Assembly: GCA_030596125.1 (NCBI GenBank)
Contig: JAUVKT010000009.1
Coordinates: 1-48,766, forward strand
DNA length: 48,766 bases
Direction: 5' to 3'
From: Bacteroidales bacterium
GTDB lineage: Bacteria > Bacteroidota > Bacteroidia > Bacteroidales > VadinHA17
Position 1 is the first letter of the stretch. Each line of letters starts with the position of its first letter. The position numbers were made by a program, and so were the translations under genes. Positions 1 through 48,766 of the stretch are shown here, piece by piece. The notes below the pieces were generated by a model that saw only the letters and a list, made by a program, of their open reading frames with translations, was not told where the DNA came from and did not search any database.

Positions 1-1
1 T

Positions 2-292
2 TTTCTGGTTGATCAGACCGGGACTGTAAGAGGTTGGACTAACAGACAATCCAATATCGATATTGTAACTGTGGATGAGCCAATTGAACTTACTGAGATA
101 GCCTCTATGGCAATATCAGTATTTAATACGCAGGTGTTTGATATAATGCAGGAAGGAAAGTATACCATGACATCAGTTATCCTGGAGCTTGCAGGTAAAG
201 AGTTGGTTACAACGTTTCGCTACAATAGTGGTTATTGGATTGACATAGGCTCCCCCCGGAAACTGGAGGAAGCCCGGGAGTTACTGCTATAG
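2..292 (+). CDS. Sugar nucleotidyltransferase, C-terminal part (5' end outside window)
   Basis: The reading frame is open from the window edge and stops at 292, so only about 96 C-terminal residues are present. The visible pattern, a turn of the type VDEPIELTEIASMAISVFNT followed by an IMQEGKYTM stretch and ending in SGYWIDIGSPRKLEEAREL, is typical of the C-terminal part of nucleotidyltransferases that make NDP-sugars (GlmU/RfbA/HddC-like fold). The YWIDIGSP element with a following helix is a hallmark of this class, where the Asp lies near the metal and sugar-phosphate site. The exact sugar cannot be read from this fragment. It converges on asnA with 2 bp between stop codons. Confidence 0.75.
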   Translation, partial: FLVDQTGTVRGWTNRQSNIDIVTVDEPIELTEIASMAISVFNTQVFDIMQEGKYTMTSVILELAGKELVTTFRYNSGYWIDIGSPRKLEEARELLL

Positions 293-294
293 CC

Positions 295-1299
295 TTACAT
301 AATCTGTACTTCGTTCATCACGTGGGTCTCCATAGTATGTTCGGGCCAGACACTTACCTGTACTTCTTTTATGTGTGATTTTCTCAGCAAAAACATACAG
401 ACCCGTGATTGTCCTATTCCTCCGCCGATACTTAAAGGAATCTCATCAGCTAAAAGAAGTTTGTGAAAGTGAAGAGAGGTTCTCTCCATACAGGATCGTA
501 ATTCCAACTGCTTCAATAGGGCGTTTCTGTCAACTCTTATCCCCATCGATGAAATTTCAAATGCCGATTCAAGCAGAGGATTCCAAAAAACTATATCACC
601 GTTTAGTCCTGTATAACCGTCTTCATTAACGGTGCTCCAGTCATCATAATCAGGAGCCCTTCCGTCGTGGGGTAATCCATTGCTTAACTCATTTCCAATG
701 CCAATTATAAATACCGCTCCATATTCTCTTGCAACCTCATTCTCCCTCTCATTAGGGGATAAGTGTGGATATTTTCGGAGCAGATCTTCAGAATGTATAA
801 ACATGATCTCTTCCGGAAGAATTGTTTCGATTTCGGGATAAAAGGCATTTACAATTCTCTCTGTTGTCTTCAGAGCTGCATAAATAACTTTTACCGTCTC
901 TTTCAGATAGTTTAGATCTCTCTGTTCAGACCTGATATGCTTTTCCCAATCCCACTGGTCAACATATATTGAATGAATAGGGCTAAAGTCCTCGTCGGGA
1001 CGCAGGGCTTTCATATCTGTAATTATTCCTTTTCCTGGCTCAACATCAAGCTCCTTTAGTCTTACCCTTTTCCATTTGGCAAGCGATTGTACTATAACAG
1101 CCTTCCTGTCTTGCAACCCCTTTACAGGAAATACTACAGGCCGTTCTACTCCGTTCAGGTCATCATTAATCCCGGTACCATCCATAACTGCGATTGGGGA
1201 TGATACTTTTATTAGTTCCAGTCGCTTGATAATCTCACCTGAAAATGTGTCCTTAACAAGGTTTATAGCCTCTTCTGTTTTTAATAAGTCTGTTTTCAT
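295..1299 (-). CDS. asnA: Aspartate--ammonia ligase (asparagine synthetase A)
   Basis: Makes asparagine from aspartate, ammonia and ATP in the cytoplasm. At 334 residues it matches the usual AsnA length of about 330. Family signatures visible are the DGTGINDDLNGVERPV segment near the N-terminus, the SIYVDQWDWEKHI segment in the middle, and the class-II-synthetase-like motif 3 GGGIGQSRVCM near the C-terminus. AsnA is a homologue of class II aspartyl/asparaginyl-tRNA synthetase catalytic domains. The ATG at 1299 is the first Met and starts the conserved N-terminus. The gene stands alone, and its 160-base leader contains an Asn-rich short ORF, an antiterminator and a terminator hairpin, which suggests control by asparagine supply (separate entries). 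Confidence 0.97.
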   Translation of the reverse strand: MKTDLLKTEEAINLVKDTFSGEIIKRLELIKVSSPIAVMDGTGINDDLNGVERPVVFPVKGLQDRKAVIVQSLAKWKRVRLKELDVEPGKGIITDMKALRPDEDFSPIHSIYVDQWDWEKHIRSEQRDLNYLKETVKVIYAALKTTERIVNAFYPEIETILPEEIMFIHSEDLLRKYPHLSPNERENEVAREYGAVFIIGIGNELSNGLPHDGRAPDYDDWSTVNEDGYTGLNGDIVFWNPLLESAFEISSMGIRVDRNALLKQLELRSCMERTSLHFHKLLLADEIPLSIGGGIGQSRVCMFLLRKSHIKEVQVSVWPEHTMETHVMNEVQIM

Positions 1300-1334
1300 T
1301 TTTTTTGATTTTAATATTAATTATTTTAATAAAA

Positions 1335-1358
1335 AAGCCTCCTTGAGAAGGGAGGCTT
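1335..1358 (-). terminator. Intrinsic terminator (attenuator) in the asnA leader
   Basis: On the minus strand the RNA has an 8-bp stem of AAGCCUCC and GGAGGCUU with an 8-nt loop, followed directly by a run of six U (complement of 1331-1336). It lies between the leader peptide and the asnA start, about 35 nt before the ATG, so it would end transcription before asnA rather than after a gene. Its 5' arm (1358-1351) is also the partner of the antiterminator segment. Confidence 0.8.
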
Positions 1359-1398
1359 GATATAGGTTCTTTTATTATTATGCTAAATCAATACCTCC
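1351..1398 (-). promoter_or_regulatory. Predicted antiterminator helix of the asnA leader
   Basis: On the minus strand, GGAGG (1398-1394, inside the last codons of the leader peptide) can pair with CCUCC (1355-1351), and UUGAU (1391-1387) with AUCAA (1361-1357). Only U1393/A1392 opposite G1356 interrupt the helix. The 3' half overlaps the 5' arm of the terminator, so the two folds exclude one another. The 5' half would be covered by a ribosome reaching the leader stop codon but free if a ribosome stalls at the upstream Asn codons. Confidence 0.6.
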
Positions 1399-1459
1399 AA
1401 TCCACATAAGGATTATTTTGATTATTAAAAGCGCTGTAATTATTTTGAACTCGATTCAT
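1388..1459 (-). CDS. Asn-rich leader peptide of asnA
   Basis: A 23-codon ORF (ATG at 1459, TGA at 1390-1388) upstream of asnA. Seven of its 23 codons are Asn (residues 2, 6, 7, 12, 13, 15, 16), and all are AAT. The core reads FNNQNNPY. Codons before the stop carry the GGAGG that pairs with the terminator's 5' arm. The arrangement matches classical ribosome-mediated attenuation of amino-acid biosynthetic genes: stalling for lack of Asn-tRNA would favour the antiterminator. A leader rich in precisely the amino acid made by the downstream enzyme is unlikely by chance, although AT-rich DNA favours AAT to some extent. Confidence 0.75.
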   Translation of the reverse strand: MNRVQNNYSAFNNQNNPYVDWRY

Positions 1460-1480
1460 CAAATCTGTTTTATGTATGGA

Positions 1481-1510
1481 CAAATGTAAGCAAATAAATA
1501 ATAATACCAA
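1481..1510 (-). promoter_or_regulatory. Candidate asnA promoter (Bacteroidota type)
   Basis: Minus-strand TTG (1510-1508), a 19-bp spacer, then TACATTTG (1488-1481), a full match to the Bacteroidota -7 consensus TAnnTTTG. Transcription would start near 1475, about 16 nt before the leader peptide ATG, so the whole attenuator would be transcribed. Confidence 0.65.
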
Positions 1511-1634
1511 ACAATATCAAGTAAAATATAGAATTGTCTTAATATAAATCAGCAAATAAGCGATATTAACAGATATGTCACACAGTAGTAAAAAATCCCC
1601 GACGCTCACCCTGCACCCTATGCCTTATGCCCCA

Positions 1635-2939
1635 TTATAGTTTCCCAAACGCTCTTGGAAGCCAGAGGCTGAGATCAGGAAAATAAGTAATTATCAGGAG
1701 TACAATAACCATCACTATAAACATAGGAATAAGTGGCTTGATTACCTTTTCAATCCCTACATCGGCAACAGAACAACCGATAAAAAGAAGTGACCCAACC
1801 GGTGGTGTAATCAATCCCACACACAGGTTTAATATCATCACAATTCCAAAGTGGATAGGATCAAGGCCTATTTCAGGACCTGTGACAATTGGTAAAAATA
1901 TTGGTGTAAATATCAAAACAGCAGGAGTCATATCCATAAATGTTCCTACAACAAGAAGTATAAGATTGATAATCAGAAGAATTACAAATTTATTTGAAGA
2001 TAATCCAAGCAGTGTATTGCTAACTTCCTGAGGTATGTTTTCATACGACATAACCCACGATAATCCAATTGATGTTGCTACCAGTAATAAAACAATTGAT
2101 GTGGTCTGTACCGAACCAAGCACTATACGGGGCAGATCTTTTATTCTGATCTCTCCATATATAAATGAGAGTATTAATGTATAAAGTACTGCTACGGCAG
2201 ATGCCTCAGTGGCAGTAAAAAACCCACTCGTAATACCCCCGATTACTATCACCAGCAAAAGGAGACTTGGTATCGCATCGAGAAACTTAAGAACACCCTC
2301 TTTCAGGGAAGTCTTTTCGCCTACAGGATAGTTCTTTCTATAAGCTACAGCAGCTGCAACCCCCATCAGGAAAAGACCGGTAAGTATTCCGGGAATGTAT
2401 CCTGCAAGGAACAATGCAGCAACAGAAAGACCGCCACTGGCGAGCGAGTATACGATCAGAATGTTACTTGGTGGAATAGTCAGGCCTGTAGTGGCGGAGG
2501 CAATATTAATAGCAGCAGTAAAATTCTTATCATATCCTTCATCTTCCATCTTTTTTGTCATAATGGAGCCAATTGCACTGGCAGAAGCTGCAGCCGAACC
2601 GGAAATGGCGCCGAATAGCATATTTGCCATAATATTCACAAATGCCAGACCGCCCGGAAGTCTGCCTACAAGTGTCTTGGCAAACTCTATTAACCTGTTT
2701 GCAATCCCTCCGCGGTTCATAAGTTGTCCGGCCAGTATAAAGAACGGAATTGCCAGAAGCGGAAAACTCTGTAACCCGGTTGCCATCCGCTGGGCCAGGG
2801 TGGTAAAAGCAGGCATGGGTAATATACTTGCCATCATGGTGAGTATTGCAGATATTCCTATACTATATGCAATTGGAACACCAATTGCCAGTAAAATAAA
2901 AAAGCTAAAAACAAGAATTAATATGCTTAGTAAATCCAT
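1635..2939 (-). CDS. dctM: TRAP transporter large permease (DctM type)
   Basis: Membrane subunit that carries out Na+-coupled uptake of an organic acid handed over by the DctP-type binding protein. At 434 residues it has the expected length for DctM (about 425-440) and is almost entirely hydrophobic, consistent with around 11-12 membrane helices. Typical features are the N-terminal FFILLAIGVPIAYSIG segment, FFILAGQLMNRGGIANRLIEFA, the glycine/serine-rich FGAISGSAAASASAIGSIM loop with TIPPSN after it, and FGIVMILNLCVGLITPPVG near the C-terminus. It is the last gene of the operon, 28 bp after dctQ. The substrate cannot be read from the sequence; no catabolic genes lie beside it. Confidence 0.95.
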   Translation of the reverse strand: MDLLSILILVFSFFILLAIGVPIAYSIGISAILTMMASILPMPAFTTLAQRMATGLQSFPLLAIPFFILAGQLMNRGGIANRLIEFAKTLVGRLPGGLAFVNIMANMLFGAISGSAAASASAIGSIMTKKMEDEGYDKNFTAAINIASATTGLTIPPSNILIVYSLASGGLSVAALFLAGYIPGILTGLFLMGVAAAVAYRKNYPVGEKTSLKEGVLKFLDAIPSLLLLVIVIGGITSGFFTATEASAVAVLYTLILSFIYGEIRIKDLPRIVLGSVQTTSIVLLLVATSIGLSWVMSYENIPQEVSNTLLGLSSNKFVILLIINLILLVVGTFMDMTPAVLIFTPIFLPIVTGPEIGLDPIHFGIVMILNLCVGLITPPVGSLLFIGCSVADVGIEKVIKPLIPMFIVMVIVLLIITYFPDLSLWLPRAFGKL

Positions 2940-2967
2940 CCTATATTGTAATTAAAATTAACTTTTC

Positions 2968-3441
2968 TCAACCCTCAACCCTAAGCCTTATTATTATATC
3001 ATCAACTGCATAATAACATATAAACAGTCCGCTTAATGGTAAAACCAGGTAAACATAGAACATTGGTATCTGCATAGCTGATGAAAGCTGTTCCAGTTTC
3101 ATATTAATCACCACAAACCTTGTACCCCCTGCGATAAGCACAACTGCGGAAAAAAGAAAAATCAGCGAATTATTAAAAACAGATAGTTTACGAAGTGATC
3201 GTTCATTCAGTTTACGATTGATCAGTTCAATGGCAAGATGTTGTTTTTTACCGCTGGCATAGGCTGCTCCCATAAGACCTACCCATATCAGCAGAAATTC
3301 TGCCAGTTCGCTGGTAAATGTAAACGGATTTGAATTTTTCAGAAAGAAGCCTGCAAATACCTGGAGCAATACATCAATAACCAGTATTGACATTGCCAGT
3401 ATAATTATACGGCTCAGGAATTTATCAATTATATCTCTCAT
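2968..3441 (-). CDS. dctQ: TRAP transporter small permease (DctQ type)
   Basis: Small membrane subunit that pairs with DctM in tripartite ATP-independent periplasmic transport. The 157 residues form four hydrophobic segments, as usual for DctQ. The conserved motif ELAEFLLIWVGLMGAAYASGKKQHLAIELI in the first half is the diagnostic part (W-x-x-x-x-G-A followed by a charged H-x-x-x-E). The start codon overlaps the dctP stop by one base (TAATG), indicating translational coupling with dctP. Confidence 0.92.
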   Translation of the reverse strand: MRDIIDKFLSRIIILAMSILVIDVLLQVFAGFFLKNSNPFTFTSELAEFLLIWVGLMGAAYASGKKQHLAIELINRKLNERSLRKLSVFNNSLIFLFSAVVLIAGGTRFVVINMKLEQLSSAMQIPMFYVYLVLPLSGLFICYYAVDDIIIRLRVEG

Positions 3442-4448
3442 TACACTTCACTTTTAATCCTGTTTATCAGGTCTTTAATCCTGCTGTTTTTTTCTGCTTC
3501 TCTATACATTGGTTCAACGCTTACTTTAAAAGATTCAATATCTATTTCTTTATTCGGAATAATGGTTACACCTTTCTCTTTGACCATCATATAGGATTTT
3601 ATTTCATCTTCCTGCCATAACACTCTCTGGTACCTGGCTGATTCATCAGCAGCCTCCTGTAACCACTCTTTCTCCTGATCTGAAAGCTGGTTCCAGATTA
3701 TTGTACTGATAAGCAACACATCAGGAATCGTAGTATGCTCATCCAGAGAATAATATTTACATACTTCATAATGGAATGAATGCCTGAAGCTGGGTGGATT
3801 GTTCTCAGCAGCATCAACCCTGCCGGTCTGTAATGATGTATATAATTCTCCCCACGAAATTGGAGTGGGATTGCCTCCGAAACTCTCCACCATATCCATA
3901 GCGGTAGGGCTTTTCATTACCCTTATCTTTAGCCCTATAAGGTCGTCAGGATGAAGGATTGGTTTATCTATTGTATAGAAACTCCGGCTTCCTGCATCAT
4001 AAAAGGTGAGTCCCCTTAGCCAATACTTTTCACTGGACAACAGTATCTCATTCCCGACTTCACCGTCCAAAACCCTGTAGCTATGTTCTCTGTTATCAAA
4101 GATAAATGGCAGGCTTAAGACCTTATAGTCGGGAGCAAATCCCTCCATGACCGAGGCAGATACTTTTGTCATAGCCAGGCTTCCTATCTGCAGAAGCTCA
4201 ACACATTGGCGTTCCGATCCAAGTTGCTGAGATGGATATATCTGGACTTTCATTTTTCCGCCTGACCTGGTTTCGATCAGCTCTGACATATAGACCATTC
4301 CCTTATGTACAGGGTGTTCGGTATCAAGTCCGTGTCCCAGTTTCAGAATTCTGATCCTGCTATTGTTTTGGCATGATCCTGATATCATTAGGATAGCTAT
4401 AAACAATAGAGGTAGGAGGGGTTTGATATTTTTCTTGCTGTTGATCAT
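3441..4448 (-). CDS. dctP: TRAP transporter solute-binding lipoprotein (DctP type)
   Basis: Captures the substrate outside the inner membrane and delivers it to DctQM. The first 26 residues are a lipoprotein signal with the lipobox ISGSC (Cys26), so the protein is probably anchored instead of free. DctP features are visible: LGHGLDTEHPVHKGM with the early helix, IYPSQQLGSERQCVELLQIG, LSLPFIFDNREH, the LKIRVMKSPTAMDMVESFGGNPTPISWGELYTSLQTGRVDAAENNP stretch with the carboxylate-binding Arg, and the QEAADESARYQR helix. The gene lies 5 bp after the Crp/Fnr regulator gene, so regulator and transporter are likely co-transcribed. The ligand is unknown. Confidence 0.95.
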   Translation of the reverse strand: MINSKKNIKPLLPLLFIAILMISGSCQNNSRIRILKLGHGLDTEHPVHKGMVYMSELIETRSGGKMKVQIYPSQQLGSERQCVELLQIGSLAMTKVSASVMEGFAPDYKVLSLPFIFDNREHSYRVLDGEVGNEILLSSEKYWLRGLTFYDAGSRSFYTIDKPILHPDDLIGLKIRVMKSPTAMDMVESFGGNPTPISWGELYTSLQTGRVDAAENNPPSFRHSFHYEVCKYYSLDEHTTIPDVLLISTIIWNQLSDQEKEWLQEAADESARYQRVLWQEDEIKSYMMVKEKGVTIIPNKEIDIESFKVSVEPMYREAEKNSRIKDLINRIKSEV

Positions 4449-4453
4449 AAAAA

Positions 4454-5134
4454 CTATCCTTTATCTGATATTTTCTGAAGTATCTCCCGGTTATTAATTG
4501 TAATATTTTTCCCCTCCAGACTTAGTATTCCCCTGTTTTCAAAGTCTTTAAGCAATTTTACAGTGCTCTCGATAGAAATATTTGCGAATTCAGCAATCTC
4601 TTTTCTGGTAAGTGAACCAAAAATATTGTCATAGCCGAAATCATTCAGGTAAATAATTGTAGTAGCCAGTTTTCCGGCCATCTGTTTATGCGACAGGTTG
4701 CCAATTATGCTTAGTAATCTATTTTCGATCAAGCAGTTACGTGAGACGATCCTGTAAGAGAAATCACCATTCTCCTTTAGAAGCTTTATAACAGCCTCAC
4801 GGTCGATCATACAGACGTCAGAATCGTTGAGGGCAGTGGCAGAGATTTTATATGCATCTTCATTAAATACTGACGAAAATGAGATAAAATCACCACTTTT
4901 TGTAAGGTGAGTACTTATATGTTTATCCCTGTCTACTTCAAGGTAAACCTTAACAAGACCCCTGGTCAGAAAAACTATATATGGAGCATAAGCTCCCTGC
5001 TTGCATATTGTCTCTCCTTTTTTAAAGAAAAGATGCCTGGTTTTACTGTTAATAAAATCAAGCTCCTGCTTTGATAATGCATTAAAGCAGGAAAGATAGC
5101 CAAGACAGGGTGATGAGTTATTATCAGTATTCAT
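4454..5134 (-). CDS. Crp/Fnr family transcriptional regulator
   Basis: 226 residues: an N-terminal cyclic-nucleotide-binding-like beta-roll (about 25-140, starting with FFKKGETICKQGAYAPYIVFLTRG), a dimer helix, and a C-terminal winged helix (about 165-226). The recognition helix region SIESTVKLLKDFENRGIL aligns with the Fnr one, keeping the Glu that contacts the G of TTGA half-sites. The cAMP-pocket Arg is not obvious. The N-terminus has only two close cysteines (10 and 16) and further ones near 44 and 107, so an Fnr-like Fe-S cluster is possible but not shown. It heads the dctPQM operon and is divergent from a thioredoxin gene; Crp/Fnr-type boxes lie between them. Probable roles are redox- or effector-dependent control of both, including itself. 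Confidence 0.88.
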   Translation of the reverse strand: MNTDNNSSPCLGYLSCFNALSKQELDFINSKTRHLFFKKGETICKQGAYAPYIVFLTRGLVKVYLEVDRDKHISTHLTKSGDFISFSSVFNEDAYKISATALNDSDVCMIDREAVIKLLKENGDFSYRIVSRNCLIENRLLSIIGNLSHKQMAGKLATTIIYLNDFGYDNIFGSLTRKEIAEFANISIESTVKLLKDFENRGILSLEGKNITINNREILQKISDKG

Positions 5135-5168
5135 GCAATTATGCTTTTCTTTTCCGGAATATTAAAGC

Positions 5169-5176
5169 CAAAAATA
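5169..5176 (-). promoter_or_regulatory. Candidate -7 element for the Crp/Fnr regulator operon
   Basis: Minus-strand TATTTTTG fits TAnnTTTG. A start near 5163 would leave about 29 nt before the regulator ATG. The Crp/Fnr box at 5193-5206 would then be centred near -37, where binding could either activate or block. No good -33 TTG is seen at the usual spacing. Confidence 0.4.
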
Positions 5177-5192
5177 GTAATAATCTGCAAAG

Positions 5193-5206
5193 TTGAACTA
5201 TTTCAA
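5193..5206. promoter_or_regulatory. Crp/Fnr-type operator 1 (TTGA-N6-TCAA)
   Basis: A perfect match to the Crp/Fnr family half-site arrangement TTGA-N6-TCAA in the divergent promoter region between the regulator and the thioredoxin gene. The regulator's recognition helix retains the Glu expected for TTGA half-sites. Confidence 0.6.
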
Positions 5207-5214
5207 TTTAAAAA

Positions 5215-5228
5215 TTGAAATCTTTCAG
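5215..5228. promoter_or_regulatory. Crp/Fnr-type operator 2 (TTGA-N6-TCAG)
   Basis: A second site with one mismatch in the outer base, exactly 22 bp downstream of operator 1, i.e. on the same helix face. Half-sites of the two boxes together create a perfect 10-bp inverted repeat (ATTTCAATTT / AAATTGAAAT, 5200-5209 and 5212-5221). Confidence 0.45.
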
Positions 5229-5261
5229 GTATCACTGTTATAAAGAGGATATTATTAAACT

Positions 5262-5269
5262 TAATTTTG
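5262..5269 (+). promoter_or_regulatory. Candidate -7 element for the thioredoxin operon
   Basis: TAATTTTG fits TAnnTTTG and would start transcription near 5275, about 30 nt before the thioredoxin ATG. The two Crp/Fnr boxes would be centred near -75 and -53. A -33 TTG is missing at the expected place, which would fit a promoter that needs an activator. Confidence 0.4.
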
Positions 5270-5306
5270 TCCCCGTTATTGATACCAAAATTTAATATTT
5301 ACCAAT

Positions 5307-5666
5307 ATGTTACAGACAAATTTAAAAGAACTGCAAACTGAAGCTGAATTTAATAAGTTTCTTGAAGAGAATGAGAATGTTATGGTTTGTTGCGGACGAA
5401 TGGGTCCTATGTGTATACCGGTTTATGATTCTATGGACGAGCTTGAAGAGGATGGGGAGTATGAAAATTTAAAATTCACTGTGATGGATTTTGATAATCC
5501 TGAAGCACATGTAATTCGTAATGCACCTGAGTGCACAGGTTTTATGGGACTTCCATTTACTATGTACTACAGGAATGGTAAGGTTGTTGACGCAACCACA
5601 AGTATCCAGAGTAAAGAGCAGGTTGCCGGAATTCTCGAAAGGGAGTTCAAGCAGGTTAACGTTTAA
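5307..5666 (+). CDS. Atypical thioredoxin-like protein
   Basis: A 119-residue cytoplasmic protein with a thioredoxin-fold layout: N-terminal helix (NLKELQTEAEFNKFLEE), a beta strand, active-site region, a second strand (LKFTVMDFDNPEA), the cis-Pro loop GLPFTMYYRNGKVV, and a final helix. The active site is CCGRMGPMC (Cys28, Cys29, Cys36) in place of WCGPC, so the cysteines are separated by six residues and the Trp is absent. The reductase gene follows after 13 bp, arguing that this is its specific partner. It may pass electrons to a dedicated target instead of acting as the general thioredoxin. The ATG at 5307 is the only plausible start. Confidence 0.8.
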   Translation: MLQTNLKELQTEAEFNKFLEENENVMVCCGRMGPMCIPVYDSMDELEEDGEYENLKFTVMDFDNPEAHVIRNAPECTGFMGLPFTMYYRNGKVVDATTSIQSKEQVAGILEREFKQVNV

Positions 5667-5679
5667 TTGAAGCTGGCAC

Positions 5680-6615
5680 ATGGATCAGAACAGTGAATTA
5701 TTTGATCTTATTATTCTTGGTGCCGGTCCGGCCGGACTCTCAGCAGGGATATATGCCTCCAGGGGTAAGCTGAAAACGCTGGTACTTAATGAAGGTGCCA
5801 TTGGGGGACAGGTGACGCTTACAAATGAAATTGCCAATTACCCCGGTGTGGAAATTACCAAGGGGTACTCTCTGGTCAATATAATGAAGAGACAGGCTAA
5901 GAGTTTTGGGTGCAAGATAAAATCAAATATCAAGGTTACAGGGTTGGAACTGGAAGGGGCAACAAAAACTATCAGGGTAAACGGGTCAGATCTCTATAGG
6001 GCAAAATCGGTTATTCTTTCACCCGGTGGTAAGCCAAGGATGTTGAATATTCCCGGTGAAAATGAGTATAAAGGAGGTGGAGTTTCATATTGTGCAACGT
6101 GTGACGGTGATTTCTTTACCGGCAAGCACGTTATTGTGGTTGGTGGAGGTAATTCAGCTCTTGAAGAGGCTGTTACCCTTACCAAATTTGCCAGTAAGGT
6201 AACCATTGTGCACCAATTTGATCATTTCCAGGCTTTTAAGCATGCAATTGAGGAGATAAACAGGAATGAAAAGATTGAGGTTATTCTTGAGTCGGAACTT
6301 AGAGAGATAACCGGTGAGGATAATGTAAGGAGTGTAAAGTTGGAGCACCTGCCATCCGGTAATATCTCAACTATTGATGTTGATGGTGTTTTTATTTTCG
6401 TCGGGTATATCCCTAATACAGAACTATTTAAAAACATCATTGATATTAATAAATATGGAGAGATGATTGTTACTCCTGATATGGAGACAAATATTAATGG
6501 AGTATTTGCGGCGGGTGATTCAATACAGAAAAGGTACAGGCAGGTAACCACTGCGGTAGCTGATGGTACTATTGCTGCTCTTGCCGCTTCTGAATATATT
6601 AGAAATTCATCATAG
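5680..6615 (+). CDS. Thioredoxin-disulfide reductase-like flavoprotein
   Basis: 311 residues, the usual length for low-molecular-weight thioredoxin reductase. Visible are the FAD motif GAGPAGLSAGIYA (about 14-26), the redox-active CATC (Cys138, Cys141) in SYCATCDGDFF, the nucleotide motif VVGGGNSALEEA (153-164), and the C-terminal FAD motif GVFAAGDSIQKRYRQVTTAVADG. The segment after the nucleotide motif reads HQFDHFQAF (178-186) where NADPH-dependent enzymes have HRRxxFRA. The Arg residues that bind the 2'-phosphate are therefore absent, suggesting NADH or another donor. It is co-transcribed with the atypical thioredoxin upstream, and a terminator follows. Confidence 0.92.
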   Translation: MDQNSELFDLIILGAGPAGLSAGIYASRGKLKTLVLNEGAIGGQVTLTNEIANYPGVEITKGYSLVNIMKRQAKSFGCKIKSNIKVTGLELEGATKTIRVNGSDLYRAKSVILSPGGKPRMLNIPGENEYKGGGVSYCATCDGDFFTGKHVIVVGGGNSALEEAVTLTKFASKVTIVHQFDHFQAFKHAIEEINRNEKIEVILESELREITGEDNVRSVKLEHLPSGNISTIDVDGVFIFVGYIPNTELFKNIIDINKYGEMIVTPDMETNINGVFAAGDSIQKRYRQVTTAVADGTIAALAASEYIRNSS

Positions 6616-6663
6616 TATTTATTCGGTAAACCGGATCTGTTTTCAGGTGGTTTTATATAAAGA

Positions 6664-6699
6664 AATAGGTGTCCATGTTTTGGGGCACCTATTATTTTT
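6664..6699 (+). terminator. Intrinsic terminator after the thioredoxin reductase gene
   Basis: Stem AATAGGTG (6664-6671) with CACCTATT (6686-6693), extendable by a G-U and two G-C pairs toward the loop, followed by a T-rich run (6692-6700). It lies about 50 bp after the reductase stop. Confidence 0.75.
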
Positions 6700-6816
6700 T
6701 GCTCTAACCTGTAAGTTTATTAGCCTTTCGAACACTATCGGAAAAAATAATTGACTTATAATCAATATTTTAATATCTTGTATTGCTATTAATTCTGCAA
6801 CCAAAATTTGTCTGTT

Positions 6817-9015
6817 ATGAAATCAAACCGATTATTTTTTTTATTAGCAATATCTATGCTAACTATTTCTGCTGCTTTTTCGCAGGCGCCACATGGTCTC
6901 TCTTACCAGGCTGTAGTAAGGGATAATGGCAATTTAGTTATTCCGGGAGAAACGATTGATGTCAGGTTCGGAATAACAACAGTCTCTGCCGGAGGTGCAC
7001 TTATCTGGCAGGAAGAACACAATACAACGACTAATGATTTTGGGTTGTTTTCGCTGGTAATAGGAGATGGAAGTAAGTCAGGAGGTTCGCTCGCTGCATT
7101 TTCGGATATAGACTGGAGTTCAGCCAGCCACTTTTTACACGTTAGTGTCTATTACCAGAGTGCATGGCATGATTTTCCTGCAAATCAGGTAATATCCGTC
7201 CCCTATGCGTTAACGGCAAAGAGTGCCGAGGATGATGGCGACAAGGATGATTCGAATGAGTTAATTGAGTCAATCACTCTTACGGGTACTACTCTTTCTG
7301 TTACTGAAGCGGGACAGATTAATGATGTCGACCTGTCTGACCTTATGGATAGTCCGTTTACAATGAATGGTGATACTGTTACACTTGTCGATCCTTATTT
7401 TAGTCTTAGTATAGGATCACCTAACCCGGGTAAATCCAAGGTGGCTATTATCAGCCCGGATAATTCATTTGAAGAAGCCCTGTTTGAGGTAAAACGGGCA
7501 GATGGTCAGACAATTTTTGCTGTTTATAATGAGGCGGTAAAGATATACCTTCCAACGGATTCAACAACAAAAGGCCCTAAGGGGGGATTCTCAATTGGCG
7601 GATTCGATCGCAACAAGGGAATTACAGAAGATTATATGTGGGTAACACCCGATAGTATAAGAATGTATATCGATGAGACCCCATTTGGTGCAAAAGGACC
7701 AAAGGGTGGTTTTTCAATAGGTGGCTTCGACAGAACTAAAAACACCTATGAGGATTATATGGTTTTAACTGCCGACAGTACCCGTTTTTATATTGATGAT
7801 ACAGGATCTAAAGGAACAAAAGGAACAAAAGGAGGTTTTTCTATCGGTGGGTTTGATCGTAATAAGGCAGGATCACGACAGGATTATATGAAGGTGACTA
7901 TGGACAGTACGCGGATTTTTGTTAATGACTCTATAGCAGGCTTCTCTGTTGCGAATGTTCAAACAGGAACTCCTAAGAAATTTATGGATCTGAATAAGAT
8001 TAACTCCTTTGTGGGACATGAATCCGGACAGAAGACCCAACCTTCAGGCGCTTATGAGGGTAAGTATAATGCATTTTTTGGATATAAGGCTGGTCTGGAA
8101 AATACAAGTGGTTATGGTAATATCTTTGTTGGTCATGAAACAGGAAGAGACACTAAAGATGGGTCATATAACGTGTATATGGGATATAGTTCAGGTAAGA
8201 GTAATACTAGCGGTAATTCTAATGTATTTGTTGGCTATGAGAGTGGAGTAAGAAGCTCAAAGGGTTATAATGTGTATATTGGTCAGGGTACAGGAAAATG
8301 GAATGACCTGGGAACTGAAAACATTTATATAGGTGCACAATGCGGAGTTGATGATGGTAGATATAGTGAATCTCCAGGCTATGAAGCCGGATACAGTAAT
8401 ACATTTATTGGATACAGATCCGGGGCAAGTCATTGGACCGGTGGCCAGAATGTGTATATAGGTACCAGGGCAGGTGAACAAACCCAGGCAACTTCCAAGG
8501 GTGGCTTCGGTAGAATATTCATAGGCTATAAAGCCGGTCAGAAAGAAGGAGCAGATAATGTGCTTTATATTGAAAACAGCGACTCTGATACCCCGCTTAT
8601 TTTCGGTAATTTTGAAACTGGTAGCGAGGAAGTAATTATTAATGGTGATTTCTCTTATACAGGTAAGAAAGGTGCTCTCTCAGATGGTAGGTATAAGGAA
8701 GATCTGCAGCCAATGGGCAATGTTCTTGATAAGATAAGTGAAATTAACGGAACATATTTTTCCTGGAAGGAAGAGGAGTATCCAGATATGGTATTTGGGG
8801 ATGGAAGACAAATCGGGCTTATAGCCCAGGATATAGAAAAGATCTACCCTGAACTGGTAAATGAAACATCAAGAGGGTATAAAACAGTGGATTATGAAAA
8901 GCTTTCAGTAATCCTTCTGGAAGGGATCAAGGAACAGCAGACTGAGATAGAGAAGATTCAAGGTGAGTTAAAAACACTAAAAGAACAGCTTAATAGAATA
9001 CTGGAAATGGAATAA
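6817..9015 (+). CDS. Secreted fibre-like protein with C-terminal S74 chaperone domain
   Basis: 732 residues from ATG 6817; a TTG three codons earlier is less likely. The first 22 residues are a signal peptide (hydrophobic core, cleavage after FSQ). An N-terminal domain (about 24-135, beginning APHGLSYQAVVRDNG) is common in secreted Bacteroidota fibre proteins. Three copies of KGGFSIGGFDR-(T/N)K (about residues 253, 298 and 343) follow, then head-like repeats of the N-x-F-V-G-x-x-x-G type (about 400-590). The C-terminus has SDGRYKEDLQPM and LIAQDIEKIYPELV, diagnostic of the S74 intramolecular chaperone, then a coiled coil (700-732). Such domains trim themselves after helping trimer assembly. 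A surface-exposed trimeric adhesin or fibre is likely. Fifteen bp separate it from the next gene. Confidence 0.8.
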   Translation: MKSNRLFFLLAISMLTISAAFSQAPHGLSYQAVVRDNGNLVIPGETIDVRFGITTVSAGGALIWQEEHNTTTNDFGLFSLVIGDGSKSGGSLAAFSDIDWSSASHFLHVSVYYQSAWHDFPANQVISVPYALTAKSAEDDGDKDDSNELIESITLTGTTLSVTEAGQINDVDLSDLMDSPFTMNGDTVTLVDPYFSLSIGSPNPGKSKVAIISPDNSFEEALFEVKRADGQTIFAVYNEAVKIYLPTDSTTKGPKGGFSIGGFDRNKGITEDYMWVTPDSIRMYIDETPFGAKGPKGGFSIGGFDRTKNTYEDYMVLTADSTRFYIDDTGSKGTKGTKGGFSIGGFDRNKAGSRQDYMKVTMDSTRIFVNDSIAGFSVANVQTGTPKKFMDLNKINSFVGHESGQKTQPSGAYEGKYNAFFGYKAGLENTSGYGNIFVGHETGRDTKDGSYNVYMGYSSGKSNTSGNSNVFVGYESGVRSSKGYNVYIGQGTGKWNDLGTENIYIGAQCGVDDGRYSESPGYEAGYSNTFIGYRSGASHWTGGQNVYIGTRAGEQTQATSKGGFGRIFIGYKAGQKEGADNVLYIENSDSDTPLIFGNFETGSEEVIINGDFSYTGKKGALSDGRYKEDLQPMGNVLDKISEINGTYFSWKEEEYPDMVFGDGRQIGLIAQDIEKIYPELVNETSRGYKTVDYEKLSVILLEGIKEQQTEIEKIQGELKTLKEQLNRILEME

Positions 9016-9030
9016 ACCTAAAAAATTATT

Positions 9031-10980
9031 ATGACAGCAACAAATTCGGCCAAAGACAAGTTTGCCCTGCTTTTTAGAACAGGAACAGACGATTTGTCAG
9101 TATTTAAAGACACATTACATGAGTATTACGGCTATCCTATTGCAAATATCAAAGAGTCCACAGGATGTGCAAATTTTACTTCGGACTATATGGCTCTGGC
9201 AAATCAAATCGATGCACATGTAATTGATGGAACAGTCCCGAGTGGTACTACTTCTAAAACACTTATGGTGATTATTGTGGGAGATGCTGATACAACAGGA
9301 TTAAATGACGGAACAAATTCTGTTACATGGGAAATTGTCAGGCAAGCAATAAAGGGAGAGTTTGTTCCTTCTTCTGGGCCTCCTACTACTGTCGCTTACA
9401 CTGGCGACTGTGAAGTAAATGTGCTTTGTATTACACCATTTGCCGATGGACTTAAAGCAGCATGGGAGGGAGATATACCATTAGCGAATGGCACACTTCT
9501 GCTGGTTGAAAATGAGGCAGACGATTCGCTTGATCCTGCTGTTAAGAGTGCTTTTATCTCTTCATGGAATGATCTGATGAAACTAAGTAATCCTACTATA
9601 CTTGATGCAGAGAAATTATTGACTGTTAGCGCAGTAGCTACAGAAATTCATGGTGGAAGTATTGGAGATTATTTTATTTCACAAAGGCCAGGTACCAATA
9701 CAGATCCGTTTTATCCTGGACGATACAAATTGCTTATTCGTGACGGGGACCATCCTGGAGTAGGTTCCAGTTGGTGGAATAGTCCTGATATATGGATTAC
9801 AAATTCCTGTTATCCTGATAATGGTACAAATGAGGGCAATAACAGGTATATGGTTGATGAAGATAATGATATTCATGTCAGAGTTACTAATGAGGGATGT
9901 CACTCTGTGCAACCACATTATGTAGGAATAACCGTTTTTCCTTATCCTTTTGCAACAGGTGATTCAAATCCGGAAGCTTCACGGGAAGTTGCCGCTGTAC
10001 TTAAACCTGGCGAGGTCACAGCCGGTTCTTTTATGTATAAATGGACTTATGATTTTCCTGCAACGCCTGATCATAAATGTATAAGGTCCTTATTGCATTA
10101 TGATATCATGTCTTTCGATATTAATGATCCTTCACTTTGGGATGCAAATAATGTTTATGCTGAGGCCCAGAAGAATATAACACCAGCTCCGGTTTCATGT
10201 CCCGAGGGTGGAGGAGGTGAGCCTCCCGGAGGAGGTGAAATGCCACCACCTGTACCCCCTGAGCAACCTGAAGATCCGCCTCCGGATCCCGATGGTGCAG
10301 GAGAAAAGACAGTTGACCATATAAGGAATTTCAGGGAGATGGAACTCTTAATCGAAAATCCATTCAAGGATAAAAGGACGTTTAAGCTTTTAGTTCCTCC
10401 ACTGAATAAAAAGTTGAGAGAGTCTATTGACTTGAAATTGTTTTCCTTCAATGAGAAACGCTCTGCAAAGATCTATCCGTTTAAGCTAAGAAATCGCAGA
10501 CCCAGTGTCATTACTTTTAGTCTGATGCCAGGACAACAACTTAACCTGATGGCTTATATAAGCGTTAAGAAAGGCGTAAAGGGCTTTAAGAAATCAGAGA
10601 TCCCAATGGAAGTTCTGGTTCAGAAGAAACGTTTGAAACTATTCTTCAGGGCCCCGATTTTCAGAGACTTTAAGAGATATGGATCAATAGCAGGTGTTAC
10701 ATTTGAGTTAGTACAAGAGTCAGTCAGTATGGGATTTGAGGTCGTTGATAGGGGAGGTAAGCCAGTAAGTGATGCAATAGTTTTCGTGAGCACAATAAAT
10801 CAGCGTCAGGCAGCAAAACTAATTACCGACAAAGAAGGTAAATGCTATTTTAAGGATATAAACCCGGGAGCATATAAAGTATGGGCTTATAAAGGTAGAT
10901 TAATCAAGGGGCCTGAGATAATAAATGCTTATCCAAGAAAGGAGAAAATTGGTCCTCACAGGATAATCCTTGATAAATAG
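9031..10980 (+). CDS. Multidomain protein with caspase-like N-terminus, Ig-like and carboxypeptidase-regulatory-like domains
   Basis: 649 residues without a signal peptide. Residues 10-185 have the strand-helix order of C13/C14 caspase-like proteins (KFALLFRTGTDDLSVFKDTLHEYYGYP, then VIIVGDADTTG and VNVLCITPFADGL), but the His-Gly and Asp-x-Cys catalytic motifs are not recognisable. Residues 230-385 form a domain beginning WWNSPDIWI and ending in NNVYAEAQKNI, an arrangement seen in Ig-like domains of bacterial extracellular proteins. A Pro/Gly-rich linker (390-423) follows, and the end (about 570-645) resembles carboxypeptidase-regulatory domains. It lies directly downstream of the fibre gene, so they probably act together. 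The function is unknown; the caspase relation is my inference from pattern only. Confidence 0.55.
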   Translation: MTATNSAKDKFALLFRTGTDDLSVFKDTLHEYYGYPIANIKESTGCANFTSDYMALANQIDAHVIDGTVPSGTTSKTLMVIIVGDADTTGLNDGTNSVTWEIVRQAIKGEFVPSSGPPTTVAYTGDCEVNVLCITPFADGLKAAWEGDIPLANGTLLLVENEADDSLDPAVKSAFISSWNDLMKLSNPTILDAEKLLTVSAVATEIHGGSIGDYFISQRPGTNTDPFYPGRYKLLIRDGDHPGVGSSWWNSPDIWITNSCYPDNGTNEGNNRYMVDEDNDIHVRVTNEGCHSVQPHYVGITVFPYPFATGDSNPEASREVAAVLKPGEVTAGSFMYKWTYDFPATPDHKCIRSLLHYDIMSFDINDPSLWDANNVYAEAQKNITPAPVSCPEGGGGEPPGGGEMPPPVPPEQPEDPPPDPDGAGEKTVDHIRNFREMELLIENPFKDKRTFKLLVPPLNKKLRESIDLKLFSFNEKRSAKIYPFKLRNRRPSVITFSLMPGQQLNLMAYISVKKGVKGFKKSEIPMEVLVQKKRLKLFFRAPIFRDFKRYGSIAGVTFELVQESVSMGFEVVDRGGKPVSDAIVFVSTINQRQAAKLITDKEGKCYFKDINPGAYKVWAYKGRLIKGPEIINAYPRKEKIGPHRIILDK

Positions 10981-10983
10981 ATA

Positions 10984-11023
10984 AAAAGAAATGGCGCATG
11001 ATTTAGCATGCGCCATTTCTTTT
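10984..11023. terminator. Bidirectional terminator between convergent genes
   Basis: A perfect 17-bp inverted repeat (10984-11000 and 11007-11023) around a 6-nt loop, with A-rich and T-rich ends that provide a U-run in both directions. It can end transcription of the gene at 9031 and of the aldehyde oxidoreductase gene. Confidence 0.9.
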
Positions 11024-11024
11024 G

Positions 11025-12830
11025 TCATATAGTAAATTCTAATCCATTTTCCTTTAGTGTCTCGTTATTGGGTCTGGAGGTTTTCAGATCCCAACCCCTG
11101 GAGTCGTAGTAATTATCCATATTCTCTTTAAATTCTTCACGGTCAACAATGGCCCCTGCATGTTCGCCGAAAGTGAATTTATTGGTGAAGAACTTCTCTG
11201 GAATTGAATCATCTTCGCGTCTGAAGCCGTCACGGTAATTAAACATTTTCTCCAGTGTAAATATGCGGGCTCCTGCTTTATTAAACTCTTCCTCGCTCCA
11301 CTCCAGACCTGTTATTGCATTCATAAAGTGCCTGTAGTGAGTATCGTCTCTGTACCATGATGAGGCAAAACTGCATGCACCAACTGAATCCTGCAGACAG
11401 GCACCGTTCTGTCCTTTTGCACTGCCGCCATTCATGTGGCAGGCACCGCGGTTAGCGGTAGCATAAGTTACAGCCCAATATCTGTTGCCAACCGGAACGT
11501 TCCATGCTGCAAGTTCATGACCCTTTACGTGGATAGCATAATCTGATGATCCTTTACCAATTTTCTCTGACAGCGCTTTTACTCCCCTGCTTGCCAGTTC
11601 ACCAATGCCTTCTCTTTTACATATTTTATGAAGCATGGCAAGTGATGCATCAACATTGCTCCATGTAAGATCAATACCGTCCAGGAAATCACGGCTAACA
11701 TCTCCCTTTTCGTAAGCTTCCATCAGGAATCCAATAGTGTTACCGGCGGAAATAATATCCACACCATAATCATCAGCCACAAAGATCAGCTTATGAAGTC
11801 CGCATATATCTGAAATCATAAGGTTGGCACCGAGCATTGTTCCTGTTTCGTACTCAGGCCCGTCATGAACCAGGGTATTATATCCTCCCTTGGCATAACC
11901 ACTTTTTTTGCATGCCAGCTGACATGAAAAACAGGCAAAATCCCTTTTCCAGATTGCTTTACGGTTAGCCTCCGTACCTATCTTTTCAATTTCACTAAAT
12001 GTGCCTTCGCTGTAATTTCTAACAGCTTGTGTGCCCCCTTTAGAGGATGATGACAGAGCATTGGCCGTACCACCGTATCGCCAATTCATTACTTTATCAT
12101 CTTTCTTCATAAATGATCTTCTGATTTTCTCAAGCAATTCGTTATACTTCTCAAGGTTTGCAATATTTGGCATATTGCTACCCTGGACAACTACAGCTTT
12201 AAGATTTTTCGATCCCATTACGCAGCCTGTTCCTCCTCTTCCTGCTGCCCTGGCTGCTGTGTTTAATACACTTGCCATCGGGACAAGGATCTCACCTGCG
12301 GGTCCGATATAACACGATTCCCACCTGCCTTTGCCAACCTCCCTGTGAAAAATTCTATCGAATTTGTCGGTACCCATTCCCCAATATTTTGAGGCATCTT
12401 CGATTGTTACTTTATTATTCCGGATCTTAATGTAAACAGGCTTCTCTGATTTTCCCGATACAAGTAATCCATCGTATCCTGCAAATTTTAATTCCGGACC
12501 GAAAAATCCACCCATGTTTGAATAACTAATGGTTGACGAGTGGTCATATTTCATAGTTAGCGGTGAAGTTCTGGTTGATTTTGTAACAACACAAGTGCGT
12601 GAAGAGGAGGGTATAGGAAGTCCTGAGAACGGACCCGGCATAAACATAAGAATGTTATCGGGTGAAAGAGGATCTGTCCCGGGTTTTAGCCTGTCCCATA
12701 ATATTTTGGTTCCCAGTCCGCGTCCGCCAATAAACTTCCTGATATCATCATCCGGGATCTTTGTTACCTTAACAGTGCCTGACGTCAGATCTACTTCAAG
12801 CAATTTTCCGTAATATCCATCTGTTGCCAT
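11025..12830 (-). CDS. Aldehyde:ferredoxin oxidoreductase family enzyme
   Basis: 601 residues, the usual size of the tungsten/molybdenum bis-pterin aldehyde oxidoreductase family. The N-terminal domain (YYGKLLEVDLTSGTV, KFIGGRGLGTKILWD, LSPDNILMFMPGPFSG) and the RAAGRGGTGCVMGSKNLKA motif are typical. The [4Fe-4S] ligands are CFSCQLAC in the middle, with the fourth probably the Cys of GACSFAS near residue 480. Members oxidise aldehydes to acids or reduce acids with ferredoxin-level electrons; the substrate cannot be told here. There is no export signal. The ferredoxin-like gene upstream ends 2 bp before this start, a pairing like E. coli ydhY-ydhV, so the two form an electron-transfer unit. 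Whether W or Mo is bound is unknown. Confidence 0.93.
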   Translation of the reverse strand: MATDGYYGKLLEVDLTSGTVKVTKIPDDDIRKFIGGRGLGTKILWDRLKPGTDPLSPDNILMFMPGPFSGLPIPSSSRTCVVTKSTRTSPLTMKYDHSSTISYSNMGGFFGPELKFAGYDGLLVSGKSEKPVYIKIRNNKVTIEDASKYWGMGTDKFDRIFHREVGKGRWESCYIGPAGEILVPMASVLNTAARAAGRGGTGCVMGSKNLKAVVVQGSNMPNIANLEKYNELLEKIRRSFMKKDDKVMNWRYGGTANALSSSSKGGTQAVRNYSEGTFSEIEKIGTEANRKAIWKRDFACFSCQLACKKSGYAKGGYNTLVHDGPEYETGTMLGANLMISDICGLHKLIFVADDYGVDIISAGNTIGFLMEAYEKGDVSRDFLDGIDLTWSNVDASLAMLHKICKREGIGELASRGVKALSEKIGKGSSDYAIHVKGHELAAWNVPVGNRYWAVTYATANRGACHMNGGSAKGQNGACLQDSVGACSFASSWYRDDTHYRHFMNAITGLEWSEEEFNKAGARIFTLEKMFNYRDGFRREDDSIPEKFFTNKFTFGEHAGAIVDREEFKENMDNYYDSRGWDLKTSRPNNETLKENGLEFTI

Positions 12831-12832
12831 AA

Positions 12833-13525
12833 CTATACCTCCGTCAGATTAAGGTTATACAATTTTTTTATCATCTTTTCTGCTATCTTTTCAGGAGCAA
12901 GGTTGTCGAGATCTCTCGAATCATCCATTTCGATATATGAGAGAGCATCAAAAGGGCAATATTTTACACATTGCGGATCGCCGTCGCACAGAGTGCACAT
13001 ATATTCAGGACTACCTGTTTCGGGGTTTGGCCTGATAACGCCGGCACGTTGTGACTGACAGGTAATGGCACAGACTGAGCAGCCAATACACCTCGCGAGA
13101 TCGTTCCTTATTGTAAGAGTCTCTTCATCCCTGTAAAGAGCTTTTCTGCCGGTAACAGGATCGGGTGCAACCGGACAAGCCTCAATACAGGGCGCATCAT
13201 TACATAAAGCACAGGTTGATGGTATATCCACATCGGGATTAAAGTGATATACCCTGATGTTAGATAGAAACGGACTTCCAGAGCCATTCACCATTTTCCC
13301 ATTTATATTAACCTTATGGTTATAGGCAGAACAGACTGTTTCGCAGGTTCTGCACCCGGCACACTTCTCAAAATCAACAGCAATAGCTTTTATCTTGCCT
13401 GTCACAGGATCACGGGAGATAGTAAATCCGTAAGAACCCATTACAAGCAATCCTGCTGTTCCGATTCCAAGACTGTTTAAAAAATGTCGTCTTGAAAGAT
13501 CAGGATTAATCTCTTTTTTTGCCAT
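12833..13525 (-). CDS. Tat-signalled four-cluster ferredoxin-like electron-transfer protein
   Basis: 230 residues. The N-terminus has a twin-arginine signal (SRRHFLNSLGIGTAGLLVMG, about 11-30). Four Cys groups for [4Fe-4S] clusters follow: CAGCRTCETVC, CALCNDAPCIEAC, CIGCSVCAITC and CTLCDGDPQCVKYC. This is the DmsB/HycB/NrfC-type arrangement of redox-enzyme partner subunits. It is presumably the electron acceptor or donor of the aldehyde oxidoreductase encoded 2 bp downstream. The Tat signal implies an extracytoplasmic position or membrane anchoring, which the catalytic partner could reach only by co-export. Confidence 0.9.
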   Translation of the reverse strand: MAKKEINPDLSRRHFLNSLGIGTAGLLVMGSYGFTISRDPVTGKIKAIAVDFEKCAGCRTCETVCSAYNHKVNINGKMVNGSGSPFLSNIRVYHFNPDVDIPSTCALCNDAPCIEACPVAPDPVTGRKALYRDEETLTIRNDLARCIGCSVCAITCQSQRAGVIRPNPETGSPEYMCTLCDGDPQCVKYCPFDALSYIEMDDSRDLDNLAPEKIAEKMIKKLYNLNLTEV

Positions 13526-13641
13526 AAATTATTGAGTTTAGGTTTTGTTTCTGTTTTAGACAAGATACCATTTAAAATGTTACGTGTCAATTAAACCGAG
13601 TCGTAAAAGAATACATAACGATAGCTGTGTAGCTACCTGTA

Positions 13642-13672
13642 TTGCCTATCCTGTTTATTGTTAATATCTTTG
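13642..13672 (+). promoter_or_regulatory. Candidate mnmA promoter, possibly giving a leaderless mRNA
   Basis: TTG (13642-13644), a 20-bp spacer, then TATCTTTG (13665-13672), a full match to TAnnTTTG. A start 5-7 bp downstream falls at or just before the ATG at 13679, leaving essentially no 5' leader. Confidence 0.55.
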
Positions 13673-13678
13673 CTCTTA

Positions 13679-14878
13679 ATGAAACAGCGAGCAGTTATAG
13701 GGTTGTCGGGTGGTGTTGATTCGAGTGTTGCAGCCTGGGTTTTAAAGGAGCAGGGATATGATGTTGTGGGTCTTTACATGAAGAACTGGCACGACACAAC
13801 CGGTCTGATTAAATCGGATTGTCCCTATGACGATGATATTATGTTTGCAGAGATGGTGGCATCAAAACTTGAGATACCTTTTCATAAGGTGGATTTAAGT
13901 GAACCATACAGGGAGAGGGTTATAGACTATATGTTTTCTGAATATGAAAAGGGTCGTACCCCTAACCCTGATGTACTTTGCAATCGTGAAATAAAATTTG
14001 ACTCATTTGTTGATGCAGCAAGAGAGTTAGGAGCTGATCTTGTTGCAACCGGTCACTATTGCAGGAAAGATGTTATCAGGGTACAGGATAAGGATATTTA
14101 CAGACTGCTGACAGGCGTTGATACAAACAAGGATCAGAGTTACTTTCTTTGCCAGGTTAACCAGGAGCAATTGAAAAATGCACTTTTCCCGATAGGTGAT
14201 ATTGTAAAGCCGGAAGTACGCAGGATAGCTGAAAGGCTCGGACTGGTAACTGCACAGCGAAAAGATTCACAAGGTATATGTTTTGTTGGAAAGGTTGACC
14301 TTCCGACATTTTTGCAACAGAAGCTTAAAGTACGAACAGGACGGACAGTAGAGATAGACAAAAGTTTTAATTATAATGTTATTGAAACCGGACTTCCCGG
14401 AAACAGTATTTCAGATTGTGACCTGGAAAGGCTTACATCACCTTATGACTATAATCCATCATCCGGAAAGACAATAGGAAAGCATAACGGTGCGCATTTT
14501 TTTACTGTTGGTCAGCGTAAAGGAATAAATATTGGCGGATATATAGAGCCTCTTTTTGTGATAGGTACAGATGTGAATAAGAACATATTGTATGTGGGAG
14601 AGGGGCAGTCACATTCCGGATTAAGCAGAAAAGGTCTTTTTATCAGAAGAGAAGATATTCACAGAGTAAGACCGGATATGGATATCCCGGTTGGTATATC
14701 AGATGATTATATGGTGCGTATTCGATACCGGCAACCGGTTGAGAAGGCCAGGTTATACAGCAGGGAAAACGGGCTCTATATACTGTTTGACCTCCCTCAG
14801 AGAGGTATCGCTCCGGGACAGTTTGCTGCCTGGTACAGAGGTGACGAACTTATTGGTTCAGGTGTAATTGATAATTAA
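13679..14878 (+). CDS. mnmA: tRNA-specific 2-thiouridylase MnmA
   Basis: Thiolates U34 of tRNAs for Lys, Glu and Gln using ATP and a persulfide relay. 399 residues from ATG 13679; a TTG seven codons earlier lies within the predicted -7 region and is rejected. The PP-loop SGGVDSSVAAW is at residues 10-20, followed by VVGLYMKNW. The two catalytic cysteines are in NPDVLCNREIKF and QGICFVGKVDL. The HFFTVGQRKGINIGG motif marks the middle domain, and the C-terminal beta-barrel ends in PQRGIAPGQFAAWY. MnmA family members are usually 360-380 residues, so it is slightly long. The downstream acetyltransferase gene is convergent with a 3-bp gap. Confidence 0.96.
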   Translation: MKQRAVIGLSGGVDSSVAAWVLKEQGYDVVGLYMKNWHDTTGLIKSDCPYDDDIMFAEMVASKLEIPFHKVDLSEPYRERVIDYMFSEYEKGRTPNPDVLCNREIKFDSFVDAARELGADLVATGHYCRKDVIRVQDKDIYRLLTGVDTNKDQSYFLCQVNQEQLKNALFPIGDIVKPEVRRIAERLGLVTAQRKDSQGICFVGKVDLPTFLQQKLKVRTGRTVEIDKSFNYNVIETGLPGNSISDCDLERLTSPYDYNPSSGKTIGKHNGAHFFTVGQRKGINIGGYIEPLFVIGTDVNKNILYVGEGQSHSGLSRKGLFIRREDIHRVRPDMDIPVGISDDYMVRIRYRQPVEKARLYSRENGLYILFDLPQRGIAPGQFAAWYRGDELIGSGVIDN

Positions 14879-14881
14879 TAT

Positions 14882-15379
14882 TCAAATATTTGAGTTAGTC
14901 GCCAGATTATTAATGGCAATTTCGTTCAGCCTGTACACGATCCATTCATCCATAATCTTTGCTCCTATGGATTCGTAAAATTGCCTTGCAGGATTCCAGT
15001 TCAGTACTGACCATTCTACTCTTCCACATTTCCGTTCAAGAGCCAGTTGGGATATATGTGACAGAAGAGCTTTACCAACTCCTTTACCTCTTATTTCAGG
15101 TTTAACATATAGATCTTCTATGTAAATACCCGGTTTACCAATGAAAGTTGAAAAATTATGGTAGAATAGAACAAAACCTGCCTCACTGTTATCTGCCATT
15201 GCAAAAATTATCTCTGCATATCTTCTCTCACCGAAAAGATATTTTTCAAGGGTCTCTTCATCAGTAGTTACTTCTGATGATAATTTTTCATACCTGGCCA
15301 GCTCACGTATGAAACTAAAGATTAAAGAAATATCCTTTTTTTCTGCTTTCCTGAATTCTATTTCCATTATTTCCTCCAT
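14882..15379 (-). CDS. GNAT family N-acetyltransferase, similar to diamine/spermidine acetyltransferases
   Basis: Up to 165 residues; a second Met four codons in (start 15367, MEIEFRKAEKKD) is equally plausible. The acetyl-CoA site is visible as YIEDLYVKPEIRGKGVGKALL (about 86-106), and SVLNWNPARQFYESIGAKIMDEW resembles the C-terminal part of SSAT-type diamine acetyltransferases. N-terminal ARYEKLSSEV also fits that subfamily. Substrates may be small polyamines or amines, but this is not provable from sequence. It is a stand-alone gene convergent with mnmA. Confidence 0.8.
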   Translation of the reverse strand: MEEIMEIEFRKAEKKDISLIFSFIRELARYEKLSSEVTTDEETLEKYLFGERRYAEIIFAMADNSEAGFVLFYHNFSTFIGKPGIYIEDLYVKPEIRGKGVGKALLSHISQLALERKCGRVEWSVLNWNPARQFYESIGAKIMDEWIVYRLNEIAINNLATNSNI

Positions 15380-15485
15380 GTTTACTTTTTTTCAAAATTA
15401 ATAAATCTCTTCAAATAGTGTTGATATCTTGATCACAATAATATTAAGGTCATCATAATATTATAATGTATATTTATGGTTCATC

Positions 15486-18400
15486 ATGGAGAGCGGTATA
15501 GTAACCAGATATAATGCATCAGCCGGTTCAGGCAAGACGTTTAAGCTTGCCGGGGTCTACCTTGACCACCTGTTTGAATCTCCTACCAATTATCGCAATA
15601 TCCTGGCTGTGACATTTACCAATAAAGCTGCTGCTGAGATGAAGGAGAGAATCCTTAATTCACTTTATGAGCTTTCAGTAAATATACCATCCGGCCATCT
15701 TAATAGATTAGTTAAACTGACGGGTAAAACTGAAGAGAGAATAAGAAGTGAAGCCGGTCGGATCTTGAGAAATATCCTGCATGATTATTCAGGGTTTTCT
15801 GTTGGCACCATTGACAGTTTTTTTCAGAAGATACTCCGCTCGTTTGCAAGGGAGAGCGGGCTGCATGCAGGATATAACCTGGTTCTTGACCATTCTGTTG
15901 TTTTGTCAGAAGCGGTTGACGATGTTATATCCGGTGTCGAAAATAACAGCGAAATGTTGTCATGGCTTATCCGTTTTTCGAAGCATGAAATATCGGAAGG
16001 TAATAGCTGGAACCTAAAGGCAAAAATAGGAGAACTTGGTCAGGAGATATTTAAGGAAGAGTTCAGGCTGCTCACCGAACAGGGTAGGATCATTGATGAA
16101 AAGTCATCTCTTACCGACAGGTTAAACGATCTCTACATTTTTAACAGGTCTTTTAAAAACAAATTGTCAGAGATGGCCTCTTCGGCTCTTGGGATATTGG
16201 AAAAGCATGGGGTGGATCAAGATTCCCTGCTGGGCAAAAGTAATAGTATTAAGAAGTTTCTTGGGTTGTCACTGAATTCTGTGCCGGAAAAAATAGGTAA
16301 TTCAATGACCATTGCAACGGAAGAGAAGAGGTATCATTCACCAAAAGGTGACAGGACGGCGGTTGATATGGCTCTGGCAGACGGACTTGGTGAGATAATC
16401 GGGGAGATAACTCATTACTATAACTCAAATATTACCATCTATAAGTCTATAAGACTGGTCCTTAGCAATATTTATACGTTGGGTATCCTGAACGATATCT
16501 CATTCAGAATAAGAGAGTTGTTGAGTAGTAGTAATAAATTCCTGCTATCTGATGCCGGTGACCTGCTACGACAGATTATCGGTAAAGATCAGACCCCTTT
16601 TATATATGAAAAGATCGGGAACCGCTACAATAACTTTATGATTGATGAGTTCCAGGATACTTCCCTTATTCAATGGGAGAATTTTCACCCATTGATACTT
16701 AACAGTATATCGGAAGGCGAACATAACCTTGTAGTTGGTGATATCAAGCAGGCTATCTACAGATGGAGGAACAGCGACTGGACAATTTTCAATGGTTTGC
16801 ATAATCAGTTTCATAATGAATCGTTCGGTAACGAAACCCTTGATGACAACTGGAGATCGGCACCAAATATTATTGCTTTTAATAATGCTCTTTTCTCAAC
16901 CCTTCCTGGTTTGATAGAGGAAAATCCTGAAATAGGAGGAAATGTTATTTCTGATTTATACGAGGGTGTCAGGCAAAATGATCCGGGCCGGTTCAGTGAT
17001 GGTTATATCAGGATGAAACAGATAGTTGCAACAGATGAAAATCATCAGAATGATATTATGCTTGATGAGATACCCCTGCTGATTGAAGAGATACAGGATA
17101 ATGGTTATAGTGCAGGAGATATAGGTATTCTTGTAAGAGTAAACAGTGAAGGGCAAAAGATCATCGACAGGTTAATGCGGTATGCGGCAGAAGCCGATGG
17201 CATTAAGAGAAAGAGATATTCATACCAGGTGATCTCGCAGGATTCCCTTTTTCTTAAGAATTCTGCTGCGGTAAAATTTATTATTTCTACCCTTCAGTTT
17301 ATGGTTGATAATAATGATAAGCTTGCTTTTTCATCAATGATACATAATTACCTGGCCACAACAGGAAAAAGTGGCGGGGAAACACGACCATATCTGTTGC
17401 ATTCTGAATTACCAGGTGATATTGGATTCTTACCGGCCGGTTATACTGAGTTCCTGACTAAAATAATTTACTTTCCGCTATTCGATATCGTTGACAGGTT
17501 AATAGATTTTTTTGATATTTCTTCAGTAAAATCTGCGGTGCCATATATTACTACACTGCAGGATCTGATTCTCGAACTATCCGGAAAGGAGACAAATGAT
17601 ATCCCTGTTTTTCTCGAATGGTGGGAAAACGAGGGTCAGAAAAAATCTGTTTCTTCATCAGAACAGTCCGACTCTATTCAACTGATGACAATTCATAAGT
17701 CGAAGGGACTTCAATTCAAGGTTGTAATCGTACCGTTTGTTAACTGGGGACTTGATCATGGTATGAAACCTGTTATGTGGGTTTATAATGACCATGAACC
17801 TTTCAATAACCTTGGCGCTATGCCTGTGAAATATAAGAAAGAGATTGCCGAAACTGTTTTTGAGGATTTTTATTATCGTGAGAGAACCAATGTAGCAATT
17901 GACAGGTTAAATCTTTTATATGTAGCATTTACAAGGGCAGAGGAGTGTCTTTATGGATTTATCCCAACCGGGAAAAGAAAGTCTGATAATATCGGAGCCA
18001 AAATAATTGATCTTTTTACCTGTGATCATAATAGTACAGAATCATCTGTAATATTCAATCAATGGGATAGTGAAAAGATGATGTTCTCATTCGGACAGAT
18101 TCCTTCAACTCACCCGCCACGCCGGACTGGTAATCCTGAAAATGACCTGATAATAACTTACAGGGTTTCTATTAATGACAGCAGATTACGCCTTAAGCTT
18201 CACAGTAAGGATTATACAGATAATGAAAACAGGGAGAAAAAAATTAATTATGGCTTGGTGATGCATGATATTTTCTCATCAATAAACACTCCGGATGATA
18301 TAGAACCATCCTTTGATCGTGCAGTTAAGGAGGGAATAATAAGTATCTCTGAGCGTAATTATTTGATTCCGGAGATGAAGAAGATGATTTCAAAGAAACC

Positions 18401-18662
18401 GGTAGCAGAATGGTTTACCGAAGATGCTGATGTAAAAAGTGAGGCAGATATTCTGCTGCCCGGAGGAGATGTCAGGAGACCTGACCGTGTTATTTTTTAT
18501 GATAACAGGGTAGTGGTGGTTGATTTTAAGTTTGGAAAGGAAAATGCATCCCATCTGAACCAGGTTCGGTTATATATGAAATTATTAAACGAAATGGGAT
18601 ACAAGTCTGTAGATGGGTATCTCTGGTATGTTGACAGGGATAAGGTTGTTAAATTGGATTAG
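15486..18662 (+). CDS. addA: UvrD/RecB-type helicase-nuclease subunit (AddA-like)
   Basis: 1058 residues; processes double-strand DNA ends for recombination together with the AddB-like protein downstream. SF1A helicase motifs: Walker A NASAGSGKTFK (9-19), motif Ia AVTFTNKAAAEMKER, motif II FMIDEFQDTS, motif III GDIKQAIYRWRN, motif V TIHKSKGLQFKVVIVPF and motif VI LLYVAFTRAEECLYG. The C-terminal RecB-family nuclease is seen as GGDVRRPDRVIF, VVVVDFKFGKEN and HLNQVRLYM, giving the Asp, the (D/E)-x-K and the Gln-motif. The ATG at 15486 starts the protein about eight residues before Walker A. A radical SAM gene separates it from addB. Confidence 0.93.
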   Translation: MESGIVTRYNASAGSGKTFKLAGVYLDHLFESPTNYRNILAVTFTNKAAAEMKERILNSLYELSVNIPSGHLNRLVKLTGKTEERIRSEAGRILRNILHDYSGFSVGTIDSFFQKILRSFARESGLHAGYNLVLDHSVVLSEAVDDVISGVENNSEMLSWLIRFSKHEISEGNSWNLKAKIGELGQEIFKEEFRLLTEQGRIIDEKSSLTDRLNDLYIFNRSFKNKLSEMASSALGILEKHGVDQDSLLGKSNSIKKFLGLSLNSVPEKIGNSMTIATEEKRYHSPKGDRTAVDMALADGLGEIIGEITHYYNSNITIYKSIRLVLSNIYTLGILNDISFRIRELLSSSNKFLLSDAGDLLRQIIGKDQTPFIYEKIGNRYNNFMIDEFQDTSLIQWENFHPLILNSISEGEHNLVVGDIKQAIYRWRNSDWTIFNGLHNQFHNESFGNETLDDNWRSAPNIIAFNNALFSTLPGLIEENPEIGGNVISDLYEGVRQNDPGRFSDGYIRMKQIVATDENHQNDIMLDEIPLLIEEIQDNGYSAGDIGILVRVNSEGQKIIDRLMRYAAEADGIKRKRYSYQVISQDSLFLKNSAAVKFIISTLQFMVDNNDKLAFSSMIHNYLATTGKSGGETRPYLLHSELPGDIGFLPAGYTEFLTKIIYFPLFDIVDRLIDFFDISSVKSAVPYITTLQDLILELSGKETNDIPVFLEWWENEGQKKSVSSSEQSDSIQLMTIHKSKGLQFKVVIVPFVNWGLDHGMKPVMWVYNDHEPFNNLGAMPVKYKKEIAETVFEDFYYRERTNVAIDRLNLLYVAFTRAEECLYGFIPTGKRKSDNIGAKIIDLFTCDHNSTESSVIFNQWDSEKMMFSFGQIPSTHPPRRTGNPENDLIITYRVSINDSRLRLKLHSKDYTDNENREKKINYGLVMHDIFSSINTPDDIEPSFDRAVKEGIISISERNYLIPEMKKMISKKPVAEWFTEDADVKSEADILLPGGDVRRPDRVIFYDNRVVVVDFKFGKENASHLNQVRLYMKLLNEMGYKSVDGYLWYVDRDKVVKLD

Positions 18663-18739
18663 AAGAGCTATAGTTGCCGCGGATGGCTGTCTGGCGGGAG
18701 TGGTAAACGGATAATAGATTGAATATGAAGTAGCTAAGT

Positions 18740-19705
18740 ATGAATAATAATGAAAATACCGGAACTTATCCATGGGGTCATGACAGGCGATTTAATGCCT
18801 ATTCCAACTACTTTAAAAATCTGTTTGGAGGCCGGGTGCAGAAGGTAAGTATTGATGCAGGGTTTACCTGTCCAAACAGGGATGGTACAGCAGGGGAGGG
18901 TGGATGTACATTTTGTAATAATGATGCCTTTAATCCTTCTTATTGTACTCCAAACAAAAGCATAAGCAGCCAGATAGGACATGGCATTAAATTTCATAAG
19001 AAGAGGTACCGCAGATCAGTTGGTTATCTTGCATATTTTCAGGCCTATTCAAACACATATGCATCTTTGGATCGTCTTAAAGAACTCTATACGGAAGCTC
19101 TTTCGTTCCCCGGAATTATCGGCCTGGTTATCGGGACACGCCCCGATTGTGTTAATGAGAAAATTCTCGATTACCTGAGTCAACTTTCAAAGGATGCTTA
19201 TGTAACAGTTGAATATGGTGTTGAATCATGCTATGATAAAACACTTGAAAGGATAAACAGGGGTCACGATTTTCAAACTTCGGTTAGTGCAATTAAGCTG
19301 ACAAGTGAAAGGGGAATACATACCGGCGCTCACTTTATTTTTGGATTACCGGGAGAGACAAGGGAGGATATGATGAAGGAAGCTGCCATGATTTCTGAAC
19401 TTCCGCTCACAACAGTAAAATTTCATCAGTTACAGATAATCAGGGGAACTGCTTTGGAAAAAGACTACAGAGCTAACCCTGAAATATTTAATCTTTTTAC
19501 GTGGGAGGAGTATCAGGATTTTCTAATTGGCTTTCTTGAGAGGTTGAATCCCGCATTAGTTGTTGAACGATTTACCAGTGAGGCTCCTCCCGATCTCATT
19601 GTGAGTCCGCGCTGGGGGAAAAAACGGGCAGAAGGATTAATGACTATGTTTGAGAATAGAATGGAAGAGCTTGACACGTGGCAGGGGAGAAAGTTTGAGC
19701 AGTGA
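18740..19705 (+). CDS. Radical SAM protein, TIGR01212/YhcC family
   Basis: 321 residues. The radical SAM cluster motif is CPNRDGTAGEGGCTFC (C-x12-C-x2-C), the unusual spacing of the TIGR01212/YhcC family, of which E. coli YhcC is a member of unclear function. Conserved parts after it include YFQAYSNTYA, PGIIGLVIGTRPDCV, VEYGVESCYDKTLERINRGHD and THFIFGLPGE-like AHFIFGLPGETREDM. It sits between addA and addB, 78 and 49 bp away, most likely in one transcript. The substrate is not known, and placement in the repair cluster may be transcriptional convenience. Confidence 0.88.
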   Translation: MNNNENTGTYPWGHDRRFNAYSNYFKNLFGGRVQKVSIDAGFTCPNRDGTAGEGGCTFCNNDAFNPSYCTPNKSISSQIGHGIKFHKKRYRRSVGYLAYFQAYSNTYASLDRLKELYTEALSFPGIIGLVIGTRPDCVNEKILDYLSQLSKDAYVTVEYGVESCYDKTLERINRGHDFQTSVSAIKLTSERGIHTGAHFIFGLPGETREDMMKEAAMISELPLTTVKFHQLQIIRGTALEKDYRANPEIFNLFTWEEYQDFLIGFLERLNPALVVERFTSEAPPDLIVSPRWGKKRAEGLMTMFENRMEELDTWQGRKFEQ

Positions 19706-19753
19706 GAAGTGAGATTTGAGAGAACAACCCCGAAGGGGTGATATTATAATAGG

Positions 19754-22654
19754 ATGCAGATATTTTTAGAAGAAGTAGCGAAGCAGTTGATAAATGATTA
19801 CAGTGATAATCTTGGTGATCATTGTCTTGTATTTCCTAACAGGAGGTCTGCACTATTCTTCAGACGATATCTGGCCCTGGAGTTGGATAAACCTCTCTGG
19901 GCACCAGAAATACGGACAATTAACGAGATTTTCAGGAAAGACAGTGATCTGGATATTGCCGAATCGCTTAAACTGATCTTCGAATTGTATGAGAGTTATA
20001 AATCACTTATTAAGGGAGCAGAACCTTTTGATGAGTTCTATTTCTGGGGGGAAATGCTTGTAAATGATTTCGATGATATTGATAAATACAGGGTAGATCC
20101 ATCAGTTATTTTCCAGAATCTGCATGACCTGCGTGAGATTGATGAGAAATTTGGTTCACTTGATCCTGATATTGTTGCGATCATAAGAAAATTCTGGTCG
20201 GGATTTGATCCTGCAAAACTAACATCTGAAAAGTCTGATTTTTTATCTGTATGGGAGATCCTGAGCAGACTCTATAATGATTTCAGGGCACGGTTAAGAA
20301 ATGAGGGATTGGCGTATGAGGGGATGATAATGCGTGACATGATTGATGACCTTGAAGATGGGGGTGATTATTGGCCGGGTACAAAGAAAACTTATCATTT
20401 TATCGGTTTTAACGCACTTAACAGGTGTGAAAAAGATCTGCTCGTTTACTTGAAAAAACTTAAAAAGGCACGCTTTTACTGGGACTATGACAGGCTCTAT
20501 TCAGATGATGATAATCATGAAGCAGGGTATTTTATCAGGGAAAATCTTAAAATTCTGGGGCAGGACCTAAATGAAAAGTCAGGATTTAGCTACCTGAAAA
20601 ACAGTGACCCTGCAAAGCGCGACTGGATAGTTTACAGTGCACCTTCTGATGTTGCCCAGGCAAAACTAATTCCTGGTATTATCGAGCAGCTTGGAAATAT
20701 AACTTCCGATCCATTTAATACTGCAATTGTACTGGCCGATGAGAATATGCTTATGCCTGTTCTCAATAGCCTTCCGTTATCAGTTACAGATATTAACATC
20801 ACGATGGGATATCCTCTGCATCAGACTCCTGTTTACAGTCTTGTTAACCGGTTGCTGAGCCTTCAAAAGAGAAGGAGGGAAGAGGGTAACCTGATTACAT
20901 TTTATTATGGTGATGTTCTGAAAATATTGAAGCACCAGTATACTGCTTATCTGTTCAGGGATGACTGCGACAAGGTGGTCTCCATGATCAGAGACCAGAA
21001 TCTTGTAAGAGTTCCGGCAGATGATCTCATGGTTAATGAATTCTTTTCAAAACTTTTTATTGCAGCCGATGATCATATTTCACTCAACAGGTATATTGGT
21101 AGTGTACTGCTTGAGGTGATATCTTCTATGGCGATAACAGATAGTGATGAAGAAACCGGTTCGGGTCGTTTATCCCTGCAGCAGGAATATCTGTATATTC
21201 TTATTAAATCGATAAACCAGCTTGATACTCTTTTTGATACATCCGGGTTAACGCCCGGAAAGGATATTTACAGCAGGGTTATCGAAAAGTTAATGCGAAA
21301 TATTAATGTGCCTTTTTCGGGTGAACCATTGTGCGGACTACAGGTAATGGGTATACTTGAGACCCGGGTATTAGATTTTGAAAATATAATATTTATCTCT
21401 GTTAACGAAGGGATACTTCCAAAGGGATCACCCGGAAATTCATATATTCCCTACAACCTGAGAATGGCATTCGGGTTGCCAACTATTAAACATCAGGATT
21501 CAATTTACGCCTATTACTTCTACAGGCTGCTCCAGAGATCAAAAAAGATAAGGTTTCTATATAATTCAGGCAGCGGAGGTCTTAAGTCAGGAGAGATGAG
21601 TCGTTTTTTACTACAGTTGAAATACAGTGAAAAACTAAAACCGCAATTTGCTGAAAGCAGGTTTATGATAATACCACATGAAAGGGTTCCTGAGCAGATA
21701 AAAAGAACAGTAATAATTCAGGAGTTGCTGGAGAAAAAATATATTCAGCCGGGTGCTTACGGGTCGTTATCGCCAAGTGCATTAAATACATGGAACAGTT
21801 GCAGTATGCGGTTTTATTACAGGTATATTGCCGGGCTTAAGGAGGCCGATGATGTTCAGGCGGAGGTTGACTCCCCCCTCTTTGGGAATATTCTTCATCA
21901 TGCAATGAAAAACCTGTATGGAGGTTTCGGAAGAACTATAATAACCGGAGATGTAATCGAATCAATGATTAATAATGCAGATAAGATAAACAGTGCAGTT
22001 GAAGGTGCATTCAGGGAAATAATGATGAACAGAAGACCGGGTAAAATTGGTGGTCGCAATCTAATTATTGTATCTGTTATTTCCGACCTTGTAAAACAGA
22101 TCATGAGGGTTGACAGCAGATTATCTCCGATAGAAATTGTGTCGCTCGAAGAAAAATACAAAACCGGTATAACTATTGAGAGAGGTAATAAGAAATATAC
22201 AATTTCCCTGGAAGGAACGATTGACAGGGTGGATAGCATTGATGGTGTTATAAGAATTCTTGACTATAAATCAGGAAAAGATAATCTTTATATCCGCTCT
22301 GTTGATGACCTGTTTGAAGAAAATGGTAAATACAAGAACAGTGCTGCTTTTCAGACACTTGTATATTGTTTTATATATCTCAGGAATAACCCCGGGGTAA
22401 AACTGCGTCCGTCGCTTTATCCCGTAAGGCTTATTTTCGACAATAATTTTTCTGATATATTTAATATCAAAAATGGTATTGGTGCCGGTTCACTGGATGA
22501 TTTCGGAAAGATTAATGATCATTTCGTATCCTGCTTAACCGGAATCATTTCTGATATATTTGATCCTGAGCGTGATTTTGAGATGACATCTGAAACGTCA
22601 GTTTGTAAATATTGTTCATATAACAAACTCTGTGACAGACAGGATGTAAAATAA
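19754..22654 (+). CDS. addB: AddB-like PD-(D/E)XK nuclease / inactive helicase subunit
   Basis: 966 residues; the partner of AddA in end resection. The N-terminus HCLVFPNRRSALFFRRYLA is typical of AddB/RexB, but there is no Walker A motif in it, so ATP use is unlikely. The C-terminal nuclease has SPSALNTWNSCSMRFYYRYIAGL, PLFGNILHHAMKNLY, a D in EGTIDRVD, and ILDYKSGK (D-x-K pair). An Fe-S staple is indicated by the Cys in NSCSMRF and the trio CKYCSYNKLC at the C-terminus. This four-Cys arrangement around a PD-(D/E)XK nuclease is known from AddB. It starts 49 bp after the radical SAM gene; the ion-channel gene follows 19 bp after its stop. Confidence 0.9.
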   Translation: MQIFLEEVAKQLINDYSDNLGDHCLVFPNRRSALFFRRYLALELDKPLWAPEIRTINEIFRKDSDLDIAESLKLIFELYESYKSLIKGAEPFDEFYFWGEMLVNDFDDIDKYRVDPSVIFQNLHDLREIDEKFGSLDPDIVAIIRKFWSGFDPAKLTSEKSDFLSVWEILSRLYNDFRARLRNEGLAYEGMIMRDMIDDLEDGGDYWPGTKKTYHFIGFNALNRCEKDLLVYLKKLKKARFYWDYDRLYSDDDNHEAGYFIRENLKILGQDLNEKSGFSYLKNSDPAKRDWIVYSAPSDVAQAKLIPGIIEQLGNITSDPFNTAIVLADENMLMPVLNSLPLSVTDINITMGYPLHQTPVYSLVNRLLSLQKRRREEGNLITFYYGDVLKILKHQYTAYLFRDDCDKVVSMIRDQNLVRVPADDLMVNEFFSKLFIAADDHISLNRYIGSVLLEVISSMAITDSDEETGSGRLSLQQEYLYILIKSINQLDTLFDTSGLTPGKDIYSRVIEKLMRNINVPFSGEPLCGLQVMGILETRVLDFENIIFISVNEGILPKGSPGNSYIPYNLRMAFGLPTIKHQDSIYAYYFYRLLQRSKKIRFLYNSGSGGLKSGEMSRFLLQLKYSEKLKPQFAESRFMIIPHERVPEQIKRTVIIQELLEKKYIQPGAYGSLSPSALNTWNSCSMRFYYRYIAGLKEADDVQAEVDSPLFGNILHHAMKNLYGGFGRTIITGDVIESMINNADKINSAVEGAFREIMMNRRPGKIGGRNLIIVSVISDLVKQIMRVDSRLSPIEIVSLEEKYKTGITIERGNKKYTISLEGTIDRVDSIDGVIRILDYKSGKDNLYIRSVDDLFEENGKYKNSAAFQTLVYCFIYLRNNPGVKLRPSLYPVRLIFDNNFSDIFNIKNGIGAGSLDDFGKINDHFVSCLTGIISDIFDPERDFEMTSETSVCKYCSYNKLCDRQDVK

Positions 22655-22673
22655 TTATTTGTATATTCGGAAT

Positions 22674-24419
22674 ATGGAACATAATTTTTCTGCATATAAT
22701 GTTGAGATAAAAAATCTTAAGTATATTACTGATGATGGACGAAAGTTTCCCAGAACGGCAATTGTTACATTCTTTGATACCCGTGGGGAAGAGATTGGGA
22801 CAGAGCTATTTGGAAATCTTGATACAGGTGATATATATTCAATGATACGCGATGGAAGTGATCTGAACCTGGATAATTGTTATATCGGAGATCTCTCATT
22901 ATCATTATACCGTCAGCACAACGGTCTTGACAAGAAGGAATATGTCACATTAAACGGTTTCTCAGCACGAAATACTTTTTTTGAGGCTCACATTGCCACA
23001 GATCTTTCATACTGTAATTTTAGTGAAGGGGGGGTCTCTTTTGAAGGGGCAAGTTTTGGAAATGGTAAGGTTCTTTTTAATAATAGTAAGTTCGGAGCAG
23101 GGGATGTGATTTTTTCAGGAGTTCTTTTCCAGGAAGGACATATTGAATTTACGGGTTCGGAGTTTGGTAATGGCGATTTTGTTTTTAAAAATGCTATAGT
23201 CAGGGACGGATTGAAAGATTTTCAGGATATGAAATTCTCTGATGGCGAAATAACTTTTGCCAACACTGAGTTTAATACCGGTGATCTCCTGTTTATTAAT
23301 ACTGATTTCGGTAATGGTAAATTTACTTTTAAAATTACACGTATTACCTCGGGGAAGGTAGATTTTCACTATTCCACCTTTGGAGAGGGTGATGTAGTTT
23401 TTGAAAGGGCTGAATTTGGTGACAGCAGGGTTGACTTCCGGGCTGTGGATTTTGGAACAGGCAGGGTGAATTTTAACCGTTCTCTATTTGGCACAGGTGT
23501 AGTAACATTTGAAGGAGCATCGTTCTCCGGGTCTAAATTTTATTTCAAGAGGGTATTAATGAAGATCGGAAGTAAGGACTTTAGCCTTATGGAGATGCCC
23601 GGTGCTGAACTGAGTTTCGAAAAAACCGATTTTGGCCTGGGCGGTTTAAGTTTCAATTCATCAAGGTGTAATATACTTAGCCTTCAGTCCTGCCACCTTG
23701 ATCATTATGTTGATCTCAGAATAGCAGGCGCTTCAGAGCTTGATCTTTCCGATTCTATTGTGAGGGATATTATCGACCTTGAACCATATAATGTTGATGT
23801 AGATATTGATACAATTAACTTGTCAGGCATGAGGTTGCTGGGGAAGCTCTTTATGGACTGGTCAAAAAACAGTTGTAAAACAGCTATTCTTAACCAGAAG
23901 CATACATCACTGAGGCAAAAGGCAGAGCAGTTCAGGATATTGAAGGAGAACTTCAATGTTACCGGTAAATATGATGATGAAGACCTGGCATATGTTATGT
24001 TCAAGAGACTGGAGTCCAGGTCTGATCTGGATGAAGACTTGCAAACAAAAACCGGAGCAGGGAGAATATCAGCTACTGTTTCCTATGCAGCCAGATGGCT
24101 TGTATTTGATGCTGCAGGCCAGTATGCTACCAATCCTGTAAGGGTTCTTTTCTCGATGGTTGTATCCTATATTTTTTTCAGTCTTGTTTATCTCTCACAG
24201 ATGGTATTTACAAAAGCAGATATTATAGCGTCGGTAGATGATAATCTGTCTGTCGTTGCAAGGGCCTTTTACCATAGTGCAATAACATTTCTGACAATTG
24301 GTTATGGTGACCATTATCCTTTCGGATCAATCAGATGGATATCAGGAGTAGAAGGGTTTGTAGGTCTGTTTCTTATGTCCTACTTTACTGTTGCTTTTGT
24401 GCGTAAGATATTGAGATAA
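22674..24419 (+). CDS. Two-helix potassium channel fused to a 12-residue-repeat beta-solenoid
   Basis: 581 residues from ATG 22674. A TTG five codons earlier is less likely. Residues 117-330 form a regular repeat of the type G-x-G-x-V-x-F-x-x-(A/S/T)-x-F. Phe occurs at every twelfth residue from 123 to 327, eighteen positions in a row, and a second hydrophobic (mostly Phe) column runs from 128 to 296. Residues 400-480 are a helical linker. The C-terminus is a two-transmembrane channel: TM1 about 488-511, pore helix and filter FLTIGYGDHYP (539-549), TM2 about 556-577. TIGYGD is the K+ selectivity filter. There is no signal peptide, so the solenoid should be cytoplasmic and may gate the pore. 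Pentapeptide-repeat channels are known, but the 12-residue period is not a multiple of five. Confidence 0.85.
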   Translation: MEHNFSAYNVEIKNLKYITDDGRKFPRTAIVTFFDTRGEEIGTELFGNLDTGDIYSMIRDGSDLNLDNCYIGDLSLSLYRQHNGLDKKEYVTLNGFSARNTFFEAHIATDLSYCNFSEGGVSFEGASFGNGKVLFNNSKFGAGDVIFSGVLFQEGHIEFTGSEFGNGDFVFKNAIVRDGLKDFQDMKFSDGEITFANTEFNTGDLLFINTDFGNGKFTFKITRITSGKVDFHYSTFGEGDVVFERAEFGDSRVDFRAVDFGTGRVNFNRSLFGTGVVTFEGASFSGSKFYFKRVLMKIGSKDFSLMEMPGAELSFEKTDFGLGGLSFNSSRCNILSLQSCHLDHYVDLRIAGASELDLSDSIVRDIIDLEPYNVDVDIDTINLSGMRLLGKLFMDWSKNSCKTAILNQKHTSLRQKAEQFRILKENFNVTGKYDDEDLAYVMFKRLESRSDLDEDLQTKTGAGRISATVSYAARWLVFDAAGQYATNPVRVLFSMVVSYIFFSLVYLSQMVFTKADIIASVDDNLSVVARAFYHSAITFLTIGYGDHYPFGSIRWISGVEGFVGLFLMSYFTVAFVRKILR

Positions 24420-24422
24420 AAG

Positions 24423-24908
24423 CTATTCCATTTCCTTTTGGAGGGCTGCCATTCTTATTGCAGTTACTGCAGCTTCATCACCTTTATTTCCAAGTTTCCC
24501 ACCCGAACGATCTTTTGCCTGTTGCAGGGTGTCAGTGGTAAGCAGACCAAAAATAAAGGGAATATTATATTCAAGATTTAAGCTTGTTATACCCTGTGTA
24601 ACACCTTGACATACATAATCGAAATGAGGAGTATCTCCACGGATTACACAACCAAGGCATATTACACCATCCACGTCATCATATTCAGCAATAAACTGGC
24701 CGCCCAACGGAAGTTCAAAGCTTCCCGGAACATGCTTAATAATAATGTCATCGTCTGTAACACCATGTTTTTTCAGTGTAGTGACGGTTCCTTCGAGCAG
24801 CGACCATGTTATTTCTTTGTTCCAGTCAGATACAACTATCCCAAATCGCATATCTGAAGCCGCCGGTACAATTTCGGGATCGTAGGATGACAGGTTTACT
24901 GTTGCCAT
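24423..24908 (-). CDS. ribH: 6,7-dimethyl-8-ribityllumazine synthase
   Basis: Penultimate step of riboflavin synthesis: joins the ribityl-aminouracil with dihydroxybutanone phosphate. 161 residues, the normal length. Conserved parts: [13 protein letters not shown] at the N-terminus, [31 protein letters not shown] with the catalytic His, and [18 protein letters not shown]. The family assembles as icosahedral or pentameric particles in the cytoplasm. It ends 3 bp from the convergent channel gene. It lies 64 bp downstream of the TPR-protein gene on the same strand, which may place both in one transcript. Confidence 0.97.
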
Positions 24909-24972
24909 AAGGTTTATTCCTGTTAAAAAAACAGCAGGTGATCAGAGATCCGCTCTGTTACTGAAAGATCTG

Positions 24973-25647
24973 CTAATTAACCCTTGCTATATATTTTTCG
25001 ATGGTGTTGCCCTCATTACTGTCGGGGTAAACATCCTTGATACGCTGATACAACTCCAGTGCTTTGGCTTTATTTCCATCCATCTCGTATAGCTGACCTG
25101 CTTTTAACAGGTAAAGTGGATTATAAAATGAGTTATCACTGTGATCTACAGCCTTAAGGTAAAACTCAATACCCTTTTGAGTGTCACCAAGCTCAACCCA
25201 TGCATCACCTGTACAACCATAGGCTATAGGAGATATTGCAAGATCATTCTTTTTGAATTTATTCAGATAATCAATTGCCTCTTCATAATCTCCATTCCGA
25301 AGATAACATACCCCTGCATAATAATTGGCAAGGTTACCCGGTTTGGTAAAACTGTATTCATCAGCTATATCTAAAAAACCAAGATAGTTGCCATCGCCGT
25401 ACAGGGCCAGGTTAATAGAATCATTGGCAAAATATTCCTCTGCAACATACATTTGAGAACGTGCATCGTTACTTTTAGATTTTGTGCGCATGTTTATCAG
25501 CCATACAGCACCTACAGCTATAACAATAATTGCAAGTCCATATAATAAGAGTCTGTAATTATCTTCAATAAACTGCTCTGTTCTGGTTAGCGTTGCTTCA
25601 ACATTCTCTATTCCTTTCGGATCTCCTTTCACCACTTTTTTTGCCAT
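24973..25647 (-). CDS. Membrane-anchored tetratricopeptide-repeat protein (YfgM-like)
   Basis: 224 residues. A cytoplasmic N-terminus (about 1-33) is followed by one transmembrane helix LLLYGLAIIVIAVGAVWLIN (33-52) and a TPR-rich remainder (AEEYFANDSINLALYG, NYYAGVCYLRNGDYEEAIDYL, GDAWVELGDTQKGIEFYLKA, AGQLYEMDGNKAKALELYQRIKDVYPDS). This architecture resembles YfgM/YfgC-type ancillary proteins. The family assignment is probable; a partner or client cannot be identified. It precedes ribH on the same strand. Confidence 0.8.
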   Translation of the reverse strand: MAKKVVKGDPKGIENVEATLTRTEQFIEDNYRLLLYGLAIIVIAVGAVWLINMRTKSKSNDARSQMYVAEEYFANDSINLALYGDGNYLGFLDIADEYSFTKPGNLANYYAGVCYLRNGDYEEAIDYLNKFKKNDLAISPIAYGCTGDAWVELGDTQKGIEFYLKAVDHSDNSFYNPLYLLKAGQLYEMDGNKAKALELYQRIKDVYPDSNEGNTIEKYIARVN

Positions 25648-25695
25648 TTCTTATATCTTAATTTTTACCAGAAAAAATATGAATTGTTAACTCCG

Positions 25696-25729
25696 CAAAA
25701 GTAGTTTTTTTCGGCTTTTAATAAAACAA
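25696..25729 (-). promoter_or_regulatory. Candidate promoter of the TPR-protein gene
   Basis: Minus-strand TTG (25729-25727) and TACTTTTG (25703-25696), the latter a full match to TAnnTTTG; the spacer is 23 bp, at the long end. A start near 25690 leaves about 43 nt before the ATG at 25647. Confidence 0.4.
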
Positions 25730-25796
25730 ATTGTAGAAAAAAGAGATATGCCGTTTTGGTTATTGTAATTATTCCCATTTGAATCTGTTAAATTAA

Positions 25797-26029
25797 TCAG
25801 TCGGCAGTCCACCCTCCTTCGCTCTCCACTTCGTTTCGAGCTTCAGAAGGGCAAAGCAGTCCGCAATCGGCAAAAAAGCAAATAACAATCAAACAATTAG
25901 AACACAATGACAATTGAATTTAGGAACTTAACTGTATATAAAAGAAAGTTTTGATGATTTAAATAAAAGATCTGAAGGAATCAGACGATTGCTTAATCAT
26001 ATTCCCGATAAATCGGGACTGCCGACTGA
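25797..26029. repeat. Intergenic element bounded by 14-bp perfect inverted repeats
   Basis: TCAGTCGGCAGTCC (25797-25810) and its exact reverse complement (26016-26029) bound 233 bp. Inside are the 50-bp dispersed repeat core (25813-25862), the remnant ORF starting at 25907, and a small hairpin CCCGAT-AA-ATCGGG (26004-26017). It looks like a MITE-like or REP-associated insertion that has decayed; no target-site duplication was found. Confidence 0.5.
25813..25862 (+). repeat. 50-bp dispersed repeat, copy 1
   Basis: Differs from the copy at 33164-33213 by one base over 50 when that copy is read on the opposite strand. Contains CCTTC and GAAGG arms that could form a hairpin. Both copies lie in gaps between genes and are flanked by GACTGCCGACTG-like words. 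Confidence 0.75.
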
Positions 26030-26078
26030 AGATTGCCGACTTAAAGATGCAAAGGATAATGAGATTTGCCATTTTTAG
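25907..26078 (+). pseudogene. Frameshifted remnant, possibly of a four-helix-bundle (23S rRNA intervening-sequence type) protein
   Basis: The ATG at 25907 opens MTIEFRNLTVYKR and then stops at TGA 25952-25954. Skipping one A in the AAAG just before restores a frame of about 56 codons to the TAG at 26076-26078, reading on as SFDDLNKRSEGIRRLLNHIP. The start, with R-x-L-x-V-Y-K, resembles the N-terminus of small four-helix-bundle proteins that are widespread in repeat-rich gaps of Bacteroidota. The rest is much shorter than the usual 115-120 residues and includes the palindrome CCCGATAAATCGGG, so an internal deletion is likely. The family assignment is tentative. Confidence 0.35.
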
Positions 26079-26184
26079 CAATTCAAACTTAAAACACTGA
26101 ATAGTTACGAATCTGTTAATATTTATCTGTTAAAATGACAGTTTGTTTTACTAAATTTGTATAACTATAATAATTTGAATACTG

Positions 26185-26246
26185 GAGACGAAAGGCTGAG
26201 GAAGAGACGAAAGGCTGAGGAAGAGGCAAAGGCTGAGGCTGAGGAA
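26185..26246 (+). repeat. 19-bp tandem repeat in the recF leader
   Basis: GAGACGAAAGGCTGAGGAA occurs twice exactly (26185-26203, 26204-26222) and a third, rearranged unit runs to about 26246. The units lie between the candidate -7 element and the recF start, and would be in the 5' leader of the transcript. Confidence 0.75.
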
Positions 26247-26281
26247 TGGTAGAAGACTGGAAAACTGAAAGGCTGGAAGAT

Positions 26282-27403
26282 ATGTATTTAAGCAGACTAA
26301 TACTTACAAACTTTAAAAACTATACTGAATCAGATCTCGGGTTTTCGGATCATATCAATTGTTTCATAGGAGATAATGGGGTGGGCAAGACCAATATTCT
26401 TGATTCGATTCATTACCTGTCGCTTACCAAAAGTTATTTTTCGAATATTGACAGTATTAATATTATGCATGGCCAGGATTATTTCCTGATTAAGGGCCGG
26501 TTTGTTGATGATAACAATAGTTACGAGGTATATTGCGGTTTTCAGAGAGATAAACGTAAAGTATTTAAACTGAACAGTAAAGAGTATAGCAGGTTATCAG
26601 ATCATATTGGAAGATACCCCGTAGTTATGATCTCACCAGCTGACAGTGGTATAATTACAGAAGGGAGCGAAGAACGGAGAAAATTCATGAATGGTGTAAT
26701 AAGTCAGTACGACAGAGCGTACCTTGATACTGTAATGAGATATAATAAAGCACTTAAAAACAGAAACATACTTCTTAAACAATACGGGTCAAACGGGAAT
26801 CAAGATCGTGAGATGATTCAATTATGGGAAAGCCAGATGATCCCATTAGCTGAGACCATTCATCAAACCAGGGATATATTTATTAAGGAGCTTATCCCGG
26901 TTTTTCAGGAGTATTATTCTCATATCTCAGACAACCGTGAAAAGGTTGAACTTGAATACAGATCCCAGTTGAATGATGTTTCTATGAAATCTCTTTTTGA
27001 GAAGACATATGAAAAGGACAGAATACTTCAGTATACCTCTGCAGGCCCTCACCGGGATGATATGTTGCTTTATATGGATGGGTACCGAATCAGGGATCTC
27101 GGGAGCCAGGGACAGCAGAAATCATATCTGGTCGCACTTAAACTTGCCAAGTTTGAGTATATTAGCAACAAGGGAGGAATCAAACCAATACTCCTGATGG
27201 ATGATATATTCGATAAATTTGATTCAGGGAGAGTAAGGCAAATAATGAAACTGGTATCAGAAAATCGTTTTGGACAGATCTTTATCACTGATACAAACCA
27301 GGAAAGACTTAAACTTATACTCTCTGAAATAGATATTGATTATAAACTGTTTAAGATTAATCACGGGGTAGAGGAGGTTATTTCCAGTGAAAAAGATAAT
27401 TAG
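26282..27403 (+). CDS. recF: DNA replication and repair protein RecF
   Basis: Loads RecA at single-strand gaps with RecO and RecR. 373 residues from ATG 26282, where the conserved MYLSRLILTNFKNY begins. An upstream in-frame ATG at 26246 would add twelve residues derived from repetitive purine-rich DNA and is rejected. Motifs: Walker A GDNGVGKTN (about 30-38), the signature region DLGSQGQQKSYLVALKLAKF, the GPHRDDM segment and Walker B PILLMDDIFDKFD. It is followed 5 bp later by dciA, as in many bacteria where recF lies near replication-initiation genes. Confidence 0.96.
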   Translation: MYLSRLILTNFKNYTESDLGFSDHINCFIGDNGVGKTNILDSIHYLSLTKSYFSNIDSINIMHGQDYFLIKGRFVDDNNSYEVYCGFQRDKRKVFKLNSKEYSRLSDHIGRYPVVMISPADSGIITEGSEERRKFMNGVISQYDRAYLDTVMRYNKALKNRNILLKQYGSNGNQDREMIQLWESQMIPLAETIHQTRDIFIKELIPVFQEYYSHISDNREKVELEYRSQLNDVSMKSLFEKTYEKDRILQYTSAGPHRDDMLLYMDGYRIRDLGSQGQQKSYLVALKLAKFEYISNKGGIKPILLMDDIFDKFDSGRVRQIMKLVSENRFGQIFITDTNQERLKLILSEIDIDYKLFKINHGVEEVISSEKDN

Positions 27404-27408
27404 CAATA

Positions 27409-27699
27409 ATGAGGCGTAAGAAAACAATGCTGCTGACAGATGTACTTAAGGAGTACAAGAAGGAGATGGGTATTGAAAACCGTCTCAGGGAAGTTGAATT
27501 AATCAATTCATGGGAGGAGATTGCCGGAAAGGCCATTGCCAAAAGAACTTCAAAAGTTTACCTCAGGGGAGGAACCCTTTATATACACCTCACTTCGTCT
27601 GTAGTAAGGAATGAATTGATGATGATCAGGGAGGTGTTAATACAGCGGCTTAACGAAAAAGCAGGTGATGAGCTGGTTAAGTCAGTAGTACTCAAATAA
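27409..27699 (+). CDS. DciA-like protein (DUF721), replicative helicase-associated
   Basis: 96 residues with the DUF721 layout: an N-terminal helix (LTDVLKEYKKEMGIENRLREVELINSWEEIAG), then AIAKRTSKVYLRGGTLYIHLTSSVVRNELMMIREVLIQRLNEKAG. The W-x-x-I-x-G and the beta-strand/helix ending with hydrophobic residues are characteristic. DUF721 members, named DciA, assist loading of the replicative helicase in bacteria lacking DnaC/DnaI. Placement 5 bp after recF supports a replication role. Bacteroidota usually have short DciA proteins without the C-terminal extension. Confidence 0.85.
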   Translation: MRRKKTMLLTDVLKEYKKEMGIENRLREVELINSWEEIAGKAIAKRTSKVYLRGGTLYIHLTSSVVRNELMMIREVLIQRLNEKAGDELVKSVVLK

Positions 27700-27731
27700 C
27701 TTCCAGCCTTACCGGAAGATTCCCCGGATTA

Positions 27732-28157
27732 TTAAGAATAAAATCTTTCAAAGCCTGAAAAGAAGAAACTTGCTTCAATAGTCGCATTCTCGGGACTGTC
27801 AGAACCGTGTACGGCATTCATCTGAAGTGAGGCTGCAAAAATCTTTCTTATGGTACCTTCTTCTGCCTTAACAGGATCGGTGTTCCCAATAAGTGTTCTG
27901 AACTCCTCAATCGCGTTATCATTTTTCAGGATTAATGCTACGATCGGTCCAGAGATCATAAACTCTACCAGGCCGTTATAAAATGGTTTTTCTTTATGGA
28001 CATCATAAAATGCTTCTGCCTGCGGTTTGGTCATTTTTACCATTTTCATTGCAGATATCCTGAATCCGGCCTCATTTATCATTGCAAGTATCTGACCTAT
28101 ATATCTATTTTTTACAGCATTTGGTTTTATAATGGCAAATGTAAAATCGTTCTTCAT
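27732..28157 (-). CDS. ndk: Nucleoside-diphosphate kinase
   Basis: Exchanges the terminal phosphate between nucleoside triphosphates and diphosphates. 141 residues from ATG 28157 (MKNDFTFAIIKPNAV); a TTG two codons earlier is not needed. The active-site His is in NAVHGSDSPENA (about 113-124). Other family parts are KPNAVKNRYIGQIL, FYDVHKEKPFYNGLVEFMISGP, and IRKIFAASLQMNAVHGSD. It is convergent with dciA and divergent from the DHH gene. It lacks a terminator with a clear U-run; a weak CTTCC...GGAAG stem lies at about 27700-27718. Confidence 0.97.
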   Translation of the reverse strand: MKNDFTFAIIKPNAVKNRYIGQILAMINEAGFRISAMKMVKMTKPQAEAFYDVHKEKPFYNGLVEFMISGPIVALILKNDNAIEEFRTLIGNTDPVKAEEGTIRKIFAASLQMNAVHGSDSPENATIEASFFFSGFERFYS

Positions 28158-28184
28158 ATACAAAAGGTTTTAGAATGCAAGTCT

Positions 28185-28192
28185 TATATTTG
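28185..28192 (+). promoter_or_regulatory. Candidate -7 element of the DHH phosphoesterase gene
   Basis: TATATTTG matches TAnnTTTG. A start near 28198 leaves about 20 nt before the ATG at 28219. No TTG at the expected -33 distance. Confidence 0.4.
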
Positions 28193-28218
28193 TCTATCTT
28201 TAATCTTTTATTTCAAGT

Positions 28219-29235
28219 ATGAGAAAAAGTGTTAGTAAATATATAAAAGAATTATCACAGTTTTTAGGTAGCGCCCAAATTATTTCACTGGTTTGCCACC
28301 ACAACCCGGATGGGGACGCAATAGGCTCGATGCTGGCTATGCACCACTATCTTACAGCAAAGGGAAAAAGTAGCTATATGATATCCCCGAATACCCTGCC
28401 GAAATTCCTGAAATGGATGAAAGGGTCGAAGGAAATTATAGTATTTGAGGATGAACCGGGTAGAAGTACCGGTATTATTAAAAAGTCAGACCTTGTATTT
28501 ATGCTCGACCTTAATGCTCTTTCAAGGATGGGTAAGATTGAAGATACTATGAATACAACCGGGAATGTAAGGATTCTTATTGATCATCATCCCGGACCGG
28601 AAATAGAGGCAGATCTAGTTATATCAGAGCCTTCCATCAGCTCAACAGCAGAACTGTTGTTTGAATTGATAATGCAACTGGAGGGTAACCCTTATCTCGA
28701 AAACAGGTTTATTGAATCGATATTTGTAGGAATGATGACAGATACTGGTAATTTTAACTTCGGCACTTTTGATGGAAATACCTTACGAAATGTTGCTCTT
28801 ATGCTGGATGCCGGACTTGATAAAGATTTTATCACAGACAGGATATATAATAACTTTTCTGACTCCCGTATGAGATTAAAAGGATTTGCATTAGGTGAAA
28901 GAATGGTAGTTCTGACTCAGTATAAAACAGCCTATATATATCTTTACAGGGCAGATATGGACCGGTTTAAGCATGAGGTTGGGGATACGGAAGGATTTGC
29001 TAATATGCCTCTGTCTATTGACGGGATCATCTTTTCCGTATTGTTTATTGAACGGAAAGATCATATAAAACTTTCATTACGGTCGAAAGGAAATTTTAAG
29101 GCAAATAGTTTTGCCGGAAAATATTTTAATGGTGGAGGACATATTAATGCTGCCGGTGGCAAATCGGGTCTTGAACTGATTGATTGCATTAAATATTTTG
29201 AATCTCTGTTGCCGGAACTCCATGAGTATATGTGA
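28219..29235 (+). CDS. DHH/DHHA1 phosphoesterase (NrnA-like nanoRNase / pAp phosphatase)
   Basis: 338 residues. Motifs: HHNPDGDAIGSMLAM (about 26-40), MLDLNALSRMG, the DHH motif LIDHHPGPE, MTDTGNFNFGTFDG, and the DHHA1-type GGGHINAAGG near the C-terminus. This is the layout of NrnA-type proteins, which degrade very short RNAs and dephosphorylate pAp, using two metals coordinated by the Asp and His residues. It could also be a cyclic-dinucleotide phosphodiesterase of the same class without membrane segments, but the length and single DHH-DHHA1 pair favour NrnA. Confidence 0.9.
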   Translation: MRKSVSKYIKELSQFLGSAQIISLVCHHNPDGDAIGSMLAMHHYLTAKGKSSYMISPNTLPKFLKWMKGSKEIIVFEDEPGRSTGIIKKSDLVFMLDLNALSRMGKIEDTMNTTGNVRILIDHHPGPEIEADLVISEPSISSTAELLFELIMQLEGNPYLENRFIESIFVGMMTDTGNFNFGTFDGNTLRNVALMLDAGLDKDFITDRIYNNFSDSRMRLKGFALGERMVVLTQYKTAYIYLYRADMDRFKHEVGDTEGFANMPLSIDGIIFSVLFIERKDHIKLSLRSKGNFKANSFAGKYFNGGGHINAAGGKSGLELIDCIKYFESLLPELHEYM

Positions 29236-29327
29236 AGTTCCAATCAATAACATTGCAGGAAGAAATCTCATAAATTTTAGCATGGTTTTTGTATGTTTAC
29301 ACCCATATTAATAATTAAATTGGAGAT

Positions 29328-29822
29328 ATGAGATCAGCGGGACTAAAAGGCATTTTAATAACGGGGATAATTGTTTTATCTGTTTCTCTCGGTTCGTGTG
29401 GTGATGATGAGATTGATTATGAACAGATGGAGAGGGAAAAGATAGATTACTATCTCAGTAGAAATAATATTACTACCGAACCAACAGCAAGCGGATTATA
29501 TTATATTGAGTTGATAAAAGGTACCGGACTTCAACCTGTTTTGAGTGATACTGTAGAGGTTTGGTATACAGGCATGTTTGTTGATGGAACGGTATTTGAT
29601 TCAAATATTGGTAGTTCATTATTGACATTTCCTCTTGGTGAGGGATATGTAATAGATGGCTGGGATGAGGGGTTATCATATATGAATGAGGGAGGGCATG
29701 CTATGCTGGTTATGCCCAGTTCACTTGGATACGGAAATGCTGGTACCGGATCTATTCCGGGTCATACGCCACTGGTTTTCGAAGTCCACCTTGTAAACGT
29801 AATTCCCGGGCCAAATCATTAA
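29328..29822 (+). CDS. FKBP-type peptidyl-prolyl cis-trans isomerase, lipoprotein
   Basis: 164 residues. The N-terminus is a lipoprotein signal with lipobox LGSC (Cys24). The FKBP domain (about 55-160) shows ASGLYYIELIKGTG, VEVWYTGMFVDGTVFDSN, FPLGEGYVIDGWDEGLSYM, GGHAMLVMPSSLGYGN, and PLVFEVHLVNV, matching the family. Many active-site aromatics (Tyr, Phe, Trp in YTGMFVDGTVFDS and DGWDEGL) are present. Proline isomerisation of extracytoplasmic proteins is the likely role. The SD-like GGAGA before the ATG at 29328 supports the start. It stands alone downstream of the DHH gene. Confidence 0.95.
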   Translation: MRSAGLKGILITGIIVLSVSLGSCGDDEIDYEQMEREKIDYYLSRNNITTEPTASGLYYIELIKGTGLQPVLSDTVEVWYTGMFVDGTVFDSNIGSSLLTFPLGEGYVIDGWDEGLSYMNEGGHAMLVMPSSLGYGNAGTGSIPGHTPLVFEVHLVNVIPGPNH

Positions 29823-29849
29823 AGGTGACGAACGGCTAAGGGCTAACGA

Positions 29850-29864
29850 CTAACGACAAACGCA
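29850..29864 (+). repeat. Short intergenic repeat CTAACGACAAACGCA, copy 1
   Basis: Exactly repeated at 46074-46088, also just after a gene. Preceded by further TAACGAC-like words. Confidence 0.5.
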
Positions 29865-29903
29865 TATTTAAGAGCGTTCCGGAAAGCAGCTTTTTTCCTA
29901 TAA

Positions 29904-32900
29904 TTATTTTATAAGTTTATCAAGAGTGATATTCTTCTCTTTGAAGAAGTTTATATAATCATTCCATTGCTTTTCCATAAATCCGTCAATAAGGGCTTCA
30001 GCCTCATCCATAGCCTTTATTGCACCGGTAACAGATTTCTCCTCTCCATCTGTCAGTTTATCTGTTGCACTGTATAGGACATTAAGTCTGAACATCCTCA
30101 TCCTGAACCCGTCGTCCCTGCTTGTAAATTGCTTGTTTAGCTTATTATATTCTGCGTTAACAGTTTTATATATCTCTTTGTATTCCTTCGCGAAGTCCAT
30201 ATCATCATTAATAAGGTCATTCATCTTCGCAAGTTTTTCTCTTGTATTAGCAAATGCTTGATATTTAGAGTTGTAGGCTTTAATTTTATTCTGTAATTCA
30301 TATCCTCTCTGACGATTTGCCATTACTGCATCCACATTGGGTGCCGGGAGTCTCGGGTCTGATTCTACCGATATAGTAGTTTCAGATGATACTTCACCAA
30401 TTTGAGCAGTTAATTTATACTCTCCGGGTAATACTGACGCTCCTCTCCTGAATCTGAACATATTGCCTCTTCTTTGTTGTGTTTGCTGTCTGGCAATCAT
30501 TCCCGGCATTTCCGGGGGATCCGTATCAAATCTCCACTCAACCCTGTTAAAACCCTTTTTGGCATCAAATTCCAGATTCCTTATTACATTGTTATTCTCA
30601 TCGGTAACAGAAATTTTAACCTTATCATCTGTATCATTCTTAAGGTAATATGTAATATAAGCTGCATTGTTTCTGTTGTCACCCATAAACATAGCGTCTG
30701 CTCTGAAGTAATATCCCGGGAGATTCTTTCGCTGAGCCATGGTGCCAACAGGTGGATCGATCAGAACAAGCTCTTTTTCGAACATCTTTACTCCTTCACC
30801 GGCTACTTTTCTCAGGGGTCTTATATCATCAATAATCCATATTGATCTTCCAAATGTTCCGATAACAAGGTCATATTCCCTGGGGTGAATAGCAAGATCA
30901 TAGGTTGAAACTGTTGGATAGTCAACAGTCCACTGGTTCCATACCTTTCCTGCATCAAAACTTACATATAGTCCATATTCAGTACCGGCAAACATCAGCT
31001 TTTCCTCAACAGGGTCCTGAACAAATGAGAGCAGGTACCCCCATACATCGCTGTCATCAATAATCCTTTCCCATGATTTACCGTAATTGGTTGTATGGTA
31101 CAGGTATGCTGAATAGTCGCCCTGACGGTAATTGTTAACAACGACAAAGACTTCTCCGCTATTTTTATTGCTAACATTAATCTGGGCAATCCATGATTTT
31201 TCAGGCATATTCTTAATATTTTTCCCTACCTCAGTCCATGTCTCTCCTCCATCGGTTGTTAGCTGAATATTTCCATCATCTGTTCCGGCCCATATAACAT
31301 TTTGATCAACGATACCGGGAGTAATGGCAAGAATAGTACAGTGATTTTCAGCGCCGGTTGCATCTATTGTCAGACCGCCACTCTGTCTCTGTTTCAGTTT
31401 TTCGGGGTCATTGGTTGAAAGATCCGGGGATATTTTCTCCCAACTGTCACCCTTGCTTGTACTCTTATGTACAAACTGACTGCCAAAATATATTGTATTA
31501 TTGTCAAAAGGATCCTGGGCAATTGCAGCATTCCAGTTGAATCTTAACCTTTCTTTATCTTCAGCTTGTGGCCTGATACTTTTCCCTTTACCGGTAACAA
31601 TATCAATCCTGCGCAACGAACCTCTCTGCGACTGTGCATAGCAATATCTCGGGTCACCCGGAACCGGCAGTGCATCAAAGCCATCGCCTCCGATAAGGAA
31701 ATCCCAGAACTCATTTATTATTCCTCCATTTGCCCATACATAAGCCGGACCACGCCATGATCCGTTATCCTGCATGCCGCCATAAATATTATATGGCTTT
31801 TCCATGTCAACGGCTATGTGATAAAACTGACCAACAGGAAGATTAGTAATATGCCGCCAGGTTTTACCCATATCGTATGTAATTGCCAATCCACCATCGT
31901 TTCCTTCAATAATATGCTTTGGATTATTTTTATTGAACCACCAGGCGTGATGATCGAGATGCACTGTACTGGCAATTGTTTGAGGAAAGGTTAATCCGCC
32001 GTCTTCGCTTACATTTATCCCGGAGTAGAGTGTGTATATCCTGTTCTCATTTAGCGGATCAACATAAATTTCTGCGTAATAGAATGGCCTGTTTCCTATC
32101 TTTTCTTCTCCTCTTTTCTGCCACGTAAAACCACCGTCAACCGACCTGTATATTGCATTAACCTCTGATTCGACATAGGCATATACATAATCAGGATTAT
32201 TCCCGGCTATTGAAATACCTATCCGGCCGATTTTTTCCGGAAGACCATCTTCGGCCTTAATAAAGGTGTCACCACCATCCAGTGTGTAATAGAGGCCTGA
32301 TCCATCTCCTCCTGAGTTAAAGAACCAGGGCCATCTCTGATGGTCCCACATAGCAACAAAGATCTTATCCGGATTGCCAGGGTCCATTACCATATCGGCT
32401 ACCCCTGATGATTCGTTAGTAAATAGTATCTGTTTCCATGTTTTACCGCCGTCAGTAGTTTTGTACAGACCACGCTCAGGATTTGGAGCCCACGGACTCC
32501 CGATTGCACCTACATATACTATATCACTGTTGTTAGGGTTTATCAGTATCCTGTGAATATGCCTGGTTTTTTCAAGACCTGCCAGATTCCATGATTTTCC
32601 TCCATCCAGACTCTTATATAGTCCGTATCCACCGGTTATGCTGTTTCTGGGGTTCCCTTCTCCGGTACCGGCCCATATCACATCCGGTCGTTGAGGATCA
32701 ATGGCAAGTGCACCTATTGATGCAACTTTCTGATCATCAAAGATTGGCTCAAATTTTATTCCACCACTTGTTGTCTTCCATAATCCTCCCGAGGCTGTTC
32801 CCACATAAAACTGTTCGAGATTATTCATATCAACAGCAATAGCTGTAACCCTGCCACTCATACCGGCCGGACCAATACTTCTGGGCTTCATACCATGAAA

Positions 32901-32984
32901 CATGTCCATATCCACTTTCTGTCCCATGGCAGAAGTGATTGCTAGAAGTAATAGTACAATAATCGGAAATCTTTTAAGGTTCAT
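29904..32984 (-). CDS. Secreted BNR/sortilin-like beta-propeller protein
   Basis: 1026 residues with an N-terminal signal peptide (about 1-21, ending SAMG). At least eight Asp-box-like elements of the S-x-D-G-G-x-(S/T)-W type are scattered, e.g. SLDGGKSWN, TTDGGKTWK, SVDGGFTWQ, TTDGGETWT and TNYGKSWE. They alternate with IYVGAIG- and VIWAGTGEGN-like strands. Such families are annotated as glycosyl hydrolase BNR or VPS10/sortilin-like proteins, yet their activity is usually unproven. The C-terminal portion (about 730-1026) is different: a beta-sandwich-like stretch containing the RRGNMFRFRRGASVLPGEYKLTAQIG segment, then a helical tail of about 130 residues rich in Lys and Asn. A TonB or T9SS C-terminal signal was not seen. 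No neighbour explains its role. Confidence 0.8.
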   Translation of the reverse strand: MNLKRFPIIVLLLLAITSAMGQKVDMDMFHGMKPRSIGPAGMSGRVTAIAVDMNNLEQFYVGTASGGLWKTTSGGIKFEPIFDDQKVASIGALAIDPQRPDVIWAGTGEGNPRNSITGGYGLYKSLDGGKSWNLAGLEKTRHIHRILINPNNSDIVYVGAIGSPWAPNPERGLYKTTDGGKTWKQILFTNESSGVADMVMDPGNPDKIFVAMWDHQRWPWFFNSGGDGSGLYYTLDGGDTFIKAEDGLPEKIGRIGISIAGNNPDYVYAYVESEVNAIYRSVDGGFTWQKRGEEKIGNRPFYYAEIYVDPLNENRIYTLYSGINVSEDGGLTFPQTIASTVHLDHHAWWFNKNNPKHIIEGNDGGLAITYDMGKTWRHITNLPVGQFYHIAVDMEKPYNIYGGMQDNGSWRGPAYVWANGGIINEFWDFLIGGDGFDALPVPGDPRYCYAQSQRGSLRRIDIVTGKGKSIRPQAEDKERLRFNWNAAIAQDPFDNNTIYFGSQFVHKSTSKGDSWEKISPDLSTNDPEKLKQRQSGGLTIDATGAENHCTILAITPGIVDQNVIWAGTDDGNIQLTTDGGETWTEVGKNIKNMPEKSWIAQINVSNKNSGEVFVVVNNYRQGDYSAYLYHTTNYGKSWERIIDDSDVWGYLLSFVQDPVEEKLMFAGTEYGLYVSFDAGKVWNQWTVDYPTVSTYDLAIHPREYDLVIGTFGRSIWIIDDIRPLRKVAGEGVKMFEKELVLIDPPVGTMAQRKNLPGYYFRADAMFMGDNRNNAAYITYYLKNDTDDKVKISVTDENNNVIRNLEFDAKKGFNRVEWRFDTDPPEMPGMIARQQTQQRRGNMFRFRRGASVLPGEYKLTAQIGEVSSETTISVESDPRLPAPNVDAVMANRQRGYELQNKIKAYNSKYQAFANTREKLAKMNDLINDDMDFAKEYKEIYKTVNAEYNKLNKQFTSRDDGFRMRMFRLNVLYSATDKLTDGEEKSVTGAIKAMDEAEALIDGFMEKQWNDYINFFKEKNITLDKLIK

Positions 32985-33060
32985 ATCGCATTAGTTTAAA
33001 ATTATTTCAGGCAATTTATTAAAAAGAAACAATATATCTTTTCAAATGCTATGTGTTTAA

Positions 33061-33162
33061 GAATATGTAGGAAGTGAAGAAGTGCCTAAAGTGCCTAAAG
33101 TTAAAAGTGACTAAAGTTTGAAGACTGAAGACTGAAGACTGCCGACTGAGGACTGCCGACTG
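33061..33162 (+). repeat. Tandem GACTG-type repeats in an intergenic gap
   Basis: Contains GTGCCTAAA twice, GAAGACT three times in a row (about 33119-33139), and CCGACTGAGGACTG twice. These are the words that also flank the inverted-repeat element near 25.8-26.0 kb. Confidence 0.6.
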
Positions 33163-33163
33163 A

Positions 33164-33213
33164 GGACTGCTTTGCCCTTCCGAAGCTCGAAACGAAGTGG
33201 AGAGCGAAGGAGG
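33164..33213 (-). repeat. 50-bp dispersed repeat, copy 2 (opposite orientation)
   Basis: Reverse complement of 25813-25862 with one mismatch. It is preceded by GACTGCCGACTGAGGACTG-type words and lies between the BNR gene and the RsmI-like gene. Confidence 0.75.
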
Positions 33214-33224
33214 GCCGACTGTAA

Positions 33225-33926
33225 TTATCGGCCAAGAATAAATACAGCAGGGCGTTTGTTTATCTGAGGCACCTTTTTTCGCCAGTCTGATATTCTTTTT
33301 GTGACAATTAATTCATCAGCGCCGGTAATATCAACAGCTATACAAAGCATTGTTTGAGGTCTGCATGCCTTCAGTATATCTTCGAGCAGTTTCTGGTTCC
33401 GGTACGGCGCTTCAATAAGAAGCTGTGATTCACCTCCGGAAGTTTTATCCTCAATTTCTTTAATCTTTTTTATCCTTTCGGCATATTTAACAGGTATATA
33501 TCCGTGAAATGTGAAGTTCTGGCCATTTAATCCTGAAGCCATAAGCGACAGAATTATTGATGATGGACCAGTTAACGGGACAACCCTGATACCTTTTTTG
33601 TGCGCGAGTGATACAACCGGAGCCCCGGGGTCAGCAACACCCGGAACACCTGCTTCACTCATCAGACCGGTATCTTTCCCATTCATTATTTGATTTAAAA
33701 ATGATTCATATTCTTCAGGTCTGGAATGTTCATTCAAAATAAAAAAATCGGATTCGTCAATAGGAAACTCCCTGTCGATGGTTCGAAGATACCGTCGGGC
33801 ACTCCTTATATCTTCTACAATAAAAGACCTGATATTTTTTGTGATATCTGTAACTCCGGATGGAATGACATGTGTGTATTCACTTGTCCCCAATGTAACC
33901 GGAATAAGAAATAATGTGCCTTTCAA
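33225..33926 (-). CDS. RsmI-like SAM-dependent (tetrapyrrole-methylase fold) methyltransferase
   Basis: 233 residues. Conserved parts: GTLFLIPVTLGT at the N-terminus, GLMSEAGVPGVADPGAPVV (about 92-110), VVPLTGPSSIILSLMASGLNGQNFTFHGYIPV, and LIEAPYRNQKLLEDIL. They match the 16S rRNA (cytidine-1402 2'-O) methyltransferase RsmI family. RsmI proteins are usually 270-290 residues and have a C-terminal domain that is shortened here, and the N-terminus of RsmI proper reads differently (LYIVATPIGN). This resembles the second, shorter RsmI paralogue widespread in Bacteroidota, whose target is not established. It ends within 11 bp of a repeat island. Confidence 0.85.
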   Translation of the reverse strand: MKGTLFLIPVTLGTSEYTHVIPSGVTDITKNIRSFIVEDIRSARRYLRTIDREFPIDESDFFILNEHSRPEEYESFLNQIMNGKDTGLMSEAGVPGVADPGAPVVSLAHKKGIRVVPLTGPSSIILSLMASGLNGQNFTFHGYIPVKYAERIKKIKEIEDKTSGGESQLLIEAPYRNQKLLEDILKACRPQTMLCIAVDITGADELIVTKRISDWRKKVPQINKRPAVFILGR

Positions 33927-34030
33927 AATGATAATTTTACGTAAAAGTAGTAATTAATTTAGAGTGTAACCCGTAATTGTTCGGTTGATCACCAATTATT
34001 TTGTTTATTTGAATATATAAATTTCAGATA

Positions 34031-34792
34031 GTGAGAATAACATTTCTTGGTACCGGTACATCGCAGGGAGTTCCTGTAATAGCGTGTGATTGCAAAACAT
34101 GTTCCTCAACAGATAAAAAAGATAAAAGATTAAGAACTTCCTTGTTAATTGAAACAGGTGAATTCAATATCGTTATTGATGCTGGTCCTGATTTCAGACA
34201 GCAGATGCTCAGGGAAAATGTCAGGCAGCTTGATGCAATACTCCTTACACATGAGCATAAGGACCATATCGGTGGTATGGATGATGTAAGAGCTTACAAT
34301 TATAAAAGCAGAAAAGCTATTGATATTTATGGTGACGAAAGGGTTCACAGGGCTGTCAGAAGAGAATATCCCTATGTTTTTGCCGAACATAAATATCCTG
34401 GAATCCCCATGATGAATCTGAAGATTATTGATGACAGGCCATTTTACATCAGGGATGTTAAGATTATTCCGGTAAAGGTGTACCATCACAGGCTGCCGAT
34501 ATATGGCTTCCGTATCGGTGATCTTGCATATATTACCGATGCGAACTATATCCCGGAAAATAGTATATCTCTGCTACGCGGGGTTAAATATTTTATTATA
34601 AATGCCTTAAGAAAGGAAAAGCATCTTACTCACTTTTGTTTAAGTGAAGCTGTAAGTATTATCGGGGAGGTATCTCCTCTTCGGGCTTTTGTTACCCATA
34701 TCGGTCACCAGTTGGGATTATATGCTGAGGTAATGAAAGAATTGCCTGATAATATTGAGTTGGGATATGACGGACTAAGAATTGAATTTTAG
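34031..34792 (+). CDS. MBL-fold metallo-hydrolase (PhnP-like)
   Basis: 253 residues starting with GTG at 34031; the conserved N-terminus MRITFLGTGTSQGVPV begins exactly there. Zinc-binding THEHKDHIGGMDD (about 76-88) has the H-x-H-x-D-H motif, IDAGPDFR precedes it, LAYITDANY contains the bridging Asp, and VTHIGHQLG supplies the last His. The CDCKTCSS pair early on may bind a structural zinc, as in PhnP. PhnP cleaves cyclic phosphate esters; no phn genes are nearby, so the substrate is uncertain. Confidence 0.88.
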   Translation: MRITFLGTGTSQGVPVIACDCKTCSSTDKKDKRLRTSLLIETGEFNIVIDAGPDFRQQMLRENVRQLDAILLTHEHKDHIGGMDDVRAYNYKSRKAIDIYGDERVHRAVRREYPYVFAEHKYPGIPMMNLKIIDDRPFYIRDVKIIPVKVYHHRLPIYGFRIGDLAYITDANYIPENSISLLRGVKYFIINALRKEKHLTHFCLSEAVSIIGEVSPLRAFVTHIGHQLGLYAEVMKELPDNIELGYDGLRIEF

Positions 34793-34815
34793 CGGGGGAG
34801 GAGGATAAGAAGATC

Positions 34816-35007
34816 TTACCTTCTTTTATAGTTTTTTTTGAGTTTTTTCTGGTATGCTGTAGAGAAGAAGTACTTATTTCTGCCAAGTTGGGAGGTGTTG
34901 AGATGAGTATTTCTTTTCTTTTTTGCGTAAGGGTTTTGCTTGTGGGTAGCACAACCTGCCATAAATAACATTAGTAATACTATAAGGGAGTATTTTAAAA
35001 ATTTCAT
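34816..35007 (-). CDS. Small basic lipoprotein, unknown function
   Basis: 63 residues with a lipoprotein signal MKFLKYSLIVLLMLFMAGC (Cys19), then a very basic tail rich in Lys, Arg, Asn and Tyr (KKKRNTHLNTSQLGRNKYFF, ending KKLKKNYKRR). The tail resembles small conserved Bacteroidota lipoproteins of unknown role. The predicted lipobox and start at 35007 are convincing. It is divergent from the SUMF1-containing gene and has no partner. Confidence 0.65.
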   Translation of the reverse strand: MKFLKYSLIVLLMLFMAGCATHKQNPYAKKKRNTHLNTSQLGRNKYFFSTAYQKKLKKNYKRR

Positions 35008-35163
35008 AAATGTCAGTTATTAGAAGCTTGCTATAAGGTTAAAACAACAACAAATTAAAAAAATATTAATATCATTAACCTTATTTACGTATCTGAAGAA
35101 GAAAAGTTACTGACTATTCGATTCTTATTTGCTGTAGTGCCTAAATAAAACTAAATTGCGCAC

Positions 35164-35171
35164 TAGTTTTG
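35164..35171 (+). promoter_or_regulatory. Candidate -7 element for the gene at 35195
   Basis: TAGTTTTG matches TAnnTTTG. A start near 35177 lies downstream of the in-frame TTG at 35156 and leaves about 18 nt before the GTG at 35195, which favours the GTG start. Confidence 0.4.
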
Positions 35172-35194
35172 TCTTTTATTATATTGCAGCAGAC

Positions 35195-37972
35195 GTGAAA
35201 AGGCTATCTATTATCTCTTTACTATTCTTATTATTAACTATTTTTTCAGGGGCTCAGAATCTTGAGAATTTTGGTCTTTCTACCAGGAGAGGGCTTAAGG
35301 TTGAACAACTCCTCTTTTCTGATAGCAGTAAGGTAGAACCCGATGAGGCATTTCCTCTTTTTAGTTTTGAACTGAATGGGAAATATCATCAATCAGATGA
35401 TGTAAAGGCGGGTCTCACAGGTTCCCGGTTTATACTTAGCTTCGAAGAGTCTTTGAAGATAACTTTCAGATCATTCGGAGGGAACCATCCGGGTTGGAGA
35501 GGAGAGATAACATTCGAAAATGAAGGGTTTGACACAATTGAAATATGTAATGTACTGCCTTTTGGTGAAAATCCGGCAAATGTTTATATTACAGGTAAAG
35601 GCCCGTGGAACCTTGCAAGAGCGTGGTTGCACCGTCCGGGGTATGATTCGGTTAGGGTAATTTTGCCTGATAATGCATGGGAACTGGGTTATTCGTCAAT
35701 TAGAAGGGGTGACGGATTATCAATTTGCGCACTGATAAGAAGAGGTAGTAATGAAGGCGCTATCATACACAGGTACAGTACTTTCATTCCTCCGGGAAGC
35801 AAAGTTGCATATGACTTTTATGGGGAAAGATATAGCGGTGAATGGCAGGACGGATTAAGGAAGATTTTCCAGGAGAGATATTTGTATGATTTGCATGAGT
35901 TTGATAACTCACTTTATGAAAGAGATGACCTGAAATGGATAAGGCATAGTTATCTGATTGCTCTTCAGTTTGCCTGGGATAAAAATTTTTATGACCGGTT
36001 CAAGGGGAAATACTATTATGGTGAAGTATTAAGGGAGGCAAACCGTATTTTTGGACACCTCGATGTATATGGTATCTGGCCTACCTGGCCCAGACTGGGT
36101 GTTGATAACCGCAATCAATGGGATATGTATTCCGACCTTCCTGGCGGAACCGGATTGCTCCGGAATTTTGCAAGGCTATCCAGAAAGAATGGTACAAGGT
36201 TTTTTATCGCTTTTAATCCATGGGATCAAAGTACAAGAATTGAAAATCCCTTGAGCGGCATGGCACGTTTAATTCATGAAATTGAGGCAGATGGTGTGGT
36301 ACTCGATACAAGAGGCAATTCCAGTTATGAATTGCAAGAGGCTGCAGATAGTGTCAGGGAAGGAGTTATTATGTTTTCTGAAGGAATGGCGGTAACAAAG
36401 GATATGCCCGGTATTGTTTCCGGAAGGGTGCATAATGCAATATTTTTGTCTCCCGAGATAAATCTGAATAAGCTTATTAAACCTGAGTTTGCAATTTTCA
36501 GGGTTTGTGATGTTGGAGAAGCTATTTTACACAGGGAAATTGCTGTAGCATTTTTTAACGGGTACGGAACTGAACTAAATCTATTCAGAGCCGGCCGGAA
36601 TTATCAGATAAGTGAAGATTATTCTTATCTGGCACGTACAACCAGGATATTGAGGGAAAACAGTAACGCCTTTCTTGATCAGAACTGGACACCGCTAATT
36701 TCTACAAAAGATAAGAACGTGCTGGTTAACAAGTGGACCGATCATGATAAAACCATATATACTGTTCTCACAATGAGCCCTGATGGTTCAGAAGGTCCTG
36801 TGTTTGAGGTAGATAAAGATGACAATTATCATTTTTACAGCTTGTGGCACGACAAAGAGATAGTACCTGTTTCAGAGGTTGGAAAACCAATGATACCCGT
36901 AACGCTATTACCCTATCCTCAATCATATAAAGGTTCCAGGAAAGAGGGGGAGGTGGATTGCATAGCGCGGTTTCCGAAATTGCTCAACAGCAGTATAAGA
37001 AATGATACGCTTTTAATTGGATCTTCGATTCCTGGTATTATACGGATATGGAAAGGATGTCCATCATACCTGAATGAGGAGTTTGAGATAGAAATTGTTG
37101 ATGATAAGGCTTTTTACCTACCGGAAATAACAGGTAGCTATGAGGGAAAGGTTGTTATACAGCTCCTCGTTGATGGATCATTGGCAGATGTTAATGTAGT
37201 CTATCGGACCGGGGGAGTCCCATGGCTGATCAGCAGGATTGAAAAAACTGAACCTGCTTTCAGGTTTCCAGGAAATATGGTGTTGGTACCAGGAGCTGAA
37301 TTTAACTTCATGGTATCGGCAAACGATAATTTTATTGTTCATCCTGCAACTCCTGACGGGATGGACGTTAAGGTAGATTCTTTTTTTATTGATGAGTACC
37401 CGGTTACAAATCTTGACTTTTCCAGGTTTATCCTGGTTGCAGATTATGTTCCTGCTGATACGTCAAATTATCTGAAGCATTGGACTAATGGTATTTATAA
37501 GCAGGGACAGGAAAAATATCCTGTGGTTTATATTAGCCTTGAAGATGCAAGGGCTTACGCTGCGTGGGCAGGGAAAAGATTACCTTCTGAAACTGAATGG
37601 CAGCTTGCTGCACAAGGGACAGACAAACGGGAATGGCCATGGGGTAGTGAGTTTCATGGTACAAAATGCAATAACTCATTTAGCAGGTCTACTCCTGTTA
37701 ATGCTTTTCCAAAGGGAAAGAGTCCTTATGATGTTTTTGATATGGTTGGCAATGTGTGGCAGATCACTAATGATGTTTACGACAATGGCACGCACTATTT
37801 TCTGATTATCCGGGGTGGCAGCTTCTATAAACCTACATCAAGTTGGTGGTATGTGCAGGGCGGACCACAGCCACTAAATAAGACACAGATGCTGTTGATG
37901 GTTTCACCGGGGTTCGACAGGAGTGCTACAGTCGGATTCAGGTGTGTTAAGGATTATAGTAAAAGGAAGTAA
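35195..37972 (+). CDS. Secreted two-part protein: TIM-barrel-like N-terminus and SUMF1/FGE-like C-terminus
   Basis: 925 residues from GTG 35195, starting with a signal peptide (RLSIISLLFLLLTIFSGAQ). The first two thirds resemble a barrel enzyme acting on sugars (WPTWPRLGVDNRNQWDMYSDLPGG, FFIAFNPWDQSTR, DGVVLDTRGN, IMFSEGMAVTKDMPG), but I do not recognise the family. The last ~230 residues are a formylglycine-generating-enzyme (SUMF1) fold: VKVDSFFIDEYPVTNLDFSRFI, PVVYISLEDARAYAAWAGKRLPSETEWQLAAQG, WPWG, DMVGNVWQITND, IIRGGSF. The two catalytic cysteines normally following RGGS are absent (RGGSFYKPTSSWWYVQ), so it is unlikely to generate formylglycine. This module may only bind a partner or ligand. 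Confidence 0.7.
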   Translation: MKRLSIISLLFLLLTIFSGAQNLENFGLSTRRGLKVEQLLFSDSSKVEPDEAFPLFSFELNGKYHQSDDVKAGLTGSRFILSFEESLKITFRSFGGNHPGWRGEITFENEGFDTIEICNVLPFGENPANVYITGKGPWNLARAWLHRPGYDSVRVILPDNAWELGYSSIRRGDGLSICALIRRGSNEGAIIHRYSTFIPPGSKVAYDFYGERYSGEWQDGLRKIFQERYLYDLHEFDNSLYERDDLKWIRHSYLIALQFAWDKNFYDRFKGKYYYGEVLREANRIFGHLDVYGIWPTWPRLGVDNRNQWDMYSDLPGGTGLLRNFARLSRKNGTRFFIAFNPWDQSTRIENPLSGMARLIHEIEADGVVLDTRGNSSYELQEAADSVREGVIMFSEGMAVTKDMPGIVSGRVHNAIFLSPEINLNKLIKPEFAIFRVCDVGEAILHREIAVAFFNGYGTELNLFRAGRNYQISEDYSYLARTTRILRENSNAFLDQNWTPLISTKDKNVLVNKWTDHDKTIYTVLTMSPDGSEGPVFEVDKDDNYHFYSLWHDKEIVPVSEVGKPMIPVTLLPYPQSYKGSRKEGEVDCIARFPKLLNSSIRNDTLLIGSSIPGIIRIWKGCPSYLNEEFEIEIVDDKAFYLPEITGSYEGKVVIQLLVDGSLADVNVVYRTGGVPWLISRIEKTEPAFRFPGNMVLVPGAEFNFMVSANDNFIVHPATPDGMDVKVDSFFIDEYPVTNLDFSRFILVADYVPADTSNYLKHWTNGIYKQGQEKYPVVYISLEDARAYAAWAGKRLPSETEWQLAAQGTDKREWPWGSEFHGTKCNNSFSRSTPVNAFPKGKSPYDVFDMVGNVWQITNDVYDNGTHYFLIIRGGSFYKPTSSWWYVQGGPQPLNKTQMLLMVSPGFDRSATVGFRCVKDYSKRK

Positions 37973-37985
37973 AAGTTATAGTGAA

Positions 37986-39149
37986 TTATAATAAATATCC
38001 GGCCCCGGGGCTTATTGCGGGCAGGTAGAAGTCTGCTGTTAACCCGGTTTTTTTCTTGTATATACTACCAAGCTTTTCGATGAAGTTGTTAATTTTTGTT
38101 TTATGAACAAGGCTGACTGTGCATCCTCCAAAGCCTGCACCTGTCATTCTGCTCCCGATAACACCATCAAGTGTCCTGGCTTCATAAACAAGAGTATCAA
38201 GCTCAAACCCGGTAACTTCGTAATCATCTTTAAGAGAGTCGTGTGATTCATTCATAAGATGACCAAAACCGATAAGATCATTTTTCTTTAAGAGATCTAC
38301 AGCCTGCACCACGCGACCGTTTTCACTTATTACATGGTGTGCCCTCCGTCTGATGGTTTCATTATCGATGAGATTATCGATTATACCAATTCTGTCAATA
38401 TTTATCTCACTCAGGTGATTTATTCTTACTTCAGAGGAGATGTCGGTTACTGCTCTTTCGCATTCAGACCGGCGCTCATTATACTTAGAATCGGTTAATT
38501 CTCTTCTTTTGTTTGTGTTTGTTATAACAAGTTGATAATCATTCAATTCTACAGGCACCAATTCGTATTCAAGAGTGTCGCAGTTGAGAAAGATTGCTTT
38601 CATCTTCTCTCCGAACCCAACAGCGAACTGATCCATAATACCACAGTTCATTCCTGCAAAATTATTCTCGGCACTCTGGGACATCATAACCATGTCGAGC
38701 ATTGACAATCCTGTTTGGAAAAGTTCATTAAGGGCAACTGCTGTCACCATCTCAATTGAGGCAGAGGAGGAGAGCCCTGCTGCGTTGGGGATATCTCCCG
38801 AGAAAAGCAGTTCAACACCGCCAAGTGTGAGTTTTTTATTGAGAAATTCCATGAAAACTCCCAGCGGATAATTAACCCATTCACCATCTTCGTCTCTTTT
38901 AATATCTGTCAGGGAGGTCTCGAGAGAAAAATTAAAGTTAAGGGTATGCAATTTTATTATTTCATCATCTGTTTTTCTGATAGCCAGATAAGTACCGAAA
39001 TTAATAGCACATGGAAATACAAAACCCCTGTTATAATCGGTGTGTTCGCCTATAAGATTAACCCGTCCGGGGGAGAAAAAAAGAACAGGATTATTATTCC
39101 TGTTCCCATATAATTCAAAAAATTTTTCAGATAGCTGCCCGCCGGTCAT
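37986..39149 (-). CDS. galK: Galactokinase
   Basis: Phosphorylates galactose at C1 (Leloir pathway). 387 residues from ATG 39149; ATG 39158 also fits and would overlap dnaA by 8 nt. Motifs: FSPGRVNLIGEHTDYN near residue 30 (galactokinase signature), GLSSSASIEMVTAVALNE (GHMP ATP loop, G-L-S-S-S-A), MNCGIMDQFAVGFG, and the C-terminal SRMTGAGFGGCTVSLV. The frame extends further upstream into dnaA, but that part is antisense-free overlap only and lacks homology. Length and motifs fit ordinary GalK. No other galactose genes are adjacent; its placement right after dnaA is unusual. Confidence 0.96.
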   Translation of the reverse strand: MTGGQLSEKFFELYGNRNNNPVLFFSPGRVNLIGEHTDYNRGFVFPCAINFGTYLAIRKTDDEIIKLHTLNFNFSLETSLTDIKRDEDGEWVNYPLGVFMEFLNKKLTLGGVELLFSGDIPNAAGLSSSASIEMVTAVALNELFQTGLSMLDMVMMSQSAENNFAGMNCGIMDQFAVGFGEKMKAIFLNCDTLEYELVPVELNDYQLVITNTNKRRELTDSKYNERRSECERAVTDISSEVRINHLSEINIDRIGIIDNLIDNETIRRRAHHVISENGRVVQAVDLLKKNDLIGFGHLMNESHDSLKDDYEVTGFELDTLVYEARTLDGVIGSRMTGAGFGGCTVSLVHKTKINNFIEKLGSIYKKKTGLTADFYLPAISPGAGYLL

Positions 39150-39150
39150 A

Positions 39151-40581
39151 TTATACATTAATTTTCTTTTCGATCTCCGTGATCTGATGCCTGAAATGTT
39201 TGTCAGTATCAATAAGGTTATTGACGGTTTTGCAGGCATGCAGAACCGTAGCGTGGTCTTTTCCACCAATTTGTGATCCAATACTCGCCAGAGATGCTTT
39301 TGTCATACTCTTGCTGAAGAACATTGATACCTGTCTGGCCTGTACAATCTCTCTCTTCCTGGTTTTACTCTGCATCAGATCAATAGGAATCCTGTAGTAA
39401 TCGCAAACAATTTTCTGAATGTAATCGATTGTGATCTCTCTGGTAGTATGCTTAACAAGTTTATCGATCATCTGCCGGGCAAGCTCCAGTGTAATCTCTT
39501 TTCTGTTAAGTGTCGACTGTGCATAAAGTGATATAAGCACAGCTTCCAGTTCTCTAATATTGTTTGTAATATTAATTGCCAGGTATTCAAATATATCGTC
39601 ATGCAACTCAATACCGTCATTATAAGCTTTCTTTTTGAGAATAGCCAGTCTTGTTTCAAAGTCAGGTTTTTGCAGGTCGGCAAGCAAGCCCCATTTAAAT
39701 CTCGACAGTAATCTTTGTTCAAGTCCCTGCAGTTCAACCGGTGGCCTGTCGCATGTAAGGATCAGTTGTTTTCCGCTCTGGTGCAGGTGATTGAAGATGT
39801 GAAAGAATGTATCCTGGGTTTTTTCTTTTCCGGCAAACTCCTGAACGTCATCAAGTATCAGAACATCTATCATCTGGTAGAAATGAAGAAAGTCATTTCT
39901 GTTATTGTTCCGGATAGATTCAACAAACTGAGTTTGAAATTTATTAGCATTAACATAAAGAACAATCTTATCAGGGAATTCCTCCTTAACCTGTATTCCT
40001 ATGGCCTGTGCCAGATGGGTTTTTCCCAATCCTGATTCACCATAGATCATAAGGGGATTAAAAGCAGTTCCCCCCGGGTTATTTCCTACTGCAATACCTG
40101 CTGATCTGGCAAGTCTGTTGCAATCACCTTCAATATAGTTCTGGAATGAGTAATCAGAGTTTAGCCTTGGATCAAAATGAACCTTTTTTATGCCTGGTAT
40201 TACAAAAGGATTTTTAATAGAACTTTGAGCAGCTTCGTATGGTACTGAAACCGGCCTGTTCTTGAGATCACTCTTGTTCCTCGATGGATATTTTACAGTA
40301 TATGGTTTCCCGTTGGAAAATTGGCTGTTCTCCATAACCACGTTATACTCAAGTTTTGCATCATTACCCAGCTCTCTTCGGAGGGTCTTTCTAAGGATAT
40401 CGATATATTGCTCCTCAAGGTATTCATAGAAAAACGGGCTAGGCACCTGAATGGTTAGAATATTGTTTTGAAGTTTTAGGGGAACTATCGGCTCAAACCA
40501 TGTTTTAAAACTTATTGATGGAATTATGTCCTTTATAATACGGAGACAATTATCCCATACATCAAGGTGCGTTTTGTTCAT
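39151..40581 (-). CDS. dnaA: Chromosomal replication initiator protein DnaA
   Basis: Binds DnaA boxes and opens the origin. 476 residues. Domain I at the N-terminus (VWDNCLRIIKDIIPSISFKTWFEPI), an extended variable domain II (about 85-140), then the AAA+ domain with PLMIYGESGLGKTHLAQAIG (Walker A), VLILDDVQEFAGKEKTQ (Walker B), sensor region LSRFKWGLLADLQKPD, and domain IV ending SIGSQIGGKDHATVLHACKTVNNL, the DnaA signature for DNA binding. The ATG at 40581 gives a standard N-terminus. Its stop codon lies within or next to the start of galK. The AT-rich gap upstream is described separately. Confidence 0.98.
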   Translation of the reverse strand: MNKTHLDVWDNCLRIIKDIIPSISFKTWFEPIVPLKLQNNILTIQVPSPFFYEYLEEQYIDILRKTLRRELGNDAKLEYNVVMENSQFSNGKPYTVKYPSRNKSDLKNRPVSVPYEAAQSSIKNPFVIPGIKKVHFDPRLNSDYSFQNYIEGDCNRLARSAGIAVGNNPGGTAFNPLMIYGESGLGKTHLAQAIGIQVKEEFPDKIVLYVNANKFQTQFVESIRNNNRNDFLHFYQMIDVLILDDVQEFAGKEKTQDTFFHIFNHLHQSGKQLILTCDRPPVELQGLEQRLLSRFKWGLLADLQKPDFETRLAILKKKAYNDGIELHDDIFEYLAINITNNIRELEAVLISLYAQSTLNRKEITLELARQMIDKLVKHTTREITIDYIQKIVCDYYRIPIDLMQSKTRKREIVQARQVSMFFSKSMTKASLASIGSQIGGKDHATVLHACKTVNNLIDTDKHFRHQITEIEKKINV

Positions 40582-40833
40582 TTAGATTAGTGGTTAATAT
40601 ATTCTACACGTAATTTTGGTCAGGCCTTAAATCAACCACAATATTTGTAAAAAAAAAGTTAATAAAAAAAATTATTTTTACTTGACTTTTTAAAAAAAAG
40701 TATATTAGGTTAGGATTCAGTATTTTATGAATCAAAAAAAAAATTAATTCCACAACTTACAGAAAATCAAATATATAGCTCTTATCTTTTGATATTCAGT
40801 AATTTGGAATGAGCGAACAATAAACATAAGATG
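40582..40833. promoter_or_regulatory. A/T-tract-rich region upstream of dnaA
   Basis: About 250 bp containing repeated A and T tracts (around 40650-40710 and 40734-40745), which suggests curved or easily melted DNA. It is the upstream region of dnaA and follows mlaD. No clear TTATCCACA-type box was found; TTCCACA (40747-40753) and a TGTGGTTGA on the minus strand are weak matches. No clear TAnnTTTG element was seen for dnaA. An origin function is possible but not supported. Confidence 0.3.
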
Positions 40834-41781
40834 TCATTTCTTGCTCTTCGCACCAAAAAGAGAAAAACGGACATAATTTTCAGGGCTGTTTCGGAGATCA
40901 AGAAGTAGTATATTTAAGTTTTCAAGAGCAGAGGAAAGATTAATATACAGGGAGTCGTCTGTTATTAGTTTCCCGGCGGTGCCTTTACCCATGTTAATGT
41001 TACTTAGAAGCAAAGAGGTTTCGTCGATACTTTTCCTGAGAGAGTTGACAGACTTTTCCATATCATTACCCGAAACCATTTTTGAAAAATCGGAAATATT
41101 TAATATAGTAGTATCCAATAATTGTCTGTTACCGGAAAGCATTGTGCTGAACCTGTCAACCTCTTCCACAAGATTACTGAACCTGGAGCTGTTTTCGGTA
41201 AACAGTTTGTCTATACTGGCAGTTATACTATTGATATTATCTGACGATCCTTTGATCTGGTTGACAACTTCCGGTGAAAGAACTGTATTAAGAGACTGTA
41301 CAAGTGTATCTATCCTGGCAAGAAGCATGTCGGTTTTTATTACCAGAGGATCAAAATCTGATTCCAGTTTTTCGATAAGGGATACAGCAAGCTTGCCCGG
41401 GATAGTGTCATTATCAGAATAATACTCTGACTTGTTACCCAGTAATATTTCAATTTTCATGCCTGCAATTAATGTTTGGGTTGTTATTATAGCGACACTC
41501 TTAACAGGTATTAGAAGATCTTTGGTGATATTGATAGTTACAACGATCTTTCCACTGCCATCATTTAACAGCTCGATTTGTTGTACGACTCCTGCTTTAT
41601 ATCCGTTTATTTCAACCGGACTCGCTTTCTCGAGGCCGGCTATATTGTTATATACTATATAATACCTGTCTGTGCTGTTTAGTATATTTTTACCTTTCAG
41701 GAAACTAAACAACCAGATAAAAACTACTATTATTACGATAGCAACCGCTCCAATCCTGACTTCATTTGATAACTTCTTCAT
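40834..41781 (-). CDS. MlaD/MCE-family substrate-binding protein
   Basis: 315 residues. One N-terminal transmembrane helix (about 10-30, VRIGAVAIVIIVVFIWLFSFLKG), then an MCE domain: YIVYNNIAGLEKASPVEINGYKAGVVQQIELL, KDLLIPVKSVAIITTQTLIAGMKIEILLG. A long helical C-terminal part (about 130-315) follows, with heptad-like spacing. MCE proteins handle lipids between inner and outer membranes; this single-MCE form with a helical tail is the common Bacteroidota type. It overlaps the amidase gene by 4 bp (ATGA), so they are translationally coupled. No ABC permease or ATPase neighbours are in the window. Confidence 0.9.
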   Translation of the reverse strand: MKKLSNEVRIGAVAIVIIVVFIWLFSFLKGKNILNSTDRYYIVYNNIAGLEKASPVEINGYKAGVVQQIELLNDGSGKIVVTINITKDLLIPVKSVAIITTQTLIAGMKIEILLGNKSEYYSDNDTIPGKLAVSLIEKLESDFDPLVIKTDMLLARIDTLVQSLNTVLSPEVVNQIKGSSDNINSITASIDKLFTENSSRFSNLVEEVDRFSTMLSGNRQLLDTTILNISDFSKMVSGNDMEKSVNSLRKSIDETSLLLSNINMGKGTAGKLITDDSLYINLSSALENLNILLLDLRNSPENYVRFSLFGAKSKK

Positions 41782-42917
41782 TTCTGATATTTTTTTGTTG
41801 CCTCTATAGCTTCCTGTAAAGGAATTATTTTTGCATCCTTAACTGCTATAACAAATGCATCCGGAAACTTATTGTTGAGACTTTTACGGTAATCAGCAGC
41901 ATTTGAATATGTTTTGAAATGACCTGTTGCATATTTATAATATTTACCCGAGATAATTTCAGTAATATCCCCGGTTCCCATGAAATTGTCCGGGTCTGTC
42001 GCATGCCTGTTCGTTGATGTGACAACCTGTACCATAAACACGATAGCTCCCTGACCTCTGTTTAATGGTTGTTCCTGTTTAATAGCCGTAAAGTCACTCT
42101 TCAGGTCGATTGCCGATTTATAATCCCTGAAAGCTCTGAAAATTGCTGATGCTATATAATCCTGACCTTTTCCGGACAGGAGAAATTTCTCTTCACCTGA
42201 GTTTGTAATAAAACCTGCTTCGATCAATACACTTGGCATAGTAGTTTGCCATAATACAAGAAGTCCGGCCTGTTTAACACCGCGGTCTCCTCTTCCGACA
42301 CGTTCTCTAAACTGATCCTGAATATAGTCGGCAAAATTAAGGCTTTGCTCAAGGTATATATTCTGCATAAGTGAGAAAATAATAAATGATTCTGATGAGC
42401 TTGGGTCGTAACCCTGGTACCTTGTTGTATAGTCTTCTTCAAGTGTGATTACAGAATTTTCTTTCATGGCAACCTTCAGGTTCCCCTCATCTTTATGGAT
42501 CCCCATCACAAAAGTTTCTGATCCTTTTATGCGAGAGTCACGAAAGCCATTGCAGTGAATTGAAATAAACAGGTCAGCTTTTGCCTTGTTGGCTATTTCA
42601 GCTCTCTTATATAATTCAATAAACTTGTCGGTCTTCCTTGTATATATAACTTTTACTCCAGGAATTTTTTCTTCGATATAACTACCTGTTTTTAAAGCAA
42701 TCGCCAGAGCTATATCTTTCTCTTTACTGTGTCGTCCGGCCGAACCGGGATCCTTTCCTCCGTGACCTGCATCTATTACAACTACCCATTCATCACGATC
42801 AGGTTTATTAATGCTTAGAACCGACAGGGGAATCATAAATAACAGGAGAGTTATTAGAATCATACCTGTATGATGAAGTATGGTATAATCTTTGAGATCT
42901 TTAATCCGGCTTGTCAT
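41778..42917 (-). CDS. N-acetylmuramoyl-L-alanine amidase with SPOR-like C-terminal domain
   Basis: Cuts peptide from peptidoglycan; zinc-dependent AmiC type. Start chosen at ATG 42917 (379 residues), because the longer frame from 43001 overlaps the lptD signal peptide and the candidate -7 element (42979-42986) lies between. An N-terminal hydrophobic segment (ILITLLLFMIPLSVLS) anchors or exports it. Amidase motifs: VVIDAGHGGKDPGSAG with His, KEKDIALAIALKTG with Glu, FISIHCNGF with His, and VLIEAGFITNSGEE with the catalytic Glu. The C-terminal ~75 residues (VQVVTSTN...YATGHFKTYSNAADYRKSLNN) look like a SPOR-like peptidoglycan-binding fold. It overlaps mlaD by 4 bp. Confidence 0.92.
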   Translation of the reverse strand: MTSRIKDLKDYTILHHTGMILITLLLFMIPLSVLSINKPDRDEWVVVIDAGHGGKDPGSAGRHSKEKDIALAIALKTGSYIEEKIPGVKVIYTRKTDKFIELYKRAEIANKAKADLFISIHCNGFRDSRIKGSETFVMGIHKDEGNLKVAMKENSVITLEEDYTTRYQGYDPSSSESFIIFSLMQNIYLEQSLNFADYIQDQFRERVGRGDRGVKQAGLLVLWQTTMPSVLIEAGFITNSGEEKFLLSGKGQDYIASAIFRAFRDYKSAIDLKSDFTAIKQEQPLNRGQGAIVFMVQVVTSTNRHATDPDNFMGTGDITEIISGKYYKYATGHFKTYSNAADYRKSLNNKFPDAFVIAVKDAKIIPLQEAIEATKKYQK

Positions 42918-42978
42918 ACTTTGATAGTGAAATTTGATTAATTTTACTTCATCTTTTAAAATAGGTACGCAAACTATA

Positions 42979-42986
42979 CAAAAATA
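42979..42986 (-). promoter_or_regulatory. Candidate -7 element of the amidase-mlaD operon
   Basis: Minus-strand TATTTTTG matches TAnnTTTG and gives a start near 42973, about 56 nt before ATG 42917. It sits inside the region that also holds the lptD start on the other strand. Confidence 0.4.
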
Positions 42987-42995
42987 GTATTTAAG

Positions 42996-45668
42996 TTGCA
43001 TTTTAATTTAGTATACAGGATACATATTATCATATTCTTCCTTTTTTTATCAACAGTTGTTAGTGGCCAGATTGATAGTACCAGGTTTGAACCGCTTTTA
43101 CTACAGCCGGATACAACAGAGAGGGAATCAGATACTATAAGAGGATTCCCCATTTCGCCCGATGCTGTTGAAATGCAAATTGTTTACTTTGCAGAAGATA
43201 CAATGTGGACGGATCTGCCAAACCAGATGGTCTATCTGGTAAAGGATGCTACTGCAACTTATGGTGATGTTTTTTTGAGTGCTTATTATATTGAGTTTGA
43301 TCTTGTTACAAGCGAGGTTTATGCCTATGGACGAAAGGATTCAACAGGTAAATATGTTGACACACCTATTTTCAGGGATGGCGATCAGGAGTTTGAAACA
43401 GAGGAGATCCATTATAATTTTAAGACCAGGCGGGCACGGATAAATAACATTATTACAGAGCAGGAGGGAGGGTTTCTTCACAGTGACATCACAAAAATGC
43501 ATGATGATGGATCCCTGCATGTAAAGGGAAGTAAATATACTACCTGTGACGCAGCTGAACCCCATTTTTATGTTAGCCTGAATAAGGCAAAGATGATACC
43601 GGGAGAAAAAATTATTTCGGGTCCGGCCTACCTGGTTGTTGAGGATATTCCTCTTCCACTTGCATTGCCATTTGGTTATTTCCCGGTACAAAAGGAGGTC
43701 TCATCCGGTATTATTGTCCCTCAATACGGGGAGGAGAGTAGAAGGGGTTACTTTATGAAGAACGGGGGGTACTACTTTGCAATAAGCGATTATTTTGATT
43801 TCAGGGTAAGAGGTGATATTTATTCCAACGGAACATGGAGAATGAATACCGGCACCAATTACCGGAAAAGATATAAGTATAACGGTAATTTCTCATTTAA
43901 TTATGCCAATAATGTTTCTGGTCATAAAGGGTTGGAAGATTTCAGTAAGGCCACAAACTATTCTGTAATATGGTCTCACAGTCAGGATGCAAAAGCACGG
44001 CCCGGTTCCCGTTTTTCTGCAAGCGTTAATATGAGCTCAAGCGGGTATGACAAAGAGAACAGTTATGTTGTTAACGATCATATAAATTCAACAAAACAGT
44101 CAAGTATCAGTTATTCAAAATCATGGGCAGGAACACCTTTCAACTTTTCTTCCAGCTTTAACCAGAGTCAGAATAGCAGGGGTAAAACGGTTAGCTTTAA
44201 TCTTCCCCGAATGGCATTCGGTATGAGCCGGATTTATCCTTTGAAAGGTAAGAGCTCAGGTTCGACTAAATGGTGGCAGGAGCTACAGGTACAGTATTCG
44301 GCTAAACTTGATAATCGTATTAATATAGCTGATACGATACTTTTTACAGATCAGATGTGGGATGAATTCAATAACGGGTTTAAACACGATATTCCAATTA
44401 CTATCCCCCTGAGACCATTTAATAACTTTTCAATTTCTCCACAGATTAGATATTCAGGTGTCTTATATACAAAACGGACAGAAAAGAGATGGGAGGAGAA
44501 TTATTACGATCCGGTGCTGAATGATACAATAGGCAAGATTGTGGAGGAGGAGATGCCGGGTATGTTTTACGGTCAGGCATTCAGTCCTTCTATTGGTGCC
44601 GGATACAGCCCGCAGATATTTGGTACATATTTGTTTACCAATCCCGAATCAAGGTATATTGCTGTTCGGCACGTTCTGAAACCGTCTGTCTCCTGGTCAT
44701 ATATTCCGGCTCTTGAAGGCTTGTCAACTGATATGTACCGTGAAGTACAGAAAGATACCCTTGGTAATATGCAGGAGTATTCGATATTTGAAAACTCGAT
44801 TTACGGTACGCCGGCGCTGTCCAGGCGCAGTAGTTCAGTCTCATTCTCACTAACAAATATTATCGAAGCTAAGGTGAAGGTTAAAAATGACACTACCGGT
44901 AAAGAAGAGAAAGTAAAGATTATTGAGAATTTTGCTCTTAATACTTCTTATAACCTGTTTGCCGACTCACTTAACTGGTCACCTTTATCAATGACGTTAA
45001 GAACAAGATTGCTTAAGGAGATTAGTGTAACTGCAAGGGGAGCTTTCGATTTTTATACTGTGGATGAATCATACAGGAGAATTAATACTACAGTTTGGGA
45101 GAGTGAAGGCAAACCATTCAGGCTGACCAGTTTTAATGTGAGTCTTGGGTTTGACCTGAAGCGGGTGTTTGATAATTTGTTTTCCCCTACGGAATCCGGA
45201 TCAGACCAGAGCACCAGCTCCACTACCACCACTGAAAAGAGTATGGGTCGGCCTAACATAACTGAAGGGGGTGGTCCTCCGGGTATGCCTACCTCAATGG
45301 CAGGAGAGATGATGTTTGATGAGTATGGATATACTGAGTTTAATGTGCCATGGTCATTAAGGGTTGCCTATAATTTTTATTATTCGAAAAGAACTTTAGA
45401 ACCCACTATTAATCAAAACCTTACACTTAACGGAAGTGTAACTCTTACAACCAATTGGGGAATAACCTATTCAACAGGTTATGATTTCAGGATGAAGGAG
45501 ATAACCATGACAAGGGTTGGTATCAGAAGAGATCTTCATTGCTGGGAAATGAGTCTCAACTGGATTCCGGACGGTTACATGAAAAGCTGGGATTTTACCA
45601 TCAGGGCTAAAGCATCAATATTACAAGACCTGAAATATGAGCGCAGGAAAGATTATCATGATAATTAA
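42996..45668 (+). CDS. lptD: LPS-assembly protein LptD (Bacteroidota type)
   Basis: Outer-membrane protein that inserts LPS into the outer leaflet. About 890 residues beginning with TTG at 42996, as no ATG or GTG precedes the signal peptide [16 protein letters not shown]. The N-terminal part (about 60-230) has the OstA/LptA-like beta-jellyroll pattern ([51 protein letters not shown]). The rest forms alternating strands of a beta-barrel, including LGFPFGYFP-like [12 protein letters not shown], and an [15 protein letters not shown] low-complexity loop near residue 730. Cysteines are sparse, so the disulfide rearrangement of proteobacterial LptD may not apply. ridA follows 14 bp later. Confidence 0.9.
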
Positions 45669-45682
45669 ATTTTTTATTTACA

Positions 45683-46060
45683 ATGAAACGAATTATTCAT
45701 ACTCAGAATGCTCCGGCCGCTGTTGGTCCTTACAGTCAGGCCGTAGAAAGCAACGGAACTCTTTACATTGCAGGCCAGGTGCCTGTAAACCCTGCAACAG
45801 GAAAGATAGTTGATGGGGATATTACGGAACAGACCAGGCAGGTAATGTTGAATATTAAGGCAATACTGGAAGAGGCAGGTTATAACTTTACAGATGTGGT
45901 GAAATCTACATGTCTGCTGGCAGATATGTCTGATTTCAAAGATATGAATGAGGTATATGCTGAATTTTATCCTGAAAATCAACCTGCAAGGGCTGCATTT
46001 GCCGTTAAGGGGTTGCCACTTGGAGCTATAATTGAGATAGAAACTATTGCGATAAAATAG
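45683..46060 (+). CDS. ridA: RidA family enamine/imine deaminase
   Basis: Hydrolyses reactive 2-aminoacrylate to pyruvate and ammonia, preventing damage to PLP enzymes. 125 residues, typical length. Motifs: [14 protein letters not shown] (Ser/Tyr region), [58 protein letters not shown] with the substrate-binding Arg. Proteins of the RidA-group carry this Arg; it is present here. It begins 14 bp after lptD and probably shares its transcript. Confidence 0.95.
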
Positions 46061-46073
46061 AAAAGACCAAAGG

Positions 46074-46088
46074 CTAACGACAAACGCA
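46074..46088 (+). repeat. Short intergenic repeat CTAACGACAAACGCA, copy 2
   Basis: Exact copy of 29850-29864, in the gap after ridA. Confidence 0.5.
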
Positions 46089-46132
46089 CTTTCATTAGAC
46101 AATGGGATTCCTGCCTGCGCTTCAGCAACAAT

Positions 46133-46166
46133 AAAAAAAAGGTGTCCTGTGAAGAACACCTTTTTT
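46133..46166. terminator. Bidirectional terminator between ridA and rplI
   Basis: A GGTGT/ACACC stem (46141-46145, 46156-46160) with a 10-nt loop, extended by an A-run before it and a T-run after it that pair as well. It serves convergent transcripts from both sides. Confidence 0.8.
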
Positions 46167-46182
46167 ATATAGGCTGTTTTTT

Positions 46183-46629
46183 TTATTCAGCTACGATCTC
46201 AAACTGTACATCAACCTTCACCTCTTTATGAAGCTTAACAGTAGCGACATAATTGCCGACCTCCTTAATCTGGTCGCCTGGTAGATTAATGTTTTTTCTG
46301 TCAATATCAAACCCTTTCTCTTTAAGAGCTTCAGCTATCTGAATGGTATTAACTGATCCGAAAATTTTGCCTGATGAACTTGTTTTGGCTCCGAGTGTGA
46401 TTTTAAGGTCAGCAATCTGTGTAGCAATCTGTTCAGCTTCTTCCTTAATTTTACTCTCTTTATGAGCTCTTTGCCTCAGATTTTCCGAATGCATTTTTTT
46501 TGCTGATTCAGTAGCCAGAATGGCAAATCCTTTTGGAATAAGGAAATTCCTTCCATAACCATTCTTAACGGTTACAATATCATCTTTGCTTCCAATTCCG
46601 GGCATATCCTGCTTAAGTATAATTATCAT
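46183..46629 (-). CDS. rplI: 50S ribosomal protein L9
   Basis: 148 residues. The N-terminal domain MIIILKQDMPGIGSKDDIVTVKNGYGRNFLIPKGFA (about 1-36) with the N-terminal globule and connecting helix is diagnostic. The C-terminal domain (about 75-148) contains TSSSGKIFGSVNTIQIAEAL. Binds 23S rRNA at the L1 side of the large subunit. Last gene of the rpsF-rpsR-rplI operon, 15 bp after rpsR, followed by a bidirectional terminator. Confidence 0.98.
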   Translation of the reverse strand: MIIILKQDMPGIGSKDDIVTVKNGYGRNFLIPKGFAILATESAKKMHSENLRQRAHKESKIKEEAEQIATQIADLKITLGAKTSSSGKIFGSVNTIQIAEALKEKGFDIDRKNINLPGDQIKEVGNYVATVKLHKEVKVDVQFEIVAE

Positions 46630-46644
46630 TTTTTACCCTCCTTT

Positions 46645-46914
46645 TTATTTGAAAAGATCAACAACATATGGTAGAAGCGCAAGATGACGCGCTCTCTTAA
46701 TTGACTTCGCTACTTTTCTCTGGTACTTCAGTGATGTTCCGGTAAGTCTGCGGGGAAGAATTTTACCCTGCTCATTTAGAAATTTCTTAAGAAATTCAGG
46801 ATCTTTATAATCGATATACCTTATCTTATTCTTTTTGAAACGGCAGTATCTTTTCTTCTTAATTTCTACAGTTGGCGGAGTTAAATATCTGATTTCTGAT
46901 TCGTTCTGTGCCAT
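46645..46914 (-). CDS. rpsR: 30S ribosomal protein S18
   Basis: 89 residues with the conserved core [58 protein letters not shown]18 sits on the platform of the 30S subunit in a complex with S6. The gene is 3 bp after rpsF in the usual order, reflecting co-expression of the binding pair. Confidence 0.98.
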
Positions 46915-46917
46915 AGC

Positions 46918-47271
46918 TTAATCCTCCTTTACTTTTTCTGTTTCCTTCTGTTTTCTCTTCTTCTCGGCGTATTCAACGGCATACTTGTCCATCCTGAAAG
47001 TTAAAAATCTGATGATTCTTTCGTCCCTTCTGTACTGTAATTCGAGCTTCTCAATCAATTCACCAGGGCTCCTGAACTCTATCATGTAATAGAACCCTGT
47101 TGACTTTTTCTGAATAGGGTAGGCCAGCTTTTTCAGGCCCCAGTTCTCCTCATGAACGATCTCACCTTCGCTATCGGTGATCACCTTCTTGAATTTTTGT
47201 ACCGCTTCCTTTATCTGAGTTTCAGATAAAACGGGAGTTGCAATGAAAACGGTTTCATACTGATTTAACAT
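46918..47271 (-). CDS. rpsF: 30S ribosomal protein S6
   Basis: 117 residues. Conserved segments: [23 protein letters not shown] at the N-terminus, [25 protein letters not shown], and [17 protein letters not shown]. The C-terminal tail is charged ([14 protein letters not shown]), as in many S6 proteins. First gene of the operon. In several bacteria the S6:S18 complex represses this operon through its leader; the 79-nt leader here has no evident hairpin of that kind. Confidence 0.98.
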
Positions 47272-47349
47272 AATGATTACTTTATTTATTTGGTATTAAA
47301 ATTGGGATGCAAAATTAGAGTTTTTTTGCTTAATTACAAATATACAGGC

Positions 47350-47378
47350 CAAATTTATTAAATATAAATAGGTTGCAA
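47350..47378 (-). promoter_or_regulatory. Candidate rpsF operon promoter
   Basis: Minus-strand TTG (47378-47376), an 18-bp spacer, then TAAATTTG (47357-47350), matching TAnnTTTG. A second -7-like TATATTTG occurs on the minus strand at 47344-47337. Either would give a leader of about 65-75 nt. Confidence 0.5.
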
Positions 47379-47406
47379 TTGAGCCTCTTCCGACTCTTAA
47401 TTTTTA

Positions 47407-47414
47407 TATATTTG
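47407..47414 (+). promoter_or_regulatory. Candidate -7 element of dnaX
   Basis: TATATTTG matches TAnnTTTG and would start transcription near 47420, about 30 nt before ATG 47451. A TTG at 47379-47381 lies 25 bp upstream, longer than usual. Confidence 0.4.
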
Positions 47415-47450
47415 TCTGGTATTATTTTCAATTCTGACCAGGGAGAATTT

Positions 47451-48766
47451 ATGGAGAACTTCATTGTATCAGCCAGGAAATACCGGCCAAACACATTCGA
47501 TACTGTAGTTGGACAGGAGTCAATTACAAATACTCTTAAAAACGCCATTAAGACAAGTCATCTTTCCCAGGCTTACCTGTTTTGCGGACCGAGAGGAGTG
47601 GGAAAAACTACATGTGCAAGAATTCTGGCAAAAACCATAAATTGTCAGAATCTGTCCGAAAATGTTGAAGCATGCGATCAATGCGAATCGTGTAACTCGT
47701 TTAATACGTCGCGGTCATTTAATATTCATGAACTTGATGCAGCTTCAAATAACAAGGTTGATGATATACGTACGTTAACCGACCAGGTGAGAATTCCTCC
47801 CCAGGTTGGTAAATATAGCATTTATATTATCGATGAGGTCCATATGCTCTCTACCTCTGCTTTTAATGCTTTTCTAAAAACACTTGAAGAGCCGCCTCCA
47901 CATGCGATATTTATTCTTGCAACAACCGAAAAGCAGAAGATAATACCTACAATATTGTCAAGATGTCAGATTTTTGATTTTCAGAGAATTACAATTGATG
48001 ATATCTCCAGCCGACTGAGATATGTTACAGACCAGGAGGGTGTTGAAGCCGAACAGGAGGCTCTTAATGTTATTGCCCAGAAGGCAGATGGAGCTATGAG
48101 AGATGCACTCTCTATTTTTGATCAGATTGTTAGTTTTTCAGGCAGACAAATAACTTACAACAATGTAATTGAAAATCTTAATGTTCTTGATCACGAATAT
48201 TACCTCAGGATAACAGAAGCCTTTAAAAAGGGCGATGTGTCTAATTCTCTTTTGATTTTCAATGAGATACTTGAAAAAGGTTTTGACGGACATAATTTTG
48301 TTGCAGGTCTTGGCAGCCATTTCAGGAACCTGCTGGTAGCAGGAGATAAGGCTACTATTAGCCTTGTTGAGGTGGGATCCAAAGTAAGAGAGAGGTATAT
48401 CAGCCAGCGGGCCGGATGTACTTCAGGATTCTTGTATGAAGGACTTGAAATGCTGGCCAATTGCGATATCAATTATAAATCGAGCAGAAACCAGAGATTG
48501 CATGTTGAACTTGCACTGATAAAATTATGTAATATTTCAGGTAAGACGATAAAAAAGGAAAACAAAACTGAAACCGAAACCGAAACCGAAACAAAAACAC
48601 CTGAGCAGAAGGAAGTTATAGCAGAGACGGTTGCCGGCACTACAGAAAAGGAGGTAAAACAAAGTGGTAAAGAGACTGTCAGGGAAGGCGAGAACAAAGT
48701 TGAACAACCTTTGCCTGCAGACAGGATCTCTGTAACCGGGAAAAAAGTAATATCAATAAAGGATGC
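47451..48766 (+). CDS. dnaX: DNA polymerase III subunit gamma/tau (DnaX), 3' end outside window
   Basis: Clamp-loader ATPase. The ATG at 47451 follows an SD-like GGGAGAA. At least 438 codons lie in the window without a stop. Domain I has the Walker A GPRGVGKTT (about 46-54), a zinc-binding Cys set (NCQN, then ACDQCESC), Walker B IIDEVHML and ILSRCQIFDF with the SRC motif. Domain III runs to about residue 365. A charged repeat TETETETET follows (residues about 373-381), then a Lys/Glu-rich linker that leads into the tau-specific part. At 48551-48557 the heptamer A-AAA-AAG lies in the correct phase for -1 frameshifting at the end of domain III. This gene is left out of many end-bounded gene lists because the stop is absent. 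Confidence 0.96.
   Translation, partial: MENFIVSARKYRPNTFDTVVGQESITNTLKNAIKTSHLSQAYLFCGPRGVGKTTCARILAKTINCQNLSENVEACDQCESCNSFNTSRSFNIHELDAASNNKVDDIRTLTDQVRIPPQVGKYSIYIIDEVHMLSTSAFNAFLKTLEEPPPHAIFILATTEKQKIIPTILSRCQIFDFQRITIDDISSRLRYVTDQEGVEAEQEALNVIAQKADGAMRDALSIFDQIVSFSGRQITYNNVIENLNVLDHEYYLRITEAFKKGDVSNSLLIFNEILEKGFDGHNFVAGLGSHFRNLLVAGDKATISLVEVGSKVRERYISQRAGCTSGFLYEGLEMLANCDINYKSSRNQRLHVELALIKLCNISGKTIKKENKTETETETETKTPEQKEVIAETVAGTTEKEVKQSGKETVREGENKVEQPLPADRISVTGKKVISIKD
48551..48557 (+). promoter_or_regulatory. Candidate programmed -1 frameshift site in dnaX
   Basis: The heptamer A-AAA-AAG is in the phase needed for tandem -1 slippage, codons ATA-AAA-AAG. In the -1 frame the reading continues GGA-AAA-CAA-AAC-TGA, stopping at 48569-48571, so the product would be about 373 residues. 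The same heptamer drives dnaX frameshifting in E. coli. A weak AGGT (48539-48542) is 8 nt upstream; no strong downstream hairpin is seen. The A6 run also permits transcriptional slippage. Confidence 0.45.

Follow-up and report, generated by a model that had tools for sequence, protein, structure and literature searches.

The asnA gene lies on the minus strand of the window, by which we mean the whole 48,766-nucleotide stretch of DNA analyzed, at positions 295 to 1299; it encodes an aspartate--ammonia ligase of 334 amino acids (TIGR00669 equivalog, 400.5 bits against a cut-off of 292.8). It is the putative controlled gene of an element on the same strand, composed of a predicted promoter, a short asparagine-rich leader open reading frame (ORF), and an intrinsic terminator, and, as a member of the TIGR00669 equivalog, AsnA makes the very amino acid whose codons fill that ORF. 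The genome, which is 96% complete, has a single PF03590 match (asnA itself) and an asparaginyl-tRNA synthetase (617.8 bits), and no AsnB was found in it above the family cut-off; asparagine made by AsnA should therefore supply Asn-tRNA, the shortage of which the leader would read. Neither an Asn leader nor a terminator was found in the approximately 600 bases ahead of asnS in this genome. Upstream from the asnA promoter, also on the minus strand, are TRAP transporter genes (DctM type, 1635 to 2939; DctP type, 3441 to 4448; one ORF between them) and a gene for a Crp/Fnr-like regulator (4454 to 5134) that scored below family cut-offs.

The promoter consensus of Bacteroidota is TTTG/TAnnTTTG. A match to it is found at 1481 to 1511, with the -33 element TTTG at 1511 to 1508, a spacer of 19 nt, and the -7 element TACATTTG at 1488 to 1481; it agrees with the consensus at all 10 positions scored (P = 0.015 in comparison with shuffles) and ends 21 nt ahead of the leader ATG. 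Transcription would accordingly start near 1480 to 1474, at approximately 1478. The leader ORF (1388 to 1459) runs for 23 codons from the ATG at 1459 to the TGA at 1390 to 1388 and encodes MNRVQNNYSAFNNQNNPYVDWRY, a putative asparagine sensor in which 7 of the 23 codons specify Asn, every one of them AAT. A longer ORF of 40 amino acids (1510 to 1388, minus strand) could be read from a TTG start, but it would begin within the predicted promoter, which makes the ATG at 1459 the sensible start.

Beyond the leader, an intrinsic terminator stem-loop, AAGCCTCC-CTTCTCAA-GGAGGCTT, occupies 1335 to 1358, with arms at 1358 to 1351 and 1342 to 1335 and a T run that extends to 1331. Its stem has 8 bp, 5 of them GC, and folds at -13.1 kcal/mol, an energy that none of 200 shuffles equaled; asnA starts 35 nt past it. 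The antiterminator 5' segment, GGAGGTATTGAT (1387 to 1398), overlaps the final leader codons and the stop codon and pairs with 1361 to 1351: with the terminator 3' arm left out of the computation, GGAGGT (1398 to 1393) and TTGAT (1391 to 1387) form an alternative fold of -15.0 kcal/mol, which 1 of 200 shuffles matched. Tested as a duplex, the pairing was better than with a shuffled leader (P = 0.014); it starts 8 nt past the last Asn codon, with GGAGG itself 13 nt past it. The fold of the 134-nt leader as a whole stands out less (z = -1.65; equaled by 10 of 200 shuffles). A preliminary description of this DNA had named the same parts, namely, a TAnnTTTG promoter just upstream from the leader, a 23-codon ORF with seven AAT codons ahead of asnA, an intrinsic terminator after it, and a GGAGG...UUGAU segment that pairs with the terminator 5' arm, and each was recovered here at the positions given above. 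It had also called the two folds mutually exclusive, which they are, as both use 1358 to 1351, and had regarded a transcription start downstream from 1388 as refuting attenuation; the predicted promoter sits upstream from the leader instead.

We consider it highly probable (roughly 0.93) that this element is a ribosome-mediated transcription attenuator that senses charged tRNA-Asn ahead of asnA. The parts, their order and spacing, their mutual exclusivity, and their recurrence with compensating changes in relatives are observed; transcription and its start, leader translation, stalling, and a response to asparagine, including its size, are what we infer from them. RNA polymerase would start near 1478, and a ribosome would follow on the leader ORF. 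When Asn-tRNA is ample, the ribosome would reach the stop codon at 1390 to 1388 and cover GGAGG (1398 to 1394), whereupon the hairpin at 1358 to 1335 would form and transcription would end before asnA. When Asn-tRNA is scarce, the ribosome would stall on the Asn codons, the last of which ends at 1412, with its front edge short of 1398; GGAGGTATTGAT would then be free to pair with the terminator 5' arm as soon as that arm is made, no terminator would form, and asnA would be transcribed.

We compared 23 units in 18 loci, hand-picked from Asn-rich matches and by reading the sequences; the terminator of one (L023b) was assigned by visual inspection, its imperfect stem having escaped the scan, and another (L111, 4 Asn in 18 codons) is marginal. 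In 18 of the 23 units, the stretch after the Asn cluster paired with the unit's own terminator 5' arm better than dinucleotide shuffles did at P < 0.05, the exceptions being L022b, L024b, L034b, L037b, and L111; the combined Fisher value over the 23 units is 2e-23, with the proviso that related units are not independent. The promoter score reached P ≤ 0.05 in only 6 of the 23. Between the last clustered Asn codon and the start of pairing there are 0 to 14 nt, and in 21 of the 23 units 8 to 14 nt, which is about where the front of a ribosome stalled on the Asn codons would stand, given the 12 to 15 nt from P site to ribosome front stated in a passage of PMC3641672. In four units (L022b, L023b, L024b, and L108), the leader ORF as read ends at, inside, or beyond the terminator, and these do not fit the simple stop-codon step.

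The pairing segments differ between lineages, and their partners differ with them: GGAGG/CCTCC in the window, GGAAGG/CCTTCC in Hymenobacter-like loci, GAGAAG/CTTCTC in Vaginella (L099), and AGAAAGGC/GCCTTTCT in Mesonia (L037a). In the sequences compared, such changes of leader and arm between lineages are covariation of the stems. When arms were swapped among 15 representative units, the sum of energies with each unit's own arm was -252.6 kcal/mol, compared with a permuted mean of -170.6, and none of 20,000 permutations was as good (P = 5e-5); taken singly, the own arm came first in only 7 of 15 units and the own leader in 6 of 15. For the window leader, its own arm was the best of the 15, and it ranked second of 15 leaders for that arm. 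The preliminary description had suggested asking whether Asn-rich ORF, antiterminator, and terminator covary in relatives and had taken a lack of conservation of the Asn codons or stems as evidence against the idea. The three recur together in several distant lineages with compensating changes, and the idea survived this comparison, in which the relatives belong to genera other than the window's own.

These results bear on the possibility that the leader ORF controls asnA in some other way, whether through translational coupling, by masking the asnA start, or through a peptide that acts in trans, and that the terminator is incidental. A trans-acting leader peptide, peTrpL, is reported in the literature, and in one relative (L022) the frame of a second leader continues into asnA with no stop codon between them. 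Against this, the window has a hairpin with a T run 35 nt upstream from asnA, a position from which the asnA start is not masked, and the segment conserved in relatives pairs with the terminator. We therefore regard such a route as very improbable.

Still less probable, in our estimate, is a reading in which the hairpin simply ends some upstream transcript and the Asn-rich ORF has arisen by chance, AAT codons being frequent in AT-rich DNA. To the eye the region is indeed rich in A and T, the same strand has TRAP transporter genes farther upstream, and in one other family (that of G418) 6 of 10 newly read asnA loci have a terminator-like hairpin without an Asn leader. An enrichment analysis speaks against chance. 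The asnA loci came from 60 genomes including the window's own (25 with a match), from named genome contigs (80 kept among the 589 matches listed), and from 395 genomes across the phylum, again including its own (21 with a match). From these loci, 121 different regions upstream from asnA were taken, each of at most 350 bases, the window's included, after exclusion of repeated regions, regions shorter than 100 bases, and four loci (L001, L113, L025, and L026) that were duplicates or had their upstream sequence masked or missing. Terminator-like hairpins numbered 26, in 22 of the 121 regions, and an Asn cluster (at least 4 Asn within 8 codons) precedes 20 of the 26, the window's among them, versus none of 132 terminators in the remaining DNA of the asnA loci (both strands, window included). 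For residues other than Asn, clusters precede at most 2 of the 26 terminators (Ser, the next best, 2 of 26). When the leaders were shuffled in place with dinucleotides preserved, an Asn cluster appeared in 0.54% of 1,305. The better pairing of leaders with their own arms than with swapped ones also argues against chance, as does the presence of the pattern in L122 and in Hymenobacter-like loci, which look GC-richer by eye.

The least credible alternative is a ribosome-independent RNA that binds asparagine or tRNA, for although T-box control of asparagine genes occurs in Firmicutes, a T-box or riboswitch needs no run of Asn codons, Rfam gave no family at gathering score over the whole window, and no T-box was among the matches up to E = 1 in nine loci. 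At scores below gathering, Phe_leader overlapped the leader of the window (29.5 bits against a gathering score of 55; E = 0.44), and PyrR matched near the leader of L005 (36.8 bits against 54; E = 0.12).

Pattern searches beyond asnA were also made. In the window's own genome, GCCTYCC..GGRAGGC gave no match; the window's own stem does not fit this pattern. AATAAT..GGAAGGC..GCCTTCC matched in 3 of the 395 genomes; one of these matches is the asnA leader L108 together with its reverse-strand echo. Two other matches (L130 and L131) were considered as further Asn attenuators and rejected as chance matches because they are located within other genes and no terminator was found with them.

The leader-peptide attenuators trpL and pheL of Escherichia coli served as controls; of four E. 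coli leaders, these two were usable, the terminator scan having missed thrL and leuL. In trpL, the antiterminator begins 13 nt past the regulatory codons (duplex P = 0.054; terminator, -13.4; antiterminator, -15.6 kcal/mol), and in pheL it begins 6 nt past them (P < 0.002; -18.5 and -18.4 kcal/mol). The window's energies (terminator, -12.5; antiterminator, -15.0 kcal/mol) lie within about 1 kcal/mol of those of trpL and 3 to 6 kcal/mol from those of pheL. At equilibrium, the probability of the window terminator was 0.91, 0.89, and 0.94 with no ribosome, a ribosome at the last Asn codon, and a ribosome at the stop codon, respectively; the known attenuator trpL is equally flat (0.95, 0.92, and 0.95), and pheL gave 0.96 in all three states. 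Clear switching at equilibrium was seen in only 2 of the 23 units, L022a (0.95, 0.15, and 0.95) and L024a (0.61, 0.00, and 0.98). What makes attenuation work is presumably that the antiterminator is the first of the two folds to form.

Conservation could be followed most closely in the family of G225, called Hymenobacter-like here for its tree position beside named Hymenobacter. An asnA match is present in 31 of its 120 genomes, and an Asn leader with a terminator precedes asnA in 24 of 24 loci with the short type of AsnA and in 0 of 6 with the long type (one further match was left out); three of the loci apparently repeat named ones, with identical leader peptide and terminator (L186/L029, L189/L030, and L190/L031). 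When 26 leaders of this group were aligned, six columns proved to be Asn almost throughout. Four of them mix AAT and AAC, and two have AAT only, except that the last one is CAA in two rows. The segment GGAAGGC that follows is kept at the nucleotide level in two reading frames (W/R-K-A and G-R-L), with GGGAGGC in some rows; the third reading frame occurs only across lineages, in L023a. That Asn is kept as an amino acid and the following segment as bases is, judging from this alignment, what an attenuator requires, with codons read by the ribosome and bases read by pairing. By eye, five loci (L028, L030 to L032, and L109) resemble one another in having, past the attenuator terminator and before asnA, an additional stretch that looks like a hairpin and contains no Asn codons; it is of the type GAAAAAAC..GTTTTTTC in L030 to L032 and CTCCCCGC..GGGAGG in L028 and L109.

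Elsewhere the distribution is patchy. On a FastTree phylogeny of 144 AsnA proteins (duplicates and proteins of <250 residues excluded; some branches long), the unit is present upstream from 19 genes and absent from 125, with the marginal L111 scored as present, and a minimum of 7 changes is needed to explain its presence and absence, 3 of which are imposed by starred branches. Of the 19 carriers, 15 fall within a single clade of 40 AsnA proteins, and outside it are L005 and L166 (genus g12), L023, and L122. An asnA match is present in 40 of the 117 genomes of the window's family, the window's own included; among 29 newly fetched loci, the unit is found in L141, L156, L158, and L166, the first three of which repeat L014, L022, and L024. 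None of 20 loci in genus g8 has the unit (L148 has a terminator only, and L149 an Asn-rich ORF without a terminator), and all 11 relatives of the marginal L111 with a match in the family of G418 lack it. In genus g12, L005 and L166 carry the unit and their close relatives L003, L004, and L008 do not; all five follow a common upstream gene (ending in ...KTLENATS[DN]E), so the gain or loss is recent. Together, the tree and the families indicate that the element is gained and lost rather than universal. In an Aminicenantes metagenome-assembled genome (L100), an Asn-rich ORF ending in KNNKNNNWVVTATQ and situated upstream from asnA overlaps a hairpin (TTGGGTGGTAACCGCCACCCAA) without a T run; this may be an asparagine-linked leader of a different kind.

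The window has a single unit. Five loci of four lineages (L022 and L024, which count as one, and L023, L034, and L037) have two complete units placed in tandem, an arrangement absent from the preliminary description, and in each unit an Asn run is followed by a terminator belonging to that unit. The second leaders have 6 or 7 Asn codons clustered near the start, with proline codons next in L022, L024, L023, and L034, and their pairing is weaker (P = 0.088 in L022, 0.108 in L024, 0.006 in L023, 0.07 in L034, and 0.16 in L037). Ahead of the first units, the promoter score is 10 of 10 for L037, 9 for L034, 8 for L022 and L024, and 7 for L023; ahead of the second units it is 7 or nothing, and among the tandem units only L037a differs from shuffles. 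A single promoter common to both units is plausible from these scores. In the second units of L022, L023, and L024, the stop-codon step is not applicable as such because the leader ORF runs into or past the terminator. The ATG of the second leader of L022 lies 135 bases before asnA and in frame with it, with no intervening stop codon, so that a ribosome could read through the terminator into asnA; in L024, the second leader stops 17 bases before asnA.

We lean slightly toward the view that the asparagine attenuator is a module that is gained, lost, and doubled ahead of asnA and that tandem units would form a double lock in which both leaders must stall, perhaps under one promoter, for a sharper response. 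Theory holds (PMC1183508) that attenuation gains in sensitivity when its regulatory codons are otherwise little used. These AT-rich genomes probably use asparagine codons often, and doubling might therefore compensate; a double lock, if real, would sharpen the response to a codon frequent in the proteome. The tandem form poses the question of whether two sensors of the same signal in series make a steeper switch, and the repeated gain, loss, and doubling before one gene make the evolution of attenuators testable.

Like trpL and pheL of E. coli, the window has a short leader ORF with codons for the product amino acid, an antiterminator soon after them, and a terminator that shares one arm with it; unlike them, it would sense asparagine rather than Trp or Phe, belongs to another phylum, has a Bacteroidota-type promoter, and matches no Rfam leader family at gathering score. 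Within the phylum, we take Bacteroid-trp RNA (RF01692) to be a Trp leader attenuator. It is a listed Bacteroidetes motif in Weinberg 2010 (PMC2864571); it did not match the window at gathering score, nor did it match up to E = 1 in nine loci, and across lineages the Asn leaders have architecture in common rather than sequence. For Flavobacterium psychrophilum, of the same phylum as the window, strong clues for leader-peptide attenuation before amino acid biosynthesis operons are described in PMC9723704, the main text of which does not contain the words asparagine or asnA. Judged from listings and passages, no description of an asparagine leader-peptide attenuator was found in the open-access literature searched. 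The asnA element would extend classical attenuation to the sensing of asparagine and provide a well-supported case in a phylum where leader-peptide control has been noted but apparently little described. Two leader ORFs in series are known from Salmonella mgtCBR, described as a singular example in PMC3641672, where they respond to different signals (ATP and proline); in the tandem units of the relatives, both leaders have Asn runs and each has its own terminator. We judge that ribosome-mediated transcription attenuation is the known part of this system, that asparagine specificity is the new part, and that the arrangement in relatives, with two units in tandem for one signal, would represent a variant of it.
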